Shown here in pieces: positions 1-64,000 of a stretch of 64,000 nucleotides of DNA. Numbering within the stretch: position 1 is the first letter of the stretch; every line of letters starts with the position of its first letter. Below the pieces are notes generated by a model. That model was not told the origin of the DNA and did not search any database. It worked only from the letters and a program-made list of their open reading frames with translations. The translations under genes were made by a program, and so were the position numbers. Source of the stretch: Halorubrum ruber (GTDB lineage Archaea; Halobacteriota; Halobacteria; Halobacteriales; Haloferacaceae); the NCBI RefSeq assembly GCF_018228765.1, contig NZ_CP073695.1, positions 2,341,218-2,405,217 on the forward strand. The letters run 5' to 3'.

Positions 1-761
1 TGATCGAGGGCGCCGCGGGCGGCCGCGGCGGGGGGAAGGAGGTGCTCTCGGTCGTCCGGACCGCGGATCTGGTCGTGTTCATGCTCTCTGTCTTCGAGAT
101 CGAGCAGTACGACCGGCTCCGCGAGGAGCTGTACGCGACGAACATCCGCCTGGACACCGAGCCCCCGAACATCAACATCCGGAAGACGCACAAGGACGGG
201 CTCGGCGTGACGATGAGCGACGACGTGAGCTTAGACGAGGAGACGGTGAAGCAGGTCCTCCGCGAGTACGGCTACGTCAACGCGAAGGTGACGATTCCGC
301 ACGACCTGACCATCGACGAGCTCGTCGACGCCGTGATGGACAACCGCGAGTACCTCCCCTCGATGGTCACCGTCAACAAGGCGGACCTCATCGACAAGAG
401 CTACCTCCCGACGGTGAAAGAGGAGCTGCGCGAGCGCGACCTCGACCCCGAGGAGGTGCTCTTCATCTCCGCCGAGAAGGAGCTCGGCCTCGACGGCCTG
501 AAGGAGCGCCTCTGGGAGGAGCTGGGCGTCATTCGAATTTATATGGACAAGCCCGGGCGCGGCGTCGACTACGAGGAGCCCCTCATCCTCTTCGAGGGCG
601 ACACCGTGGGCGACGCCTGTTCGAAGCTCGGCGGCGAGTTCGACGAGCGGTTTAAATTTGCGCGCGTTTCGGGTGAGAGCGCGAAACACGACGACCAGCA
701 GGTCGGGAAGAGCCACGAGCTCGCCGACGAGGACGTGCTCCGGATCGTCGCTCGGAAGTAG
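1..761 (+). CDS. DRG-family GTP-binding protein (5' end outside window)
   Basis: Partial gene: the frame is open at the window edge (first full codon at base 3), so the P-loop lies outside. The visible part begins in the conserved segment GRGGGKEVLSVVRTAD, carries the guanine-specificity motif NKAD and a following ISAEKE (G5), and ends in a TGS domain running from about IRIYMDKPG to the stop. This order matches archaeal DRG/Rbg GTPases of the OBG superfamily, which are associated with translation. The product acts in the cytoplasm. The visible protein is about 252 residues. Downstream lies the repeat locus at 809-1387 rather than a co-transcribed gene. Confidence 0.93.
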   Translation, partial: IEGAAGGRGGGKEVLSVVRTADLVVFMLSVFEIEQYDRLREELYATNIRLDTEPPNINIRKTHKDGLGVTMSDDVSLDEETVKQVLREYGYVNAKVTIPHDLTIDELVDAVMDNREYLPSMVTVNKADLIDKSYLPTVKEELRERDLDPEEVLFISAEKELGLDGLKERLWEELGVIRIYMDKPGRGVDYEEPLILFEGDTVGDACSKLGGEFDERFKFARVSGESAKHDDQQVGKSHELADEDVLRIVARK

Positions 762-808
762 ACTTTTAAATAGACGTTGGCAGCGCTATCGCATCAGGCG
801 CTCTCTCC

Positions 809-1144
809 GTTCGCTTATAAATAGCTGCCAGTCGATCGGTGGTGGCCACCTACAAAGCCCTAGCAGCTCAACTCTACGCAAGTGTCACTGGGACGATGAC
901 CGTAATCCGGCCAGCCGCTCTCTTATAAATACCTGACAGTGGATCGGCGGCGAACACCGCCAAAGCCCCAGCCGCTCGGCCATACGTCGGTGAAGACTGA
1001 CCGACGGCGAACACCGCCAAAGCCTCAGTCGCTCGGCCGTACGTCGGTGAATACCGATTGACGGCGAACACCGCCAAAGCCCCAGCCGCTCGCTTATAAA
1101 CGGTTGCTAGCGGATCGGCGCCGAACACCTCCAAAGCCCCAGCC
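809..1144 (+). repeat. 57-bp tandem repeat array, locus A
   Basis: Four well-kept anchor words AAAGCC(C/T)CAG start at 962, 1019, 1076 and 1133, exactly 57 bases apart. A more diverged unit begins near 809 (anchor at 854). Two units carry TTATAA (about 815 and 1094) and one TTATAAAT (about 922); two middle units have GGC-CATACGTCGG-type sequence there instead. The last unit runs directly into the structured tail at 1145. I see no coding start. The same unit occurs in loci B, C and D of this window. Confidence 0.9.
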
Positions 1145-1387
1145 GCGAGGCGGGCGCACGCTCGCTGCGGTCCTCGGTTAGTCGCTCACTTCGTTCGCTC
1201 CCTCCCTGCGGTCCTTACTTCGCCTGCGCCCGCCTCGCGACTGCCCCTTTGAGTCCCGCCCCGCACAGCAACCGCACCTCACACCTCCCCAGCCTCGCGG
1301 TTCGCGCTCTTTGAGCGCTCACCGCGTCCCTCGCACGTGCTCCTCGCGGCCGTTTAAAAACGGCCGCTCGGAGGCGCGCGCCACCGC
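1145..1387 (+). ncRNA. Structured tail of repeat locus A (candidate RNA)
   Basis: Opens with GCGAGGCGGGCGCA (1145-1158), which pairs perfectly with TGCGCCCGCCTCGC (1225-1238). Next come CTGCCCCTTTGAGTCCCGCC, then a CCGCACCTCACACCTCCCC block, and finally a GC hairpin at 1346-1367 (arms GCGGCCGTTT and AAACGGCCGC). It ends in CGCCACCGC. All blocks recur in order at three other loci. A TATA-like box at about 1094 could start a plus-strand transcript just before the stem. Transcription is inferred. A DNA-level role such as a boundary, or a terminator for the upstream GTPase gene, is equally possible. Confidence 0.5.
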
Positions 1388-1468
1388 ATCGTCTGACCTC
1401 ATTTATACTTCCTCCGTGCCCCCGCGGCCGACCGAAAGGCGCTTTTCGCGGGGCCGCGACCGTCGGGT

Positions 1469-2656
1469 ATGCTCACGGTCGCGCTCGCGGGCAAGCCGAA
1501 CGCCGGCAAGTCCACCTTCTACACCGCCGCCACGATGGCCGACGTCGACGTCGCCAACTACCCGTTCACGACCGTCGACCCGAACCGAGGCGTGACCTAC
1601 GTCCGCACCGAGTGCCCCTGCCTCGACCGCGAGGAGCGCTGCGGGGCGGAGAACTGCCGCGACGGGAAACGGTACGTCCCGGTCGAGCTGCTCGACGTGG
1701 CCGGGCTCGTGCCGGGCGCCCACGAGGGCAAGGGGCTCGGCAACCAGTTCCTCGACGAGCTGACCAACGCGGACGTCGTGTTGAACGTCGTCGACGCCTC
1801 GGGCGCGACGAACGCCGAGGGCGAGCCGGTGGAGGTCGGGAGCCACGACCCCCTCGACGACGTTGACTTCGTCGAGGAGGAGATGGACCTCTGGCTCGCG
1901 GGCATCGTCGACCGCAACTGGGAGGGCGTCGAGCGGCAGTCGCGCTCGCCGGACTTCGACCTCGAATCGGCGCTGTCGGAGATGCTCACCGGCTTCGGCG
2001 CGACCGAGCGCGACGTGACCGCAGTCCTTCGCGAGTTGGAGTACCCCGACGACCCGAAGGCGTGGGACGACGACGACCGCGAGGCGCTCGCGCGGGCGGT
2101 CCGCCGCCGCACCAAGCCCATCGTCGTCGTCGCGAACAAGGTCGACGCGGCGCCCGACGGCGCGGTCGACCGCATCCGCGAGGGGACCGACAAGCCGGTC
2201 ATTCCGGCCACGGCCGACGGCGAACTCGCCCTCCGCCGCGCCGCGGAGGCGGGCGTCGTCGACTACGACCCGGGCGACGAGTCGTTCGAGATCGTCGGCG
2301 AGGTCTCCGAGAGCCAGCGCGCCGGCCTCGACGCGCTCCGCGAGTCGATGGCGGCCCACGGCGGGACGGGCGTTCAGACCGCGCTGAACGCGGCCGTCTA
2401 CGACCTGCTCGACCGGATCACGGCCTACCCGGTCCAGGACGCCGGCAAGTGGACCGACGGGACCGGGAACGTCCTCCCGGACGCGTTCCTCCTGCCCGCG
2501 GGCTCGACCCCGCGGGACCTCGCGTACGCGGTCCACTCCGACATCGGCGAGGGGTACCTCCACGCGGTCGACGCGCGCGCCTCGCGACGGATCGGCGAGG
2601 ACCACGAACTCACCGAGGGCGACGTAGTGAAGATCGTTTCGACAGCGGGCCCCTGA
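1469..2656 (+). CDS. ychF: Redox-regulated ATPase/GTPase YchF
   Basis: A 395-residue P-loop protein of the OBG/YchF group, which in characterised members prefers ATP and binds ribosomes. The P-loop GKPNAGKST is at residues 8-16, the switch region reads DVAGLVPGAHEGKG, an NKVD motif lies near residue 225, and a TGS domain closes the protein (YLHAVDAR, VKIVST). Length fits the archaeal family. ATG at 1469 is preceded by CTTTTCGC about 27 bases upstream, which suggests a leaderless message. It is the first gene after repeat locus A and the second OBG-type GTPase in a row after the DRG gene. Confidence 0.93.
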   Translation: MLTVALAGKPNAGKSTFYTAATMADVDVANYPFTTVDPNRGVTYVRTECPCLDREERCGAENCRDGKRYVPVELLDVAGLVPGAHEGKGLGNQFLDELTNADVVLNVVDASGATNAEGEPVEVGSHDPLDDVDFVEEEMDLWLAGIVDRNWEGVERQSRSPDFDLESALSEMLTGFGATERDVTAVLRELEYPDDPKAWDDDDREALARAVRRRTKPIVVVANKVDAAPDGAVDRIREGTDKPVIPATADGELALRRAAEAGVVDYDPGDESFEIVGEVSESQRAGLDALRESMAAHGGTGVQTALNAAVYDLLDRITAYPVQDAGKWTDGTGNVLPDAFLLPAGSTPRDLAYAVHSDIGEGYLHAVDARASRRIGEDHELTEGDVVKIVSTAGP

Positions 2657-2736
2657 TCGGGGCGGATCGACGCCCTCTCGGTCCTGCCGGGTCCTTCCGG
2701 GCTCCGCCGCGTCCCGCTCCGAGCCCTTGCCGCCGC

Positions 2737-3204
2737 TCACTCCAGCGAGCGCGCGTACGTCACCTGTTTGGGCTCGAACCCCGCGTCCCGGTAGAACCGC
2801 CGCGCGCCGTCGTTGCCCCACTCGCAGGAGACGGTGACGTAGTCGCGGTCGGCCTCGCGAGCCATCTCCGTCACCCGGTCGACGACCGCCGTGCCGTACC
2901 CTTCGTTCCGGTGTTCCGGGTCGATTTCGAGGTTCACGACGTCGAGGTACCGGCCACGCTCTCGGGAGGGTCGGTCACCCGTTTCGAGGGTGACGAACCC
3001 GATCGTCTCGCCGTCGACGACGACGAGGTAGTCGGTCACGTCCGGGTCGTCGAGGTGCGCGCGGAACCCGTCGTCCGGGACGGATCCCGCGTCCGCGTAG
3101 GCGATCTCGTTCAGCGCCGAGTACCGCTCCATCGCCGTCGCGAGGTCGTACCACCGCTCGACGAGGGCGTCGAGGTCGCTCTCGTCGGCCTCCACGAGTT
3201 CCAT
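2737..3204 (-). CDS. GNAT-family N-acetyltransferase
   Basis: A 155-residue single-domain protein with the GNAT fold pattern. A strand and beta-bulge segment (LDVVNLEIDPEHR) is followed by the acetyl-CoA loop RNEGYGTAVVDRV around residues 98-110 and a closing strand (GARRFYRDAGFE) typical of the C-terminal half. Substrate cannot be told from sequence. It lies tail-to-tail with ychF and head-to-head with the amidohydrolase-like gene at 3350, so it is probably transcribed alone. Confidence 0.85.
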   Translation of the reverse strand: MELVEADESDLDALVERWYDLATAMERYSALNEIAYADAGSVPDDGFRAHLDDPDVTDYLVVVDGETIGFVTLETGDRPSRERGRYLDVVNLEIDPEHRNEGYGTAVVDRVTEMAREADRDYVTVSCEWGNDGARRFYRDAGFEPKQVTYARSLE

Positions 3205-3349
3205 GCCGCCCGGTGACGGCGGGCGACCACTTCAGCCTTCGTTCGGCGTGCGTCGGCGTCGCGTCCGGGGCGCCGAGGCGGGCCGAGCGCCCGCCGTGCG
3301 ACCGACAGGCACATGCGGGTCGCCCGAGACGGGCCGGTAGAGAGCGGCC

Positions 3350-4180
3350 ATGCTCGGGCTCGAACACGACTTCCGGATCGTCGACACCCGCGCGACCCTC
3401 GACCCCGACGAGTCGTCGGTCGTCACCCACGGGCGGGACATCTCGCCGGAGCGGCTGGAGCGCGAGATGCTCCAGGCGGGGATCGTTCGCGCGGTCGCGA
3501 GCCCCGGCCAGCGCGCGGCCGGGCGGAGCTACCTCCGCGCGAACAACGCCGTCGCCCGGCTGTCGATCGACCGCCCGTTCGTCGCGTTCGCCCGCCTCAA
3601 CGGCCCCCGCGACCCCGGGACCGGCCCCGTCTCGGTCGTCCGGAACATCCGCGCCGAGCGCGACGACCACCACACCCGGCCGGACGACGTCGAGCAGTAC
3701 TCCTACGACGACCGGTTCCACGGGTTCACGCTGGCGCCCCACGTCGACGGGCTCCCAAACGAGGACGTGCTGGCTCGGCTGGAGGACGCCGACCTCCCCC
3801 TCTTCGTCCACGCGGGCCGGGAGTTCCCGCCCGAGGCGGTCGAGACGGAGCTGCTCGGCTACGACCTCCCGGTCGTGTTAGGGAGCTTCGGGGGCTACCC
3901 CTTAGACGCCGAGCTGATGAACGAGACGCTCGACCTGCTCGACGAGTACGACCGGCTGTACGTCGACACGAGCGCGGTCCGGTACCGCGAGGTGCTCGAA
4001 CGCGGCGTGTTGGAACACCCCGACCGCGTCCTCTTCGGCTCCGGCGCGCCCGACGTCCACCCCAACGTCGGCGTGATGGAGGTGCTCACCCTCGACGTCT
4101 CCGAGGACCTGATGGCCCGCGTGCTGGCGAAGAACCCCGCCCGGCTCGTCCCCGCGCTCGCCGAGGGCGCGGACGTCTGA
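3350..4180 (+). CDS. Amidohydrolase-fold protein with a reduced metal site
   Basis: A 276-residue protein resembling amidohydrolase-2/TIM-barrel hydrolases: the strands and turns LPLFVHAGREF, LGSFGGYPLDAEL, LYVDTSAVRY and VLFGSGAPDVHPN follow the usual barrel order, and the end (VLAKNPARLVPAL) matches the family's terminal helix. The amino-terminal metal motif HxH is absent: the first strand reads FRIVDTRATLDPD. The late Asp of the usual GSD motif is replaced in GSGAPD. So either metal binding differs or catalysis is lost. The pathway is unknown; the next gene (DUF371) is 79 bases downstream on the same strand. Confidence 0.75.
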   Translation: MLGLEHDFRIVDTRATLDPDESSVVTHGRDISPERLEREMLQAGIVRAVASPGQRAAGRSYLRANNAVARLSIDRPFVAFARLNGPRDPGTGPVSVVRNIRAERDDHHTRPDDVEQYSYDDRFHGFTLAPHVDGLPNEDVLARLEDADLPLFVHAGREFPPEAVETELLGYDLPVVLGSFGGYPLDAELMNETLDLLDEYDRLYVDTSAVRYREVLERGVLEHPDRVLFGSGAPDVHPNVGVMEVLTLDVSEDLMARVLAKNPARLVPALAEGADV

Positions 4181-4259
4181 CGGGGCGCACCGCAGCCCGC
4201 GAGCCGCTCCTCGGTGCCGAAGCGACGGCCACTTGTCGCGTCGCCGCCGACCGCCAACA

Positions 4260-4745
4260 ATGAGCGACGAGGATGCAGACGCCCCGCGGACCGGCGACGA
4301 CGACCCCTACGTCGAGGTCGTCCGCGCGGTCGGCCACGAGAACGTCACCGCCGAACACGCGAGCACGTTCGAGCTCACGACCGACGACTGGCTCACCCCT
4401 GCCGGCGACTGCATCGTCGGCGTCGAGGCCGACCGGACGCCTCGGGACTTCTCGACCGAGTTCCGCGAGGCGTGTCGAGACGCGGACGCGACGATCGAGG
4501 CGACGCTCGTCGTCGACGCCGGCGACGAGACGTTCGAGGAGACGATCACCGGCCGCGGCGACCCCGACCTCGCGCTGCTCGACGACCGTTCGATGGTCGG
4601 CCGGACGAGCGACTACACGGATGACGAGCGCACGATACTCGTCGACGGCGACGGCGCGGCCGCCGACCTCGACCGCGACCTCGTCGCCGCGCTGGCCGAC
4701 GGTGCGGACCTCACGCTCCGGTTGGCGGTCGAGCCTGGCGAGTGA
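4260..4745 (+). CDS. DUF371 domain protein
   Basis: A 161-residue archaeal protein recognised from the DUF371 signature: VRAVGHENVTAEH, then FELTTDDWLTPAGDCIVGV, and later RTSDYTDDERTILVDGD. Biochemical function is not established. ATG at 4260 is chosen over the in-frame codon at 4233 because the DUF371 pattern starts soon after MSDEDAD and the extra residues (MSRRRRPPT) look like read-through of upstream sequence. Strongly acidic, as expected for a haloarchaeal cytosolic protein. Confidence 0.85.
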   Translation: MSDEDADAPRTGDDDPYVEVVRAVGHENVTAEHASTFELTTDDWLTPAGDCIVGVEADRTPRDFSTEFREACRDADATIEATLVVDAGDETFEETITGRGDPDLALLDDRSMVGRTSDYTDDERTILVDGDGAAADLDRDLVAALADGADLTLRLAVEPGE

Positions 4746-4858
4746 CTGCCACGGCGGAACCGTCTCAGTCGCCAGCCGCCGTCACGAAACCTGACAACCC
4801 TAAATGAGTTTATGGTTGTTCCGCAACCCTTTTGCGGGGGTCGCGGGATGAACTGTGT

Positions 4859-5116
4859 ATGAGCGACGTGAAAGCGGAACTCCGCGAACAGTTCTTAGAG
4901 GCGTTCGGCGGCGCAGACTTCCCCGTCGAGAACCAGATGGACCTCGTCCCCGCGCTGCCGGACGGCCCGGCGACGAAGTTCGAGGCCGGCGACGTGAGCT
5001 TCACCGCGATGGAGATGGCGGCGAAGCTCGGCAGCGAACAGGAGTTCCCCTACGACACCGCCGAGGAGCTCGTCGACGACATCCTCGACGGGCTCGAATC
5101 GAAAGGGATGATTTGA
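4859..5116 (+). CDS. MTH865-like family protein
   Basis: An 85-residue protein matching the MTH865-like family (small helical archaeal proteins of unknown role): MSDVKAELREQFLEAF, ADFPVENQMDLVPALP and ELVDDILDGLESKGMI are the recognisable segments. The start at 4859 is preferred over GTG/ATG codons further up because a CTTTTGC box lies about 27 bases before it. An inverted repeat CCGCAA-CCCT-TTGCGG overlaps that promoter (about 4820-4837) and could be an operator or chance. Monocistronic by spacing. Confidence 0.82.
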   Translation: MSDVKAELREQFLEAFGGADFPVENQMDLVPALPDGPATKFEAGDVSFTAMEMAAKLGSEQEFPYDTAEELVDDILDGLESKGMI

Positions 5117-5221
5117 GCCGGCCGACCGCCACGGAACGTTTCTATCGACGCTCCGCGCTTTTCGGTTCCGTAGCCGACGCGCCGGCGGGAGGTTGATTAC
5201 CGCGGAGCCGCTACGGCGGGT

Positions 5222-5995
5222 GTGTTCGCCGAGCTCACGACGCTGGTACCGCGGTGGGTCCTCTGGGGGGTCGGCCTCGGGATCGCCGCCACCGGGGTGG
5301 TCGCGGTCGCCTTCTACCTCGGGGACCGGTTCGTGCCGGCTCCGGCCGCGTCGGCCGGCCGCCGCGGCGCCGCCGGCGACGAGCGCCGCCGCCGCGAGAT
5401 CCGGACGTACCTGACCGCGGCCGGCGAGCGGTTCGCGGAGGACCACGCCTTCGACGACGTCTCTGTCCCCTTCTACCTCCCCGAGCGCGGCGTCGCGATC
5501 ACCTTCGACGCGCACGACTACTTCCGCTTAGAGGGCGAGGGCGTCTACACCGTCCTCTGTGAACACGAGATGCCGGGCCGCGGGCTCGGCCGCCGGCTCC
5601 CGTTCGACGTCGACGAGCCCGACTGGGCGACCGACGAGTCGACCCGATCGAGCGCCGGCCGGTCCGGCCGCTTCGGCGGCGGCCGCTTCGGCGGTGCCCG
5701 CTCCGCCACCGGCCGCTCGGCCGGCCCCTCACGGCCGGGCGGCCCCGCCGGCCGGACCGACCCCGTCGGCGACGCCTTCGACGAGCTCGGCGTCTCGCGC
5801 GACGCAGACCTCGACGCGGTGAAGGGCGCCTACCGCGAGCGCGTCAAGGAGACCCATCCGGACCAGGGCGGCGACGAGGAGTCGTTCCGTCGCGTCCGCG
5901 AGGCGTACGCGACCGCCCGCAACCACGTCGACGGCGGTCCGGCCGACCGCGACTCGGACCGCCGCCGCGAGCGTCAGACCGGGTACGGGCGGTGA
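5222..5995 (+). CDS. Membrane-anchored J-domain protein
   Basis: 257 residues with GTG start. One hydrophobic segment near the amino terminus (about residues 10-32, WVLWGVGLGIAATGVVAVAF) suggests membrane anchoring. A soluble middle part (residues 60-140), a Gly/Arg/Ser-rich linker (GGGRFGGARSATGRS) and a carboxy-terminal J domain with the HPD tripeptide in KETHPDQGGDEESF follow. The J domain would stimulate an Hsp70 ATPase; the client is unknown. It overlaps the phosphoesterase gene by four bases (GTGA), so the two are probably translationally coupled. Confidence 0.85.
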   Translation: MFAELTTLVPRWVLWGVGLGIAATGVVAVAFYLGDRFVPAPAASAGRRGAAGDERRRREIRTYLTAAGERFAEDHAFDDVSVPFYLPERGVAITFDAHDYFRLEGEGVYTVLCEHEMPGRGLGRRLPFDVDEPDWATDESTRSSAGRSGRFGGGRFGGARSATGRSAGPSRPGGPAGRTDPVGDAFDELGVSRDADLDAVKGAYRERVKETHPDQGGDEESFRRVREAYATARNHVDGGPADRDSDRRRERQTGYGR

Positions 5996-6759
5996 CCGAC
6001 TCACCCCCTGACGCCGACGTCGCGTTCGCCGAGCGCGCCGTGTACCTCTCGGACGCCGACGCGCTCGTCGTCGCCGATCTCCACGTCGGCCGGGGCGAGG
6101 CCTCCGCCGTCTCGCTCCCGCTCGGCGAGCGCGCTGACCTCGTCGACCGGCTCGGGGCGCTGCTCGACCGGTTCGACCCCGCGACGGTCGTCGTCGCCGG
6201 CGACGCGGTCCACACCTTCGACCGGGTCACCGACAGGGCCCGCGAGGCCTTGGACGCGCTCCGCGACGGCTGCGAGGCGAGCGGCGCCGCCCTCGAACTC
6301 GTCGCGGGCAACCACGACGCCGCGCTCGCGGACGCGTGGGACGGACCGGTCCGCGAGGAGTTGGTCCTCGAGGCGTCCGGAGACAGTTCCGATGGCGACA
6401 GCCCTCGAACCGTCGTCTGTCACGGCCACGAGGCCCCGTCCGCGCCGGCGGACCGGTACGTGATCGGCCACGTCCACCCGACGATCGAGATCGAGGGCGA
6501 CCGCCGCCCCTGCGTCCTCCGCGGCGAGGGGACCTACCGCGGCGCCGACCTCCTCGTGTTGCCCGCGTTCACCCGGCTCGCCCCGGGCGTGGCCGTCAAC
6601 GACATGGGCACCGCGGCGTTCGACTCCCCGCTCGTCACCGACGCGGACCGACTGGCGCCGGTCGTGATCGACTCGCCCCCCGACGGCGGCGACGGCGGCA
6701 GCGACGGCGGGGAGCCGCTCCGGTTCCCGCCCCTCGGCGAGTTCCGTGAGCTGTTGTGA
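5992..6759 (+). CDS. Metallophosphoesterase
   Basis: 255 residues with the full calcineurin-like phosphoesterase motif series: ADLHVGRGE, VVAGDAVH, GNHD and VIGHVHP, i.e. the di-metal ligands D/H, D, N/H and H. It resembles the archaeal/bacterial ICC-like group often found beside DNA-repair helicases, but no helicase is present here. The GTG start at 5992 lies inside the stop of the J-domain gene. A Gly/Asp-rich stretch (DGGDGGSDGGEP) precedes the end. Substrate unknown. Confidence 0.9.
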   Translation: MTDSPPDADVAFAERAVYLSDADALVVADLHVGRGEASAVSLPLGERADLVDRLGALLDRFDPATVVVAGDAVHTFDRVTDRAREALDALRDGCEASGAALELVAGNHDAALADAWDGPVREELVLEASGDSSDGDSPRTVVCHGHEAPSAPADRYVIGHVHPTIEIEGDRRPCVLRGEGTYRGADLLVLPAFTRLAPGVAVNDMGTAAFDSPLVTDADRLAPVVIDSPPDGGDGGSDGGEPLRFPPLGEFRELL

Positions 6760-6791
6760 ACGCTTTTGGTCTGTCGTGCGTACTGTGAGCT

Positions 6792-6986
6792 ATGAACACG
6801 GAGAACGCCTGCCTCGGCTGCGGCGAGCCGTTCGACTGGGGGGACGGCGAGTGCCCGGAGTGCGGCTGGGACCGGGACGAGTGGGCCGCGAGCGGTCGGC
6901 ACGGACTGGAGAAGGAGGGCCACGGCGAACCCGAGGAGGAGGGCGGGTCCGGCGGCGGGCTCGGCGGCCTCGGCCCGATCCGCTGA
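6792..6986 (+). CDS. Small CxxC zinc-finger protein
   Basis: A 64-residue protein with two CxxC knuckles in the first 25 residues (CLGC...CPEC), expected to bind one zinc ion, followed by an acidic/Gly tail (EEEGGSGGGLGGLG). ATG at 6792 is 32 bases after the phosphoesterase stop, so it may be the third gene of that unit. Small zinc-finger proteins of this kind are common in haloarchaea; no specific function can be assigned. Confidence 0.75.
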   Translation: MNTENACLGCGEPFDWGDGECPECGWDRDEWAASGRHGLEKEGHGEPEEEGGSGGGLGGLGPIR

Positions 6987-7029
6987 GGCGGGAGAACGCG
7001 ACGGGGGCAAGGAACGGGCCGACCGTGAG

Positions 7030-7905
7030 TCAGTCGTCGCTGCTCAGCGTCCACGTCGAGGTGAACTCGTCGACGTCGCCGTCGTACGCGGACAGCTCGC
7101 CGCCCGACTGATCGACGTACGACGCGCCGGACCCGTCCGGGCCGTCGGGGCCGTGGCGCGCGCGGTGAAGCGCGTCGCAGACGGCGCCCTGTCCGCCCAT
7201 GTTCACGCTCGCGAGCCGGGAGCGCTTCTGGACCACGTCGAGTCGCTCGGCCGGGATCGGGTCGCCCTCCGGCGTCAGGAACAGCGTGTCGTCGGGGCCC
7301 GTCACGTGGCCGCTCGTCTCGACGCGGTCGAGGTAGTCGGCGATCGGGTCGGCGTCGACGACGACCGAGAGCCCGCCGAGGTCGACGTGCGCCTCGTCGC
7401 CGGCGACGTCGACGTCCGAACGGTCGAGCGCGACGACCTGTTCCGGGTCGACGGCGGCGTCGAGCAGCGCGTCGACCGCTGCGCGCTGCGTCGAGACGCG
7501 GGCCTTGTCGGCGATGGCCGCGCGCACCTCAGCCACTCCGCCGTCCGCGTCCGGGAAGGTCTCGCCGAAGGTGTCGCGAGCGTTGACGCCGGTCGTGATC
7601 TCCGCGCCGTGCATGTGGTCGCACAGCTCGATTCGCGCCTCGTCGGCCCAGTCGAGCCCCTCGACTTCGTCGCGGGCGTCGGTCGCCATCATCCACGCGA
7701 AGGCGGGCGAACACCACGCGGTCGGGAGCGTGAACCGGACCTCGACGCGGCCGCCGTCGATCTCGATCGCGTCGATGTAGTCGAGTTCGACGATGGAGCG
7801 GGCGAGCTCCGGGTCCTCAACGCGGTCGAGCCGCTCGATGACCGCCTGTCGCTTCGCGGGATCGTCGCCCGCGCCGCTCGTCGGGTCCGCGCTGCTCCCC
7901 GACAT
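7030..7905 (-). CDS. MIP18/DUF59-type iron-sulfur assembly-like protein
   Basis: 291 residues. The first ~120 residues match the MIP18 (DUF59, PaaD/SufT-like) fold: ERLDRVEDPELARSIVELDYI, then the strand VEVRFTLPTAWCSPAFAWMM with the conserved Cys in a PTxxC context. The rest has no family I recognise and ends in an acidic tail. Stop and start are fused with the upstream amidohydrolase gene as TGATG, implying translational coupling. In actinobacterial propane/acetone-type monooxygenase loci, amidohydrolase and DUF59 genes sit together with an alcohol dehydrogenase (from memory); a metallocentre-assembly role is inferred from that. Confidence 0.8.
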   Translation of the reverse strand: MSGSSADPTSGAGDDPAKRQAVIERLDRVEDPELARSIVELDYIDAIEIDGGRVEVRFTLPTAWCSPAFAWMMATDARDEVEGLDWADEARIELCDHMHGAEITTGVNARDTFGETFPDADGGVAEVRAAIADKARVSTQRAAVDALLDAAVDPEQVVALDRSDVDVAGDEAHVDLGGLSVVVDADPIADYLDRVETSGHVTGPDDTLFLTPEGDPIPAERLDVVQKRSRLASVNMGGQGAVCDALHRARHGPDGPDGSGASYVDQSGGELSAYDGDVDEFTSTWTLSSDD

Positions 7906-8966
7906 CAGTCCGCGGCGGCCCCCGCGTCCCCGCCGTAGTGGGCGCCGAGGTCGAACCGCTCGGTGATGTCGTCGTCGCGGAACTGGCGCTTCTTCTCCTC
8001 GATGTCGATGTCGTACAGCTCCGCGACGTTCTCGCCCATGACCTTCTTCATCGTCTCGACGTCGAGCTCGACGCCGTACTCGTCTCGCTGCTCGTCGGTG
8101 AGCTCCGCGTTCATCACCTGGTCGACGAGCCAGTCGGGGTTCCACAGTGCGTAGTCGGAGCCGAACAGGACCCGGTCCTCGCCGAGCCAGTAGAGCAGCT
8201 CGCCCATGATCTCGCCGAACTTGCGCGGGCGGTTCGTCGTCATCGCGGAGGCGACCGCGAGCCCGCCGTACACGTTCGGCTCCTGGGCGGCGATCCAGCA
8301 GAAGTCGTCGAGCCGTGGGAGCCCGACGTGGTTGACGATGAAGTTGAGCTCCGGGAACGACGAGGCGGCGTCGTCGATATCCTTCACGTCGAACGCGTCG
8401 CGGTTCAGCGGGCGGATCGTCGGCCCCTTGTGGGCGTTGATGTTCTCGATGCCGAGGTCGGCGCACTTCTCTAAGAACTCGAAGGCCTCGTCGCTGTCGA
8501 GCCGCCACCCTTTCGACTCGCCGCGCCACTCGGCGGTGTACAGCTTCACGCCGGGGATGTCGTACTCCTCCTTGAGATGTTCGAGGTACCGCAGGCCCTC
8601 CTCGCCGTCGCGCGGGTCGAAGCTCCCGTTCAACACGAACCGCTCGGGGTACTCCTCGGCGAGTTCGGCGTTCTGCTCGGTCGTGTTGAACCCCTCGTCG
8701 TAGAAGTCGTCGAGGTACGTCGGCTGGAAGATCGCCATGTCGGCGGCCGCGTTGCCGAACAGGTCCTCGGTCATCTTGTCGGCGCCGTAGTGGCGATACT
8801 CGTCGATGTCCCACTGCTTCTCCTCCGGGGTGAATCCCGTGTGGTAGTCGTAGAAACACTGAATGAACTGCTCGCCCCCCTCGTGGATGATGTTCTCCTG
8901 TCGGGCGTCCCACAGGTGAACGTGGCCGTCGATGACGAAGATCTCCTCGCCGTCCATCTCGTACAT
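7905..8966 (-). CDS. Metal-dependent amidohydrolase (amidohydrolase-2 family)
   Basis: 353 residues from ATG 8966. Complete metal motif: VIDGHVHLWD (HxH), INAHKGPTIRP, NHVGLPRLDDF and LFGSDYALWNPDW (terminal Asp). The family includes ACMSD-like decarboxylases and hydrolases; the particular length and the coupled DUF59 gene match the amidohydrolase found beside bacterial binuclear-iron monooxygenases. The start at 8966 is preferred over in-frame codons upstream because a TATA-like stretch (minus-strand TTATAGTTATATG, about 8991-9003) lies about 27 bases ahead. Divergent from the alcohol dehydrogenase at 9123, sharing a 156-base control region. Confidence 0.88.
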   Translation of the reverse strand: MYEMDGEEIFVIDGHVHLWDARQENIIHEGGEQFIQCFYDYHTGFTPEEKQWDIDEYRHYGADKMTEDLFGNAAADMAIFQPTYLDDFYDEGFNTTEQNAELAEEYPERFVLNGSFDPRDGEEGLRYLEHLKEEYDIPGVKLYTAEWRGESKGWRLDSDEAFEFLEKCADLGIENINAHKGPTIRPLNRDAFDVKDIDDAASSFPELNFIVNHVGLPRLDDFCWIAAQEPNVYGGLAVASAMTTNRPRKFGEIMGELLYWLGEDRVLFGSDYALWNPDWLVDQVMNAELTDEQRDEYGVELDVETMKKVMGENVAELYDIDIEEKKRQFRDDDITERFDLGAHYGGDAGAAAD

Positions 8967-9004
8967 ACGAGTTGGTGTGAGTGTTGGTCTCATATAACTA
9001 TAAG

Positions 9005-9043
9005 GATCGTTCAGTATTGTTACCAATGGTAAGCTGAGCGATC
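9005..9043. promoter_or_regulatory. Extended inverted repeat in divergent promoter region
   Basis: Outer arms GATCGTTCAG (9005-9014) and CTGAGCGATC (9034-9043) match at 9 of 10 positions. A nested pair TTACC (9020-9024) / GGTAA (9028-9032) lies inside, offset by two bases. It sits between the TATA-like boxes of the amidohydrolase operon (about 8991-9003, minus) and of adh (TTTATG at 9091, plus). This is a good position for a dimeric regulator controlling both. No regulator gene is adjacent. Confidence 0.5.
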
Positions 9044-9122
9044 TTGGGACGTACGCTGGTTACCCGAGCGGGATAGATCCGTAACGAATGTTTATGTGGG
9101 TGTGTACGAGAGTGTGAGACAC

Positions 9123-10163
9123 ATGCAAGCTGCCAGACTCCACGAGTACACCGACGACATGAGCGAGGGGCTCACCATCGACGAGGTAGACCGGCCGGCC
9201 GCGACGGGCCCGGACGACGTGATAGTCGAGGTCGAGGGCGCGGGGTGGTGCCAGACGGATAACCACATCATCGAGGGGATGTGGGCCGAGTACGTCCCGC
9301 AGGAGCTCCCCTTGACCCTCGGCCACGAGAACGCCGGCACCGTCGTCGAGACGGGCGACAACGTCGACCTGGTCTCGCCGGGCGACCCGGTGATCTGTCA
9401 CCCGGTCCAGACCTGCGGCACGTGTCGCCCCTGTCGGCTCGGCGAGACGATGTACTGCGAGAACGACGCCTTCAACGGGCTCACCACCGACGGCGGCTTC
9501 GCCGAGTACCTCCACACCAGCGAGCGCTCGGTGATCCCGCTGCCGTCGGGCGTCGAGCCGATAGACATCGCGCCCCACGCGGACGCCGGGATCACCGCCT
9601 ACCACGCCGCGAAGAAGGCGGTCGCCGACCTGAACCCCGGCGACCACGCGGTCGTCATCGGCGTCGGCGGGCTCGGTCATATCGGCCTCCAGTGCCTTGA
9701 CGCGATGAGCGCGGCGCGGATCACCGCGGTGGACCTGAAGGAGTCGGCGCTCGACCTCGCCGACGGGTACGGCGCCGACCACCTCGTGAACCCGAGCGAG
9801 GCGGACGTCGCCGACGAGATCGAGGGACTCACGGACGGCACCGGCGCGGCGCAGGTGCTCGACTTCGTCGGCGAGGACGTGACGACCGCCTACGCCCCCG
9901 AGATCACCGCCGCCGGCGGCGACCACCACATCATCGGCTACGGCGGCCACGTCCACGAGCCGTCGCAGGCGCTGGTGAACGGGGAGTTCTCCTTCGTCGG
10001 CAACATCGTCGGGCGGTACGCCGAGCTGCAGGAGCTCGTCGCGCTCGTCGAGCAGGGCGACGTCGACCTCCACACCAGCCGGTACGACCTCGGCGAGATC
10101 AACACGGTCGCCGAGAAGCTCGAACACCGGGAGATCGACGGGCGCGCCGTCATCACGCCCTGA
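9123..10163 (+). CDS. Zinc-dependent NAD(P) alcohol dehydrogenase
   Basis: 346 residues of the medium-chain dehydrogenase family. Catalytic zinc ligands Cys43 (GWCQTD) and His68-Glu69 (GHEN) are present, as are the four structural zinc cysteines C98, C101, C104 and C112. The Rossmann motif is GVGGLGHIGLQ followed by an acidic residue (AVDLKES), which favours NAD over NADP. ATG 9123 has TTTATG 32-27 bases upstream (leaderless). Divergent from the amidohydrolase/DUF59 pair; together they look like a small catabolic unit for an alcohol or ketone, inferred from context only. Confidence 0.92.
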   Translation: MQAARLHEYTDDMSEGLTIDEVDRPAATGPDDVIVEVEGAGWCQTDNHIIEGMWAEYVPQELPLTLGHENAGTVVETGDNVDLVSPGDPVICHPVQTCGTCRPCRLGETMYCENDAFNGLTTDGGFAEYLHTSERSVIPLPSGVEPIDIAPHADAGITAYHAAKKAVADLNPGDHAVVIGVGGLGHIGLQCLDAMSAARITAVDLKESALDLADGYGADHLVNPSEADVADEIEGLTDGTGAAQVLDFVGEDVTTAYAPEITAAGGDHHIIGYGGHVHEPSQALVNGEFSFVGNIVGRYAELQELVALVEQGDVDLHTSRYDLGEINTVAEKLEHREIDGRAVITP

Positions 10164-10235
10164 GTCGGGTCCGGGCGGCGAGCCGCGCCGTAGCCCACAG
10201 AAGATTTTTATCGTTCGTTCCGAACACCCCAGATT

Positions 10236-11630
10236 ATGGAGCGCAGAGCCCTCCTCACGGCGATAGGCGGATCCGCCGTCGCGCTCTCCGGCTGCGCCGG
10301 CGAGGCCGGACCGGATCCGGGAACGAACGGGACCGACGGCGGCGCGAACGGGACCGACGACCGATCGGACGACGGCGACGGAACGACCGGTTCGCTCGTC
10401 CTCGAACTCCGGCCGGTACCGCACGTCGTCACCGCCTACGAGCCGTCGCCGAGCCGCGGGATCGACCCGGAGTACGTCGTCCCCGAGTCGGAGGTCCCGG
10501 ACGCGCTGCGCGAACCGCTCGCCGCCGCCCTCGACGGCGGCTTCGAGACCGACGACCCGAGCGACGCGCTGCTGGCCGCCGTCGACGCGTTCCGCGTCTA
10601 CGACCGCGGCGAGCTGAAGCCGTACGTCGAGATCGACGGGACGCGCTACGCGTTCGACCCGATGCTCCCGACGTTCACCGCGGAGCTCGCCGACGAGCCG
10701 GCCGAGGAGTACGACGAGGAGCGCGTGCTCCGCGAGGCGGGCCAGCGCGATCTCGACGACGCGGCGGTCGAGACGTTCGTGAACGCCTTGACCGCGTACG
10801 GCCCGAACGTGGCCCGCGGCGAGTACCGCCGGTGCGTCCGCCCAGAGTCGGTCGCCGTCTTCCTCGAGGAGTACGACTACCTGGAGGACGGCCGCGGCGT
10901 CTCCCGGATCGAGACGGCCGTCGAGAACGAGGAGCCGCCGTACGCGATCACGATCCGGGAACTGACCGACGGCGATCTGTGGGACCGCCCGGTGGTCGAC
11001 GAGGCGGCGATCGACGACGAGGTGGTCGCGTTCTTCGAGCGCGCGCTGGCGTCGGACCACCGCGCGCCCGCGCTGCGCACGCCGGACCGGAGCCAGCTCT
11101 TCGCCGACGACGTGCCGGACGCCTACGAGGCGTTCGCCGCGGGCCGCGACGAGCCGGTCTACTACCGTATCGACGGCACGGTGTACAGCGTCATCGTCGG
11201 CGAGTCACGGTACGACCGCCTTCCGGTGTCGGTCTCGGTCGCCCCGAGCGAGGACGCGGCTCGCCAGTTCTCCCTCACGGTCGCTCCGGCCCCGGAGAAC
11301 GCCGACGGCGACGTCGAGGGGCCGTACACGTTCACGAGCCGGGGCGCGCTGCCGAGCGCCCTCTGGACCTTCCACGAGGGCGAGCGGCGCTCGCTGGAGA
11401 TCGTCGAGACCGAGGGGGTCGAGGGACCGCAGCCGCGGCGCAGCGACGGCGAGGCGCTGGAGTCGCTCACCGCGGGCGACGAGATGGCCGCGACGTACCG
11501 GGTCCCGTCGGACCTGCCCACGGGGACGTACGCGAGCCGCGGCCTGTTCCACGTCTCCTGGGGCGTCCCGGACCAGACGCCGAGCGAACACGGCTCGTGC
11601 CCGTTCGAGCTGGCGATCGCGGTCGAGTAA
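10236..11630 (+). CDS. Putative lipoprotein, hypothetical
   Basis: 464 residues starting MERRALLTAIGG with an RR pair and a lipobox LSGC (Cys20), so probably a Tat-exported lipoprotein. A Gly/Asn/Thr/Asp-rich spacer (GTNGTDGGANGTDD) holds several N-glycosylation sequons. The mature part is acidic and divides into a portion with DGxRYAFDP-type segments and a C-terminal half resembling a beta-rich domain (TGTYASRGLFHVSWGVP). No family recognised. TTTTTATCG lies about 27 bases before the ATG. Confidence 0.75.
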   Translation: MERRALLTAIGGSAVALSGCAGEAGPDPGTNGTDGGANGTDDRSDDGDGTTGSLVLELRPVPHVVTAYEPSPSRGIDPEYVVPESEVPDALREPLAAALDGGFETDDPSDALLAAVDAFRVYDRGELKPYVEIDGTRYAFDPMLPTFTAELADEPAEEYDEERVLREAGQRDLDDAAVETFVNALTAYGPNVARGEYRRCVRPESVAVFLEEYDYLEDGRGVSRIETAVENEEPPYAITIRELTDGDLWDRPVVDEAAIDDEVVAFFERALASDHRAPALRTPDRSQLFADDVPDAYEAFAAGRDEPVYYRIDGTVYSVIVGESRYDRLPVSVSVAPSEDAARQFSLTVAPAPENADGDVEGPYTFTSRGALPSALWTFHEGERRSLEIVETEGVEGPQPRRSDGEALESLTAGDEMAATYRVPSDLPTGTYASRGLFHVSWGVPDQTPSEHGSCPFELAIAVE

Positions 11631-11745
11631 GCGCTCTCGACTCACACTGACCGGAATCCCGACGATGGGGACGCGTCGCGATCGAGGCTCAAATGGGCGC
11701 TTCACCCACGGGAAGGCCTTTGTCGTCCGTTTACGATCCCGTCGT

Positions 11746-12228
11746 ATGGACGGCCTCGTCTCGCCCGCATCCGATCGCTCGTCAGCGCGGCGCTGGTCGC
11801 TTTACGCCGGCGCCTACGCGTTCGCCTGTGGCGCGGTCACCGCCGAACTGCTGTCGACGGTCCTGCGCGTGTTCACACAGGTGGTCGGGCTCCCCGAGAC
11901 GTTCCCGGTGCCGCTCCTCGCGGCGCCGGCGCTCCTCGTCGGCGGCGGCGTCTGGTGGCTGCTCGTCGAGCGTCCCGAGCGGTACACGTATCCCGCGGGA
12001 GTCGCGTACGGGGCGCTCACGGCGCTCGGGACTGGACTCTGCTGGACCGCGTGGTTCCTCGTCGTCTGGAGCGTCGACCTGCTCGCCGCCGGGCCGACCC
12101 CGCTCCTCGTCGCCCTCGTGATCGGGCTGACGACGGCCGCCGGGGCGCTGATCGGTCCGCCGATACTCTTCGTCCGCCGGCGGAGCCGAGCGGGGTCGGC
12201 CGCCGACGCGACCGCTAATTCCTTGTGA
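11746..12228 (+). CDS. Multi-pass membrane protein, hypothetical
   Basis: 160 residues with about four predicted membrane helices (WSLYAGAYAFACGAVTAELL, PVPLLAAPALLVGGGVWWLL, VAYGALTALGTGLCWTAWFL, LLVALVIGLTTAAGALIG). The start at ATG 11746 is chosen because the longer in-frame version adds a basic, non-hydrophobic leader with no promoter. It ends with a basic RRRSRAG tail. Not recognised; 22 bases upstream of the E1-alpha gene. Confidence 0.7.
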   Translation: MDGLVSPASDRSSARRWSLYAGAYAFACGAVTAELLSTVLRVFTQVVGLPETFPVPLLAAPALLVGGGVWWLLVERPERYTYPAGVAYGALTALGTGLCWTAWFLVVWSVDLLAAGPTPLLVALVIGLTTAAGALIGPPILFVRRRSRAGSAADATANSL

Positions 12229-12250
12229 CCGCGGACCACACCGATCGCAC

Positions 12251-13426
12251 ATGGACGAGAACGGCGCCGACGCAGGCGCGTCCGGCCGCGACGACGCGAC
12301 TGACCCCCTCGCCGACGAGGACCTCTACCGCGTGCTCGGCCCGGACGGCAGTCCCCTGCCGGACGCGACGGTTCCGGACCTGTCTGACGAGCAGTTCCGC
12401 GCGATCTACCGGGACATAGTGGTCACCCGCCGGTTCGACGAGCGGGCGGTGAGTCTCCAGCGGCAGGGCCGGATCGGCACGTACGCGCCCTGCGCGGGCC
12501 AGGAGGGGTCGGCGGTCGGCTCGACGCACGCGCTCGCTGACGACGACCTGATCAGCTACCAGTACCGCGAGCACGGCGCGGTCGTCGTCCGCGACCTCCT
12601 CGGCGAGTACCTCCCCTACTGGATGGGTCACGAGTCCGGGACGGAAGCGATCGCCGACGGCAACGTCTTCCCGCTCAACATCGGCATCGCGGCACACCTC
12701 CCGCACGCGGTCGGCGCCGCGTGGGCGTTCGACTATCAGGGGGAAGACCGCGTCGTCGCCTGTCACTTCGGGGACGGCGCGACCAGCGAGGGCGACTTCC
12801 ACGAGGCGATGAACTTCGCCGGCGTCTTCGACACGCCGACGCTGTTCTGCTGTCACAACAACGGCTGGGCCATCTCGATCCCCGAGTCGCGACAGACCGC
12901 GAGCGACACGTTCGCGCAGAAGGCGGCCGCCTACGGCTTCGAGGGGGTCCGCGTCGACGGGATGGACCCCCTCGCGAGCTACGCGGTCACCCGGGAGGCC
13001 GCCGAGCGGGCGCGGGGCGACGGGGGCGAGTCGGACGGCGACGGAGGCGACGAAGAGGAGCCGCGCCCCGTCCTCATTGAGTTCGTCGAGTACCGCTTCG
13101 GTGCGCACACGACCGCAGACGACCCGACCGCCTACCGCGACCCGGACGACGTGGACCCGTGGCGCGCGCTCGACCCGCTCGATCGGATGGAGGCGTTCCT
13201 CCGCGAGACCGGCCGGATCGACGACGAGGGGGTCACGGCGATTCACGACGAGGCGGACGACGTCGTCGCCGACGCGATCGACTTCGCGGAGTCGGTCGAG
13301 CCCGATCCGAGCGACATGTTCGACCACGCGTACGCCGAGCTCCCTCCCGAGGTCCGCCGCCAGCGCGACGAACTGCTCGCGGCCGTCGAGGAGCACGGTG
13401 AAGAGGCGTTTGTGCGAGAAGACTAA
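12251..13426 (+). CDS. 2-oxoacid dehydrogenase E1 component, alpha subunit
   Basis: 391 residues, thiamine-diphosphate enzyme subunit. The TPP/Mg motif GDGATSEGDFHEAMNF...NNGWAIS is intact near residues 174-206, and the YQYREHG and PHAVGAAWAF segments are typical. E1-alpha works only with E1-beta, E2 and E3, none of which is near here: the next genes are a 41-residue protein and a flavin oxidoreductase. It may pair with subunits encoded elsewhere or have become independent. An acidic insertion (about residues 256-273) precedes the final part. Confidence 0.88.
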   Translation: MDENGADAGASGRDDATDPLADEDLYRVLGPDGSPLPDATVPDLSDEQFRAIYRDIVVTRRFDERAVSLQRQGRIGTYAPCAGQEGSAVGSTHALADDDLISYQYREHGAVVVRDLLGEYLPYWMGHESGTEAIADGNVFPLNIGIAAHLPHAVGAAWAFDYQGEDRVVACHFGDGATSEGDFHEAMNFAGVFDTPTLFCCHNNGWAISIPESRQTASDTFAQKAAAYGFEGVRVDGMDPLASYAVTREAAERARGDGGESDGDGGDEEEPRPVLIEFVEYRFGAHTTADDPTAYRDPDDVDPWRALDPLDRMEAFLRETGRIDDEGVTAIHDEADDVVADAIDFAESVEPDPSDMFDHAYAELPPEVRRQRDELLAAVEEHGEEAFVRED

Positions 13427-13457
13427 TTATCTGGAAACGAGTAGACGCACTTAGACG

Positions 13458-13583
13458 ATGGATCCGATGGACCGCCTCCGTGCGATCAAGCGAGTTCTTC
13501 GCGACCGAGACATCGACCTCGATCGCATGCGACGCGAGTCGAAGTCGGACTGGGAGTCCGGGCGCGACGACGATCGGTTATAA
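13458..13583 (+). CDS. 41-residue hypothetical protein
   Basis: Short gene beginning MDPMDRLRAIKRVLRD and ending GRDDDRL; highly charged with a basic helical first half and an acidic end. Support: a TAATTAT promoter box centred about 29 bases before the ATG, strong GC bias at third codon positions, and an end that overlaps the stop of the convergent oxidoreductase gene by six bases. No family recognised; could bind nucleic acid or protein. Confidence 0.5.
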   Translation: MDPMDRLRAIKRVLRDRDIDLDRMRRESKSDWESGRDDDRL

Positions 13584-14900
13584 ATACTCCGCCGCCGCCG
13601 CGGCTGCCTTCCGCCCGCTCTCCAAGGCGCCCTGAATCGACGACCACTCGGTGTAGTCGCCCGCGAGCGTCACCGGTCCCTCCGGATCGTCGGGGTCGGG
13701 GAGGTCGGCGTGGACGCCCGGGGGCTGCGCGAACTGCGCGAACCGGATCCGGTGGACGTCGAGGGTCTCCAGCCCCCCGAAGTCGCGCTCGGGGAACCAC
13801 GCGTCGAGGGCGTCGTGAACGTCGTCGCGGAGGTCCTCGTCGGACCGATCGAGCGCCTCCTCGCCGAGGAACGTCGCGGCGAGAAGCGCGCGGTCGTCCG
13901 GGGCGTACTCGGGCGCGACCTCGGACATCGGGACCACGGCGTTGGGTGATTTCTCGGCCGCGTTGAGCAGGATGCGCTCGCCCGTCTCGAACGACTCGCC
14001 CGCGGGGAGCGCGTACCAGCCGGTGACGTTCGGGACGCCCTCCGTGGGCACCGACTCGACGCCGGTGAGCCGCCGGGCCTCGGGCGGCGAGGTCGCGACG
14101 ACGACCGCGTCCGTCTCGCGGGTCGCGCCGTCCGCGAGTTCGACGGTCGCGCCGTCGGCGTCGGCGGAGCCGGTCCGGAAGGGGATCCGGCCCTGTCCCG
14201 CGACGCGGACCGACTCGACGTCCTCGCCGGTCCGTATCTCGACACCCGCCTCGCGCGCGCGGTCGGCGAGCGCGGCGGGGAGCGCGGCCATCCCCTCGGC
14301 GGGGACGCCGATGGAGCCGCGACCCATCGCGCGGAACGTGTACTCGAAGACGTGCTTGGAGGTCGAGAGGGTGCGATCGAGGGTGATCCCGCCGTAGAAT
14401 GACTCCACGAAGTTCTCGACGTAGTCGTCGGCGAACCCCCAGTCCCGCAGGTACTCGCGGATCGAGGCGTCCGGGCCGGCGAAGAACTTCTCTTCGTCGC
14501 GGTTCGCGAGGTCGTACCGGAGCGCGAGCGTCCGGAGCTTGTCAGAGAAAGAGACCTCGTCGTTTAGGAGGGAGGGGAACGCGGACAGCGGATCGCGGAG
14601 CGGGTCGCCGAGCGTCGAGCGCGAGCCGGGGCGGCAGATCGTCGCGCCGGGGGCGAACGTCCGGAGGTTGAGGTCGTCGAGCCCGTCGGCGCCCAGTTCG
14701 CGTTTGACCGCGGGATAGCTGGAGAAGAGGACTTGGAAGCCGCGGTCGAGGGTGAACCCGTCGACCGTCTCCGTCCGCACGCGCCCGCCGACCGCGGGCC
14801 GTCGCTCGTACAGCGTCACGTCCGCGCCCGCCTCGGCGAGCCTCGCCGCGGCGACCAGCCCCGCCAGCCCGCCGCCGACGACCGTGGCGTCTCCGTTCAT
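13578..14900 (-). CDS. FAD-dependent oxidoreductase (amine oxidase/protoporphyrinogen-oxidase-like)
   Basis: 440 residues. The dinucleotide-binding motif VVGGGLAGLVAAARLAEAGA is at residues 7-26, followed by the acidic strand TLYERRPAVGGRV. The C-terminal FAD segment TLAGDYTEWSSIQGALESG matches flavin amine oxidases. In halophiles such genes are often annotated as NAD(P)-binding or protoporphyrinogen oxidase-like; the substrate is unknown. ATG 14900 has CTTATAAACC at about +27 on the minus strand, so it is leaderless. Shares its upstream region with the divergent membrane gene at 14999. Confidence 0.85.
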   Translation of the reverse strand: MNGDATVVGGGLAGLVAAARLAEAGADVTLYERRPAVGGRVRTETVDGFTLDRGFQVLFSSYPAVKRELGADGLDDLNLRTFAPGATICRPGSRSTLGDPLRDPLSAFPSLLNDEVSFSDKLRTLALRYDLANRDEEKFFAGPDASIREYLRDWGFADDYVENFVESFYGGITLDRTLSTSKHVFEYTFRAMGRGSIGVPAEGMAALPAALADRAREAGVEIRTGEDVESVRVAGQGRIPFRTGSADADGATVELADGATRETDAVVVATSPPEARRLTGVESVPTEGVPNVTGWYALPAGESFETGERILLNAAEKSPNAVVPMSEVAPEYAPDDRALLAATFLGEEALDRSDEDLRDDVHDALDAWFPERDFGGLETLDVHRIRFAQFAQPPGVHADLPDPDDPEGPVTLAGDYTEWSSIQGALESGRKAAAAAAEYL

Positions 14901-14998
14901 ACGTTGAGTATCGGGTCGCGGGTTTATAAGCGGCCGCGGGATCGGCTCGCGGAGGTCGCGGTGACCACTCTTTTGTCGGGACCGGGCGCATTCCACGC

Positions 14999-15559
14999 GT
15001 GGATCGAGTCGCACTCGCCCGGTGGCTGTCCCTCGCCCTCGTCCCGCTCGGCGTCTGGCTGTCCGTCGACGGGTCGAACGCGGGAGCCCCGCTCGGCGTG
15101 CCGGTCGTCCTGTTCGGACTGGCCGGATTCGGGCTGTCGGACCGGCTGTTCGACCCGGACGCCGCCTCGCCGAGGAGTCTCGTCGACGCGCGAGCCGCAG
15201 ACCTCTTCCAGCTCGGCGCGGCGCTCCTGGTGTTTGCGTTTCTCGCCGTCGTCTCGGGACGATTCGAATCTACCTCGGCCGTCATCGCTTCCCTCCGGTC
15301 TCCGGGGGCGTCCGCCCTCGTCGCCGTCGTCGCCGGGGCGCTGCTCGGCGGCGGGGTGGCGGTCCTCACGTTTCGGTGGGACCGGCTTCGAGCCGTGAGT
15401 CAGACGGTCCGGTTCCGAGCAATCGGTGGGACCGCCACGTTCGGGACGTACCTCGCGCTCCTCGTCGCGGCGCCCTCGTCTGCGTTCCTGTACGCCGCGG
15501 TGTACGCGCTCAGTCGGCTGATCGCGCTCTTCCGACTGCCACCCCCCTCGCAGTGGTGA
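14999..15559 (+). CDS. Multi-pass membrane protein, hypothetical
   Basis: 186 residues from a GTG start, with about five hydrophobic stretches (LARWLSLALVPLGVWLS, LGVPVVLFGLAGFGL, LFQLGAALLVFAFLAVV, ALVAVVAGALLGGGVAVL, FGTYLALLVAAPSSAFLYAA). No motif that names a family. Last gene before repeat locus B. Confidence 0.65.
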   Translation: MDRVALARWLSLALVPLGVWLSVDGSNAGAPLGVPVVLFGLAGFGLSDRLFDPDAASPRSLVDARAADLFQLGAALLVFAFLAVVSGRFESTSAVIASLRSPGASALVAVVAGALLGGGVAVLTFRWDRLRAVSQTVRFRAIGGTATFGTYLALLVAAPSSAFLYAAVYALSRLIALFRLPPPSQW

Positions 15560-15616
15560 TGTATCGGAACCGGTGAGCGGTCCAGACTCGGTTCCGTCGT
15601 GCGAGCGGATTCCCCT

Positions 15617-15660
15617 CTTTATAAACTGACGCCGACGCGAACGCCACCGAAGCCCCAGCC
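15617..15660 (+). repeat. Single 57-bp-type repeat unit, locus B
   Basis: One unit only: TTTATAAACTGACG followed by GAACGCCACCGAAGCCCCAGCC, which is the box-plus-anchor organisation of the arrays at loci A, C and D. It runs directly into the structured tail at 15661. With one copy the locus shows that the tail does not need an array. Confidence 0.75.
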
Positions 15661-15958
15661 GCGAGGCGGGCGCACGCTCGCTGCGCGCTTCAGTCGCTCA
15701 CTTCGTTCGCTCCTTCCAGTGCTTGTGTCGCCTGCGCCCGCCTCGCGGCTGCCCCTTCGAGTCCCGCCCCTCCGGAAGACGTTCCTGCTCGCTTCGCTGC
15801 GCGGGCTGCGACTTCCGTGCTCCCACTCGCTTCGCTCGCGGGAACGCACAGCACCGCGGCCTCACGCCTCCCCAGCCTCGTCGGCCTCCCTCCGGTCGGC
15901 CGACTCCCTCGCGCGTGCGACTCGCGCCCTGCGGGCGCTCGTCGGCACGCGCCACCGC
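15661..15958 (+). ncRNA. Structured tail of repeat locus B (candidate RNA)
   Basis: Stem arms GCGAGGCGGGCGCA (15661-15674) and TGCGCCCGCCTCGC (15733-15746) pair perfectly, as in locus A. The block CTGCCCCTTCGAGTCCCGCC has one change. An extra hairpin-rich module (15770-15850) is inserted, shared with locus D only. Terminal hairpin: GCGCCC-TGC-GGGCGC (15924-15938), inside GCGCGTGC / GCACGCGC. The end is CGCCACCGC. The loop sequences differ from other loci while pairing is kept. Confidence 0.5.
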
Positions 15959-16034
15959 GTTGTCGTGGTGTCAGTCCGCCGGCAGCCCGTCCCGGAGTGC
16001 GAAGCGATTAGTCGCCGCCGCCGCAACGTTCGGT

Positions 16035-17282
16035 ATGGCTGATTTCGAGACCACGCCGGCGTTTCGGGGTTTAAAAAGTCGGGCGTCGGGACGCATCCAC
16101 GAGACCGCCGACGCGGCGTCGATCGACGATGACGAGGGGGCGCGCGGCCTCGACCCCGTCTACGACTACGACGCGGTCGATCCGGACGACCTGTTCGACC
16201 CGGCGGCCCGCGGCGGGAGCGGCGACGCTCGGGCTGCGCCCGCGACGGCGCGGGGACACTGGCGGTTCGACGCGCTGCTCCCCTTCCCGGCGGAGGACGC
16301 GCTCACCGCGGGTGAGGGCGCCACGCCGCTCGTGGCCACCGACCGACTCGCCGACGAGCTGGACGTGGAATCGGTGTACGTCAAAGACGAGGGGCGGAAC
16401 CCCACGGGGACCGTCCTCGACCGCGGGCTCTCGCTCGCCGTGACCGCAGTTGCGAAGCGTGCGGCCGACGGCGCGGACGTCGAGCCGCTCGTCTGCGCGA
16501 GCCCGGGCAACGCCGGGCAGTCGATGGCGGCGTACGCGGGCCGGGCGGACCTACGCTCGTACGCGTTCGTCCCCTCCCGATGCGCGTTCTCGAACAAGTC
16601 GATGACGAACGTCCACGGCGGCGAGATGCGCGTGGTCGGCGGGCGCTTCCCCGACGCGGCCGCCGCGGTCGACGAGCAGTTAGAGACCGACTACACCGAC
16701 CTCGGCGAGTTCGCGACGCCGTACCGCCACGAGGGGGCGAAGACGGTCGCGTTCGAGCTCGTCGCCGACCTCGGCGACGCCCCCGACGTCGTCGTCGTCC
16801 CGACCGGCTCCGGCGAGGTCGTCGCCGGCGTTTATAAGGGATTCTCGGAGCTGGAGCGGGTCGGCGCGATCGACGGCACCCCGAAGGTGGTCGCGTCGCA
16901 GGCATCGGGTTGCGCGCCGATCGCGGCCGCGGTCGAGCGCGGCCTCGACGAGCCGGAGCCGTGGGGGACGCCCGACACCATCTGCGGCGAACTGGAGATC
17001 CCGGACCCCGCGGGCGGCGCCGCGGCCGTCGAGGCGGTCACCGAGAGCGGCGGGACCGCGGTCGGCGTCGACGACGACGACATCTTGGCGAGCGCGGTCG
17101 CCGTGGCGCAAAACGAGGTCGTCGAGACCGGCGCGGCGGGCGGCGCGGCCCCCGCCGGCGCGTGGGCGCTCGCCGAGGAGGGCTTCTTCGACGGCGACGA
17201 GACCGTCGTCCTGCTCAACAGCGACGCCGGCCTGAAGACGCCGGACATCCTGCGCAGCCACCTGATGGGCCAAGGTATTTAA
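16035..17282 (+). CDS. Threonine-synthase-like protein lacking the PLP lysine
   Basis: 415 residues with the fold-type II PLP enzyme layout: the substrate/PLP motif VKDEGRNPTG, the phosphate-loop-like SPGNAGQSMAAYAGRA, VPTGSGEVVAG, and a C-terminal LAEEGFFDGDETVVLLNSDAG. In threonine synthases the first motif continues S-F-K-D-R-G, the Lys forming the Schiff base. Here it reads T-V-L-D-R-G, so residue 128 is Leu. The protein probably cannot do standard PLP chemistry and may be a regulatory or repurposed paralogue. First gene downstream of repeat locus B. Confidence 0.8.
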   Translation: MADFETTPAFRGLKSRASGRIHETADAASIDDDEGARGLDPVYDYDAVDPDDLFDPAARGGSGDARAAPATARGHWRFDALLPFPAEDALTAGEGATPLVATDRLADELDVESVYVKDEGRNPTGTVLDRGLSLAVTAVAKRAADGADVEPLVCASPGNAGQSMAAYAGRADLRSYAFVPSRCAFSNKSMTNVHGGEMRVVGGRFPDAAAAVDEQLETDYTDLGEFATPYRHEGAKTVAFELVADLGDAPDVVVVPTGSGEVVAGVYKGFSELERVGAIDGTPKVVASQASGCAPIAAAVERGLDEPEPWGTPDTICGELEIPDPAGGAAAVEAVTESGGTAVGVDDDDILASAVAVAQNEVVETGAAGGAAPAGAWALAEEGFFDGDETVVLLNSDAGLKTPDILRSHLMGQGI

Positions 17283-17329
17283 AAGAGAGAACGTCGGTCA
17301 GCGTCCGTGCGACTCGCACTCCTCGCCCT

Positions 17330-18598
17330 TCAGTCTCGCCGCGCGAGCAGCCCGGTCGCGAGCAGCGCGAGCGCGGCCGCGACGACGCCGAACCCGGGCG
17401 CCGAGTCGCCCGTGTTCTCGGCGCTTCCGTCGCCGTCGCTCTCGTTCCCGTCCGCGGTTGTCAGCTCCGTCTCGTTCCCGTCCTCGCCGTCGGTCGACGA
17501 ACCGTCGGACGTGTCACCGTCGCCCGACGAGTCGCCGTCCGCCGAGGAGCCGTCAGTCGAGCCGTCGTCCGCGCCGTCGGTCGACTCGCCGCCCTCGCCG
17601 CGGAGCTCGACCACCGCGTTCGAGAGCGTTGTCGTGGACTCGATCACGCTGCGCGGCGCCGGCTGGTTGAGGTAGTTCACGTTCATCACCACGTAGCTGT
17701 CCTCGACGCCCGCGGTCGTGCTGGCGTACGGCTCCTGCTCGAGGATGGCGGCCTCGGAGTCAGTGACTAAGATTAGCTCGGGGTCCGTCTCCAAGATCAC
17801 CTCGTCGGAGAGCTGCGGGTACCCCGAGCCGACGTCGGCGGCGACGTTCTCGGTCCCGCCGACGTTCATGATCGCGTCGATGAAGGTGTCGTTCGCCGCG
17901 ACGTAGCCGCCGCCGAGCGGGTACAGCGCGGCCGGGCGGTCGACGTCGGCCGTCCGCTCTTCGGCGGCGTCGACCGCGTCGTACATCTCCTCGTTGGTCT
18001 CCGCGGCGGCGTCGCACGCGCCGACGAGCCGGCCGATCGTCTCCGTCTTCTCGGCGATGTCCTCGACGGAGGTCGCCGCGGGGAAGTGGTACACGGTCAG
18101 CCCCTGCTCGCGGAGCGGCTCGACGTCCGCCGCCGAGGCGTTCGGCGCCAGCACGAGGTCGGGCTCGGTGGCCACGACGCGCTCGACGCTCGCGCCGAAC
18201 TCGGCGGAGACGTTCGCGCGCTCCTCGGCGCCGTCGAGGTAGAAGGCGAACTGGCTCACGCCGACGACGCGGTCCTGCTCGCCGAGCTCCCACAGCGTCT
18301 GCGCGGCCGACGGATTGATCGTCGTGATCCGCTCGGGGCGCTCCTCCAGCGTCACCGTCTCGCCGGTCGCGTCGGTCGCGTTGAACGGGAACCCGCAGGC
18401 GCCGTCCGTCTGTGCGGGGCCGGTCCCCGTCGCGCCCGCGGCGCCGACCGCCGGCTGCGCGCCCGCCGTCGGCTGCGCGCCCGCAGTCGGTCCGTTGGTC
18501 GATATCGTCGGCTGTGCGCCCGCGACCGTCCCGGCGACGCCGCCGATCAGGGCGGTCGTCACCAGCACGGCCATCGCGATCGCGAAGCTGTTTCGCAT
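17330..18598 (-). CDS. btuF: Cobalamin-type ABC transporter substrate-binding protein, PGF-CTERM anchored
   Basis: 422 residues. Signal peptide ([20 protein letters not shown]), a short AQPT-rich repeat spacer, then a periplasmic-binding-protein domain of the BtuF/FecB type ([58 protein letters not shown]). A Ser/Asp/Gly-rich low-complexity stalk leads to [20 protein letters not shown] and a basic end, the PGF-CTERM signal cut by archaeosortase and replaced by lipid. Divergent from btuC; a shared promoter lies between them. Vitamin B12 is the likely ligand, but siderophore or haem cannot be excluded. Confidence 0.9.
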
Positions 18599-18660
18599 CG
18601 GATCGAGGGGCGGGCTCGTCCAATAAGTATTTACCTACTACAAGTTGTGTTGGAGTACGT
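18599..18660. promoter_or_regulatory. Divergent btuF / btuC promoter region
   Basis: Only 62 bases separate the two starts. The sequence AAGTATTTAC (about 18625-18635) gives a TATA-like element about 27 bases from both the minus-strand btuF ATG and the plus-strand btuC ATG, so both messages would be leaderless and share core promoter DNA. A repressor bound here would control the whole uptake system. No B12 riboswitch fits in this space. Confidence 0.6.
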
Positions 18661-19827
18661 ATGCGACCCTGGGCCCGCTCGGCGGCGTGGTCGGCGGCGG
18701 GAGCCGCGCTGCTCGCTGTCGTCGTCGTCGGCAGCGCCGGGATCGGGCCGGTTCGAATCCCGCCGGAGACCGTGATGAAGTCGGTGTTGAACGCGGTCGC
18801 GGTGCCGGCGGGGATCGAGACGAGCGCGGGCGGCGTCGGCCCGCTGCCGATACCCGGCGTCGGCCTCCTCACGATCCCGGGCGTCGACCTCGCGTTCGCG
18901 TCGCCGTTCGCGTTCCCCGTCGACTCCGTCCACCAGCAGATCGTGGTGGGCGTGCGGCTCCCGCGGATCCTGCTGGCCGCGCTCGTCGGGTTCGCGCTCG
19001 CGGCCGCCGGCACAGTGATGCAGGGCTTCTTCCGCAACCCGATGGCGGACCCGTCGATCATCGGCGTCTCCTCGGGCGCGGCGGTCGGCGCGGTCGCGTT
19101 CATCGTCTTCCCCGCCGCGCTCTCGACGACGGTCGCCCTCCCGCTCGTCGGCCCCATCGAGGTCGCGCTCTCGCGGGGAACGGGGACCAGCCTCTTCGCG
19201 TTCGTCGGTGCGCTCGTCGCCGCCTTCGGCGTGTACGCCATCGCGACCCGGGGCGGTCGGACCCCGGTCGCGACCCTCCTCCTCGCCGGGGTCGCGGTCC
19301 AGACGTTCCTCGGCGCGGTCGTCTCGTACCTCCAACTACAGGCGGGCGAGTCGCTCCGGCAGATCGTCGCGTGGCTGATGGGACACCTCTCGGGCGCCGC
19401 GTGGAGCGAGGTGGCCGTCACCGCCGCCGTCGTGCCGCCGCTCTTTCTCGTGTTGCTCGCGTACGCCCGCGACCTCAACGTCCTCCTGCTCGGCGAGGAG
19501 GAGGCGCGCGGGCTCGGTATCGCGGTGGAGCGCACCAAGCGCGTGCTGCTCGCGGCCTCGGCCCTCGTCACGGCCGCCGGCGTCGCGTTCGCCGGGGTGA
19601 TCGGGTTCGTCGGCCTCATCGTCCCGCACATGCTCCGGCTCGTCGTCGGGCCCGACCACCGGGTGCTGCTCCCCACCGCGGCGCTTTCCGGCGGCACCTT
19701 CCTCGTCGCGGCCGACACGGTCGCGCGCTCCGCCCCCGCCGAGTACCCGGTCGGGATCATCACCGCCGCGGTCGGCGCGCCGTTCTTCGTCTACCTGCTC
19801 GTGACCCGCGAGGTGACGGAGCTGTGA
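18661..19827 (+). CDS. btuC: Cobalamin-type ABC transporter permease
   Basis: 388 residues, FecCD/BtuC-family permease with about ten membrane helices. Diagnostic segments: [52 protein letters not shown] and the coupling region [17 protein letters not shown], followed by [16 protein letters not shown]. An extra ~50-residue insertion near the start ([16 protein letters not shown]) lengthens the first periplasmic loop. Stop and btuD start overlap as GTGA. Confidence 0.93.
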
Positions 19828-21083
19828 GCGCCGACCGCTCTTCCCCCTCGTCGCTCCCCGACACGGCGCTCTCGTTCGGCGACGCGCCGCTGCTGTCGGC
19901 CTCGGACGTGGCCGTCTCGTTCGGCGACCTCGACGTCGTCTCCGGTGTCGACCTCCGGGTCGAACCCGGCTCGCTCGTCGGCCTCGTCGGCCCCAACGGC
20001 GCCGGCAAGACCAGCGTGTTGCGGGCGGTGACCGGCGCGGTCGAACCGGACGCGGGGACCGTCGAGATCGGCGGCGACCCGGCCGCGTCGCTGTCGGCCA
20101 AGCAGGTGGGCCGGCGCGTCGCGAGCGTCCCGCAGGCGACGAACCTCGCGTTCGACTTCCGCGTGCGCCACGTCGTCGAGATGGGCCGGACGCCGCACCT
20201 CGGCCGCTTCGACGCGCACGGCGTCGAGGACGACGCCGCGGTCGGCGCCGCGATGGCCGCGGCCGACGTCGAGCGCTTCGCCGACCGGTCGATCACCGAG
20301 GTCTCGGGCGGCGAGCGCCAGCGCGTGCTGCTCGCGCGGGCCCTCGCGCAGGCGGCCCCGCTCCTCCTCCTCGACGAGCCGACCGCCAGCCTCGACGTGA
20401 ACCACGCGGTCGAGACGCTCGAACTGGTCCGCGAGTTCGTCGACGACGGCGACCGGGGGGCGATCGCCGCGATCCACGACCTCGACGCCGCCGCCCGCTA
20501 CTGCGACGAGGTCGTCGTCCTCGCGAACGGCGGGGTCCGGGCCGCCGGCCCGCCGGAGTCCGTGCTGTCCGCGTCGACCGTCGGCACCGCCTTCGACGCG
20601 GAGGCGTTCGTCGGCCGCGACCCGGCGACCGGGACGCCGGCGGTGACGGCGTTCCCGCACAGCGACGTCGAGAGTCGGCGCGTCCACGTGATCGGTACGG
20701 GGCGGCCGACCGCGCGCGTCGTCGCCCGGCTGGCCGCCGCGGGCCACGAGCCCTCCGTCGGCGTGGTCCCCCCGGGCGACGCGGCCGCCGGCGCCGCCGC
20801 GGACGCGGGCGCGACCGCCGTGACGGCCCCGCCGTTCGAAGCGCCCCCCGAGACGACGCTCGCGGCGGCCCGCGAGCTCGCGGCCGACGCGGACGCGACG
20901 CTCGCGGTCGGGACCGAGCGCTCGGGCGACGTGGCGGACGGTCCGACCGCAGACGGCCCGACCGCGGACGGCCCGAACGCCGAGGTGGCCGCGGCCGCGG
21001 ACCGAGTCGTTCCGGTCTCGTACGACATCGGCGGTCGGGAACTGCTCGACGCGGTCGCGGCCGCGACCGCGGACGGGGAGTGA
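19824..21083 (+). CDS. btuD: Cobalamin-type ABC transporter ATP-binding protein with C-terminal extension
   Basis: 419 residues from a GTG start overlapping the btuC stop. Walker [10 protein letters not shown] (about residues 56-64), Q-loop VPQATNLAF, signature VSGGERQRV, Walker [13 protein letters not shown] and the switch His (AIHDLD) are all present. After about residue 285 there is an extra domain of ~130 residues that looks Rossmann-like ([17 protein letters not shown], then [19 protein letters not shown]), broken by a TADGP repeat. Such an extension is not part of the basic ABC ATPase; its role is unknown. Confidence 0.92.
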
Positions 21084-21147
21084 GCCCTCGCCGTTCCGCC
21101 GCCCGCGAAGCGTCACCGTTTATTCGCTCGCCCGCGTCTCCCCGACG

Positions 21148-22143
21148 ATGAGCGTCCCCTGCGTCGCCGTCGACCGCGAGCGCGGCGAGACCGTCCGGAG
21201 CCGGCTCGCCGACGCCGACGCCCTCGACGGCGACCATCAGATCGCGGTCGAGGACGAGACGATCTACATCCCCGTCTCCGGCCGCGACCGAGTGCCCGCC
21301 GACCTCGCGGACCGGATCGTCGAGCGCGACGCGGAAGCGAGGGACCGCCCGACGACGCCCGCGGCGATCCTCGGCTACGAGCCTTCCCTGGAGCGGCTGG
21401 GCGACATCGTCATTATCGATGAGGACGACGACGAGCGCGCCCGCGAGATAGCCGACGCCGTGATGGCCTCCGACGTTCCCTGCGACACCGTCCTCAACCG
21501 CGCGTCGCCGATCGAGGGCGAACTCCGGGTCCGGCGGTGGGACGTGCTGGCCGGGAACGGCACCGAGACGGTCCACCGCGAGTACGGCCACGAGTTCGCG
21601 CTCGACGTCGCCGAGGTGTACTTCTCGCCGCGGCTCGCGACCGAGCGCCACCGCGTCGTCGAGCAGGCGGCGGCCGGCGAGTCGGCGATCGACATGTTCG
21701 CCGGCGTGGGGCCGTACGCGGTCCCATTGGCGTCCCGCGGCGCCGACGTGGTCGCGTGCGACCTCAACGAGCGCGCGGTCGAGTACCTCCGCGAGAACGC
21801 CGAGCGCAACGGGGTCGCGGATCGGGTGACCGCGATCGCTGGCGACGTGCGCGAGATCGCCGACGAGTACGCCGACACGGCCGACCGGCTCGTGATGAAC
21901 CTCCCGCACTCCGCGAACGAGTTTCTCGACACCGCGGTCGCACTCGCGGGCGACGACTGCGTGATTCACTACTACGACATCCAACACGAGGACGACCCGT
22001 TCGGCCCCGGCCGCCGCGCGATCGAGGCCGCCGCGGGCGACGCCTACGCCGTCGACGTCGAGACCGAGCGCGTCGTCCGGTCGTACGCCCCCCACGAGTA
22101 CAACGTGTGTCTCGACGTGCGCCTGACGCGCGTCGAGGGCTGA
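21148..22143 (+). CDS. trm5: tRNA (guanine-N1-)-methyltransferase Trm5
   Basis: 331 residues. The archaeal Trm5 order is clear: an N-terminal region, the conserved VYFSPRLATER, the SAM-binding motif MFAGVGPYAVPLASRG, the acidic strand VVACDLNERAVEYL, and the catalytic segment NLPHSANEFLDTA. Trm5 methylates G37 next to the tRNA anticodon and prevents frameshifting; some archaeal forms also act in wyosine synthesis. Gene stands alone after the btu operon. Confidence 0.9.
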   Translation: MSVPCVAVDRERGETVRSRLADADALDGDHQIAVEDETIYIPVSGRDRVPADLADRIVERDAEARDRPTTPAAILGYEPSLERLGDIVIIDEDDDERAREIADAVMASDVPCDTVLNRASPIEGELRVRRWDVLAGNGTETVHREYGHEFALDVAEVYFSPRLATERHRVVEQAAAGESAIDMFAGVGPYAVPLASRGADVVACDLNERAVEYLRENAERNGVADRVTAIAGDVREIADEYADTADRLVMNLPHSANEFLDTAVALAGDDCVIHYYDIQHEDDPFGPGRRAIEAAAGDAYAVDVETERVVRSYAPHEYNVCLDVRLTRVEG

Positions 22144-22229
22144 GCCGGTTCGGATCGTCTCGCCCGGTATAATCGCACAGACACGTCAGGGCGTTCACTT
22201 ATGTGTGACAATTACTATCATGAGAACGC

Positions 22230-22451
22230 ATGAGCGACGCCGAAGACCCCGAGGAGCGCATCGACGAGACGACAACCTGGCCGGACTTAGCGATCGGACT
22301 GTACGACCGACTGACCGGCCGGAACGCGGAGATTCACTACCAGTTCGACGATCTGACCGTCGAGGTGCCGAGCGGGACGGGCGACGACGCCGAGCACGCC
22401 GAGTGGCGCGTCGACGGCGGGGTTCGGGTCACGACGAGTGAGTCCGAGTGA
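22230..22451 (+). CDS. Small acidic hypothetical protein
   Basis: 73 residues with features MSDAEDPEERID, LYDRLTGRNAEIHYQF and a VDGGVRVTT end. Acidic, no membrane segment, no motif that I recognise. Its last 14 bases overlap the start of the next gene, which suggests the two are co-transcribed and co-translated. A TATA-like CTTATGTG lies about 30 bases before the ATG. Confidence 0.65.
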   Translation: MSDAEDPEERIDETTTWPDLAIGLYDRLTGRNAEIHYQFDDLTVEVPSGTGDDAEHAEWRVDGGVRVTTSESE

Positions 22452-22827
22452 GTCGAGTCCGCGGCTCTCGGTCGAGACGGAGGACCTGACCCTCTCGGTG
22501 GACGGCGTCGACGCAGCGGTCCATGCGACCGACCGCCGGCTGTTCGTCGAGGTCGAGAGCCTCCGCGACGCCCTCCGTATCGCCCGGCGGCTTCCGGACG
22601 AGTCCGTCTCGAACCGCGCCCTCGCCGAGCTGGTGCGAGGCGGCCTCACCGCCGAGGTCAGGGTCCGCAGTCGCACGGTCGCGGTCGCCGGCGCCGACGC
22701 ACGGCCAGGGCCGCTCTCGCACCGGCTCGGCCTCGCGCCCGCGGAACTGCGGCTCGCGGGCGTCGTCGGCGCCGGCTACGGGGGTCTCTCCGCGGCGGTG
22801 CGCCGAGCGCAGCGGCTGTTCTCGTAG
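22438..22827 (+). CDS. Hypothetical protein, second gene of a pair
   Basis: 129 residues from a GTG start inside the upstream gene. Pattern: beta-like LSVETEDLTLSVDGVDAAVHA, a helix RDALRIARRLPDE, LAELVRGGLTAEVRVRSRTVAVAGADA, and a C-terminal helix. No family recognised. The preserved overlap with the 73-residue protein suggests that they act together. Strong GC3 bias supports it being real. Confidence 0.65.
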   Translation: MSPSESSPRLSVETEDLTLSVDGVDAAVHATDRRLFVEVESLRDALRIARRLPDESVSNRALAELVRGGLTAEVRVRSRTVAVAGADARPGPLSHRLGLAPAELRLAGVVGAGYGGLSAAVRRAQRLFS

Positions 22828-23411
22828 CGCCGATCGTTCGACACCGCACTCGGCTGGCCGATCGGTCCGGTCGCTCGCGAAGGCGGTCGAGACAGCGAGA
22901 ACGCCGCGCCGCCCCGAGGGGGGTCGGGGGCGGCGCGGCCGGGGCCCGTCACATGACAAGCGGTCGCGGCGGCGGTCTCGGACCAGAGGCGATTCTGCGC
23001 TTGGCGCGTCGGAGACGCGTTTCACACGGTAGCCGCGACGGAACGCTGATGGGGATGACGGCCGCGCCGGGTCGCCGTGGGGGTGACGACCGGCGAGGCT
23101 ATCGCCGCCCGGTACGGGCTTCGACCGGGCACGCACCGCCGGGGGATTCGATCCCCGCCGTCTCGGCGCGCGGGCGGTGTCATCACACTCAGATTGAAGC
23201 CCGAACACGTATTTAGTCTTTTTCCTTATATTCCTGTATTGTATCCGAATTCTCCTTGCGTGTTGATGTCGAATGCTCACGTAATAGTGACGAACGTGAG
23301 TTTACTTCAAGAGAAATTCACCGCTTTCACCGCTCGGCTCGGCGCGACGGATCGCCGCTCCGTCCCCGTTTCGGAACCCTTATTTTTCCGTCCGGGAATT
23401 GAAGCATGCGT
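22828..23411. other. 584-base intergenic region with hairpins and an AT-rich end
   Basis: No convincing gene. Contents: a GC hairpin at about 22903-22940 (CCGCGCCGCCCC against GGGGGCGGCGCGG), three consecutive short hairpins at 23092-23156, a T-rich tract TCTTTTTCCTTATATT at 23217-23232, then an AT-rich stretch to 23300 unlike the surrounding DNA. A TATA-like CTTATTTTT at 23379-23387 is the likely promoter of the tRNA that follows. The 114-codon reading frame here lacks halophilic codon bias and is rejected. Confidence 0.6.
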
Positions 23412-23484
23412 GCCGGAGTAGCTCAGCTGGCAGAGCGATTCCTTCGTAAGGAATAGGTCGGGGGTTCAAATCCCCCCTCCGGCT
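23412..23484 (+). tRNA. tRNA-Thr (anticodon CGT)
   Basis: Cloverleaf read directly. Acceptor GCCGGAG (23412-23418) pairs with CTCCGGC (23477-23483), discriminator T. D-arm GCTC...GAGC. Anticodon stem ATTCC/GGAAT with loop TTCGTAA, so anticodon CGT (23445-23447), reading ACG threonine codons. T-arm GGGGG-TTCAAAT-CCCCC. The 3' CCA is not encoded and no intron is present. Confidence 0.97.
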
Positions 23485-23586
23485 TCCTGCTGTGAACAAC
23501 GTGAGCAGCGGAAGCCAAGGCGGGATTTAAACGAGGCCGGACGAGCGCGAGCGAGTCCGGCCGTTGTTCACAATCCCCCTCCGGCT
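23469..23586 (+). repeat. tRNA-Thr 3'-end duplication flanking a ~90-base hairpin segment
   Basis: The tRNA 3' end AATCCCCCCTCCGGCT (23469-23484) recurs as AATCCCCCTCCGGCT at 23572-23586, one C shorter. Between them are a hairpin with arms GGCTTCC/GGAAGCC (23481-23516), a second hairpin GGCCGGAC/GTCCGGCC (about 23536-23563), and an inverted pair TGTGAACAAC / GTTGTTCACA. This is what an attachment-site duplication left by an integrating element would look like. No integrase gene is adjacent. Confidence 0.65.
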
Positions 23587-23751
23587 CTTCTGACGGAACA
23601 ACGCGGAGTCGAAGGGTTGTAGCCATGCGCTGCCGGGTCCGTTTTCGATCGCTCAGTGAACCCCCTGATAAGCGGCATACGATCACTTGCTGTGGCTCGT
23701 AGGGTGAATTACCGACAGCAGCGTTATTCAGCGGGAAACTGTACGTGGTGT

Positions 23752-24159
23752 ATGCCGAGCGCACAGGAGAGCGAGTTTCTGACCGAGGCCAACGAGCGGA
23801 TAGCGCGCCTCCCGGAACCGATTGACCGAGCGGCGGTCAAGCGCGTACTGATCGTCGCGTACGTCCTCGACGAAGGTGTCCGCGTTCCGGTCGTCGGGTA
23901 TCGCATCGGCATCGATCCGCTGCTCGGCATCCTCCCGGGGGCGGGAGACGTACTCACCGGCGGGATTTCGCTGTATATCGTGGTCGAGGCGGCCCGTCTC
24001 GGCGTCTCCTACACCACGCTGCTCAGAATGATCGCGAACATCTCTTTGGACGTGCTCGTGGGGGCGGTCCCGATCGTCGGCGACCTCTTCGACGTCGTCT
24101 GGAAGGCCAACACGCGCAATTTCGAGCTGGTGTTGGAAGAGCTCACGGCAGAGGCATAG
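23752..24159 (+). CDS. DUF4112 domain membrane protein
   Basis: 135 residues. DUF4112 is recognised from the order GYRIGIDPLLGILPGAGDVL, then a hydrophobic helix (GGISLYIVVEAARLGV), MIANISLDVLVGAVPIVGDLFDVVWKANTRN. These proteins are small and membrane-associated with unknown function. ATG 23752 is selected because GTTATTCAG lies about 27 bases upstream. Stands alone. Confidence 0.88.
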   Translation: MPSAQESEFLTEANERIARLPEPIDRAAVKRVLIVAYVLDEGVRVPVVGYRIGIDPLLGILPGAGDVLTGGISLYIVVEAARLGVSYTTLLRMIANISLDVLVGAVPIVGDLFDVVWKANTRNFELVLEELTAEA

Positions 24160-24300
24160 GAGTTCACCGGAACTCGCCCGATCCGAGGCCCGCCGATGTC
24201 GGGATTCCGATCGTTCGGTCACCGCCTCGCGCCAAGCGGTTTATATTATCCAAACAATATTAGGCGTGTGATTATCTATCACGGGTGCGTATCGATGTAT

Positions 24301-24432
24301 ATGCGACCAGAATACGAGTGTGACAGCGAAGAAGTGTACGAGTGTTTCGAATGCGGCCGGCGAACGGACTCGGCCGGCGAGTGTGAGTGTGGGGGTGAAC
24401 TGCTACACATCGGTCGCTCGCGGGACCTGTGA
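24301..24432 (+). CDS. Small rubrerythrin-like zinc-binding protein
   Basis: 43 residues beginning MRPEYECDSEEVYECFECG with two CxxC/CxC knuckles (CFEC, CECG) and ending LLHIGRSRDL, the pattern of the short haloarchaeal proteins annotated as rubrerythrin-like domain proteins. They keep only the rubredoxin-type metal knuckle. A TATA-like GATTATCTA is about 27 bases before this ATG; an in-frame ATG two codons earlier (24295) is the alternative. Metal could be iron or zinc. Confidence 0.7.
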   Translation: MRPEYECDSEEVYECFECGRRTDSAGECECGGELLHIGRSRDL

Positions 24433-24474
24433 CCCGGGTCAAAGCGAACTCGGCGCAACGCGTCGTCGGTCCGG

Positions 24475-25791
24475 TCAGGCCCCGTCGGTAGCGTCGCGCT
24501 CGTCGCTCCCGTCTCCGTCCTCGCCGGCACCGCTCCCGCCGCGCTCCTCGTCCCCGTCGTTCTCGTCTCCGTCGCTTCCGTCGCCACCGTCGTCTCCGCT
24601 CGAATCCGAATCCGCCTCGGGGTCGTAGTCGGGGAGCGAGAGGACGTTCTCGCGGCCCAGTCGGAAGCCGTCGAGGTCGCCCTCGTCGCGCAGTCCGGTC
24701 ACCACCTGGCTCGTCTTCGCGGCGGTCCAGTCTAACTCCTCGGCCACCTGCTTCTGTTTCATCCGCCCGCCCTCCGACTCGATCAGCCGAATCACCTGCT
24801 CCTCGTTGCTCAACAGGTCGCTGTCGACGGGCGCCGCCTCGTCCGACCCGCGCTCCGACTCGCCGGCGGCGTCCGCGTCGTCGCCGTCAGACGCCGACGC
24901 GTCGCTCGCGGCCGCGCCGGCGGTCGCCGAGCTCGCCGAGTCCGCCGCGGATGCGTTGCTCTCGGTCGCGGTGTCTCCGCCACCGCTCGCGGCGACTCCC
25001 GCGTCCTCGCCGTCTCCGTCGTCCCGCCGACGGTAGGCGACGGCGCCGCCGGCGACGACGAGGACGGCGAGGAGCGCGACGATGCCCGCCGTCGGGAGCC
25101 CGGAGAGCGGGCCCGCGGGCGCGACCGAGATCCGCGGCTGACCGGCCGAGAAGTCGACCGGCCCGTTCCAGACGACGGATCGCTCGCGCATCTCGCTCGG
25201 ATCCGGCGTCGTCTCCGCGAGGCGGTACTCCTCCGGCCACGAGACGATGAGCGACGAGGAGTCGTCTAAGAACAGCCCGTCGACCGCGTCGCCGACGCGC
25301 AGTCGGTCCCCGTCGACGGCGGCGAAGTTCGTCCACTCGAACCGGTAGGTCAACACGCCGTACGCCTGCGGGAGCTCGCGCCGCTCGGCGGTGACGGTCG
25401 CGTTCGCCACCGTCATGTTGCGTCCCGTCGCCGACTCGGCGGTCTCGGCGGTCGAGGCCATCCGATCGCGGAACCGGGTCGTGTACGCCTCCGTGTCGTT
25501 CTCCACGTCCGCGCGGAGCTGTTCGAACGCCTGCTCTTCCTCGTCGGTCCCCAGCCGGATCCGGTACTCGACGGTCCACTGCGCGTCGCCGTCCGGCTGA
25601 ACGGCGACCTCCATCGACACGTCGTCCGGTTCGACGTCCATCTGGGCGAAGCCGCCCTCGAACGGGACCGCACCCGCGCCGCCGGCGCCGAGCGCGAGAC
25701 CGACGGCTCCGAGGAGGGCGAGGACCGCGAGGAGGATCGGCGCTCGCTGCACGGACGATGTCACACGGACTGCCGGTAAATTCCTTCCCAT
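24475..25791 (-). CDS. Membrane-anchored protein with cytoplasmic winged-helix domain
   Basis: 438 residues. A signal-peptide-like helix (ILLAVLALLGAVGLALGAGG) is followed by an extracellular beta-rich domain of about 170 residues with N-glycosylation sequons, a membrane helix near residues 223-246 (PTAGIVALLAVLVVAGGAVA), an Ala/Ser/Asp-rich linker, and a winged-helix domain (SNEEQVIRLIESEGGRMKQK, AAKTSQVVTGLRDEGDL) at about 335-395, then an acidic tail. This architecture, known in haloarchaea, suggests a one-component sensor that binds DNA from the membrane. Target genes unknown; the secreted protein next door is a candidate. Confidence 0.82.
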   Translation of the reverse strand: MGRNLPAVRVTSSVQRAPILLAVLALLGAVGLALGAGGAGAVPFEGGFAQMDVEPDDVSMEVAVQPDGDAQWTVEYRIRLGTDEEEQAFEQLRADVENDTEAYTTRFRDRMASTAETAESATGRNMTVANATVTAERRELPQAYGVLTYRFEWTNFAAVDGDRLRVGDAVDGLFLDDSSSLIVSWPEEYRLAETTPDPSEMRERSVVWNGPVDFSAGQPRISVAPAGPLSGLPTAGIVALLAVLVVAGGAVAYRRRDDGDGEDAGVAASGGGDTATESNASAADSASSATAGAAASDASASDGDDADAAGESERGSDEAAPVDSDLLSNEEQVIRLIESEGGRMKQKQVAEELDWTAAKTSQVVTGLRDEGDLDGFRLGRENVLSLPDYDPEADSDSSGDDGGDGSDGDENDGDEERGGSGAGEDGDGSDERDATDGA

Positions 25792-25860
25792 CCGGGACGG
25801 GATCGAATCGCCGCCACGGGTCGGGACGGTCCGAGGTCCGGGTTCACGGCGCGACGTCGA

Positions 25861-27030
25861 TCACACATCGAGGCGTGACGGACTACCGACGACCGTCCGC
25901 GGAGTGTCCGCCGCGTCGTCGATCGTCGGGGCGCCCGCGCCGCCGTTCGATCCGTTCCCATCGGGGCCGCCGTCGCTCGGACCGGCTCCGCTCGGACCGG
26001 CTTCGCCCGGACCGCCGCCGCTGCCGGACCCGTTTCCGGAGCCGGCAGGCGGGCCGGTCGACGCGTTGCCGGGTCCGCCGTCGGTCGCGTTCCCGGACCC
26101 CGGCGGACCGACCTGGGTCGACCCGTTCGCGGCGCCGGTCTCGGACCCGTTCGCGCCTCCCGCCTCCGGCGGGCCGGCGGACCCGTTACCGGGGCCACCG
26201 ACCGAGCCGTTTCCCGGGCCCGCTCCGGGGGCTCCCATCGAGCCGTTCCCCGGACCCGCTCCCGGCGAGCCGACCGAGCCGTTCCCCGGACCCGCTCCCG
26301 GCGGGCCGGCCGAGCCGTTTCCCGGGCCGCCGCCGAGCGGTCCCTCTCCCGGCGGACCGGCGTCGCTCGGCGGCCCGCGTTCGGTCCCGTTCCCGGGTGG
26401 GCCGCGCCGTCCGGGCGCGACCGGCCCGCCGACGCCCCCGCCGGCCACGCCCCGGGCGATGGCGGCGACCTCGGGGCCGCTTAGTTCGTTCGCGCGCTCG
26501 CGCAGCGCCGCCAGTCGCTCGCCGTCGACGCCCGTCTCGTCGCGGACGGCGGGCGGGAGCTCGGCGGCCGCGCTCGCGCTCCGGTTCAGCCCCCGGGAGA
26601 GCGTCTCGATCCGCGCGGTCGTCGTCGCCATCCGGGCGGCGTACGCGCCCTGGCTCAGTTCGCCGGCCGCGCGCCGCTCGCGGAGCTCCCGCTGTTGCGC
26701 TTCCAGCTCCGCGAGCCGCTCCTCGGTCCGGTTCAGTCGCTCCGCGACGACGGCGGCGCGGCTCTCGTTCGTCTCGGCCTCCCGGAGCCCGACCTCGAAG
26801 GCGCGCGACTCGACCTCGCCTTCGATCTCGGCGCCCTGAACGCCGACGACTCCCGCGAGCCGCTCACCGGGACTGAGGTCGGTCGACGCGTTCGCGGTGC
26901 TTCCGTTCTCGCCGTCGCTCGGCGAATCGGTCTGTGCGGTCGTCACGCCCGCCGGCGCGGCCGCGGCGGCCCCGGCGATCACCGCCGCAGTGACGGCCAC
27001 GACGACGAGGCTCGCAATCCATCGGTTCAT
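25861..27030 (-). CDS. Secreted Gly/Pro/Asn-repeat protein
   Basis: 389 residues. Signal peptide (MNRWIASLVVVAVTAAVIAG), a helical, probably coiled-coil part of about residues 60-190 (ERLNRTEERLAELEAQQREL), then some 190 residues of low complexity built on GPGNGS-like repeats (PPGAGPGNGSVGSPGAGPGN), many of which are N-glycosylation sequons. It ends in TIDDAADTPRTVVGSPSR with no PGF-CTERM, so it may be released or held by other means. ATG 27030 is chosen because TATATA (about 27056-27061) is 27 bases upstream. Confidence 0.7.
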   Translation of the reverse strand: MNRWIASLVVVAVTAAVIAGAAAAAPAGVTTAQTDSPSDGENGSTANASTDLSPGERLAGVVGVQGAEIEGEVESRAFEVGLREAETNESRAAVVAERLNRTEERLAELEAQQRELRERRAAGELSQGAYAARMATTTARIETLSRGLNRSASAAAELPPAVRDETGVDGERLAALRERANELSGPEVAAIARGVAGGGVGGPVAPGRRGPPGNGTERGPPSDAGPPGEGPLGGGPGNGSAGPPGAGPGNGSVGSPGAGPGNGSMGAPGAGPGNGSVGGPGNGSAGPPEAGGANGSETGAANGSTQVGPPGSGNATDGGPGNASTGPPAGSGNGSGSGGGPGEAGPSGAGPSDGGPDGNGSNGGAGAPTIDDAADTPRTVVGSPSRLDV

Positions 27031-27180
27031 TACCTGCGTGTACACGCTCCCTCCCTATATACCCGAAACTCCGTTAAGCCGGATCAACGCGGATTAATCG
27101 TAGGACGTGGCGGGGACGGTTGGATATCGGAGGAGTCGCGTGTCCGCGGGATCGCCGCCGCGGCGTCGGGCCGTCGCGGT

Positions 27181-28656
27181 TCAGTACGTCTTCGCGAAGT
27201 AGGCGGTCCGCTCGGCGTCGTCGTCGCACATCGCGCAGGTCTCGCCGTGGTCCCCGTCGGCGAGGGGGTCCTCGTCCTCGAACGGGACCATCACGATCTC
27301 GGCGGCCAGCGGCTCCTTGATCGGCTCCTCGCAGGCCTCGTCGCCGCACCACGGCGCCTTCACGTAGCCGCCGTGCTGCCCGAGCGTGCCGAGGATCTCG
27401 GCGCGGTCGTCCGCCTCGCGCACGCCGTCGTCGAGCGTCTCCTCGGCGGTCGCGTACAGCTTGGCGTATATCTCGTCGAACTCCTCGCGGACGGTCTCCG
27501 CGACGCCCTCGCGGTCGACCTCGACGCTCTCGCCGTCGGGCCGGTGGACGAGGGTGAGCTCCTCGTCGTCGACCTCGTGGGGCCCGATCTCGATCCGGAG
27601 GGGGATCCCGTTGAGCTCGTGTTCGTTGAACTTGAACCCGGGGTTGCGCTCGTCGCGGTCGTCGAGCTCGACGCGGATCCCGGCGTCGTCGAGCTCGTCG
27701 GCCACGCCCTCGGCGTACTCCAGCACGTCGTCTTTCGTGTCCTCCTGCCAGATCGGGACGACGACGACCTGCGTGGGCGCGACCGTGTGCGGGAGGACGA
27801 GCCCCTGCTCGTCGGAGTGGGTCATGATCAGCGCGCCCAGCGCGCGCCACGAGAGCCCCCACGAGGTGGTGTGGGCGGTGCGCTCCTCCTCGTCCTCGTC
27901 CGAGTAGGTGATGTCGAACGCCTCCGCGAACGACTGGCCGAGGTGGTGGGAGGTGCCCGCCTGAACCGACTTCCCGTCGGGCATCAGCGCCTCGACCGTC
28001 GTCGTCGTGTCCGCGCCGGGGAACTTGTCGTGGTCGGGTTTCTGTCCCTTCAGGACCGGCAGCGCCAGCAGGTCCTCGTAGACGGACTCGTACTGGTCGA
28101 GCCGCGTCATCGTCTCCGCCCACGCGTCCTCGTGCGTCGCGTGCGCGGTGTGACCCTCCTGCCAGAGGAACTCCTTCGTGCGGAAGAACGGCTTCGTCTC
28201 GGTCGCCTCCCACCGGACGACGGAGCACCACTGGTTCACGCGCAGCGGGAGGTCGCGGTGGCTCCGCACCCACTGGCTGATGTACGGCGTGATGATCGAC
28301 TCGGAGGTCGGGCGGACCGCGAGCCGCTCTTCGAGCTCCTTGTTCCCCGCCTCGTCGACCCACGCGACCTCGGGGTCGAACCCCTCGACGATGTCCTTCT
28401 CTCGTTCGAGGTACGACTCGGGGATGAACAGCGGGAAGTAGGCGTTCTGGACGCCGGTGTCCTTGAACTTCGCGTCGAGGAACCCCTGGAGCCGCTCCCA
28501 GACCGCGTACGCCCGCGGGCGGGTGACGATGAAGCCGCTCATTCCCTCCGGCCCGTAGTCGGCCAGCCCGGCCTTCCGTACGACCTCGGCGTACCACTCG
28601 CCGGTGTTGTGCGTCTTGGACTCGGTGATCCCGAGTTCCTGGTCGTCGTCGCTCAT
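27181..28656 (-). CDS. proS: Prolyl-tRNA synthetase, archaeal type
   Basis: 491 residues, class II synthetase charging tRNA-Pro. Seen: GLADYGPEGMSGFIVTRP, motif 2 region NQWCSVVRWEATETKPFFRT, KEFLWQEGHTAH, motif 3-like ALIMTHSDEQGLVLP, an anticodon-binding domain (APTQVVVVPIW), and the archaeal/eukaryal C-terminal zinc domain with cysteines in CGDEACEEP and CAMCDDD. ATG 28656 has CCTTTTAAGC about 27 bases upstream. Length normal. Confidence 0.96.
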   Translation of the reverse strand: MSDDDQELGITESKTHNTGEWYAEVVRKAGLADYGPEGMSGFIVTRPRAYAVWERLQGFLDAKFKDTGVQNAYFPLFIPESYLEREKDIVEGFDPEVAWVDEAGNKELEERLAVRPTSESIITPYISQWVRSHRDLPLRVNQWCSVVRWEATETKPFFRTKEFLWQEGHTAHATHEDAWAETMTRLDQYESVYEDLLALPVLKGQKPDHDKFPGADTTTTVEALMPDGKSVQAGTSHHLGQSFAEAFDITYSDEDEEERTAHTTSWGLSWRALGALIMTHSDEQGLVLPHTVAPTQVVVVPIWQEDTKDDVLEYAEGVADELDDAGIRVELDDRDERNPGFKFNEHELNGIPLRIEIGPHEVDDEELTLVHRPDGESVEVDREGVAETVREEFDEIYAKLYATAEETLDDGVREADDRAEILGTLGQHGGYVKAPWCGDEACEEPIKEPLAAEIVMVPFEDEDPLADGDHGETCAMCDDDAERTAYFAKTY

Positions 28657-28800
28657 TACTCTCGAAAGCGGGTGTCGCGGGCTTAAAAGGTCCGAACCCG
28701 ACCGCCGCGGCGCGGTCCGCCCCAGGCTTGCGGACAGATCACGTCCCGCGCGGACGGAATCCGCGGAAACGTTAACCGCCTCGCGTCGCCTAACTCGCCC

Positions 28801-29400
28801 ATGGACCTGTCGGGGCTGCGCCGACACGCGCCGCAGTCGCTCGCCGGGCGGCGGCAGGCCGCGGTGCTGGCGCCGGTGATCGCGCGCGACGGCGAGGCTC
28901 ACCTCCTCTTCACCAAGCGCGCCGCGCACCTCGGTGAACACCCCGGACAGATGAGCTTCCCCGGCGGCGGCCGCGAGCCGATCGACCGGACGCTGACCGA
29001 CACCGCGCTGCGCGAGGCCGACGAGGAGGTCGGGATGCGGCCGACGGAGGTCGACGTCCTCGGTCGGATCGACGACACGCGCACCTCGTCGCAGTACGCG
29101 GTCCGCCCGTTCGTCGGCGTCGCGCCCGACCGCGAGTACGTCCCCGACGAGTCGGAGGTCGCGGAGGTGGCGATCCTCTCCGTCGACGCGCTCACCGACC
29201 CCGCGAACTACGAGTCGGAGCGCCGCGTCGGCCACCCGGAGTACGGCGACCACCGCGTCCACTACTTCCACGTCGGCGGCTACACGGTCTGGGGCGTGAC
29301 CGGCCGGATGGTCGTCCAGCTGTTGGAGCGGACTACCGACTGGCGCGCGCCCGCCGAACCGGACCGCGTGGTCGGCGCGGATGCCGAGCTACCGATTTGA
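28801..29400 (+). CDS. NUDIX hydrolase, CoA pyrophosphatase-like
   Basis: 199 residues. The NUDIX box lies in GGREPIDRTLTDTALREADE followed by EVGM, preceded by FTKRAAHLGEHPGQMSFPGG, the UPF0035/CoA-pyrophosphatase extension seen in NudL proteins. Such enzymes cleave CoA or its oxidised forms to phosphopantetheine and 3',5'-ADP. Divergent from proS by 144 bases; followed by repeat locus C. Confidence 0.9.
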   Translation: MDLSGLRRHAPQSLAGRRQAAVLAPVIARDGEAHLLFTKRAAHLGEHPGQMSFPGGGREPIDRTLTDTALREADEEVGMRPTEVDVLGRIDDTRTSSQYAVRPFVGVAPDREYVPDESEVAEVAILSVDALTDPANYESERRVGHPEYGDHRVHYFHVGGYTVWGVTGRMVVQLLERTTDWRAPAEPDRVVGADAELPI

Positions 29401-29439
29401 ATTGTATACCGCGGAGATCGGTCTTGAGGCGCCCGTTCA

Positions 29440-29716
29440 GTTGGGAGTTGACTGCGGATCGACCGCGACAGCCGCCAAAGCCCCAGCCGCTCGCTTATAA
29501 ATGTCTGTCTGTAGATTGACGGCGAACACCGCCAAAGCCCCAACCGCTCGCTTATAAATCGTTGACTGCGAATCGACCGCGACCGCCACCAAAGCCCCAG
29601 CCGCTCGCTTATAAATCGTTGACTGCGAATCGACCGCGACCGCCACCAAAGCCCCAGCCGCTCGCTTATAAATCGTTGACTGCGAATCGACCGCGACCGC
29701 CACCAAAGCCCCAGCC
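29440..29716 (+). repeat. 57-bp tandem repeat array, locus C
   Basis: Five anchor words AAAGCCCCA at 29477, 29534, 29591, 29648 and 29705, exactly 57 bases apart. Four units carry CGCTCGCTTATAAAT; the last three units are almost identical, so expansion is recent. The array passes straight into the tail stem at 29717. On the minus strand a 19-codon frame stays open through the units, discussed separately. Confidence 0.92.
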
Positions 29717-30016
29717 GCGAGGACGGCGCACGCTCGCTGTCGCCCGAAAATCGGAGATTTTCGGGATGACGAGACGCCTCCGGCGTCTCGAACCACGCGC
29801 TTCGGTCGTTCGCTTCGCTCACTCCCTCCAGTGCTTGCGTCGCCTGCGCCGTCCTCGCGGCTGCCCCTTTGAGTCCCGCCCCGGCACCGCACAGCCCCGC
29901 ACCTCACACCTCCCCAGCCTCGTCGGCCGGCCTCCGCTGCGCTCCGGCCGGCCGACTCCCTCGCGCGTGCTCCTCGCGGCCGCCTTTGGCGGCCGCTCGC
30001 AGGCACGCGCCACCGC
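29717..30016 (+). ncRNA. Structured tail of repeat locus C (candidate RNA)
   Basis: Stem arms GCGAGGACGGCGCA (29717-29730) and TGCGCCGTCCTCGC (29845-29858): perfect pairing, with two adjacent base pairs changed relative to loci A and B. Two extra perfect hairpins sit in its loop (CCCGAAAATC/GATTTTCGGG; GAGACGCC/GGCGTCTC). The CTGCCCCTTTGAGTCCCGCC and CCGCACCTCACACCTCCCC blocks follow. Terminal hairpin GCGGCCGCC-TTT-GGCGGCCGC (29976-29996) within GCGCGTGC/GCACGCGC. The optional module of loci B and D is absent. Confidence 0.55.
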
Positions 30017-30146
30017 GGATTCATTTATAAACAACTCTCGTCGCCGTTCACGGTTATTTAAATATCGGATCACTCGCGGTTCGGCGAAGGCCGACGGTCG
30101 TGCCGGATCCTGCGGACCTTTGTCGCTGGCGCGGACAGGTGAAGAC

Positions 30147-31205
30147 ATGCCACGCGAGTTCGACTTCGACTTCGACCTGCTCCGAGAGTTAACCGAGGCG
30201 CGCGGCGTCCCCGGCTACGAGGACGACGTCCGCGAGATCGTCCGCCGCGAGTTCGCGGACAGCGTCGACCGCGTCCGGACGGACGCAATGGGCAACGTCG
30301 TCGGCACGATCGAGGGCGACTCGGACTACTCCGTCGCCGTCGCGGCCCACATGGACGAGATCGGGTTCATGGTCCGCCACGTCACCGACGAGGGGTTCGT
30401 CCAGGTCGACCCGCTCGGCGGGTTCGACGCCCGGGTGCTGCGCGCGCAGCGCGTCACCGTCCACGGCGACGAGGACCTGACGGGCGTCATCGGCTCTGTC
30501 CCGCCGCACACGCTCACGGAGGAGCAGCAGGAGAAGGACGACGAGGTGAAGGACGTCTTCATCGACCTCGGCCGCGACGCCGAGGCGGTCGAGGAGGCGG
30601 TGAGCGTCGGCGACCTCGTCACCCTCGACCAGACCACGACGCGGATGGGCGACCGCGTCACGGGGAAGGCGCTCGACGACCGGATCTGCCTGTTCGCGAT
30701 GCTGGAGGCGGCCCGGCGGATCGACGACCCCGACGTGACGATCCACTTCGCGGCGACCGTTCAGGAGGAAGTCGGGCTCCGGGGCGCGCGGGCGCTCGGC
30801 GTGGACATCGATCCCGACCTCGCCGTCGCACTGGACGTCACCGTCGCCAACGACGTGCCGCAGGTCGGCGACCCGGCCGACGCCGTCACCGAACTCGGCG
30901 AGGGGACCGCCGTGAAGCTGAAGGACTCCTCGGTGATCACCAGCCCGAAGGTCCACGGGCGGCTCACCGAGGTCGCGGAGGACGAGGGGATCGACCACCA
31001 GCACGAGGTGCTGCCCGCGGGGGGTACCGACACCGCCGGATTCCAGAACACGGCGGGCGCGAAGCCCGTCGGCGCGATCTCTATCCCGACGCGGTACCTC
31101 CACACCGTCACCGAGACCGCGGACGGCGGCGACGTCGAGGCGACGATCGACCTGCTGACGGCCTTTTTAGAGTCCGAGACGGGCGAGCACGACTACACGC
31201 TGTAA
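30147..31205 (+). CDS. M42-family metallopeptidase
   Basis: 352 residues of the M42 (glutamyl aminopeptidase/cellulase M/TET) family, self-compartmentalising cytosolic aminopeptidases. Metal and catalytic motifs: AAHMDEIGFMV (His, Asp), KALDDRICLF (bridging Asp), TVQEEVGLRGA (Glu general base and ligand), ALDVTVAND (Asp) and RYLHTVTE (His). An acidic insertion (EEQQEKDDEVKDV) lies in the dimerisation domain. CCTTTGTC is about 27 bases before the ATG. Downstream of repeat locus C. Confidence 0.94.
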   Translation: MPREFDFDFDLLRELTEARGVPGYEDDVREIVRREFADSVDRVRTDAMGNVVGTIEGDSDYSVAVAAHMDEIGFMVRHVTDEGFVQVDPLGGFDARVLRAQRVTVHGDEDLTGVIGSVPPHTLTEEQQEKDDEVKDVFIDLGRDAEAVEEAVSVGDLVTLDQTTTRMGDRVTGKALDDRICLFAMLEAARRIDDPDVTIHFAATVQEEVGLRGARALGVDIDPDLAVALDVTVANDVPQVGDPADAVTELGEGTAVKLKDSSVITSPKVHGRLTEVAEDEGIDHQHEVLPAGGTDTAGFQNTAGAKPVGAISIPTRYLHTVTETADGGDVEATIDLLTAFLESETGEHDYTL

Positions 31206-31238
31206 GCGGTCGCTCGCGGGCGACGACCGGGGCCGGCC

Positions 31239-32540
31239 TCAGTCGTCGCTCGGGACCGCCGGTCCCGGGTCCCGGTCCGCGCGGTGGGCCGCCCGCGCCT
31301 GCCACGCGAAGCCCGTGGTTGCGAACGCGATGAACGCGGCCGCGAGCAGGAACCCCGTCTCGGTCGTCGTCGCGTCCATCGTGGTGCCGACGAGCACGGG
31401 CCCGACGACCTGCCCGACCTTCCACGAGACGGAGCGCAGGCTCATCGCGCTGGCGACGGAGTCGTACTGCTCCCCTTCGCTGACGAACAGCGACATGCTC
31501 GCCGGCAGCCGGATCGAGTCGGCGATTCCGAGCAGCGAGTAGGCGCCGAACAGCACGAAGAAGGCCCCGCCGAGGGTCTGGGAGTCGCCGAGATAGGAGA
31601 CGGTGACCGGCGCGAGCGTCCCCTCGAAGTACGCCGCGAGCGGGATGATCGCGGTGCCGACGCCGTACAGCAGCGCCCCGACCGCGACGAACAGGTAGGT
31701 GCGCTCGTAGCGGTCGGTGAGGTCGCCGACGAACCCCTGCGTGAGCGCCTTCGTCGCCTTCCCGCCCGCCATGATCCAGCCGATGGCGAACGCCGAGATG
31801 CCGAACGTCGTCCGGGCGTAGATGGGGAGGAAGATGATCACCGCCATCTTGCCGACGCTGAAGGTGAACCGGAAGAAGACGAGCGCGCGCAACATCGGGA
31901 GCTCCAGCAGCGACCGGAACGTCTCTATCCCGCCCGCGTCCTCGGGGTCCTTCCGGCCGCCGGGGTTGTCGCGGAGGAACGCGAAGACGAGCGCGAACGC
32001 GGCGAGCGTGACGAGGGTCAAGACGAGGTACGTCTCCGTGAACCCGTACGCGTACAGCAGGTAGCCGCCGACGAGGTCGCCCGCGAGCGACGAGAAGGAG
32101 GCGAACTGGTTGTACGAGCCGAGCCAGCGCCCCTGCTCGTCGTCCGGGCTGATCTCGCCGATCACCGTCGCGCCCGTGATCCAGAGAACGCTCGCGCCGA
32201 GCCCCTGGACCATCCGCACGAGGATGATGTGAACCGAGCTGTCGACCAAGGCGAAGCCGACGAAGACGGCGACGTTGATCAGGAAGCCGCCGAGCAGCCA
32301 CCGCTTCGCGTTGCCGGTGTCCACCTTCCGGCCCAGCGGGAGGACGATGACCAACTGGACGATCGCGAACGCGGTGCCGAACAGCCCTTCGATGAACCCG
32401 GTGGTGCCGAACAGGTCCGCGTACAGCGCGAGGGCGATGAGGATCGTCGAGTACGCCTGGCTACGGGCGAACGCGGTCCCGGCGAGCGCCGCGAACTCCC
32501 GGTCCCCGAGCAGCCGTACCGAGTTGCCGAACTGGGCCAC
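31239..32540 (-). CDS. MFS transporter
   Basis: 433 residues from a GTG start with twelve predicted membrane helices in two six-helix halves joined by a loop near residues 195-215 (RDNPGGRKDPEDAGGIETF). The MFS loop 2-3 signature appears as LPLGRKVDTGNAKR, and the motif repeats less well in VGDLTDRYERT. The DEQGRWLGSYNQ segment after helix 4 fits drug/metabolite exporters. Substrate cannot be assigned. Convergent with the M42 peptidase. Confidence 0.88.
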   Translation of the reverse strand: MAQFGNSVRLLGDREFAALAGTAFARSQAYSTILIALALYADLFGTTGFIEGLFGTAFAIVQLVIVLPLGRKVDTGNAKRWLLGGFLINVAVFVGFALVDSSVHIILVRMVQGLGASVLWITGATVIGEISPDDEQGRWLGSYNQFASFSSLAGDLVGGYLLYAYGFTETYLVLTLVTLAAFALVFAFLRDNPGGRKDPEDAGGIETFRSLLELPMLRALVFFRFTFSVGKMAVIIFLPIYARTTFGISAFAIGWIMAGGKATKALTQGFVGDLTDRYERTYLFVAVGALLYGVGTAIIPLAAYFEGTLAPVTVSYLGDSQTLGGAFFVLFGAYSLLGIADSIRLPASMSLFVSEGEQYDSVASAMSLRSVSWKVGQVVGPVLVGTTMDATTTETGFLLAAAFIAFATTGFAWQARAAHRADRDPGPAVPSDD

Positions 32541-32733
32541 GGTCGTCTCCGATCCGAGACGAGGGGAGCCCGAGAAAAAAGCGCCGTCGATCCGGCGGTC
32601 CGCGTGGGGTTATCGTTTCAGGCGGGCGAGACGCGAGTCGGGCGCGGCGCCGACCCGTGACGTGCGGCGTTCCCGCGTCGAAATAATGTCCGGTTAATTC
32701 ATAGGAAAGTGTGTTCGATTTCGACTACATCGC

Positions 32734-33618
32734 ATGCGCCGTCGACAGTACGTGCGGGCGCTCGGCCTCGGCGGTGCCGCCTCGCTGGCCGGCTGTACGA
32801 ATCGGACCGAGGAGCGCCCGTCCGACCTCGGCTCGCTGACGCTCGCCACTGCCACGACGGCGTACGACAGCGGGCTGCTCCCCGTCCTGAACCGAGGATA
32901 CGCCGACCGGTTCGGCGCGGCCGTGGAGTCGGTCGTGCGCGGGACGGGCGCCTCGCTCCGCACCGCCCGGGACGGCGACTGCGACGTCGTGCTCGTCCAC
33001 GCTCGCCCGCTGGAGGACGAGTTCCTCAGGGAGGGGCACGGGATCAATCGACGCCGGGTGATGGTCAACGACTTTCTGGTCGTCGGGCCGCCCGACGACC
33101 CCGCGGGCGTCGCCGGAGCGGGTCCCGTGTCGGCGTTCGAATCGATCGCCGACGCGGAGGCGACGTTCCTGTCGCGGGGTGATCGGTCGGGAACCCACAT
33201 CCGCGAGCGCCGGATCTGGAACGAGGCTGGCGTCGATCCCGGCGGCGAGTGGTACCTCGAAACCGGTCAGGGAATGGGTGACACGCTGACGACCGCTCGG
33301 CAGTCGGGCGCCTACACCCTCGTCGACCGCGGCACCTTCCTCGCCGTGGGCGGCGACGGCGTCCTGGCCCGGCACGTCGACGCCGGTATCGACGACCCGC
33401 CGCCGCTCCTCCGGAACGAGTACGCCGTCATCCCGGTCAACCCCGCGCGACACGACGCGGCGTACGCGCTCGCCATGTCCTACGTCGGCTATCTCACCGG
33501 CCCCGGACAGTCGCGGATCGAGGAGTTCCGGGTCGACGGGGAACGGGCGTTCCGGCCGCTCGCCCGCTCGGCCGAACCCGCGTTCGAGCAGTACGTCCCG
33601 AGCGACTGGCCGGAGTAG
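32734..33618 (+). CDS. tupA: Tungstate-type ABC substrate-binding lipoprotein
   Basis: 294 residues. Amino end MRRRQYVRALGLGGAASLAG with an RR pair and a lipobox LAGC (Cys21): exported and lipid-anchored. The TupA pattern is clear: LATATTAYDSGLLPVL, GDCDVVLVHARPLE, FLVVGPPDDPAG, FLSRGDRSGTHIRE and YTLVDRGTFLA. TupA binds tungstate (or molybdate) for molybdopterin-type enzymes. The permease and ATPase genes normally beside it are missing; flanks are MFS and purNH. A stretch of GTTAATTCATAGG lies about 30-40 bases before the ATG. Confidence 0.87.
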   Translation: MRRRQYVRALGLGGAASLAGCTNRTEERPSDLGSLTLATATTAYDSGLLPVLNRGYADRFGAAVESVVRGTGASLRTARDGDCDVVLVHARPLEDEFLREGHGINRRRVMVNDFLVVGPPDDPAGVAGAGPVSAFESIADAEATFLSRGDRSGTHIRERRIWNEAGVDPGGEWYLETGQGMGDTLTTARQSGAYTLVDRGTFLAVGGDGVLARHVDAGIDDPPPLLRNEYAVIPVNPARHDAAYALAMSYVGYLTGPGQSRIEEFRVDGERAFRPLARSAEPAFEQYVPSDWPE

Positions 33619-33665
33619 GGGTGCGGGCGACGGCGGTCCGGGGTTAGATCCCTGGCTCGCCGGTA

Positions 33666-35270
33666 TCAGTCGTGTCGGAAGCAGCGCGACCCGGTGAACG
33701 CCATCGCTATGTCGCGCTCGTCGGCGGCGGCGATCACGTCCTCGTCGTTGACGGAGCCGCCCGGCTGGATCACGGCCTCGATGCCGGCGTCCGCGGCCTC
33801 CTCGACCGCGTCCGGGAACGGGAAGAAGGCGTCCGAGGCCATCACCGCGCCCTCGGCGGACTTGCCCTCGGCGTCCTTCTCGGCCTTCATCGCCGCGAGC
33901 GTCACGGCGTCGACGCGGGACACCTGCCCCATCCCGACGCCGACCGTCTCGGTGCCGGTCGCGAAGAGGATCCCGTTCGACTTGACGTGTTTCAGCGTCT
34001 TCCACGCGAACAGCATCGTCTCGATCTGCTCGTCGGTCGGCTCGCGCTCGGTGACGACCTCCAAGTCGTCGGCGGTCGGGGACTGCCGGTCGCGCTCCTG
34101 GACGAGGCGCCCGCCGACGATGGGTTTCTCCGTGAACCGCTCGGAGAAGTGGTCCTCGCCCTCGCCGAGCGGCCCGACATCGAGCACGCGGAGGTTCTTC
34201 TTCTCGCGGAGCACGTCGAGCGCGCTGTCGGTGTAGCCGGGCGCGACGACGACCTCCTTGAACGAGTCGGCGACCGCGGTGGCGGTGTCGGCGTCGCACT
34301 CGCGGTTCAGCGCGACGATGCCGCCGAACGCCGACTTCGCGTCGGTGCGCAGCGCGCGGTCGTACGCGTCCGCGAGGTCCGAGCCGACCGCGCAGCCCGC
34401 GGGGTTCGTGTGCTTGATCACCGCGGCCGCGGGCTCGTCGAACTCCTTGACGAGGTCGAGGGCGGCGTCCGCGTCGTTGTAGTTGTTGTACCCCATCCCT
34501 TTCGCGCCGGGGTTCAGCTGGTCCGCGTCGACGACGCTGGCCTCCTCGCAGCCGTCGTCGACGTACAGGGCGGCGTCCTGATGCGGGTTCTCGCCGTAGC
34601 GCAGCGAGGCGGTCCGCTCCTCCGAAACGAAGCGCCGCTCGGGGAAGTCGCCGCCCACGTCGCCCTCGACGGCGACGCGCTTCGGATTCCCGTCGGCGTC
34701 GCGCTCGACGGTCACGCGGTCCTCGGCGAACCAGCGGACCGCCCGCGGGTACGCCGTGAACTCCGCCTCGCGGAGGACGCGGGCCTTCAGCGAGTCGGCG
34801 TCGTCGTCCTCGTACACCGGGATCGGCTCCTGGGTGACGACCGGGCCGGCGTCGACCTCTTCGGTGACGACGTGGACCGTACAGCCGGTGGACCGGACGC
34901 CCGCCTCCAGCACCTGCTCGTGGGCGTCCGTGCCGGGGAACGCCGGGAGCAGCGAGGGGTGGACGTTCAGCGTCGTCGGGACGGCGTCGAGGAACTCGTC
35001 GGTCAGCACGCGCATGTAGCCGTCCAGACAGACGAGGTCGACGTCGTAGTCGGAGAGGCGCTCGACGATCCGGCGCTCGTGCGACTCGCGCGACTCGCCC
35101 TCGTCGCGCTCGACGACCTCGGTCGGGATCCGGCGCTCGGTCGCGGCCCCTAACACGGGCGCCTGCTCGCGGTTCGTCAGGACGACCGACAGCTCCGCCC
35201 CGCCGGGCGCGGCGTCGGCGATGTGTCTGAGGTTCCGTCCCCGGTTGCTCGCGAGTCCCGCGATCTTCAT
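33666..35270 (-). CDS. purH: PurN-PurH fusion: GAR formyltransferase + AICAR formyltransferase
   Basis: 534 residues. Residues 1-185 are a glycinamide ribonucleotide formyltransferase domain with catalytic N/H in LNVHPSLLPAFPGTDAHEQ and the Asp in VTEEVDAGPVV. From about residue 205 an AICAR formyltransferase domain follows (LRYGENPHQDAAL, IKHTNPAGCAVG, LFAWKTLKHVKSNGI, ASDAFFPFPDAVE). The IMP cyclohydrolase half of bacterial PurH is absent, as expected where archaeal PurO does that step. Divergent from purB, so two purine genes share a control region (35271-35437). Confidence 0.93.
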   Translation of the reverse strand: MKIAGLASNRGRNLRHIADAAPGGAELSVVLTNREQAPVLGAATERRIPTEVVERDEGESRESHERRIVERLSDYDVDLVCLDGYMRVLTDEFLDAVPTTLNVHPSLLPAFPGTDAHEQVLEAGVRSTGCTVHVVTEEVDAGPVVTQEPIPVYEDDDADSLKARVLREAEFTAYPRAVRWFAEDRVTVERDADGNPKRVAVEGDVGGDFPERRFVSEERTASLRYGENPHQDAALYVDDGCEEASVVDADQLNPGAKGMGYNNYNDADAALDLVKEFDEPAAAVIKHTNPAGCAVGSDLADAYDRALRTDAKSAFGGIVALNRECDADTATAVADSFKEVVVAPGYTDSALDVLREKKNLRVLDVGPLGEGEDHFSERFTEKPIVGGRLVQERDRQSPTADDLEVVTEREPTDEQIETMLFAWKTLKHVKSNGILFATGTETVGVGMGQVSRVDAVTLAAMKAEKDAEGKSAEGAVMASDAFFPFPDAVEEAADAGIEAVIQPGGSVNDEDVIAAADERDIAMAFTGSRCFRHD

Positions 35271-35437
35271 ACTCGACGGTCCGACCGATCGGGTATATCG
35301 ATTGCGGTCCGCGCCGCGGTAGTATACATGATCGGGGATCGAAATGTGATTTTCGGGCGATTCGAGGCGGATTCGGATCCACGTCCGTGCGTCGCCCCAT
35401 CGACACGCTTTTGCTGGCGCCGGGGGCAGTCGCGGAC

Positions 35438-36904
35438 ATGACCGACGACTCCGAACCGACGGCCGAGGCCACCATCTCGGGGCTGTCCCGGTCGGACCCG
35501 CTCGCGGCCGTCTCGCCGCTCGACGGCCGGTACGCCGGCCGGACGGCGCCGCTGTCCCCGTACGCCAGCGAGGCCGCGCTGATGCGCGCGCGGACCCGCG
35601 TCGAGGTCGAGTACCTGCTCGCGCTGGGCGCGCTCGACGCGATCCCGATCGGCTTCGACGAGACGACGGAGGCCGCGCTCAGCCGGATCTACGAGGAGTT
35701 CTCGGCCGAGGACGCGCGCCTGATCAAGGCGCTGGAGACCGATGGCGCCGCGGGGTACGACGCGACCAACCACGACGTGAAGGCGGTCGAGTACTTCCTC
35801 CGGGTCCGGCTGGCCGAGATTGCCGATGAAAACGATTCCTCGCTCGACGACGCCGAGTCGCTGTACCCGTGGATCCACTTCGGGCTCACGAGCGAGGACG
35901 TGAACAACCTCGCGCACCGGCTCCTCCTCAAGCCTGCGGTGAGCGAGGTGATCGTCCCCGCGGTCCGCGAGGTGCGCGACGCCCTCGTCGAGTTGGCACA
36001 GGAACACCGCGACACGCCGATGCTGGCGCGCACGCACGGCCAGCCCGCGACGCCGACGACCTTCGGGAAGGAGATGGCCGTCTACGCCGCGCGGCTCGGC
36101 CGCGCACTGGGGCGGGTCGTCGTCGCGAACGAGGACCTCTCCGGGAAGCTCGCGGGGGCGTCCGGCACCTACGCCGCCCACCGCGCCGCCTACCCCGACG
36201 TCGACTGGCGAGGGTTCTCCGAGTCGTTCGTGCGCGGCCTCGAGTTGGAACACACCGCACTCGCGACGCAGGTGAACCCCTGCGACGACCTCGCGGCGCT
36301 GTTCGACGCGCTTCGCGGCGTCAACAACGTCCTCCTCGACTTGGACCTCGACGCGTGGCTGTACGTCTCCGACCGCTACCTCGGGCAGGAGGCCGTCGAG
36401 GGCGAGACGGGGTCGTCGACGATGCCCCACAAGGTGAACCCGATCGACTTCGAGAACAGCGAGGGGAACCTCTCGAAGGCGAACTCCGACCTCACCTTCC
36501 TCGCCGACTACGTGACGACCTCGCGGCTCCAGCGCGACCTCTCCGACTCCACTGTCAAGCGCAACGTCGGCGCCGCGCTCGCCCACTGCCTGATCGGCTA
36601 CTCGAAGGCCGCGGACGGACTCGCGAAGGTCGTTCCGAACGAGACCGTCATGCGCGAGGAGCTGGACGCGACCCCCGAGGTCATCGGCGAGGCGGTCCAG
36701 ACGATCCTCCGCCGCGAGGGCGACACCGAGGCCTACGAGCGCGTGAAGGCGCTCTCCCGCGGCCGGTCGGTGACGCTCGACGACTTCCGCGACCTCTTCG
36801 ACGATCTCGACGTCGACGGCGAGGTCCGCGCGGAGCTGAAGGCGCTGACGCCCGCCGGCTACACCGGCGTCGCCGACGGGCTCGTCGACGAGATCGACGA
36901 GTAG
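35438..36904 (+). CDS. purB: Adenylosuccinate lyase
   Basis: 488 residues, fumarase/aspartase superfamily. It acts twice in purine synthesis, on SAICAR and adenylosuccinate. Seen: LSPLDGRYAGRTAPLSPYAS, HDVKAVEYFLRV, ARTHGQPATPTTFGKEMA and the signature loop GSSTMPHKVNPIDFENSEGN. ATG 35438 is preferred over the in-frame start at 35387 because GCTTTTGC sits about 27 bases upstream and the family usually begins near this point. An IS1341-type element lies 20 bases downstream. Confidence 0.95.
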   Translation: MTDDSEPTAEATISGLSRSDPLAAVSPLDGRYAGRTAPLSPYASEAALMRARTRVEVEYLLALGALDAIPIGFDETTEAALSRIYEEFSAEDARLIKALETDGAAGYDATNHDVKAVEYFLRVRLAEIADENDSSLDDAESLYPWIHFGLTSEDVNNLAHRLLLKPAVSEVIVPAVREVRDALVELAQEHRDTPMLARTHGQPATPTTFGKEMAVYAARLGRALGRVVVANEDLSGKLAGASGTYAAHRAAYPDVDWRGFSESFVRGLELEHTALATQVNPCDDLAALFDALRGVNNVLLDLDLDAWLYVSDRYLGQEAVEGETGSSTMPHKVNPIDFENSEGNLSKANSDLTFLADYVTTSRLQRDLSDSTVKRNVGAALAHCLIGYSKAADGLAKVVPNETVMREELDATPEVIGEAVQTILRREGDTEAYERVKALSRGRSVTLDDFRDLFDDLDVDGEVRAELKALTPAGYTGVADGLVDEIDE

Positions 36905-36923
36905 CGTTACAGAGGGACCGGCA

Positions 36924-38218
<1,295 letters not shown>

Positions 38219-38299
38219 TACAGTTGTAATTAAGTATGCTATAGTAAATATCTGTTGGAATATCAGGCCGTGCTATCGTCGGTGGTTTGTATCATCGTT

Positions 38300-38346
<47 letters not shown>

Positions 38347-38394
38347 TCCGTAACGCCACAAGAGGTTTAGCGATCGCGGGAGCAGGGGGCACCG

Positions 38395-38730
38395 ATGCCC
38401 TCCGACAACGACGAGGAGACGGAGTACTCCGTCTTCGGCGACGAACCGAACGACGAATGGGACGACGCGGGGGACGGCGATCGCGCCGCTCCCGACTCGG
38501 CTCACACGGGAGAACGGCCCGAGTCGCTGGCTGCCGGAGACGACGGCTGCCCGAAGTGCGGCGGCACCGAGACGGAGACCGACGAGATCGCCACCAGCGG
38601 CACCGGCCTCACCAAGATGTTCGACGTCCAGAACCGGCGGTTCGTCGTCGTCTCCTGCGCGGAGTGCGGCTACTCCGAGCTGTACAAGGGCCAGTCGTCC
38701 GGCAACGCCATCGACTTCTTCCTCGGTTAG
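38395..38730 (+). CDS. Zinc-ribbon nucleic-acid-binding-like protein
   Basis: 111 residues: an acidic, disordered first half (SVFGDEPNDEWDDAGD) and a zinc ribbon with CPKCGG...CAECGYSELYK, then DFFLG at the end. This resembles COG3478-type predicted nucleic-acid-binding zinc ribbons (C-x2-C, FxxVxC-x2-CGY, ...DFFLG). Function untested. First gene after the IS element and probably untouched by it. Confidence 0.8.
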   Translation: MPSDNDEETEYSVFGDEPNDEWDDAGDGDRAAPDSAHTGERPESLAAGDDGCPKCGGTETETDEIATSGTGLTKMFDVQNRRFVVVSCAECGYSELYKGQSSGNAIDFFLG

Positions 38731-38832
38731 GTCGCGCGCGGTGGGCGGCGGTCGTTCCGGGCGCAGTCTCGCATCGACGGCCCCGCCGCCGTCGAGCGAG
38801 CGATTTTTGTCGGGCGAGGAACCAGTCGCGGT

Positions 38833-39693
38833 ATGGTCTCCCTCCGACCGCTCGCAGCCCTCCCCGTCGTCGGCGTCATCGCCGACGGGCGCACGTATCG
38901 TCACCTGCTGTACCTGCTGATCGCGGTTCCGCTAGGGTTCCTCTACTCGGGAATCGGATCGTTTGCGCTCGTCTTCGGGGTCCTCCTCTCGGTCGTCCTC
39001 GTCGGGATCGGCCTCCTGATCGCGGCTGTCGTCGGCTCGCGGCTCGTCGCCGGGCTCGAACGCTGGCTGGCGAACCGCCTGCTCGGCACCGACCTATCCG
39101 CGGCGGACGACCTCCCGGCCGCCGCCAACGACGGCTCGGCGGGCGCGACGGCGACCGTTCGTGCCTACCTGTCGGCGCCGTCGACGTGGCGCGGGCTCGG
39201 GTTCATCTCGCTGAAGTTCTGGGTCACCGTGGTGGCGTTCGCGCCGCTCGCCGTCCTCGCGCAGGCGCTCTCACTCGTCGGCGCCCCCGTCCGGTACCCG
39301 TACGAGACGACGTTCGGCGAGGTGAACGGCGAGCCGGCGGTGTGGGCGATCGACACCGCGCCCGAGGCCGCCCTCGCCGCGGGGCTCGGGGCCGTCGGCC
39401 TGCTCGTCGGCCTCCACCTGACGAACCTGATCGCGGGCGGCACCCGACTGATGGCCGTCGCGCTGCTCGGCGAGGACGTCGGGAGCGGCGACCGCCCGCC
39501 GGGCGACGCCGGGCGCGTCACCGTCGACGGCGACGCGGCCGATCGCGAGGGCGATACCGGCCGGAACCGCGACGGCGACCGCGATTCGGAGGAAAAGACC
39601 GAGTCGGGCGAGGAGTCCGACTCGGACGCTGACGGCTTCGAGTTCGACGCAGACCCCGCCGACCCCGACGCGGACCGGGACGACCGAGACTGA
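38833..39693 (+). CDS. Membrane protein with PF13796-like putative sensor domain
   Basis: 286 residues. The start RTYRHLLYLLIAVPLGFLYS and the following two helices match the four-helix 'putative sensor' membrane domain otherwise found at the head of actinobacterial histidine kinases. Helices continue to about residue 205 (LGAVGLLVGLHLTNLIAGGT). The end is a very acidic cytosolic tail (about 70 residues, DADGFEFDADPADPDADRDD) and no kinase domain follows, so any signalling must be through another protein. Confidence 0.72.
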   Translation: MVSLRPLAALPVVGVIADGRTYRHLLYLLIAVPLGFLYSGIGSFALVFGVLLSVVLVGIGLLIAAVVGSRLVAGLERWLANRLLGTDLSAADDLPAAANDGSAGATATVRAYLSAPSTWRGLGFISLKFWVTVVAFAPLAVLAQALSLVGAPVRYPYETTFGEVNGEPAVWAIDTAPEAALAAGLGAVGLLVGLHLTNLIAGGTRLMAVALLGEDVGSGDRPPGDAGRVTVDGDAADREGDTGRNRDGDRDSEEKTESGEESDSDADGFEFDADPADPDADRDDRD

Positions 39694-39735
39694 TCCGCCC
39701 GGAGCGCTTATTCGCCTCCGAGCGTCAGGACGGGT

Positions 39736-40422
39736 ATGGCGCCGACGCTCGTGAGCGCGGCCGTGGGGGCGCTGCTCGCGGCCGCGCTGCTGGGCTTCGC
39801 CTTCGACCGGCGCGCGGTCGCGGTCGTCGTCGCGGCCGCGCTCGTCCCCTCCCTTGACGCGGCCGCGAGCCTCGTTGTCCCCGGCGCGACGAACGCCCTC
39901 CTCCACGCGGTCTGGCTCCCTCTCCTCGCGGGTGGACTGCTGTACTGGGACACCGAGCGCCGCCCGGGCGGCGAGTCGCGGCTCCGCGGCCGCTTCGGTC
40001 GGCGCGGCGTGCGGGTCGCGTGGGTCGCGCTCGCGTCGTTCGTCGTCGCCGGAATCGGGTCCGCGCTGTTCGCCGGCGAGGGGGCGGCGCTCCTCTACCC
40101 GCTGGAGGACGCGCGCTACGTCGTCCGCGGGAGACTGTTGTTCTCGACGCAGGAGGGAGTCGTCCAGACGTTCCTCGCGCTCGGCAGCGACGGGTCCGGG
40201 GTCCTGCCGCTCCGGACCGCCGGCGGCGCGGTCGCCGACCCGGTCGCCTCGTGGGTCAACCCCGATGGGCGCCCCGGCCTCAACCCGGGCGCCGACCGCG
40301 AGTTCCGGGTCGTCGACGGCGGGTCGCAGCTGGTGGTGGTCGCCGCCGCGGCCGCGACGCTTGCGGTCCGGTTCCGGGGGCGCGGCGGGGGCGGGGCAAC
40401 CGACGGCGGGGTGAGCCGCTGA
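39736..40422 (+). CDS. DUF457-like membrane protein, histidine-poor paralogue
   Basis: 228 residues, multi-pass. It aligns end to end with the next gene (shared words LLAAxLLG, FDRRAVAV/YDRRALAV, LLYWDTE/LYYDTR, LFSTQEGVVQTF/LYSTADGFVQTF). The metal-ligand candidates of the partner are lost here: VH becomes VS, TVGHN becomes LLHAV, and HVFAHVALD becomes SFVVAGIGS. Likely a tandem duplicate that lost hydrolase chemistry. Its stop is directly followed by the next ATG. Confidence 0.7.
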   Translation: MAPTLVSAAVGALLAAALLGFAFDRRAVAVVVAAALVPSLDAAASLVVPGATNALLHAVWLPLLAGGLLYWDTERRPGGESRLRGRFGRRGVRVAWVALASFVVAGIGSALFAGEGAALLYPLEDARYVVRGRLLFSTQEGVVQTFLALGSDGSGVLPLRTAGGAVADPVASWVNPDGRPGLNPGADREFRVVDGGSQLVVVAAAAATLAVRFRGRGGGGATDGGVSR

Positions 40423-41100
40423 ATGCCCTCGACGGTCGTCCACGCCGGGTTCGCGCTGCTGCTCGCGGCCGGACTACTCGGCGCGTACTACGACCGGCGG
40501 GCGCTCGCGGTCCTGCTGGTCGTCCTCGTCCTGCCGGAGGCGGACAGCTTCCTCGGGGTGGTCATGGCGGGCGCGCACCGCACCGTCGGGCACAACTTCG
40601 TCCTCCCCGCGGTCGCCGCGTTAGGGCTGTACTACGACACGCGCGTCCGCGAGCGGTCGGTCGTCCGCGAGCGGCTCTCGCCGCGGTGGGTCGCGGTCGC
40701 GTGGGGGGCCGTCTTCGTCCACGTCTTCGCGCACGTCGCGCTCGACTGGACGCACCTCGACGGGGTGAACGCGTTCTGGCCGCTCCGCGACCGCTTCTTC
40801 CAGCTAAACGGGGAGGTTCTCTACTCGACGGCCGACGGGTTCGTCCAGACGTTCGTCGACGTGCGCGTCGACCCGGAGACGGGGTCGCGGACGGTCGACG
40901 CGGGCGCCGGCGGCACCAGCGAGTCCGTCCACGTCAGCAACCCGGTCCAGCCGCGCGACCCGGACGTCGACGTCGAGGAGCCGGTCGACCGGCGGTTCCC
41001 GGTCGCGAGCAGCGGGTGGCGGCTCTACCTGGTCGGGCTGGGGCTGTTCGCGCTCGGCGCCCGACGGCTCCAGGGGGACGGCGTCGGGGACGGGGAGTGA
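40423..41100 (+). CDS. Membrane-bound metal-dependent hydrolase (DUF457/YdjM-like)
   Basis: 225 residues with about five membrane helices and the histidines of this family: VVHAGFALLLAA, LPEADSF, HRTVGHNFVLPA and HVFAHVALDWTH. YdjM/DUF457 proteins are integral membrane proteins proposed to be metal-dependent hydrolases; substrate unknown. ATG abuts the stop of the upstream paralogue with no gap, so the two are co-transcribed and may form a hetero-oligomer. Confidence 0.78.
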   Translation: MPSTVVHAGFALLLAAGLLGAYYDRRALAVLLVVLVLPEADSFLGVVMAGAHRTVGHNFVLPAVAALGLYYDTRVRERSVVRERLSPRWVAVAWGAVFVHVFAHVALDWTHLDGVNAFWPLRDRFFQLNGEVLYSTADGFVQTFVDVRVDPETGSRTVDAGAGGTSESVHVSNPVQPRDPDVDVEEPVDRRFPVASSGWRLYLVGLGLFALGARRLQGDGVGDGE

Positions 41101-41194
41101 GCAGACGGCAGTTTCCGAGGGAGCCGCCCGACCGCGGCTTCCCTAACATGGTATGACCGCAGGGTAAACGTTCCCGGACGCGTAGCCGGAGGTG

Positions 41195-42796
41195 ATGACA
41201 CCCCAACCGGACGCGGGCCTGTCGGACGCCGCGGAGCCGCTGGCCGGGGAGTCGATCGCGGTCGTCGGCGCCGGGTTCGGCGGTCTCTCCGCGGCCAGCT
41301 ACCTCGCCGACGCCGGGGCGGACGTGACGCTGTTCGAGCGCAACGACCACCCCGGCGGGTACGCCGGGCGGATCGAGCGCGACGGGTTCCGGATCGACAC
41401 CGGGCCGTCGTGGTATCTCATGCCGGAGGTGTTCGACCGGTTCTTCGAGCACTTCGGGCGGTCGACCGACGACTACTACGACCTGATCGAGTTGGACCCG
41501 CTGTACGAGGTGATCTGGAAGGACGGCGACCGCGCGTCGATGCCGGCCGACCGAGAGGGACAGAAGGCGCTGTTCGAGTCCTACGAGCCGGGCGCGGGAG
41601 AGGTCTTGGACGACTACCTCGCCGACGCCGCGGAGGCGTACGAGCTCGGTATGGACCGGTTCGTCTACCCGAGCCGATCGCGGCTGCGCGACATGGTCGA
41701 CGCCGACGTGTTCCGGTCCGGGCGTGCGCTGCCGAAGCTCCGCGAGATGGACGACTACGTCAGCGACTACTTCGACAGCGAGAAGCTGCGCCAGATCGCG
41801 GAGTACAAGCTTGTCTTCCTCGGCGGGTCGCCGTACAACACGCCCGCGATCTACACGCTGATGAGCCACGTCGACATGAATCTCGGCGTCTACCACCCGG
41901 TCGGGGGGATCGCGAGCGTCGTCGACGCGATGGCCGACCTCGCCCGCGAGCTCGGCGTCTCAATCCGAACGAGCGAGCCGGTGACCGCGATCGAGCCGTC
42001 GGTCGCCGCGTCCGTCCCGAAGTTCACTGTCGAGACGGAGCGGCGCCGGGGAGACGGCGATCCGCCTGCGACGGCGCGGAGCGACCGCTTCGATCGCGTG
42101 GTCGCGAACGCGCCCCCGCCGCACGTCGAGCGCGACCTCCTTCCGGAGGGGACCGTCGACCGCGAGTCCTACTGGGAGTCGCGGACGTACGCGCCCTCGG
42201 CGTACCTCGCGTACCTCGGCGTCGAGGGCGACGTGGACTTAGACCACCATACCCTCGTGTTCCCGACCGACTGGCGCCCCCACTTCGACGCCATCTTCGA
42301 CGACCCGGCGTGGCCCGACGACCCCGCGTACTACGTCCACGTCCCCTCGAAGACTGACCCCGAGGCGGCGCCCGACGGCCACGAGGCCGTCTTCCTCCTC
42401 GTGCCGCTGGCGGCCGGGTTAGCGGACGACCCGGAGACGCGCGAGCGGTTCCGCGACTTAGTGTTCGACGACCTCGCCGAACACGCTGGCGTCGACTTCC
42501 GCGACCGGATCGTCTTCGAGGAGACCGCCTGCGTCTCCGACTTCCGAAAGCGGTTCAACGCGCCGCGCGGAACCGCGCTGGCGCTGTCGCACACGCTCGA
42601 ACAGACGGGGCCGCTGCGCCCCGCGCACCGCGCGCCCGGCGTCGACGGCCTCTACTACGTCGGGGCGTACACCAACCCCGGCATCGGGATGCCGATGTGC
42701 CTGCTCAGCGGCGAACACGTCGCCGAGGCGGTCGTCGAGGACGCGACCGGCGGCGGCGTGCTCCCGTCGGTCGTCCCGACGTCGACGCTGCGGTGA
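41195..42796 (+). CDS. crtI: Phytoene desaturase-type carotenoid oxidoreductase
   Basis: 533 residues of the CrtI family. FAD motif VVGAGFGGLSAASYLADAGA, acidic strand end TLFERNDHPGG, IDTGPSWYLMPEVFDRFF, GGSPYNTPAIYTLMSHVD, YHPVGGIASVVDAMADLA and the C-terminal YVGAYTNPGIGMPMCLLSGE are all typical. It would desaturate phytoene to lycopene on the way to bacterioruberin. A CrtD-type 3,4-desaturase is the alternative, but the usual lyeJ/cruF partners are not here. ATG 41195 or the GTG one codon before. Confidence 0.88.
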   Translation: MTPQPDAGLSDAAEPLAGESIAVVGAGFGGLSAASYLADAGADVTLFERNDHPGGYAGRIERDGFRIDTGPSWYLMPEVFDRFFEHFGRSTDDYYDLIELDPLYEVIWKDGDRASMPADREGQKALFESYEPGAGEVLDDYLADAAEAYELGMDRFVYPSRSRLRDMVDADVFRSGRALPKLREMDDYVSDYFDSEKLRQIAEYKLVFLGGSPYNTPAIYTLMSHVDMNLGVYHPVGGIASVVDAMADLARELGVSIRTSEPVTAIEPSVAASVPKFTVETERRRGDGDPPATARSDRFDRVVANAPPPHVERDLLPEGTVDRESYWESRTYAPSAYLAYLGVEGDVDLDHHTLVFPTDWRPHFDAIFDDPAWPDDPAYYVHVPSKTDPEAAPDGHEAVFLLVPLAAGLADDPETRERFRDLVFDDLAEHAGVDFRDRIVFEETACVSDFRKRFNAPRGTALALSHTLEQTGPLRPAHRAPGVDGLYYVGAYTNPGIGMPMCLLSGEHVAEAVVEDATGGGVLPSVVPTSTLR

Positions 42797-42866
42797 GCGG
42801 TCCGCACAGCTGATCGACAGCTGAAACGAACGTTATCCGTGTGCGGTTCCGAGGGGAGGACGACCA

Positions 42867-44414
42867 ATGCGTAACGCAAGCGCCGTCGCCGCCGTCGCCC
42901 TGCTCGTCGTCCTCGCCGGCTGCGGCGGGCTCGGCGGGGAGATGGCCGGCCCCCTCGGGGCGCCGTCGCCGTCGATCGAGTCCGTCGACGCGCCGGAGTC
43001 GCTCGGGCACGACGAGCGGGCGACGATCGAGGCGACCGCGCGGTGGGAGGGCCTCGCGGACGACGGCGGCGACAGCAGTAGCGACGGGGGCGGGAGCGGG
43101 GGGTCGGAGAGCCCGAACGCGACGCTCGACCCGGTTCGGGTGACGGTCCGCGTCGGCGACGCGACGCTGCTCGCGGAGAACCGGACTGTCCCCGCGAACG
43201 GGACGATGCGGGTGACGGCCGCGGTCGACGCCGCGGCGCTCGACCCGGGCGAACACGAGATCAGGGTGACCGTTGGCGAGGCGAGCGCGACCCGCGCCGT
43301 CGTCGTCGAGGAGGCGCGGCCGGCGGCGTTCGCGGTCTCGGACATCGAGGCCCCCGAGAGCGTGGCGTACGGCGAGGACCTCACCGTCACGGCGACCGTG
43401 GCGAACGAAGGCGATCTGGCGGGGAACCAGACCGTTCGGATCCGGTACGGGACCGGCGCGAGCGCGAACCGGACCGTGGCGCTCGACGGCGGCGCGGAGG
43501 CGGAGGCGTCCGTCACGTTCGCGGACGTGCGGCTCGACGGCGGCGACTACCCGGTCGTCGTGACGACCGCGAACCGGACGCGCGAGCGGACCGTCTCGGT
43601 TATCCACCCGAGTCCGTACGGGAAGACGACGCTCGACCTCTACGTCGACGACGAGGCGGTCGACCGGAACGTCTCGGACGTCGTCGCGGCCGCGACGGGC
43701 TACTGGGAGCGGAGCGACGAGCGCTACCTCGGCTACCCGGTCGAGTACGAGCGCGTCGGCGACGAAGCGGACGCCGACGTCGTCCTCCGGTTCGATCAGG
43801 TAGAGCGGTGCGGCGTGGAGGAGACCAACGAGACGCGGTACTTCGGCTGCGCGGACCTCCTCGTCGACGAGCCGCGGACGCCGATGACCGCGACCGTCGA
43901 CCCGCGGATCTCCGACGCGGAGATGAACGCGACGATCATCCACGAGCTCGGCCACGTTCAGGGGCTCGAACACGGCGAGGAGCCCGCCGGCCTGATGAGC
44001 GCGACGAGCACGCTCGCGACGCACCAGCCGGTGAAGGTCCACCTGCGCGCCGACGACGGCGCGGTCACGGGCCCAGTCGAGGACGAGGTGGCCGCCGCGC
44101 TCGATTACTTCGCGGCGCGCGAGGACGTCGCCGGGAGCGACGGGTTCGCGTGGGAGTTCGTCGATAGCGCGCGCGAGGCGCACGTCCAGATCACCTACGA
44201 CGAGGCCGGCGACGTCTGCTTCTCTGACGGCGGCGGGTCCTGTTCGGTCGCGGGCGAGTACTACGGGCAGGAGGACGTGCGGTTGGAGGAGTTAGACGAG
44301 GAGGTCGTCGCGTGGCACGTCGGCGCGTCGCTGGCGCCGGTGCTGTTAGAGGAGGTGCCGCCGGAGCTCACAAGCGAGGCGGACAGGCGTGAGCGGGAGG
44401 CGTGGCCGGGATAG
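42867..44414 (+). CDS. Metzincin-like lipoprotein with CARDB-type domain
   Basis: 515 residues. Lipoprotein signal (VAAVALLVVLAGCGG), two beta-sandwich CARDB-like repeats (VTVRVGDATLLAENRTVPAN; VTATVANEGDLAGNQTVRIR) and a zinc protease domain with HELGHVQGLEH near residues 359-369 and a Met-turn candidate in GLMSATS. That is the HExxHxxGxxH pattern of metzincins such as matrixins. Cysteines flank the active site. Probably a surface protease; its proximity to crtI is probably incidental. Confidence 0.82.
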   Translation: MRNASAVAAVALLVVLAGCGGLGGEMAGPLGAPSPSIESVDAPESLGHDERATIEATARWEGLADDGGDSSSDGGGSGGSESPNATLDPVRVTVRVGDATLLAENRTVPANGTMRVTAAVDAAALDPGEHEIRVTVGEASATRAVVVEEARPAAFAVSDIEAPESVAYGEDLTVTATVANEGDLAGNQTVRIRYGTGASANRTVALDGGAEAEASVTFADVRLDGGDYPVVVTTANRTRERTVSVIHPSPYGKTTLDLYVDDEAVDRNVSDVVAAATGYWERSDERYLGYPVEYERVGDEADADVVLRFDQVERCGVEETNETRYFGCADLLVDEPRTPMTATVDPRISDAEMNATIIHELGHVQGLEHGEEPAGLMSATSTLATHQPVKVHLRADDGAVTGPVEDEVAAALDYFAAREDVAGSDGFAWEFVDSAREAHVQITYDEAGDVCFSDGGGSCSVAGEYYGQEDVRLEELDEEVVAWHVGASLAPVLLEEVPPELTSEADRREREAWPG

Positions 44415-44429
44415 AGTTCGGGCGGCGAG

Positions 44430-44750
44430 CTACTCCCGATACCGCGCTTCGAGTTCGTCGGTGAAGCGGACGTATCGGCGCTCGACGCGTTCGAAGTCCG
44501 TCCCGGGGATGAGGATCGATTCCTCCGGTGAGCTGCTGTCGCGCACCGTCTCCTCGACCCGCTCGGTGGTGACGAGTCCCCTCGATTCGAGGCTCTTGAT
44601 GGCCGTTTCGGCGCTGCCGTCGCTGCCGAGAATTCGGAGTTCTTCCGCGGGGAGGCCCTCCTCGATCATGAACTCGAACGTGTCCCGTTCGATGACCTCG
44701 CCCACCTCCAAGACGTCCTCGACGAGTCGTTCCTCGGCGTCGGTCAGCAC
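44430..44750 (-). CDS. Hypothetical protein, possibly winged-helix-like
   Basis: 106 residues from a GTG start. Mostly helical and acidic: LTDAEERLVEDVLEVGEVIE, FEFMIEEGLPAEELRILGSD, AETAIKSLESRGLVTTERV. The last segment looks like a recognition helix plus wing, but the match is weak and no family is named. Ends 15 bases from the convergent protease gene. No partner gene on its strand. Confidence 0.6.
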   Translation of the reverse strand: MLTDAEERLVEDVLEVGEVIERDTFEFMIEEGLPAEELRILGSDGSAETAIKSLESRGLVTTERVEETVRDSSSPEESILIPGTDFERVERRYVRFTDELEARYRE

Positions 44751-44950
44751 GGTCGGCTGGTCGTCTGTCGCGATTTCACTTTAGCGTTCGTGCGGGAAGG
44801 CGAACGGAGTGCTCCCGTCTCGCCGGGAGAGACTCTCGATCCCGAGCCCAGTTTTGTGTCCCGGGGATCGAACCGTCCGCGGCCCGGGCGTTCGAAAACG
44901 GTGTTCGAAGCGACAGAACGCTTATTCCACGGTGACGACTACCACCATCC

Positions 44951-45154
44951 ATGAGTACTGGACGGGAGATCCGCCTGATCGAGGAGGACGAGGGGGGATG
45001 GTCGGCGATCGATCAAGAGCTGAACGTCGCCAGCCAAGGTGAGACGCGTGAGGAGGCGCTTTCGAACCTCGACGAGGCGGTCGAACTGACGAAGGAGGCC
45101 CGCGAGGCGGACACGAACGCGCCAGAGCCGGACGCTCCCTGGTTCGAGGAATGA
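44951..45154 (+). CDS. hicB: HicB-family antitoxin
   Basis: 67 residues with the partial RNase-H-like HicB fold: IRLIEEDEGGWSAIDQELNV, then QGETREEALSNLDEAVELT. HicB antitoxins neutralise the HicA mRNA interferase and repress their operon. ATG 44951 has GCTTATTCC about 27 bases upstream. The stop overlaps the hicA start (ATGA). The reading frame is whole although hicA is broken. Confidence 0.85.
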   Translation: MSTGREIRLIEEDEGGWSAIDQELNVASQGETREEALSNLDEAVELTKEAREADTNAPEPDAPWFEE

Positions 45155-45401
45155 GCGGTCCACCGCGAAACTTCTCCGGCCGAGAGATCGTCACCGTCTC
45201 ACCTCTTTCAATTACCGCAAAGACCGACAGCGCGGAAGCCACGCGATTCTGAAGTACACGAACCCCGACACCGGCGAGGTCCGAACCGTCACCGTCCCGC
45301 TACACGACCGGGTGAAGATCGGGACGCTCCAGTCGATCGCGGATCAGTGCGGCGCAGAGGACTTCGACGCGTGGTGTCGCTGGATCGACGAGCATCGCTG
45401 A
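45151..45401 (+). pseudogene. hicA: HicA-family toxin, frameshifted
   Basis: Begins MSGPPRNFSGREIVTV in frame with the ATG overlapping hicB, then goes out of frame. The HicA body resumes in another frame as NYRKDRQRGSHAILKYTNPD, VTVPLHDRVKIGTLQSIADQ and AEDFDAWCRWIDEHR, ending at TGA 45399-45401. Adding one C after 45198 (GTC-CTC-ACC) restores a continuous protein of about 83 residues, so a single-base deletion is the simplest cause. The catalytic His (GSHAIL) is in the second part. A sequencing error would give the same picture. Confidence 0.88.
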
Positions 45402-45729
45402 CGCTGTCACACGCGAGTTCCTTCTACGCCGCTCACCGCCGGTATCGGCGACCTTGTCGACCGCTGCGTCGCAAGAGAACGAGGAAATGAGGCGACCGGA
45501 GGGAATCGAATGGACTCGCGGGGGTCCCGCGAGCGAACGGAGCAAGCGAGTGGGACCACGCGAGGGAACGACTAAGCGAACGAAGTGAGCGCAGGAGTGG
45601 ACTCGCGGGGATTTGAACCGGAACCAGACGTGCTCGCTCGCGTCGCTCGCTGCGCGCGACTGGTAGGGTTCAAATCCCCGCTCGCTACAGATTTGCGCCG
45701 CTCGCGACATTGCTCGCGGCGCAGAATCA
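45402..45729. repeat. Intergenic segment with tRNA-Ala 3'-end duplication and hairpins
   Basis: The 22 bases TGGACTCGCGGGGATTTGAA plus CC (45598-45619) are a perfect copy of the tRNA-Ala 3' end at 45730-45751, 132 bases away and in the same orientation. A shorter piece GGACTCGCGGGGG occurs near 45511 and begins a perfect hairpin CTCGCGGG-GGT-CCCGCGAG. An inverted T-arm copy lies at 45663-45686. Between the copies is another strong hairpin (TGCGCCGCTCGC / GCGAGCGGCGCA-like, about 45694-45725). No gene seen. Confidence 0.65.
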
Positions 45730-45801
45730 TGGACTCGCGGGGATTTGAACCCCGGGCCTTCCCCGTGCCAGGGGGATGATCTACCACTGATCTACGAGCC
45801 C
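45730..45801 (-). tRNA. tRNA-Ala (anticodon GGC)
   Basis: Read on the minus strand: acceptor GGGCTCG pairs with CGAGTCC (one G-T pair), discriminator A. D-arm GATC...GATC. Anticodon stem TCCCC/GGGGA with loop CTGGCAC, so anticodon GGC for alanine. T-arm CGGGG-TTCAAAT-CCCCG. No intron, CCA not encoded. Convergent with the hic pair. Confidence 0.97.
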
Positions 45802-45881
45802 GCGAACGCATTCGTTCGTTCCGCGGTGAATATCTTAAGGGCTTCGAATCGCGGACCGACGAGGCCGCGCTCCGCCCGCGC

Positions 45882-46430
45882 TCAGATCCGGTCGGAATCG
45901 ACGTACACGTCGAGGTCGACGTCGCGCGTCGACCCCTCCAAGTCCTGAACGGCGCGCTCGACGACCCGCTCGGCCTCGTCTCTGATCAGCGGGATCGCCT
46001 TCTTCAACACCCAGTCGAACGAGACGAGCCGCGGGAGGTCGAGCGCGTCGGAGCTGGCCGACCCGGGGTCGAACGCGACTTCGAGCGCGACCTCGCAGGG
46101 GGCATCGTCGGTCGCGTCCGCGTCGTCGTCGCGCTCGACGCTCTCGGGCGGTGTCACGCGCCAACAGCCGCCGGCGTCGATGTCTTTCGTGATCTCCCAG
46201 TCGATCCGCTTCGGCGGGGCGACGCCGGTCACCTCCGAGCGGGCGGTGTAGGAGATCTTCCACCACGCGAACGTGAGCGCGTACTTGGTCCCGGGACCGC
46301 CGTCGCCGGTGACGGTTCGGACCTCGCGGAGGTACTCGGAGTAGTTCGCGTACTGCGGGAAATCAAGCAGGAACGCGTACACCTCCTCCGGGTCGGCGTA
46401 CACCTCCGTACTCACGACGAGTTCGTCCAC
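45882..46430 (-). CDS. SRPBCC-family protein
   Basis: 182 residues of the START/Bet v1-like fold: VVSTEVYADPEEVYAFLLDF at the start, YANYSEYLREVRTVTGDG, a central KRIDWEITKDIDAGGCWRVT, and the long C-terminal helix LVSFDWVLKKAIPLIRDEAERVVERAV. These domains bind hydrophobic ligands such as polyketides or lipids; in halophiles the role is unknown. An acidic insertion (ERDDDADATDDAP) lies between strands. A minus-strand TTTAATAAG lies about 25 bases upstream of ATG 46430. Confidence 0.85.
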   Translation of the reverse strand: MDELVVSTEVYADPEEVYAFLLDFPQYANYSEYLREVRTVTGDGGPGTKYALTFAWWKISYTARSEVTGVAPPKRIDWEITKDIDAGGCWRVTPPESVERDDDADATDDAPCEVALEVAFDPGSASSDALDLPRLVSFDWVLKKAIPLIRDEAERVVERAVQDLEGSTRDVDLDVYVDSDRI

Positions 46431-46524
46431 GTACTGGGGTTCGAGCGGCGCTTATTAAACCGTCCGGCGACCAGATCACTCTCGCTGAGACGAGTCGGTC
46501 GCCGCTTCAGGCGTCGAGCTATGG

Positions 46525-46692
46525 CATTTATAAATGGTAGCTGGTGGATCGGCGTTGAACACCGCCAAAGCCCCAACCGCTCGTTTATAAATAGCTGACA
46601 GCAGAACGGCGTTGAACACCTCCAAAGCCCCAACCGCTCGTTTATAAATAGCTGACAGCAGAACGGCGTTGAACACCTCCAAAGCCCCAGCC
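46525..46692 (+). repeat. 57-bp tandem repeat array, locus D
   Basis: Anchors AAAGCCCCA at 46567, 46624 and 46681, again exactly 57 bases apart. Each unit has TTTATAAAT, and units 2 and 3 are almost identical to each other. Internal sequence (GCAGAACGGCGTTGAACACC) differs from loci A and C, so units evolve together within a locus. Runs into the tail stem at 46693. Confidence 0.9.
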
Positions 46693-47003
46693 GCGAGGAC
46701 GGCGCACGCTCGCTGCGGTCCTCGGTCGCTCGCTTCGCTCGCTCCCTGTGGTCCTTACGTCGCCTGCGCCGTCCTCGCGGCTGCCCCTTTGAGTCCCGCC
46801 CCTCTGGAAGACGTTCCTGCTCGCTTCGCTGCGCGGGCTGCGACTTCCGTGCTCCCGCTCGCTTCGCTCGCGGGAACGCACCGCAACCGCACCTCACACC
46901 TCCCCAGCCTCGCGGCTCCCTCCGCTTTGCTCCGGTCGCCGCGTCCCTCGCGCGTGCTCCTCGCGGCCGCCGGGGGCGGCCGCTCGCAGGCACGCGCCAC
47001 CGC
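46693..47003 (+). ncRNA. Structured tail of repeat locus D (candidate RNA)
   Basis: Stem arms GCGAGGACGGCGCA (46693-46706) and TGCGCCGTCCTCGC (46765-46778), the same compensated variant as locus C. CTGCCCCTTTGAGTCCCGCC is intact. The optional module (46801-46882) shared with locus B is present, including a TCCCGC/GCGGGA hairpin. CCGCACCTCACACCTCCCC follows, then terminal hairpin GCGGCCGCC/GGCGGCCGC (46963-46983) inside GCGCGTGC/GCACGCGC. Ends in CGCCACCGC just before TTATTTATAAG (47013), the probable promoter of the ABC gene. Confidence 0.55.
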
Positions 47004-47114
47004 ACTCGGTCGGTTATTTATAAGAGATCGCCGAGTCGAGTACCGCGATCGTCGGAACCCGGAACGGGCCGCCGAAGCCGCCGGATACATGGGGCCTCCG
47101 GCGCTCGTACGCCT

Positions 47115-49220
47115 ATGGCTGCCGACGAGCGCAACGCCTTCGAAGTGTACCGCGACCGGGTGGACCGACCCCTCGGCCGGCTGTTCCGCGAGTACGGGGC
47201 CTCGGAGGCCCACTGGCTCGTGATCGGGATGGCCGCCAACGTCGTCGCCCGCGTCGCGGGGCTGATCCCGCCGGTCGTCCTCGGCGTCGCCATCGACGCC
47301 GTCTTCACCGGCACCGGGCCCTACACGCTCCCGATCGTCCCCGACGCGTGGCTCCCCACGGAGGCGGGCGCGCAGTTCCGCCTCTCGGTGATCCTCATTT
47401 TCGGGTCGTTCATCGTGACGGGCGTGTTCACGTACGTCTACGGCATCGCCGCGAACAACTTCGCCCACCGCGTGATGCACGCGGTCCGCACCGACTCCTT
47501 CGACCAGATGCAGCGGCTCGACATGACCTTCTTCGACGACAAACAGACCGGGGAGGTCATGTCTGTCCTCAACAACGACGCCTCGAACCTGGAGGTCTTC
47601 TTGGACAACGCCCTCCAGAACTCCGCGCGCCTCGGCGTCATGCTCGTCGGCATCGCCGGCGTCCTCGTCTACTACAACTACGAGCTCGCGGTCGTCACCC
47701 TGGCCGCGGTCCCGCTCATGTTCCTCTTCACGCTCTGGTTCATGCGGGCGGTCGAGCCCCGCTACGTCGCGCAGCGCTCGGTCGTCGGCGACCTCAACAC
47801 CGCCCTCGAAAACGCGCTGTCGGGCGTCGAGTTAGTGAAGACCTCCAACACGGAGGCCCACGAGAGCGAGCGCGTCGAGGACGCCTCCTACTCGTACTTC
47901 CAGCGCACGATGGCGATTCTCCGGCTCAACTACGTCTACCGGCCCGGGATGGAGCTGCTCGCCGGGCTCGCCTTCGCCGCTACCTTCGCCGTCGGCGGCT
48001 TCTGGCTCGCGAACGGCCCGCCGGGCCCGTTCACGACCGAACTCACCGTCGGCACCTTCGTCACCTTCGTCCTCCTCACCCAGCAGTTCGTCGCCCCGCT
48101 CGCGGAGGTGTCGAACATCATCGACCAGTACGAGAACGCCAAGGCCTCCTGCGAGCGCGTGTTCGGCCTGCGCGACATCCCGGTCCGCATCGAGGACGAC
48201 GACGATGCGGTCGAACTCGGCGGCGGGACGCGGAGCGACGGCGGAAGCCAACAAGGCGGCGGGTCCGACGAGGACGGCGGCGGCGTGACGCCGGCCGGCG
48301 ACCCCGACCACGGCGGCGTCGCTGGCGCCGTCGAGTACGACGACATCTCCTTCGCGTACCCCGAAAACGCCCTCGTCGACCCCGAAGAGGCTGACGAGGA
48401 GGTCCTCAGCGGGGTCTCTTTCACCGCCGAGCCGGGCGACACCGTGGCGCTCGTCGGCCCGACCGGCGCAGGGAAGTCGACGCTGCTCAAGCTCCTGCTC
48501 CGGCTGTACGACGTCACCGACGGTGCCATCCGCGTCGACGGCCATGACGTCCGCGACGTGACCGTCGAGAGCCTCCGCTCGTCGGTCGGCTACGTGGCGC
48601 AGGACACCACGCTGTTCGACGGCACCATCGCCGAGAACATCCGGTACGGTCGGTTCACGCGGATCGACGAGGCGGGCGCCGAGGGCCTCGACGAGGACGC
48701 GGTCCGCAAGCGGGTGATCGAGGCCGCGAAGGCCGCGGAGGCTCACGAGTTCATCGACTCCCTGCCGAACGGCTACGAGACGCGGATCGGCGAGCGCGGC
48801 GTGAAGCTCTCCGGCGGCCAGCGCCAGCGGCTCGCCATCGCCCGGGTGGTGCTTCAGGACCCCGCGATCCTGATTCTCGACGAGGCGACCTCGGCGGTCG
48901 ACACCGAGACGGAGATGCTGATCCAGCGGTCGCTCGACCGACTGGCGGCCGACCGCACCACCTTCGTCATCGCGCACCGCCTCTCGACGGTGACGGACGC
49001 CGACACCGCGCTCGTATTGGAGGACGGCGAGGTCGTCGAGCGCGGCACCCATGACGAGCTGCTCGCGGCGGACGGGCTCTACGCGAAGCTGTGGGGCGTT
49101 CAGGCCGGCGAGATAGACGAGCTGCCGGAGGAGTTCGTCGAGCGCGCCCGCGAGCGCCACGTCGACCGCGCGGTCGAGCGGGCGACGGAGAGCGAGGTGG
49201 ACTCGGAGACGCTGGAGTAG
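47115..49220 (+). CDS. ABC transporter, fused permease and ATPase (exporter type)
   Basis: 701 residues. An amino-terminal six-helix exporter membrane domain (about residues 30-335; FGSFIVTGVFTYVYGIAANN, MLVGIAGVLVYYNYELAVVT) is joined by an acidic/Gly linker (about 360-395) to an ATPase with Walker A GPTGAGKST, Q-loop YVAQDTTLFDGTIAENIRYG, signature LSGGQRQRLAIARV, Walker B ILILDEATSAVD and switch IAHRLST. Half-transporter architecture, working as a dimer; lipid or drug export is likely. Preceded by repeat locus D. Confidence 0.93.
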   Translation: MAADERNAFEVYRDRVDRPLGRLFREYGASEAHWLVIGMAANVVARVAGLIPPVVLGVAIDAVFTGTGPYTLPIVPDAWLPTEAGAQFRLSVILIFGSFIVTGVFTYVYGIAANNFAHRVMHAVRTDSFDQMQRLDMTFFDDKQTGEVMSVLNNDASNLEVFLDNALQNSARLGVMLVGIAGVLVYYNYELAVVTLAAVPLMFLFTLWFMRAVEPRYVAQRSVVGDLNTALENALSGVELVKTSNTEAHESERVEDASYSYFQRTMAILRLNYVYRPGMELLAGLAFAATFAVGGFWLANGPPGPFTTELTVGTFVTFVLLTQQFVAPLAEVSNIIDQYENAKASCERVFGLRDIPVRIEDDDDAVELGGGTRSDGGSQQGGGSDEDGGGVTPAGDPDHGGVAGAVEYDDISFAYPENALVDPEEADEEVLSGVSFTAEPGDTVALVGPTGAGKSTLLKLLLRLYDVTDGAIRVDGHDVRDVTVESLRSSVGYVAQDTTLFDGTIAENIRYGRFTRIDEAGAEGLDEDAVRKRVIEAAKAAEAHEFIDSLPNGYETRIGERGVKLSGGQRQRLAIARVVLQDPAILILDEATSAVDTETEMLIQRSLDRLAADRTTFVIAHRLSTVTDADTALVLEDGEVVERGTHDELLAADGLYAKLWGVQAGEIDELPEEFVERARERHVDRAVERATESEVDSETLE

Positions 49221-49241
49221 CGAACGACTTTTTTCGGAGCC

Positions 49242-52200
49242 TCAGTCGTCGCTCGACGCCTGTCCGGTCGCGTCGGCGTCGGCGTCCGGCACCGCGGCGG
49301 CCGGTGCGGGCGGCTCCTCGCGCACGTCGGCGCCCTTGCCCTCCGCGATGACCTCGGCGTACGCGTCGGGGAAGACGCGGACGAAGTCGTCGAGCGCGGC
49401 CTCCCAGTCGTCGAGGAGGTCGGCCGCGCGCTCGCTTTCGGTGTACGCGCGGTGGTTCTCGACGAGGCGGCGGAGCATCCGCTCGTCGGAGTCGTCGAGC
49501 GTCTCGGAGACCGACACCATCCCGCGGTTGACGCGGTCGTCGAGGCGGTCGTCGGGGTCGTACACGTACGCGATGCCGCCGGACATCCCGGCCGCGAAGT
49601 TGCGGCCGGTGTCGCCGAGGACGGCGACGACGCCGCCGGTCATGTACTCGCAACCGTGGTCGCCGACGCCCTCGACGACCGCCCGGACCCCGGAGTTACG
49701 GACGCCGAACCGCTCGCCGGCGACGCCGTTGACGTACATCTCGCCCGCGGTGGCGCCGTACAGACAGACGTTGCCGGCGACGACGTTCTCGGTCGGGTCG
49801 TACGCCGCCTCCGGGGGCGTGTCGATCACGAGGCGTCCGCCGGAGAGCCCCTTGCCGACGTAGTCGTTGGCGGCGCCGGACAGCTCCATCGTGATCCCCG
49901 GCGCGAGGAACGCGCCGAAGCTCTGGCCCGCCTCGCCGTCGAACCGGCAGGAGATGGTGTCGTCCGGGAGCCCCTCGCCGCCGTGTTCGGAGACGACGCG
50001 GTTCGAGAGCGTCGCGCCGACCGCGCGGTCGACGTTGCGGATGTCGCGGGTGAGCGCGACCGGCGCGCCGTCCTCGATGGCGGGCGCGGCCTCGTCGATG
50101 AGGTCCCAGTCGAGCAGGTCGTCGATGCCGTCGTGGGCCTGCTCGCGGACCTTCGTGCGGGACTCGCCCGCGGGCTCGGCGATGACCGCCGACAGGTCGA
50201 GATGCTTCGCCTTCTCGTGGTCGGTCTCGCGCTGGGCGAGCAGCTCGGGACGACCGATGAACTCCTCAAGCTCGGTGTACCCCTGCTCGGCCATGATCTC
50301 CCGGAGCTCCTGCGCGATGAACGTCATGTAGTTGATGACGTGGTCGGGCTGTCCCGGGAACCGCTGGCGGAGGTCCTCGCGCTGGGTGGCGACGCCGACC
50401 GGACAGGTGTTCTCGTGGCACTGCCGGGCCATCACGCAGCCCGAGGTGACGAGCGACGCGGTACCGAAAATGTACTCCTCGGCGCCCAGGGCGGCCGCGA
50501 CGGCGACGTCGCGCCCGGTGCGTAGCCCACCGTCCGCCGACACGCGAATGCGGTCGCGCAGTCCGGTGGCGCGGAGCATCTGGTTCGCCTCGGCGAGCCC
50601 GAGCTCCCACGGCAGGCCGGCGTTCTTGATCGACGTCTTCGGCGAGGCGCCGGTACCCCCGTCGTGGCCGGAGACGTGGACGACGTCCGCGTTCGCCTTT
50701 GCGACCCCGGCCGCGATGGTACCGATGCCGGCCTCCGACACCAGCTTCACGTTGACGTCGGCCTCGGGGCTGGCGGCCTTCAGGTCGAAGATGAGCTGCT
50801 TGAGGTCCTCGATGGAGTAGATGTCGTGTTGCGGGGGCGGCGAGATGAGCCCGACGCCGGGGGTCGAACACCGCACGTGCGCGATCATCTCGTTGACCTT
50901 CTTCCCGGGGAGGTGCCCGCCCTCGCCGGGCTTCGACCCCTGCGCCATCTTGATCTGGAGCTCCTCGGCGTTCGCGAGGTACTCCGAGGTGACGCCGAAG
51001 CGCCCGGAGGCGACCTGCTTGACGGTACACTCTTTTTCGGTGTCGAACCGCTCGGGCGGTTCGCCGCCCTCGCCGGTGTTGGACTTCGCGCCCAGCCGGT
51101 TCATCGCGATGGCGTTGTTCTCGTGGGCCTCCGGCGAGATGCTCCCGAGGCTCATCGCGGCGGTCGAGAAGCGCTCGACGATCGACTCGACGGGCTCGAC
51201 CTCCTCGACCGGTACCGGGTCGCGGTCGGAGTCGAACTCCAGCAGGCCGCGCAGCGACTGGAGCTCCTCGGTCTGGTCGTTGACCAGCTCGGCGAACTCC
51301 TGGTACTGCTCGTAGTCGCCGCCGCGGACCGCCTGCTGGAGCGTACCGACAGTCTGGGGGTTCCAGCCGTGTTTCACGCCCGACGAGCGGTGCTCGTACT
51401 CGCCGATCGTCTCCAGCTCGGGGTCGGCGCCGAACGCCATCGCGTGGCGGGTGCGGAGGTCGTCTTCGATCTGCTCGGCCCCGATCCCCTCGGTGCGGAT
51501 CTCGGTCCCCTCGAAGTACTCGGCAACGAACTCGGAGTCGAGCCCGACCGCCTCGAAGATCTGGGCGCCCTGGTACGACTCCATCGTCGAGATGCCCATC
51601 TTCGCCATCGTCTTGAGGAGGCCGTCCTCCAGCGCGTGGCGGTACGCCGCGAGCGCCTCGTTCTCGTCGGCGCCGTCCGGGCCGGCGACCACGTCGGCGA
51701 TGGAGGCGTACGCGAGGTACGGGTCGACCGCGTCCGCGCCGTAGCCGACGAGCGTCGCGAGGTGGTGGACCTCGTGGGGTTCGCCGGACTCGACGACGAC
51801 GCCCGCGCGGTTGCGGAGCCCCTTGCGGACGAGGTGGTGGTGGACCGCCCCGGTCGCGAGCAGGCTCGGCACCGCGAGCCGATCCGGTCCGACCGCGCGG
51901 TCCGAGAGGACGACGACGTCGGCGCCGTCCTCGATGGCGGCCGCGGCGTCCTCGCGGACCCGGCTGACGGCGTCGACGAGCGATCCGTCGCGGTCGTAGG
52001 TGACGTCGACGGTGACGGAGGTGAACCCGGGGCCGGCGGACGCGTCGTCGCCGCCGTCGCGCTCCCCCGGCGTCCGCTCGCCGGGCCCGGGGAGGTCTCG
52101 CAGCGCCGTCGTCTCGGCGTCCGTCAGGACCGGCGAGTCAGCGACGATCTGCTCGGCGTGTTCGGGCGTCTCGTCGAGGAGGTTTCGCTGGTTTCCGATT

Positions 52201-53954
52201 CGGGTCTCCAGCGAGGTGACGAGCTCCTCGCGGATGTAGTCGATCGGCGGGTTCGACACCTGCGCGAACAGCTGCTTGAAGTAGGTGAAGAGGGGGCGGT
52301 CGACGTCGGCCAACACCGAGAGCGGCGTGTCGTCGCCCATCGAGCCGACCGGGTCCTTGCCGTCCGTCGCCATCGGCTCGACGAGGTGGTTCAGCGAGTC
52401 GGTCGTGTAGCCGAACGCGGCCTGGTGGGCGCGGACGGTGGGTTCCGTCTCATCCGCCTCGCTCGACTCGTCCCCGCCGCCGACGGCGCCGTCGTCGACC
52501 CCGGCCGCGACGCCGTCCTCGTCGGTGAGCGCGTCGAGATCGACTTGGCCGTCCTCGACCCATTCGCCGTACTTCTCGTCGGTGAGCTCCTCGAACACCT
52601 CGTCGTCGGGGACGATCCGGCCCGCCTCGGGGTCGGCAACGAAGATCTCGCCGGGCTGGAGCCGACCGCGGCGCCGCACGTCGGCGGGCTCGGTCGGGAG
52701 CGCGCCGACCTCGCTGCCGACGACGAGGCGGTCGTCGGTCGTCACCTCGTAGCGGCACGGGCGGAGCCCGTTGCGGTCTAAGACGCCGGCGACGCGCTCG
52801 CCGTCGAAACCGATGACGAGGGCGGGACCGTCCCACGGCTCGACGAGCGAGGCGTGGTAGTCGTAGAAGTCGGCGCGGTCGTCGTCCATCAGGTCGTCGC
52901 CGCGGAACGCCTCCGGGATCAGCATCCGGAGCGCGTGCGGGAGGTCGCGGTCGGTCTGGAGCAGGAGTTCGAGCGCGTTGTCGACGCTGGCGGTGTCGGA
53001 CTGGTTCGGGTCGTCGATCACCGGCTTGATCGTGTCGAGCTCGGCCCCGAACGCCGGGTGTTCGAGGTCGTTCTCGCGGGCCCGCATCCAGTTGACGTTG
53101 CCGCGGATCGTGTTGAACTCGCCGTTGTGGACGATGTTGCGGTACGGGTGCGCGAGGTGCCACGCGCCGAGCGTGTTCGTCGAGAATCGCGCGTGGACCA
53201 AGGCGACGTGGCTCGCGAACCGCTCGTCGGTCAGGTCCGGGTAGTAGCCGTCGAGCTGCGAGCCCTTCAGCAGGCCCTTGTAGACGACGCGCTGGCGGTC
53301 GAGCGAGCAGACGTAGAAGCGCCCGGCGCCGTCGACCTCGGACACCGCGTTCTCGATCTCGCGGCGGGCGGCGTACAGCGCGCGGTCGAACCCGAGCAGG
53401 TCCGGATCGACATCGTCAGACCGATCCTCCTCGCTGGTGAATCGCTGGGCAAGCCCCGCGCCGTCGACGGGCGCGACGAACACCTGCGACACCTCCGGCT
53501 CCGAGTCGAGCGCCGTGGCGCCGAGGTCGCTGTTATCGGTCGGGACGGAGCGCCACGCGAGCACCTCCAGCCCGTAGACGGCGCACACCTCGGCGATGAC
53601 GTCGTGGATCTCCGCCTGGACGCCCGGTTCGGGCGGCATGAACACGGAGCCGACCGCGTACTCCTCCGGAAGGTCGGCGTCGACGACCTCGCGGAAGAAC
53701 TCGTCCGGACGCGCAACCATGATCCCCGCGCCGTCGCCGGTGTTCTCCTCCGCGCCGGTCGTCCCGCGGTGTTCGAGGTTCTCGAGCAGTTCGACCGCGT
53801 CCGTGACGGCCTCGTGCGACGGCGCGCCGTCGAGGTCGACGACCCCGCCGATGCCGCAGTTCGACCGGTCGTCCGTCGGCGCCGCGAGCCCCCTCTCCTG
53901 ACCCGAGGACTCCGAGTCGCGTACGCCCCGGGTGGTACTACGTGACTTGGTCAT
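49242..53954 (-). CDS. gltB: Glutamate synthase large subunit (ferredoxin type likely)
   Basis: 1570 residues, full-length GltB. Class II amidotransferase domain with the nucleophile Cys33 in NCGIGGVVDLDG after a 32-residue propeptide that must be removed. Then the central domain, the FMN-binding synthase domain (GAKSNTGEGGEPPER, QGSKPGEGGHLPGKKVNEMI, SGHDGGTGASPKTSIKNAGL), iron-sulfur cysteines in CVMARQCHENTCPVGVATQ, and the C-terminal GXGXG beta-helix (YVGKGLSGGRLVI, GGVVAVLGDTGRNFAAGMSG). No gltD is near, so ferredoxin is the likely donor. ATG 53954 has TTTAAC about 27 bases upstream. Acidic linkers are typical of halophiles. Confidence 0.95.
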   Translation of the reverse strand: MTKSRSTTRGVRDSESSGQERGLAAPTDDRSNCGIGGVVDLDGAPSHEAVTDAVELLENLEHRGTTGAEENTGDGAGIMVARPDEFFREVVDADLPEEYAVGSVFMPPEPGVQAEIHDVIAEVCAVYGLEVLAWRSVPTDNSDLGATALDSEPEVSQVFVAPVDGAGLAQRFTSEEDRSDDVDPDLLGFDRALYAARREIENAVSEVDGAGRFYVCSLDRQRVVYKGLLKGSQLDGYYPDLTDERFASHVALVHARFSTNTLGAWHLAHPYRNIVHNGEFNTIRGNVNWMRARENDLEHPAFGAELDTIKPVIDDPNQSDTASVDNALELLLQTDRDLPHALRMLIPEAFRGDDLMDDDRADFYDYHASLVEPWDGPALVIGFDGERVAGVLDRNGLRPCRYEVTTDDRLVVGSEVGALPTEPADVRRRGRLQPGEIFVADPEAGRIVPDDEVFEELTDEKYGEWVEDGQVDLDALTDEDGVAAGVDDGAVGGGDESSEADETEPTVRAHQAAFGYTTDSLNHLVEPMATDGKDPVGSMGDDTPLSVLADVDRPLFTYFKQLFAQVSNPPIDYIREELVTSLETRIGNQRNLLDETPEHAEQIVADSPVLTDAETTALRDLPGPGERTPGERDGGDDASAGPGFTSVTVDVTYDRDGSLVDAVSRVREDAAAAIEDGADVVVLSDRAVGPDRLAVPSLLATGAVHHHLVRKGLRNRAGVVVESGEPHEVHHLATLVGYGADAVDPYLAYASIADVVAGPDGADENEALAAYRHALEDGLLKTMAKMGISTMESYQGAQIFEAVGLDSEFVAEYFEGTEIRTEGIGAEQIEDDLRTRHAMAFGADPELETIGEYEHRSSGVKHGWNPQTVGTLQQAVRGGDYEQYQEFAELVNDQTEELQSLRGLLEFDSDRDPVPVEEVEPVESIVERFSTAAMSLGSISPEAHENNAIAMNRLGAKSNTGEGGEPPERFDTEKECTVKQVASGRFGVTSEYLANAEELQIKMAQGSKPGEGGHLPGKKVNEMIAHVRCSTPGVGLISPPPQHDIYSIEDLKQLIFDLKAASPEADVNVKLVSEAGIGTIAAGVAKANADVVHVSGHDGGTGASPKTSIKNAGLPWELGLAEANQMLRATGLRDRIRVSADGGLRTGRDVAVAAALGAEEYIFGTASLVTSGCVMARQCHENTCPVGVATQREDLRQRFPGQPDHVINYMTFIAQELREIMAEQGYTELEEFIGRPELLAQRETDHEKAKHLDLSAVIAEPAGESRTKVREQAHDGIDDLLDWDLIDEAAPAIEDGAPVALTRDIRNVDRAVGATLSNRVVSEHGGEGLPDDTISCRFDGEAGQSFGAFLAPGITMELSGAANDYVGKGLSGGRLVIDTPPEAAYDPTENVVAGNVCLYGATAGEMYVNGVAGERFGVRNSGVRAVVEGVGDHGCEYMTGGVVAVLGDTGRNFAAGMSGGIAYVYDPDDRLDDRVNRGMVSVSETLDDSDERMLRRLVENHRAYTESERAADLLDDWEAALDDFVRVFPDAYAEVIAEGKGADVREEPPAPAAAVPDADADATGQASSDD

Positions 53955-54185
53955 ACACTCGCGTACGAGTGAACAGTTAAAGGTATGACCCTGATAGGGG
54001 TAGGATCCATCGTACACACATTAGGGAATATAAGGTAATTATTCATCACGGGTGGTGACCAGATCACACACCCCTGTATCGATCAGAAATTTCGCACTAC
54101 GAGCCACATATTGACGGGTCCTACAAGAATTCTCCGCGGTCGTCTCGCTGATTCCGTCCAGAGTGGTAGAACGTCCAGTCGAGAG

Positions 54186-54353
54186 CTACTCTTCGAGGGG
54201 GACGAACGAGCCGTTGATGTCCCACTCGTGGATACAGTAGACGTTGCCGGGTTCGTCCGCGATGCGCCACCCGTCGGCCTCGTCGTCCCACCGCTCATCG
54301 CGCCCGCACAGCTCGCACGTGCGCTCCTTCGGCGGTGTAATGGTCACGCTCAT
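54186..54353 (-). CDS. HEWD-family small zinc-binding protein
   Basis: 55 residues: MSVTITPPKERTCELCGRDE, a second Cys/His pair in VYCIHEWDINGSF, and a PLEE end. The CxxC plus C-x-H arrangement suggests one zinc site; the HEWD word names this haloarchaeal family. Role unknown. A CCTTTTGC box about 27 bases before ATG 54353 supports the start. Lies between gltB and the surface glycoprotein on the same strand. Confidence 0.75.
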   Translation of the reverse strand: MSVTITPPKERTCELCGRDERWDDEADGWRIADEPGNVYCIHEWDINGSFVPLEE

Positions 54354-54486
54354 ACCCGAATAAACGGCACCGGCGAGCAAAAGGATACCGGCGATCGGCG
54401 GGACGGCAGACCGCCCGCGGTGAGCCGGTCCGACGGGGGCCCCGCCGACCGCGACCCCGCGATCACGAGCGCCGTCGCGATCACGA

Positions 54487-57400
54487 TCAGCGTCCGCGAC
54501 GCCGAGCGAGAAGCGACGCGCCCGCCAGCGCCGCGAGCGACGCGGCGGCGTCGAAACCGGGGAGGTCGTACGCGGTCGATCGGATCGGCGCCTCGTCGTA
54601 CCCGAGGTCGCTCGCGTCGGCCTCGTCCGGGGACGAGTCGCCCGCCGCAGGCGAGTCGGACGGCTCGATCGAGTCGGTGGATTCCGTCGACGTCGCGCCG
54701 TCGCGTTCGCCGCCACCCGGGTCGTTCGACCGACCGTTCTCGGAGCGAGACCCGGCCGCCGAGGGGTCGCCCGCGCCGCGCTCACGTCCGCTGGGTCCGA
54801 GGAGCTCCGGCGGCCCCGCGGACGGCGGAATCTCCGACTCTCCGGGAGCGATCGAGATGCCCACCCCGGGGCGCGGCGCCGGGCGGTTCGCGTCCGAACC
54901 GGGCGACCCTCCGGTCGGACCCGGACCGTCCGCGTCCGTGACGTTACCGGCGCCGGTCGAGTCGGCCGGGCCGACTGGTCCTCCGGATCCGCTCGGGCCG
55001 CCGGCCGAGCCGCCGCCGGCCGAACCGCTGCCGCCCGCGCCCGAACTGCCGCTGGCCGAACCGCTGCCGCCCGCGCCCGAACTGCCGCTGGCCGAACCGC
55101 TGCCGCCCGCGCCCGAACTGCCGCTGGCCGAACCGCCGCCGGCCGAGCCGACGCTGGCCGAGCCGTCGCTGGCCGAACCGCCGCCGGCCGAACCGCTGCC
55201 GCCCGCGCCCGAACCACCGCTGGCCGAGCCGCCGCCGGCCGAACCGCTGCTGGCCGAACCGCCCGCCGAGCCGGTCGATCTCGACGCCTCCGAGTCGGCA
55301 GTCGCTTCGGTCGAGTTGTCGCCGCTCTCGGTGTCCGCACCTCCGTCGGTTGGAGCGGCGGCGGCGTAGGTCAACTCGGTCGTCGCGCGGTGCCGGTCGT
55401 CCGCCGCGGTCCGACGCAGTCGGTCGTCGTCGACTCGGAACCCGGCCTGGAACGTCGCGCCGGGATCGGGGACCGTCTCGGTGCCGAATGCGCGTTTTCC
55501 GTCGGCGACGAGGTACAGGCCCTCCCGGTCGAGGTGGACCGCGGACCCGTTCGGCGTCCGACCGAGCGCGTCGTCGTCGGTGGACTCGTTGCCGTCGTCC
55601 GTCCCCGTCGGCGCCACGCCGAACGAGAGTCCGTCAAGGCGGTCGAGGTCCGCACCTCGCTCCAGCGACGCGTTCGCGGCCGCCGGGAGGCCCGTCAGCC
55701 CGCTCGCGTTCACGGCGTACACGACGGTGTCGTTCGCGGTCGCGGCCGTGGCCGGCGTGAGCGTTCCGTCGGCAATCGCCTCCCGGACCGCGGTCACGTT
55801 TTCGAACTCCCCGGGTGCGACCGACCGTGTGGTGTACGCGGTCAGGTCGCTCGTCGAGCGGGGTTCCACGGTGACCGTCGCGGTGTCGTTGGCGACTTCG
55901 GTGCCATGCTCCGACCGCAGCGTGATGTTGTACGTCCCGGGCGAGAGCGGAGCGGTATCGCCCGTGACCGATTCGACGTCGATGCCGGACCCGGTCGTGA
56001 CGAACTTCGACGGGGATTCGGGCGACGCGTACGTGTTGAGCGTGACTGGTGTCGGACTCGTCTCGGTGGTTGTCAGTTCGAGTGTTGTAGTGGTGCTACT
56101 ACTCGTATTAGATAATATCAGTTCCAAACTTGGCACACGATGAGACAGAGAGATTCTGATATGATTTCCATACATAGCTTGATTTGAAATATCGCTTAGA
56201 GAGATCTCTTTTTTGTGCTTTCCAATAATATGAAATTTCTCTGAGTTTTCTTTTCTTGAGTGAATATGATATGTACCGGAGGAGAGCAGTGACGTATTAT
56301 AGCCGACTTGATCTGAATTGTTTAATCGAGTTCCCACAGACACTACGCGAGTTGTGTTGTCCTCGTTTAGTCTGTGTAATTCAACTTCTTCCGCATTTAA
56401 CGAAGAGTTAAAATAGATCATTTGACCAGAGTATACAGGTGTTTCCAGTGAGTGATTGGGCTTGATTTGAACAGCCTCTGAGTTAGACCCGTCTTTGCGG
56501 ATAGAATCTATTGAGATCACGCCAGCATCTGCGACACCATCAGAAACAAAGTGATTATTCAGGTCAGAGTTCCGCAGTAATTCAGAATCTTTTGGGGAAA
56601 TCCAATCCCCAGCGCTATGTCCACATGCCAACTGAATGGCCGCCGCATAGCGATTACTTCGGAAAATACCACTTCCGTCACTTGTAGTATTAAAATAAAG
56701 TTTAACGTCTTCATTCCATCCAGTTAGTACTCTTGAACTAGCAACAGCCTCGTTATGTCGGATGTGTCCAGTTGAGTTGACTGGATATAATGAAACCAAA
56801 AATGGGGTTTCATCCTCAATTGCGTCAGAAACTTTAGCACTGGAGACTGTGATACTATCTGTTTTTGGGTTATCATAAGAAAGATTAGAAAAATCAATAC
56901 CAGCATTTACTATCCGTCCCTCGTCGGCTGACAACGCTGAATTAGTTATGTTAGTAGGAAGGGAGTCCCCAATACCGCGGTCAGAAATCCCAGAAGTAGA
57001 GTTCGCAATCAGATATCCCCTAACATCTCCCCCCGGATAGGATGTACCAACGGAAACTGTTTCCTTTGTCTTGAGGACACTTTTCGGAAGTCGTCGAATA
57101 CCGATTATCTCATTATCATCACCACGTGTAATGAAAAGAGTCGAGTTTGTGTTGCCGCTGATATCATCGATTGTTATGCCGATAGTTGTGCGACTATCTT
57201 GATGTAATTGAGGTGAGCCGGTAGCCTGATTATGAATTTCAATTGTACCATCGATTATCTTGAACGAATCTGTACTTGTTCCTGCCATAGATTCTATAGA
57301 AGAGAAATCAGAGTTGTTTGTGACAGTAATATTATATTGTAAATTGGTTGATTTTTGAACATTGCTTGTATCCATTCCAGATATTTGAGCAGAGCCAATC

Positions 57401-57810
57401 TGGATTGAGCGACTCGATCTATTTGGACGGATAGTTGCTGTTAGAAGCGTCTTATTCTCAGATTTCACCTGTGTGGTGTTAATTACAGATCCATTTTGAA
57501 TATTCTTAATAGACATTGAGGCCGAGGATGTATTGGCTCCCCTTGACTCAATACTAGCTAAATTCACAGATAATCTGATCTTGTTCGTAGTATCTTTCTG
57601 ATTTGGGAGTAGTATCTCTATATTGCTAATATTTTGTTCAGACTGATCTATTCGAATAGTGTCTGGGTCGCCGGTCTTATTTAAAACAGGTTTATAATCA
57701 TAAGTTTGAGCTCCGGCCGTAGTCACTCCCAATGATAAAACCACAGCACCCACCACGACACAGACCACGACGCCGACCCACAACCATTGAAGCGATTGCA
57801 TCCGGATCAT
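54487..57810 (-). CDS. Large surface glycoprotein with PGF-CTERM anchor, composition mosaic
   Basis: 1107 residues. Signal peptide (about 1-34, VGVVVCVVVGAVVLSLGVTT), an extracellular region very rich in Asn/Ser/Thr with dozens of N-glycosylation sequons, beta-rich repeats, then a GSGG/SASGSSGAGGSG low-complexity stalk (about 835-960) and an end DLPGFDAAASLAALAGASLL plus ARRR, the archaeosortase PGF-CTERM signal. Codons for residues 1-570 (57810 down to about 56100) are AT-rich, while the rest has the usual high GC, so the ectodomain looks imported onto a resident anchor. S-layer-like or adhesion role inferred. ATG 57810 or 57801. Confidence 0.85.
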   Translation of the reverse strand: MIRMQSLQWLWVGVVVCVVVGAVVLSLGVTTAGAQTYDYKPVLNKTGDPDTIRIDQSEQNISNIEILLPNQKDTTNKIRLSVNLASIESRGANTSSASMSIKNIQNGSVINTTQVKSENKTLLTATIRPNRSSRSIQIGSAQISGMDTSNVQKSTNLQYNITVTNNSDFSSIESMAGTSTDSFKIIDGTIEIHNQATGSPQLHQDSRTTIGITIDDISGNTNSTLFITRGDDNEIIGIRRLPKSVLKTKETVSVGTSYPGGDVRGYLIANSTSGISDRGIGDSLPTNITNSALSADEGRIVNAGIDFSNLSYDNPKTDSITVSSAKVSDAIEDETPFLVSLYPVNSTGHIRHNEAVASSRVLTGWNEDVKLYFNTTSDGSGIFRSNRYAAAIQLACGHSAGDWISPKDSELLRNSDLNNHFVSDGVADAGVISIDSIRKDGSNSEAVQIKPNHSLETPVYSGQMIYFNSSLNAEEVELHRLNEDNTTRVVSVGTRLNNSDQVGYNTSLLSSGTYHIHSRKENSEKFHIIGKHKKEISLSDISNQAMYGNHIRISLSHRVPSLELILSNTSSSTTTTLELTTTETSPTPVTLNTYASPESPSKFVTTGSGIDVESVTGDTAPLSPGTYNITLRSEHGTEVANDTATVTVEPRSTSDLTAYTTRSVAPGEFENVTAVREAIADGTLTPATAATANDTVVYAVNASGLTGLPAAANASLERGADLDRLDGLSFGVAPTGTDDGNESTDDDALGRTPNGSAVHLDREGLYLVADGKRAFGTETVPDPGATFQAGFRVDDDRLRRTAADDRHRATTELTYAAAAPTDGGADTESGDNSTEATADSEASRSTGSAGGSASSGSAGGGSASGGSGAGGSGSAGGGSASDGSASVGSAGGGSASGSSGAGGSGSASGSSGAGGSGSASGSSGAGGSGSAGGGSAGGPSGSGGPVGPADSTGAGNVTDADGPGPTGGSPGSDANRPAPRPGVGISIAPGESEIPPSAGPPELLGPSGRERGAGDPSAAGSRSENGRSNDPGGGERDGATSTESTDSIEPSDSPAAGDSSPDEADASDLGYDEAPIRSTAYDLPGFDAAASLAALAGASLLARRRGR

Positions 57811-57925
57811 AGCGAACGAGCCACGGATGCCAGAGCGGTCGCTCTCGGGGCGGCGCGGCGTCAGTAGCCGACCGGGACCCGTGAAGCGGCTCTTGTCACA
57901 CCGCGGGATCTGTCACTCGGGTTGA

Positions 57926-57939
57926 TCACTTATAAGTGA
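57926..57939. promoter_or_regulatory. Palindromic TATA element upstream of the surface-protein gene
   Basis: TCACTTATAAGTGA is a perfect 14-bp palindrome whose centre is TTATAA. It is 116 bases upstream of the surface-protein ATG, so a transcript starting from it would have a leader of about 90 bases, unlike the leaderless genes around. It could serve either strand. Confidence 0.4.
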
Positions 57940-58078
57940 CTTACGGACGCGAAAGCTTCCGTTCGGAGAAATAATCGCATGACTGCGTCGCCTCGTAACC
58001 GGGTCGTGGCCGGAGATTCGTGCGGGACGACCGAAACCTGAGGGAGAGAAGAGCGAGGAGGGGAGTCGCCGGGGCGGG

Positions 58079-58759
58079 TCAGTGTTCGACCGCTTCCATC
58101 ATCGAGAGCAACTGCTCGCGCTGGGACGCCTGTTCCGGGTGCACGCCGACCATCGCGATCGCGTCTTCGCTGTCCGCGCCGTCCGCGGTGTGTTGGACGG
58201 TAGCGATGTACAGGAGAACGGGGACGTCTTCGACGGATCCGCTCGAGCTGTCCGTCCCCTCGACGTCGGCGCTGATCGTCGTCTCGAAGACCGGGATGGT
58301 GGCCTCTTCGCCGAGGATCGTCCGGGTCTCCTCGCCGCGCTCCTCGACGTCGTCCGTTTGGATGTCGGCGTTGCCGCCGCCGACGTCCTGCTGATTGATC
58401 TGGTTGAGAAGCCGTCGGATGAGGTCCGCACCCTGCACCCTGACCAGCGGATTGACCGACTGTCCGGCGACGGAGGCGTTCGGCGTACTCGCCACGAACA
58501 GCGCCGACTGGGTCGTCGAGTTGGTGTACCGGGCGACCCACGTCGTCGCCGTGACCTTCGCGTTCACGCCAGTGACGTTGAACTCGCGGTCGATGGTGTA
58601 CGACTCCGGATCCTCCCCGGAGTAGCCCTCCGCGTACGCGGACTCGGGAACGCGCGCCGGTTCCGCGTCGAACTCGTAGCTCCCGTCCTCGCCGGCGCAT
58701 CCGGCGATAGCGACCGAGGTCGACGCCGCGAGTGCCGCGAGCAGTCCACGTCGTTTCAT
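58079..58759 (-). CDS. DUF6517 family lipoprotein
   Basis: 226 residues with MKRRGLLAALAASTSVAIAG and lipobox IAGC (Cys21). The body matches the haloarchaeal DUF6517 pattern: VTATTWVARYTNSTTQSALF, VFETTISADVEGTDSSSG, VPVLLYIATVQHTADG and a final EQLLSMMEAVEH. Extracytoplasmic and lipid anchored; function unknown. ATG 58759 is chosen since it starts the twin-Arg signal and has TTAAAG about 27 bases upstream. Divergent from the membrane protein at 58873. Confidence 0.85.
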   Translation of the reverse strand: MKRRGLLAALAASTSVAIAGCAGEDGSYEFDAEPARVPESAYAEGYSGEDPESYTIDREFNVTGVNAKVTATTWVARYTNSTTQSALFVASTPNASVAGQSVNPLVRVQGADLIRRLLNQINQQDVGGGNADIQTDDVEERGEETRTILGEEATIPVFETTISADVEGTDSSSGSVEDVPVLLYIATVQHTADGADSEDAIAMVGVHPEQASQREQLLSMMEAVEH

Positions 58760-58872
58760 GTGTTCCAGTAGGTCTACACAGTTCTTTAAGCCTATCGACG
58801 CGGCTATCGGTCGCGAGAACCCCGCAGCCGAAGGCACAAAGTTCACGTCGGGCCGCGCGCGACGTGAGGCAA

Positions 58873-59640
58873 ATGGAACGACGAGGACAAACCGGGCTGG
58901 TGGAAGCGCTCTTCTTAGACGTGGTTCGCCTCCACGAGACGTGGATGGAGGTGGTCTTCCCGCGGCAGCTCGACCCGAGCGCCGTCTTGGGGAAGTGGAA
59001 GCCCGAGACGGCCGTCCAGTCGGTCGGCTACTACCTCTGGGCGGTGCTGGGCGCGCCGCTCGTCGCGGTCGCGTACCCCCTCCTGCTCGTCGGGTTCGCC
59101 ACGCGCTTTTACGCAGCGAAGCTCGACTCCGCGGTCACCCGCATCGGCGTCGCCGGCGCCGTGCTCGTCGCCGCCGTCGTCTGGGGGACGCTGACGGTGA
59201 TCACGCACCTTCAGCTCCCGTTCGACGCGGTGATCGCTGTCGGCGCCGCGAGCGCGGTGGCGGTGGTCTCGTCCGCCCTCGCCGCCGGCTTCTCGAAGAT
59301 CGGCGGGCGGTTCGTCAGCGTCCTGCTCGCGTACCCGTTCGCGATGACGGCGCTGTTCCTCCCGCCGGTCGTCGCCGCGCTCGTCACGCCGACGTTGGAG
59401 GGGCTGATCCTCCCGCCGAGCTACGACCTCGCCGAGTGGATCCTCGACACCTTCCTCGCGGTCGGCGGGATCAACGATATTCTCCGGGGCGCGTTCGACC
59501 TGGAGACGTTCGGCGAGCAGTGGGGGCTCCCCGGACTCGGCTACGTGCTGATGTGGATCGGCATCTCCGTGCCGCTCGGGTGGTTCCTCGGCCTGCTCGT
59601 CGCGCTGGCGAACCTGGTCCGGCCGAAATCGGACGCCTGA
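58873..59640 (+). CDS. Multi-pass membrane protein, hypothetical
   Basis: 255 residues. A cytosolic start (LDVVRLHETWMEVVFPRQLD) is followed by about six helices (AVLGAPLVAVAYPLLLVGF, RIGVAGAVLVAAVVWGTLTV, AVIAVGAASAVAVVSSALAA, FAMTALFLPPVVAALVTPTL, LMWIGISVPLGWFLGLLVAL). The overall layout is reminiscent of YIP1-like membrane proteins, but I cannot confirm that. ATG 58873 fits the divergent promoter region better than upstream codons. Confidence 0.65.
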   Translation: MERRGQTGLVEALFLDVVRLHETWMEVVFPRQLDPSAVLGKWKPETAVQSVGYYLWAVLGAPLVAVAYPLLLVGFATRFYAAKLDSAVTRIGVAGAVLVAAVVWGTLTVITHLQLPFDAVIAVGAASAVAVVSSALAAGFSKIGGRFVSVLLAYPFAMTALFLPPVVAALVTPTLEGLILPPSYDLAEWILDTFLAVGGINDILRGAFDLETFGEQWGLPGLGYVLMWIGISVPLGWFLGLLVALANLVRPKSDA

Positions 59641-59650
59641 CTCGATCGAC

Positions 59651-60166
59651 CTACTCCTCGGGGTCGTACTTCTCGCTGGCCGTTTCGAACGACGAAGCCG
59701 AGCGTTCGGTCTCTCGCCGTCCCTCGCGTTCCGCGATCGCCTCGGGGCCCGGGCTCGCGTCGTCGTCGATCCGAGCGATCGACTCGTGGACCTTCGCGTG
59801 ACACCAGCGACAGAGGCCGACCGTTATCTCGTGTCCGTCGTCTCCGTCACCGCCGTACGAGAGGTGATGTTCCTCCACGAGCGGCCGCGAGTCGTCGTGG
59901 GCCAGCCGCACGTCGTCTAATCCGCACCGGGCGCAGGTCTTCGCGTCCGTCGTCGACCGGTAGTGCGGGCACCTGAGCCACTCGCCGTCGGCGCCGACGT
60001 GGCAGTCGTACCCGTCCGTGCGCCGAGCCGCCGTGAACTCGGGGTCGTCTCCCGCCCGCGTGAGCGCGAAGCGGCACCGGCCGTCGTCGGTGAGGTGGTC
60101 GCAGACGCCGGCGACCGCGTACGGGTCGTCGACGCCGACGGGGGTCCCGTCGGGGGTGCGCTCCAT
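59651..60166 (-). CDS. HNH-like zinc protein, hypothetical
   Basis: 171 residues. The first half has scattered Cys (GVCDHLTDDGRCRF, YDCHVGADGEWLRCPHY). The middle holds an HNH-type core: CARCG, EEHHLSYG, and VGLCRWCHAKVHESI with CxxC and the terminal His. A charged tail follows. It could be a nuclease or a structural zinc protein. It overlaps nothing and lies 61 bases downstream of the phosphatase-fold gene on the same strand. Confidence 0.72.
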   Translation of the reverse strand: MERTPDGTPVGVDDPYAVAGVCDHLTDDGRCRFALTRAGDDPEFTAARRTDGYDCHVGADGEWLRCPHYRSTTDAKTCARCGLDDVRLAHDDSRPLVEEHHLSYGGDGDDGHEITVGLCRWCHAKVHESIARIDDDASPGPEAIAEREGRRETERSASSFETASEKYDPEE

Positions 60167-60227
60167 ACCGGCCGGTGGGGGCGGACTCACTTCAATTCGG
60201 TCGCTCAAGCAGGGTGACGGAGGCGGC

Positions 60228-61574
60228 TCAGACCAAGGAGGCGCCGTCGAAGTCCGTGCGGCCGTAGTCGACGTCGAGCAGCCGGAGGAGGGTCGGAGCG
60301 ACGTCGAGGAGGTCCGCGTCCTCGACCGTCGCGTCCGGGTGGTCGACGAACAGCGCGGCGTCGTCGAAGGCGTGCATCCCGGTCCGAGGTCCGTTGGGGT
60401 CGAACACGCCGTCGTGGGGGCGGAACCCGGACTTGAGGTCGAACCCGTCGTTCGGGAGGACGACGAGGTCGGGCGCGATAGCCGCGTGGTCGCCGCGGAA
60501 CACCGTCTCGCGGTCGACGACGCGGTCGGCGACCGGGTTCCCGTCGGGGCCGGTCCACGACTCCAGCGCATCGCGCAGCTCCGCGCGCGTCTCCTCGTAC
60601 TCGGACTCGGGGACCGCGCCGTTCGGCTCGCGGCCCTCCACGTTGAGGTAGAAGCGACCGGGAACGAGCGAGTACGCGCGGGCGTCGTCGTCGATGTCGG
60701 CGAGCGCGTCGTGATCGTCGCCCTCGTAGGAGAGCCACCCCTCGCGTTCGAGCCACTCGTTACAGTAGACGTCGTGGCGCAGCCGCCGGAACCCGTGCGT
60801 CGAGCCGACGACGAGCGTGACGTCGTCGGGGAGCGCCTCGCGGACCGTCCCGATGTGGTCGTCGAGCGCGGCGTGGAAGGAGAGCAGCTCCTCGCGGTAC
60901 GTCCCGCCGTCCTCGTAGTCGCCCCACAGGAAGTGGTTGACGCGGTCGGGAGCGGTGAAGACGCCGACGAAGAGGTCCCAGTCGTCGCGCTCGACGTAGC
61001 GCTCGAAGGCCGCGGCCCGGGCGTCGAGCGTCTCGCGAGCGTGTTCCAGGAACGCGGTCTTGTCCGCCTTGTGGCCGAGCTTCGCGTTGACCGACAGCCG
61101 GTAGTCGCTCTCGGTGAGGTTCTCCCGGAGTTCCTCGGGATGCGCGGCCGCGTCGAGGTCGGGCGAGAGGTAGCCGGAGACCATCCGCTGGACGGTCCGC
61201 TGCGGCGGGAACGTGACCGGGACGTTCATCACGGTCGCGTCGAACCCCGCGTCGGTCGCGCGGTCCCACACCCGGGGGGACTGGACGTCTCGGCCCATCG
61301 GCACGTACGTGTCGTAGGAGCCGACCTCGCGGTCCTGGAACCCGTACACGCCCGTCTCGCCGGGGTTCTTTCCGGTCGTGAGGCTCGGCCAGCAGGCGCT
61401 CGACTCCGCCGGGACGATGCTGTCGATCCGTCCGCCCTCGCCGTCGTCCGCGATCGCCGACAGCGTCGGGAACGTCTCCGGGTTGTCGGCGACGAGCCGG
61501 TACGAGAGGCCGTCGATCCCGATGAACGCCACCCGCGGCGTCTCGCTCCCACGCAGCCGGTCGAAGAGGCCCAT
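60228..61574 (-). CDS. Alkaline-phosphatase-superfamily enzyme (phosphodiesterase/sulfatase type)
   Basis: 448 residues. Metal/nucleophile motifs: AFIGIDGLSYRLV (Asp), PAESSACWPSLTTGKNPGET (nucleophile Ser/Thr), GVFTAPDRVNHFLWGDYE (Asp, His), VVGSTHGFRRL (His) and LLDVAPTLLRLLDVDYGRTD at the end. The layout fits type I phosphodiesterase/nucleotide pyrophosphatase-like proteins. No signal peptide, so probably cytoplasmic. In the second metal site the usual SDHG is GSTHG, a small deviation. ATG 61574 starts MGLFDRLRG. Confidence 0.87.
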   Translation of the reverse strand: MGLFDRLRGSETPRVAFIGIDGLSYRLVADNPETFPTLSAIADDGEGGRIDSIVPAESSACWPSLTTGKNPGETGVYGFQDREVGSYDTYVPMGRDVQSPRVWDRATDAGFDATVMNVPVTFPPQRTVQRMVSGYLSPDLDAAAHPEELRENLTESDYRLSVNAKLGHKADKTAFLEHARETLDARAAAFERYVERDDWDLFVGVFTAPDRVNHFLWGDYEDGGTYREELLSFHAALDDHIGTVREALPDDVTLVVGSTHGFRRLRHDVYCNEWLEREGWLSYEGDDHDALADIDDDARAYSLVPGRFYLNVEGREPNGAVPESEYEETRAELRDALESWTGPDGNPVADRVVDRETVFRGDHAAIAPDLVVLPNDGFDLKSGFRPHDGVFDPNGPRTGMHAFDDAALFVDHPDATVEDADLLDVAPTLLRLLDVDYGRTDFDGASLV

Positions 61575-61754
61575 ACACACCCATCCGCGGTCGAGGGCAA
61601 AAGGATTGACATCGGTCGCTCCGCCGAACACGAGGCCGACGGCCCCGAGCGGCGGGCGGTCAACGCCCCGCCGGTAATCGATCGGAGGCGCGTGACGACC
61701 GGGTCGCCGCCTCGCTCGGGAGGCTTTTTATCTGTGACCCTCAGAGGGGCCGAC

Positions 61755-62702
61755 ATGGAGACCCGACGCGTGCTGCTCGTCGACGCGTTCGCCGCGGAGC
61801 CGCTGACCGGGAACGCCGCGGGCGTCGTCCCGGACGCCGAGGGGCTGAGCGACGACCAGATGGCCGCGGTCGCCGCCGAACTCGGCGCCTCGGAGACGGC
61901 GTTTCTGACCGACGGCGACGGGGCGGCCGGTGACGGCGATAACTCGGCCGGCGACGGCGCGGCCGACGACCGGCTCCGCTACTTCTCGCCGACGACGGAG
62001 GTGGACCTCTGCGGGCACGCCACGATCGCGACCTACGGCGCCCTGTTCGCCGAGGGGGCGATCGACGGCGGCGAGCGGACCGTCCGCACGAACGTCGGGG
62101 ACATCACGGTCGCGGTCGACGACGACGACGGGACCGTCTGGATGCGCCAGCAGGCGCCGAGCGTGGAGGTCGTCGACGTCGACCTCGGCCGGGTCGCGGA
62201 CGCGCTCGGCGTCGACCCCGCCGCGCTGCGCGACGTGGGCGCGGACCTCCCCGTCGCGGTCGCGTCGACCGGCCTGCCGTTCCTCGTCGTCCCCGTGAAC
62301 TTCCTCGAACGGCTCGGCGAGGCGGACCCGGACGACGCGGCGGTCGAAGCGCTCGCCGAGGAGTTCGACGCCGCGGGCGTGTACGCGTTCACTTTCGACG
62401 CGCTCGACGCGGACTCGACGCTCCACGGCCGGGCGTTCGTCCCGTCGCTCGGCGTCTCGGAGGACCCGGTCACGGGCACCGCGAGCGGGGCCGTCGGGGG
62501 GTACCTCCGCCGCGTCGACGCCTTCGACGGCGACGAGCCCGACGAGCTCCGGTTCGAGCAGGGCCACTTCGTCGACAGACCGGGACACGTCCGCGTGCGC
62601 GTCGAGGCGGAGGGGGTCCGCGTCGGCGGGCGGGCGATGGTCGCGCTCGACGGCGAGATCCGGATCCCCGACGACGAGGACGACGAGATCATCGAGGCGT
62701 AG
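61755..62702 (+). CDS. PhzF-family isomerase-like protein
   Basis: 315 residues with the two-lobed diaminopimelate-epimerase-like PhzF fold. Catalytic Glu in LGASETAFL, substrate loop FSPTTEVDLCGHATIATYGA, and second-lobe signature SEDPVTGTASGAVGGYLRR. PhzF proteins isomerise hydroxy-anthranilate-type substrates; most members' substrates are unknown. An acidic insertion (DGDGAAGDGDNSAGDGAAD) is halophilic filler. A CTTTTTATC box about 30 bases before ATG 61755 supports the start. Confidence 0.9.
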   Translation: METRRVLLVDAFAAEPLTGNAAGVVPDAEGLSDDQMAAVAAELGASETAFLTDGDGAAGDGDNSAGDGAADDRLRYFSPTTEVDLCGHATIATYGALFAEGAIDGGERTVRTNVGDITVAVDDDDGTVWMRQQAPSVEVVDVDLGRVADALGVDPAALRDVGADLPVAVASTGLPFLVVPVNFLERLGEADPDDAAVEALAEEFDAAGVYAFTFDALDADSTLHGRAFVPSLGVSEDPVTGTASGAVGGYLRRVDAFDGDEPDELRFEQGHFVDRPGHVRVRVEAEGVRVGGRAMVALDGEIRIPDDEDDEIIEA

Positions 62703-62809
62703 GCGGCGTCGGTCGATCGCGGCCGCCGAGCCGATCGCGCCCCGTTACCCGTACCGGACGCCGACACCGGAGACCGAACGTTTAGCATCGCTCGCGACGT
62801 ACCGTGGCT

Positions 62810-63004
62810 ATGGAATTTGACCTTCCACGCGCGGCAGCGATCCTCGTACTGATCGTCGCGATCGGCGCCGGCGGCCTCATCGGCGCGGGGATGATGCCCC
62901 TCCAGACGACGCTGATGATGGTCGTCCCGTCGATGCTCGTCTTCGGCGCGCTCGCGTTCGCGATCGGCGTGAAACACGGCGAGTTCCGGTCGGCACACGC
63001 CTGA
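62810..63004 (+). CDS. Small two-helix membrane protein
   Basis: 64 residues: MEFDLPRAAAILVLIVAIG, then a second hydrophobic segment TLMMVVPSMLVFGALAFAIG and the end VKHGEFRSAHA. Two membrane helices joined by GLIGAGMMPLQT. Conserved-looking but not assigned. ATG 62810 preferred over GTG 62804 because TTTAGC lies about 27 bases upstream. Confidence 0.68.
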   Translation: MEFDLPRAAAILVLIVAIGAGGLIGAGMMPLQTTLMMVVPSMLVFGALAFAIGVKHGEFRSAHA

Positions 63005-63112
63005 ATCGACGCCGAAGACGGAGACGGGTGCCCGACCGCGAAGCGATCAGCCGCGGCCGTCCCCCGACCGGGGATCACGAGCCTTTTGAAACGCCGTTGC
63101 GAACCGAGAGCC

Positions 63113-64000
63113 GTGCTGCCCGGGTCGCCACTCGTCGAACTGCTGTTGATCGCCGGCGGCGTCGCCCTCCTCTACGCCGGCGCCGAACTGCTCGTCGCGG
63201 GCGCGAGGGACCTCGCGCTCGCCGTCGGGCTGAAGGCGTCGACCGTCGGCGTCACCGTCGTGGCGTTCGCGACGACCGCCCCGGAGCTGTTCGTCTCCCT
63301 GCTCGGCGCCGTCACGGTGTCGACCGACATCGGGCTCGGCGCGATCGTCGGCTCGAACATCGCGAACATCGGGCTCGTGTTGGGCGTCTCCGCGCTGATC
63401 CGCCCGCTCGACGTCTCCGACACCGTGTTCCGCCGGGACGTCCCGTTCATGGTGCTGGCCGCGCTGCTGCTCGTCGGCCTCGGCTGGGACGGCCGGGTCG
63501 GGCTCGTCGACGGCGTCGTGTTGCTCGCGGCGCTCGTCGCGTTCACCGCCGCGGTCCTGCGGCGCGTCCAGGAGAACCAGTCCGCGATCACCGACAGCGA
63601 ACGGGACGAGATGCCGGACGCCAAGGCCCGCGACGCCGCGGCGGTCGTCGGCGGCATCGTCGCGCTCGTCCTCGGCTCGCGGTGGCTGATCGACGGCAGC
63701 GAGTCGCTTCTGGCGGCCGCCGGCTTCTCCGACATCTTCATCGGGCTCACGGTGCTGGCGCTCGGCACGTCGCTGCCCGAACTGGCCGCGAGCGTCGTGG
63801 CCGCGGTGCGCGGCGAGGCGGAGTTCAGCGTCGGCAACGTCGTCGGCTCGAACATCTACAACATCCTCGCGGTCATCGGCATCGTCGCCGTGGTGACCCC
63901 CATCGGCGTCGCGCCGGGCGTCCGCAGCTTCGAGTTTCCCGCGCTGCTCGCGTTCACGGCTGCCATCGTCGGGGTGATGGCGTACCGCGAGCGGATCACC
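63113..64000 (+). CDS. Calcium/sodium (CaCA) antiporter, 3' end outside window
   Basis: 296 codons from a GTG start to the window edge, frame still open. Both CaCA alpha repeats are visible: TVVAFATTAPELFVSLLGAV with GAIVGSNIANIGLVLGVSAL, and LTVLALGTSLPELAASVVAA with VGNVVGSNIYNILAVIGIVA. The acidic residues in the PEL segments are the ion ligands. About eight helices lie in the visible part; one or two more are expected. It belongs to the YrbG-like prokaryotic branch. GCCTTTTGAAAC is about 27 bases before the start. Confidence 0.9.
   Translation, partial: MLPGSPLVELLLIAGGVALLYAGAELLVAGARDLALAVGLKASTVGVTVVAFATTAPELFVSLLGAVTVSTDIGLGAIVGSNIANIGLVLGVSALIRPLDVSDTVFRRDVPFMVLAALLLVGLGWDGRVGLVDGVVLLAALVAFTAAVLRRVQENQSAITDSERDEMPDAKARDAAAVVGGIVALVLGSRWLIDGSESLLAAAGFSDIFIGLTVLALGTSLPELAASVVAAVRGEAEFSVGNVVGSNIYNILAVIGIVAVVTPIGVAPGVRSFEFPALLAFTAAIVGVMAYRERIT

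Follow-up and report, generated by a model that had tools for sequence, protein, structure and literature searches.

The 57-bp arrays of the 64-kb window, meaning the whole stretch of DNA that was analysed, stand about an even chance of being tandem duplications of the left edge of a folded repeat that is high-copy, strictly intergenic and REPIN/BIME-like. The selected folded strand of its hairpin, P1, is the minus strand, opposite to the direction in which the preliminary description had read the arrays. Amplification of the array is specific to the genus Halorubrum, and the P1 core is found across the haloarchaea.

Repeats of period 57 were found by TRF at 934–1146, 29447–29718 and 46550–46694, and the well-kept cores were spaced by exactly 57 bp at locus A (960, 1017, 1074 and 1131), locus C (29475–29703) and locus D (46565, 46622 and 46679), confirming the arrays as first described. 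With up to three mismatches allowed, the window contained 14 matches to the core CCAAAGCCCCAGCCGC, compared with an expectation of 0.69, and shuffled sequence never reached that number. The locus A array (809–1146, plus strand) has a degenerate core at 852 in addition to the four above; this outermost core is 108 bp from the next rather than 114, and is therefore 6 bp out of register. The locus C array (29447–29718, plus strand; TRF score 437) holds five cores, and the locus D array (46528–46694, plus strand; TRF 97 % matches) holds three, each preceded by TTTATAAAT. Locus B was indeed a single unit, with its core at 15647 and TTTATAAA immediately upstream. The TATA-like box noted earlier was supported, at a near-fixed site that is mostly 37–38 bp before the core; two of the five units at locus A lack it, AT boxes being present there only before cores 852, 960 and 1131.

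The element is not confined to the four loci originally reported. Alignments were made of 64 hairpin regions and 49 terminal regions (the latter termed A2). A search with R1, a covariance model built for the minus strand, found at least 150 intergenic copies in the genome, four of them inside the window. All 150 scored candidates matched, at E-values of 1.1e-22 or better that are to be read as rough, so that 150 is a lower bound. Copies were read genome-wide as stretches around the matches, and their orientation was 79 versus 71. Among the 141 copies with flanks, the number of units ranged from one to eight (one in 45, two in 45, three in 22, four in 18 and five to eight in 11). The period, described as invariant, was 57 bp in 166 of 199 steps and 51–69 bp in the remainder, with 21 arrays containing odd steps of 51, 54, 56, 58, 59, 62, 63, 66, 67 or 69 bp. 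The core was the best-conserved part of the unit and the AT box was less conserved. Unit identity was 0.777 within arrays and 0.681 between them (38 arrays), in agreement with the local homogenisation suggested earlier.

The odd steps were often multiples of three (51, 54, 63, 66 and 69). A coding array, with 57 bp corresponding to 19 codons, was considered and rejected: 16 and 14 of 51 arrays were open in two minus-strand frames and fewer in the other frames, too small a number in any frame for the arrays to be coding.

In the orientation of the window, the left part of the element consists of one to eight units, each made up of the AT box TTTATAAAT, approximately 28 nt and the core CACCTCCAAAGCCCCAGCCGC. 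The last array core is the first arm of P1 and the second arm terminates in GCGGCTGCCCCTTTGAGTCCCGCCC, so the proposed joining of the arrays to a structured tail was borne out. To the right of P1 are optional hairpin modules and then a terminal domain, T, in the order CACCTCACACCTCCCCAGCCTCG, hairpin, CTCCCTCGCGCGTGC, hairpin, GCACGCGCCACCGC. A TATA-like box was present no more than 45 bp from the right end in 79 of 123 copies, mostly at a distance of 5–8 bp.

At locus A, P1 occupies 1131–1261 on the minus strand (R1 match 1111–1261, 142.6 bits; fold), its plus-strand 5' arm being the last array core, and domain T, with two variable hairpins, extends over 1275–1387 on the minus strand from CACCTCACACCTCCCCAGCCTCG to GCGCCACCGC (alignment A2). 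The AT-box unit and P1 of locus B together cover 15617–15769 (minus strand; R1 15627–15769, 137.4 bits). At locus C, P1 (29683–29881, minus strand; 100.3 bits) contains an inserted two-hairpin module at about 29742–29800 and is followed by domain T at 29900–30016 on the minus strand, as read against alignment A2. Locus D comprises P1 (46659–46801, minus strand; 160.5 bits; fold z-scores −6.3 for minus and −5.2 for plus), an optional hairpin module at 46812–46889 (GGAAGACGTTCCTGC...GACTTCC plus a GCGAAGC-type hairpin), domain T (46890–47003, minus strand; alignment A2) and the right-end AT box TTATTTATAA at 47010–47024.

The optional module of locus D was present in L010–L016 and not in L017, and a close copy of this GGAAGACGTTCCTGC...GACTTCC module, which at locus D lies between P1 and T, was seen 3' of P1 in another family of the order (L234, genome G071). 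Two-hairpin modules in the apical part of P1, such as that at 29742–29800, recurred at about 5255–5320 of L296 and in L107 and L118 (Halorubrum and Haloarcula), with constant joints (GATGACGA ... GAACCACG) and variable hairpin sequences. They seem to be a nested element that favours one site of insertion, reminiscent of the way SMR-A elements enter PATE palindromes.

The fold of P1 was assessed in 114 copies read by R1. Paired combinations made up 98.5 % of cells, a figure inflated by the fitting of the R1 alignment to the structure, and double-sided changes were present at 24 of 37 pairs (471 cells). The covariation score was 0.349 compared to 0.150 when shuffled, slid controls paired in only 29–45 %, and the same covarying pairs were recovered from an unfitted MAFFT alignment. 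On the minus strand, GA lies opposite GA between 2-bp helices and is near-invariant while the flanking pairs vary freely; P1 keeps these non-Watson–Crick GA/GA tandems as well as a GGG/GGG loop. Because such positions are kept, covariation as pure palindrome correction is argued against. G·T wobble at mostly Watson–Crick pairs numbered 39 on the minus strand and 9 on the plus strand, and at pairs predicted for both strands the minus strand was also ahead, at 34 to 12. Folded as RNA, the minus strand did better than the plus strand at each of the three loci examined (at locus D, −73.7 against −63.5 kcal/mol). The conserved GA/GA mismatches and the asymmetric wobble identify the minus strand as the folded one, so that the array comes after the hairpin when the folded molecule is read in its own direction.

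None of the 141 copies overlapped a called gene, with genes called by a simple codon-usage model. Neighbouring genes were convergent at 41 copies, tandem at 40 and 34 in the two directions, and divergent at 15; divergent sites were scarce relative to a naive 1:2:1 expectation (chi-square approximately 13, calculated by hand). Neither direction was preferred between tandem genes, indicating that the element is not the leader of a particular neighbour. Target-site duplication of TTTATAAA was rejected, as the contexts of the left and right boxes showed a likeness of 12.71 of 22, against 12.67 after shuffling. A clean empty site did not emerge either, and mobility is accordingly only putative. Spread driven by a Y1/RAYT transposase was likewise unsupported. 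Y1 transposase (PF01797) was absent in 10 of 51 genus members, and no P1 was found within approximately 1.5–2.4 kb of three Y1 genes, among them the single one of this genome (approximately 2.4 kb).

Orthologous loci were compared using one genome per species. The gene adjoining locus A was present in all 52 genus members searched, and P1 with a recognisable core was found in 18 of 30 orthologous A regions and in 16 of 25 orthologous D regions. Four in-register units at A were specific to this genome, three others having two units (one with a 67-bp step), and D copies had one to six. P1 persisted at orthologous loci while the array often dropped to one or two units, and the P1 stems at both loci differed by species and were still complementary. 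Copy number was freely variable, both in this genome and at orthologous locus D, and spacing was not random. Random copy number and spacing in related genomes had been named in the preliminary description as counting against promoter arrays, and of the two only the copy number does so. The element can do without the array and the AT box. At orthologous sites its fold is conserved more strongly than a purely selfish repeat would lead one to expect, which points to a function. At the orthologous A loci of three species (L070, L075 and L080), the related AT-rich stretch GTGTCTGAAAATAGGGTTTTGACAGGGCCCAAACGG and its variants abut P1 in place of the AT-box unit, and sharing of this stretch suggests that left flanks may have been exchanged.

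Across the order, 123 of 195 genomes gave a P1 match with R1, and none from outside the order was among the matches listed from a sample of the phylum. Of eight genomes from other genera of the order, G093 carried 80 copies and the others 12–54. An exact scan for GGGTGGGACTGAAAGGGGC likewise gave only haloarchaea among the matches listed, including Haloarcula, Halobaculum, Haladaptatus, Natrinema and Halorussus. Neither a 57-bp array nor the TTTATAAAT box was present in 15 loci read from eight other genera, at one to a few copies each; one of these loci (L242) does show AT-rich sequence about as far from P1. Inverted P1 pairs approximately 26–28 bp apart were found at several loci in other genera, and pairs approximately 120–240 bp apart were noted in G093. 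In L230, a T-like motif, GGCTGGGGAGG, lies between inverted P1 copies and may have given rise to domain T of Halorubrum. A plasmid or phage origin was rejected: plasmids gave five weak matches, the named one being from Halorubrum salinarum, phages gave no match to the element, and the exact P1 arm was absent from 2.9 million viral contigs.

In the interpretation we favour, the element would be a hairpin repeat that is non-autonomous and is recognised in single-stranded form, through its purine-rich minus strand. To P1, the Halorubrum form adds domain T, an AT box at either end and an amplified left edge. The duplicated edge would comprise the AT box, approximately 28 nt and the first P1 arm. 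In the simplest account, a 16-nt arm core borders this edge and also closes the unit, so that arm cores could slip against each other or recombine unequally and thereby add or remove 57-bp steps, with arrays growing, shrinking and being homogenised locally as a by-product of the element. Such a process fits the variable copy number, the local homogenisation and the array-specific step lengths. We infer the single-strand recognition, an earlier spread by an enzyme acting in trans and the mode of duplication. Against this interpretation count the missing Y1 transposase that REPINs would be expected to have and the strength of fold conservation at orthologous sites.

The preliminary description had instead taken the units for promoters in series, or for TBP/TFB platforms, that precede the tail. 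It now seems improbable that TBP and TFB bind these TATA boxes and drive transcription of the tail's plus strand. The box position would place the predicted start approximately 9 nt before the core, making a promoter geometrically possible, and the intergenic 58-bp repeats of halovirus HF2, with proven promoter activity, are a precedent (PMC8707807). Against this, the folded strand is the minus strand, which puts the array behind the tail; conservation is stronger in the core than in the box; the array is missing from the 15 loci of other genera; and the box is absent from 25 of 141 last units, 42 of 199 other units, 12 of 18 orthologous A copies and 9 of 16 orthologous D copies. A comparison of BRE sequences did not discriminate, the gene control being likewise without a BRE. 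Equally doubtful is the idea that P1 is an undescribed haloarchaea-wide structured RNA, to which Halorubrum added one to eight promoter cassettes that tune the expression of each copy; in this RNA, with its 150 or more chromosomal copies in the genome, 2-bp steps and sheared GA tandems would alternate along a purine-rich helix.

The main alternative, somewhat unlikely in our estimation, is a multi-copy family of structured non-coding RNAs that is transcribed from the minus strand and acts in trans, with the array as a variable 3' tail. The strand-specific wobble, sheared GA tandems and compensatory changes, the better folding of the minus strand and the persistence at the same positions throughout the genus are all consistent with such a family. 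It is opposed by the lack of a consistent minus-strand promoter, the right AT box being positioned for a start approximately 16 nt inside the conserved end, by the inverted hairpin pairs on opposite strands in other genera and by the lack of an Rfam match: the window yielded only two tRNAs, and locus D no family at E-values up to 1. We give still less weight to a double-stranded DNA site for a nucleoid protein, gyrase or roadblock, with binding sites multiplied by the array. The strictly intergenic position, scarcity between divergent genes and regular 57-bp step would suit this function, yet it leaves the compensatory pairing and strand asymmetry unexplained, and in most copies there are no more than two units.

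The REPIN/BIME-like interpretation concerns a strongly conserved, strand-specific fold that has at least 150 copies in a single archaeal genome, with relatives across the haloarchaea and without its own transposase or Rfam entry. The motif was not described in the open-licence papers that the literature search covered, a coverage that does not make the absence proof of novelty. The arrays would serve as ready-made variable-number markers and, should one of the units prove active, would let the effect of promoter number be studied as a natural experiment.

Among known systems, the class I intergenic repeats of halovirus HF2 are 58 bp long and have an AT box and proven promoter activity (PMC8707807). 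They resemble the units in length, AT box and haloarchaeal setting, but are dispersed as single copies in a virus and have a conserved motif, CGTCTNNTAGAG, unlike that of the element, which has no phage match. The PATEs (palindrome-associated transposable elements) and SMRs of Haloquadratum are non-coding palindromic repeats that are heterogeneous and without target duplication, and PATE palindromes receive insertions of other small elements (PMC3119063), much as P1 at locus C seems to have been entered by a small module. The present element is far wider in distribution, its mobility is putative, and no relation of P1 to IS605-type ends was found in the surroundings of the three Y1 genes.

Bacterial REPs, BIMEs and REPINs are extragenic palindromes of more than 100 copies that occur as inverted pairs, form some tandem clusters that include flanks and are scarce between divergent genes (PMC3116915, PMC2817692, PMC3733652). 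The element differs in being limited to haloarchaea, in a P1 of approximately 110–130 nt with conserved non-Watson–Crick parts rather than 20–40 bp, in lacking a Y1/RAYT partner, and in having GGGACTCAAAG or GGGACTGAAAG at the P1 foot instead of a GTAG/CGTC tag, as seen from the aligned feet. Inverted P1 pairs were seen in other genera, and Halorubrum has a single P1 with domain T. The likeness to these bacterial repeats lies in the palindromic form, the copy number of at least 150, the absence of overlap with called genes in all 141 copies, the scarcity between divergent genes and the arrangement in tandem clusters.

Follow-up and report, generated by a model that had tools for sequence, protein, structure and literature searches.

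How a single reading frame came to be composed of an AT-rich half and a GC-rich half is the question raised by the gene at 54487..57810 (minus strand, as are all features given here) of the window, a 64,000-nucleotide stretch of the Halorubrum ruber genome. The initial annotation attributed this structure to replacement of the exposed half by recombination with a foreign source, while the anchor was retained. The gene is present as a single copy in the genome (3.02 Mb, one contig) and encodes a secreted, archaeosortase-type anchored surface protein of 1107 amino acids, in which a signal peptide and an AT-encoded half rich in Asn, Ser, Thr, and Ile precede a GC-encoded half, with a GSGG stalk and a PGF-CTERM-like tail at the C-terminus. 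The outer 540–560 residues form the head, which is rich in N-glycosylation sequons (about 21–24 per head, twice the shuffled number). The head is followed by a constant base of 231 amino acids (55396..56088), the stalk, which is of low complexity and varies in length (54691..55395), and the sorting motif (54496..54561). The tail scored 18.3, 19.6, and 24.1 bits in three profile searches against PF18204 (PGF-CTERM, cut-off of 18.8 bits); as two of the three scores were above the cut-off, the anchor assignment was considered sound and the motif slightly off consensus. The conserved neighbors are gltB encoding the large subunit of glutamate synthase (49242..54017) and, upstream, a gene for a DUF6517 protein (58079..58765).

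The GC content in 300-bp windows was 0.62–0.68 upstream of the gene, 0.37–0.46 at about 57750–56100, and 0.69–0.82 thereafter, which agrees with the initial description of AT-rich coding DNA from about 57810 to 56100 and GC-rich DNA upstream. The N-terminal half and the next 231 codons differed in overall GC (0.41 vs. 0.70) and in GC3 (0.35 vs. 0.87). In a fit with two change points, the first step lay 69 nt downstream of the ATG and the second 20 nt beyond the assumed N/C boundary, near STTTTLELTTTETSPTPV, where a sharp switch to halophile composition had been noted. The AT-rich half had been described as beginning at the gene start; this held for nearly all of it, except that the first ~25 codons, encoding the signal peptide, belong to the constant part. 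The same steps were found across 40 genomes (medians of 70 nt downstream of the ATG for the first and 5 nt from the N/C boundary for the second), with the change point lying upstream of the ATG in two of them. For comparison within the genome, the 64-kb window and fifteen 20-kb stretches were divided into 728 windows of 500 bp, of which 31 had a GC content below 0.5, four of these being the cassette. AT-rich tracts thus occur elsewhere in the genome, and what marks the cassette is a sharp step inside one gene. None of the five other PGF-CTERM-matching genes of the genome had such a step: four stayed at a GC content of 0.66–0.77, and the S-layer glycoprotein candidate dropped only to 0.53.

The gene was compared across 52 genomes of the genus, one per species, including H. 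distributum JCM 10118 (G114), H. ezzemoulense DSM 17463 (G115), and H. californiense (G110). Sequence searches detected the base in 46 genomes and the source-type head in 27, and the head search was bimodal, with 53–82% identity in its own clade and about 23–32% in other clades. The source head had no match in close relatives such as H. distributum, despite 96% identity of the neighbor gene and 89% identity of the base in that genome. All-against-all BLAST of the N-terminal halves longer than 300 residues (42 of 46) resolved two blocks, and typing of the 52 genomes by profile search yielded 27 genomes with type I (the type of the source genome), 21 with type II, and four untyped (G109, G124, G138, and G147), in which the gene was absent or the contig ended. 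Both forms occurred in each of the three main clades of the genus, and all 40 orthologues with a complete N-terminal half had an AT-rich head of one of only these two ancient forms. The N-terminal part is therefore variable, in two forms, and the C-terminal part constant, as the initial annotation expected. That annotation would have been contradicted by a shared AT-rich half of vertical descent; the orthologues are indeed all AT-rich, but they share neither one sequence nor a vertical history.

Cross-type profile matches at the locus spanned only model positions 1–67 to 1–166, corresponding to the leader and signal peptide, so the residual cross-type BLAST matches are best explained by the common leader. 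When the type I and type II profiles were aligned end to end with the signal peptide, the probability was 98%; without it, hhalign gave 50%, confined to the last 146 columns, and the trimmed core reached 18%. Judging from these alignments, the similarity between the two heads is barely detectable; they may be homologues of great age, a relationship that shows best in the last domain.

No genome among the 52 carried both types. Switching within a genome between an expressed and a silent cassette, as in phase-variable bacterial surface antigens, would call for a silent donor copy in the same genome. A second full cassette was found in none of the 52 genomes, some of which are one contig, and positive evidence for such switching was not found; we regard this explanation as barely conceivable.

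Query pieces of the head, base, DUF6517 gene, and gltB were mapped on 54 loci, 53 of which were from the genus. The gltB gene followed in 40 of the 46 base-bearing genomes, and the remaining six had no gltB in the stretch examined, mostly because the contig ended. In the two larger clades, the DUF6517 gene was found at the locus; in the third, it lay elsewhere. Contig ends interrupt several of the loci. DNA homology between the source genome and H. distributum ended at 56094 and restarted at 57736, delimiting a type I cassette at 56095..57735, which in 21 of the 52 genomes is occupied by type II. Its 5′ flank consists of the conserved signal-peptide codons (57736..57810), which are common to both types within each clade. 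The exchanged unit accordingly runs from about 25 codons into the gene to the composition step and is identical with the AT-rich unit. Flank DNA distances (upstream, signal peptide, and base) were compared among 16 genomes of clade 1 and 10 of clade 2. Mean between-type and within-type distances were nearly equal in the flanks, with gaps mostly of 0.01–0.03 and a maximum of about 0.06, reached in clade 2; they diverged solely inside the cassette. The flanks had no association with head type.

Head type was then set against phylogeny using gltB and, as an independent marker, SMC, which is more than 300 kb from the locus in the source genome; both trees were built quickly and have many weakly supported branches. 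The 40 genomes of the gltB tree required 12 type changes, compared with an average of 13.4 after shuffling (146 of 500 shuffles were as low), and the 48 genomes of the SMC tree required 17, compared with 16.0 (411 of 500). The nearest SMC relative was of the same type in 23 of 48 genomes, and four of nine mutual nearest pairs differed in type. At a given gltB distance, base identity was nearly the same whether or not the two genomes shared a head type. Together with the homology breaks in H. distributum, this disregard of the species tree upholds the part of the initial proposal in which the exposed half is replaceable on a constant anchor. The same data bear on a differential loss of two ancestral tandem paralogues. 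Such loss would explain why the types exclude each other and are distributed patchily; however, it predicts that the C-terminal halves and leaders group by type, and they grouped by lineage. As positive evidence for it was not found either, we consider it hardly credible.

A random distribution of type on both trees, and flanks unlinked to type, would also result from repeated transfer of the cassette between species within a clade, each species being fixed for one type without a standing dimorphism. Haloarchaea are reported to swap DNA across species (PMC3988388), and the cassette and SMC agreed on the nearest same-type genome in only 27 of 40 cases. However, unless every donor lies outside the sample, transfers on terminal branches should yield some pairs with a head at least as similar as the base, and head identity reached base identity in none of 381 same-type pairs. 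Because the heads were less alike than the bases in all 381 pairs, recent hopping of the cassette between the sampled species was not seen. Within each type, head distance tracked gltB distance (Mantel r = 0.51, p = 0.002 for 19 type I genomes; r = 0.83, p = 0.001 for 17 type II genomes). Unsampled donors may lie behind the distribution, and we hold repeated transfer to be a less probable alternative. Given the random type and the absence of such pairs, an old dimorphism that outlived many speciations fits better than recent imports, and on these sequence comparisons a standing dimorphism inherited through speciations would fit best. The dN/dS of the head was 0.16–0.28 (15 pairs), with no sign of diversifying selection, which weighs against the selective reading favored below; the values indicate constraint within each type and are easier to reconcile with two discrete functional states than with an open-ended arms race. 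An older coalescence of the head was also considered from dS, which in the head was 1.6–5 times that of the base (15 pairs); it was set aside, as the GC-biased base saturates at a lower apparent divergence.

The remaining part of the initial proposal, an import of AT-rich foreign DNA, recent enough for its composition to be not yet ameliorated, accords with the sharp composition step and with the absence of the cassette from the near relative H. distributum. It did not withstand the comparison across the genus, in which both forms were AT-rich: in 40 genomes, GC3 was 0.23–0.41 in the head (mean of 0.31) and 0.72–0.96 in the next 231 codons (mean of 0.85). In nine chosen cross-clade pairs of same-type heads, 63–82% of the comparable fourfold sites differed, while GC4 was 0.15–0.38. 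As fourfold sites are near saturation between clades and yet AT-rich, the low GC is maintained and is not a foreign residue; a foreign signature inherited from an ancestor would no longer be visible. The low GC is kept up by local mutation, conversion, or selection. An outside source was likewise not found. Scans of IMG/VR with both head profiles returned 15 and 55 stretches matching by pattern, none of which was confirmed, each scan using one short pattern of low sensitivity, and tblastn of one head per type against phages and plasmids gave no match. We therefore judge a recent foreign replacement to be very improbable. The adjoining parts of this one frame, with GC3 near 0.31 and 0.85 throughout the genus, offer a natural experiment on base composition, and the contrast suggests that haloarchaeal GC is set locally, or opposed locally.

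The base matched residues 304–562 of the S-layer glycoprotein candidate of the source genome (69 bits). The last domain of the type I head, which is proximal to the membrane (approximately 56131..56475), matched the N-terminal domain of the same protein (41 bits), and that of type II did so weakly. The candidate itself was under the cut-off of the S-layer model and above the cut-offs for the BGTF domain and PGF-CTERM. The S-layer model NF041335 had no match at E ≤ 0.1 in two type I and two type II proteins. These matches to the candidate, and the lack of one to the model, identify the gene product as an S-layer paralogue and not the S-layer protein itself. AlphaFold2 models of both heads were all-beta (pLDDT of 80.9 and 80.2), and structure searches with them returned generic Ig, FN3, and integrin-leg strings, with the Haloferax S-layer protein (7ptp) among the matches (Z of 7.0 with an rmsd of 15.2 over 294 aligned residues, and Z of 10.5 with an rmsd of 19.2 over 333). 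The head is thus modeled as a stack of beta-sandwich domains, a fold that indicates no specific function. Pfam gave only stray matches on the heads, in one or two members (e.g., DUF7282 in 1 of 18). The best E-value of the head profiles against PDB sequences was 0.28, the C-terminal profile matched PDB sequences almost solely in its low-complexity stalk, and PADLOC detected no defense system. Like the haloarchaeal S-layer glycoprotein (NF041335, DUF7827, and BGTF), the gene product has a homologous base, tandem beta-sandwiches, PGF-CTERM, and many sequons; unlike it, it is encoded at a separate locus, does not match the S-layer model, and has a dimorphic outer part.

The absence of a link between type and tree, combined with two ancient heads, points to long-lasting selection keeping both forms. 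We therefore favor, with a probability of roughly 60%, the reading that this S-layer-glycoprotein paralogue carries two ancient, idiomorph-like heads that are swapped as one cassette and kept by balancing selection. The PGF-CTERM tail would anchor the paralogue, and its outer tandem beta-sandwich head would exist as two alternative forms ("homeoalleles") replaced as one cassette. Switching would occur by double crossover in the conserved flanks during DNA exchange between cells. Both forms probably coexist within species, the present sample comprising one genome per species. Balancing selection that maintains them would most likely be frequency-dependent, because the glycosylated head is presumably what viruses bind. 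Trans-species balanced polymorphisms are classic in the MHC, plant self-incompatibility, and fungal mating types. A literature search by title and opening lines, with most subscription literature outside its scope, found no paper on this locus and no archaeal trans-species polymorphism or haloarchaeal idiomorph case.

A two-form glycosylated head would suit a ligand-recognition role under frequency-dependent selection, and virus attachment is our leading guess for its function. A Halorubrum S-layer extract is reported to trigger fusion of virus HRPV-6 (PMC8875312). Against virus-driven selection, two types are few, and the S-layer gene in the same genus is patchy and multi-form. Cell–cell recognition is the second and bolder guess. 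The head might decide which cells fuse or stick, as a mating-type-like binary recognition locus balanced since before the radiation of the genus, in which type I pairs with or avoids type II and AT-richness would be the footprint of long exclusion from GC-keeping gene conversion. The two forms are ancient, near-evenly spread, and mutually exclusive at one locus, and they resemble the fungal MAT idiomorphs, in which a single locus carries one or the other of two dissimilar alternatives across species. Haloarchaea mate by fusion, and S-layer glycosylation is described as affecting mating in Haloferax (PMC5496957). However, the gene seems absent from one genome (G109), and we consider this role unlikely. 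With one gene, two heads, a constant anchor, and sharp boundaries, the locus provides a simple head-swap test system for virus sensitivity and cell fusion.

The closest known parallel is the homeocassette of H. ezzemoulense (Feng et al. 2024, PMC11078007), described as multi-gene islands between core genes within one species. As in the Halorubrum head, of which 27 genomes carry type I, 21 type II, and none both, homeocassettes are mutually exclusive, divergent variants at one genomic position. Their flanks are near-identical, and those of the head cassette are likewise far more conserved than the variants. Homeocassettes are thought to be swapped via their flanks and held long-term, and virus receptors have been suggested (PMC11078007). 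What differs here, relative to that account, is a cassette inside one reading frame, with two forms across the genus and its own AT-rich composition; none of the nine homeocassette pairs in Table 1 of PMC11078007 adjoins gltB. In Haloferax, two divergent S-layer glycoprotein types occur among close relatives (PMC5867893); as reported there, these types follow rpoB clades and differ over the whole protein, whereas the Halorubrum heads ignore phylogeny and share an anchor. The cell-wall island of Haloquadratum walsbyi contains variable surface-protein genes, ascribed to homologous recombination and virus pressure, including a surface protein conserved at both ends around a repeat (PMC4535781). 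Many versions of that island are described in one species, in contrast to two forms of one N-terminal head in Halorubrum. The VARTIG modules of Thermococcales include an archaeal Ig-type protein with a recombining variable region (PMC8416519), described as a hypervariable C-terminal Ig domain with varied downstream genes; in the Halorubrum gene, the variable part is N-terminal, and gltB is downstream wherever the contig reaches.

The GTDB records with these loci were Halorubrum species, one genome labelled Halobellus captivus, and one MAG (Halobacteriales archaeon), and no other genus of the family yielded a full-length head. Parts of the heads have weak relatives in other large surface-protein frames, for type I residues of about 175–440 in G110, G125, G162, and G056, and for type II residues of about 240–590 in many haloarchaea. 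The type II-related stretches mostly had a GC3 of 0.7–0.9, with two at 0.46–0.48 and one at 0.57, and the type I-related stretch in G162 was AT-rich (GC3 of 0.39–0.46), so low GC is mainly, and not wholly, a trait of this locus.

The DUF6517 gene upstream of the gene under study (window 58079-58765, minus strand) was found in most of the genus, and in the third clade (for example, G105) it lies away from the locus; therefore, a rearrangement just upstream of the locus separates the clades.

The candidate S-layer glycoprotein, encoded by a separate gene of the H. ruber genome (G000:C1:2888059-2891200, L216), is patchily distributed across Halorubrum. Used as a query against 52 genus genomes, it was matched in 35, its own included (E<=1e-10), with identities of 30-66% in the matching genomes other than its own and at varying genomic positions. 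No match at this threshold was obtained in some close relatives, such as H. distributum JCM 10118 (G114).

Several orthologues of the gene under study had broken or unusual frames. The loci from H. californiense (G110, L094) and H. ezzemoulense DSM 17463 (G115, L099) carry a stop inside the stalk region, with a match to the tail present further along, which may represent a frameshift, a pseudogene, or an assembly error in the repeat. The type I cassette of G155 (L122) is broken by an in-frame TAG, and that of G133 is contained in an open frame of 2516 aa near a contig end (L141, G133:C2:160000-169004), much longer than every other orthologue.

Fragments related to the central part of the type I head were also observed in H. 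californiense, a type II genome, within other very large open frames of 1629 aa (G110:C62:41446-42186) and 1371 aa (G110:C5:1604-1921). Beside the cassette, the H. ruber genome contains further AT-rich tracts with a GC content of about 0.41-0.50, located in parts of the stretches L224, L227, and L230 and in L232 (G000:C1:2300001-2320000), where they total several kb.
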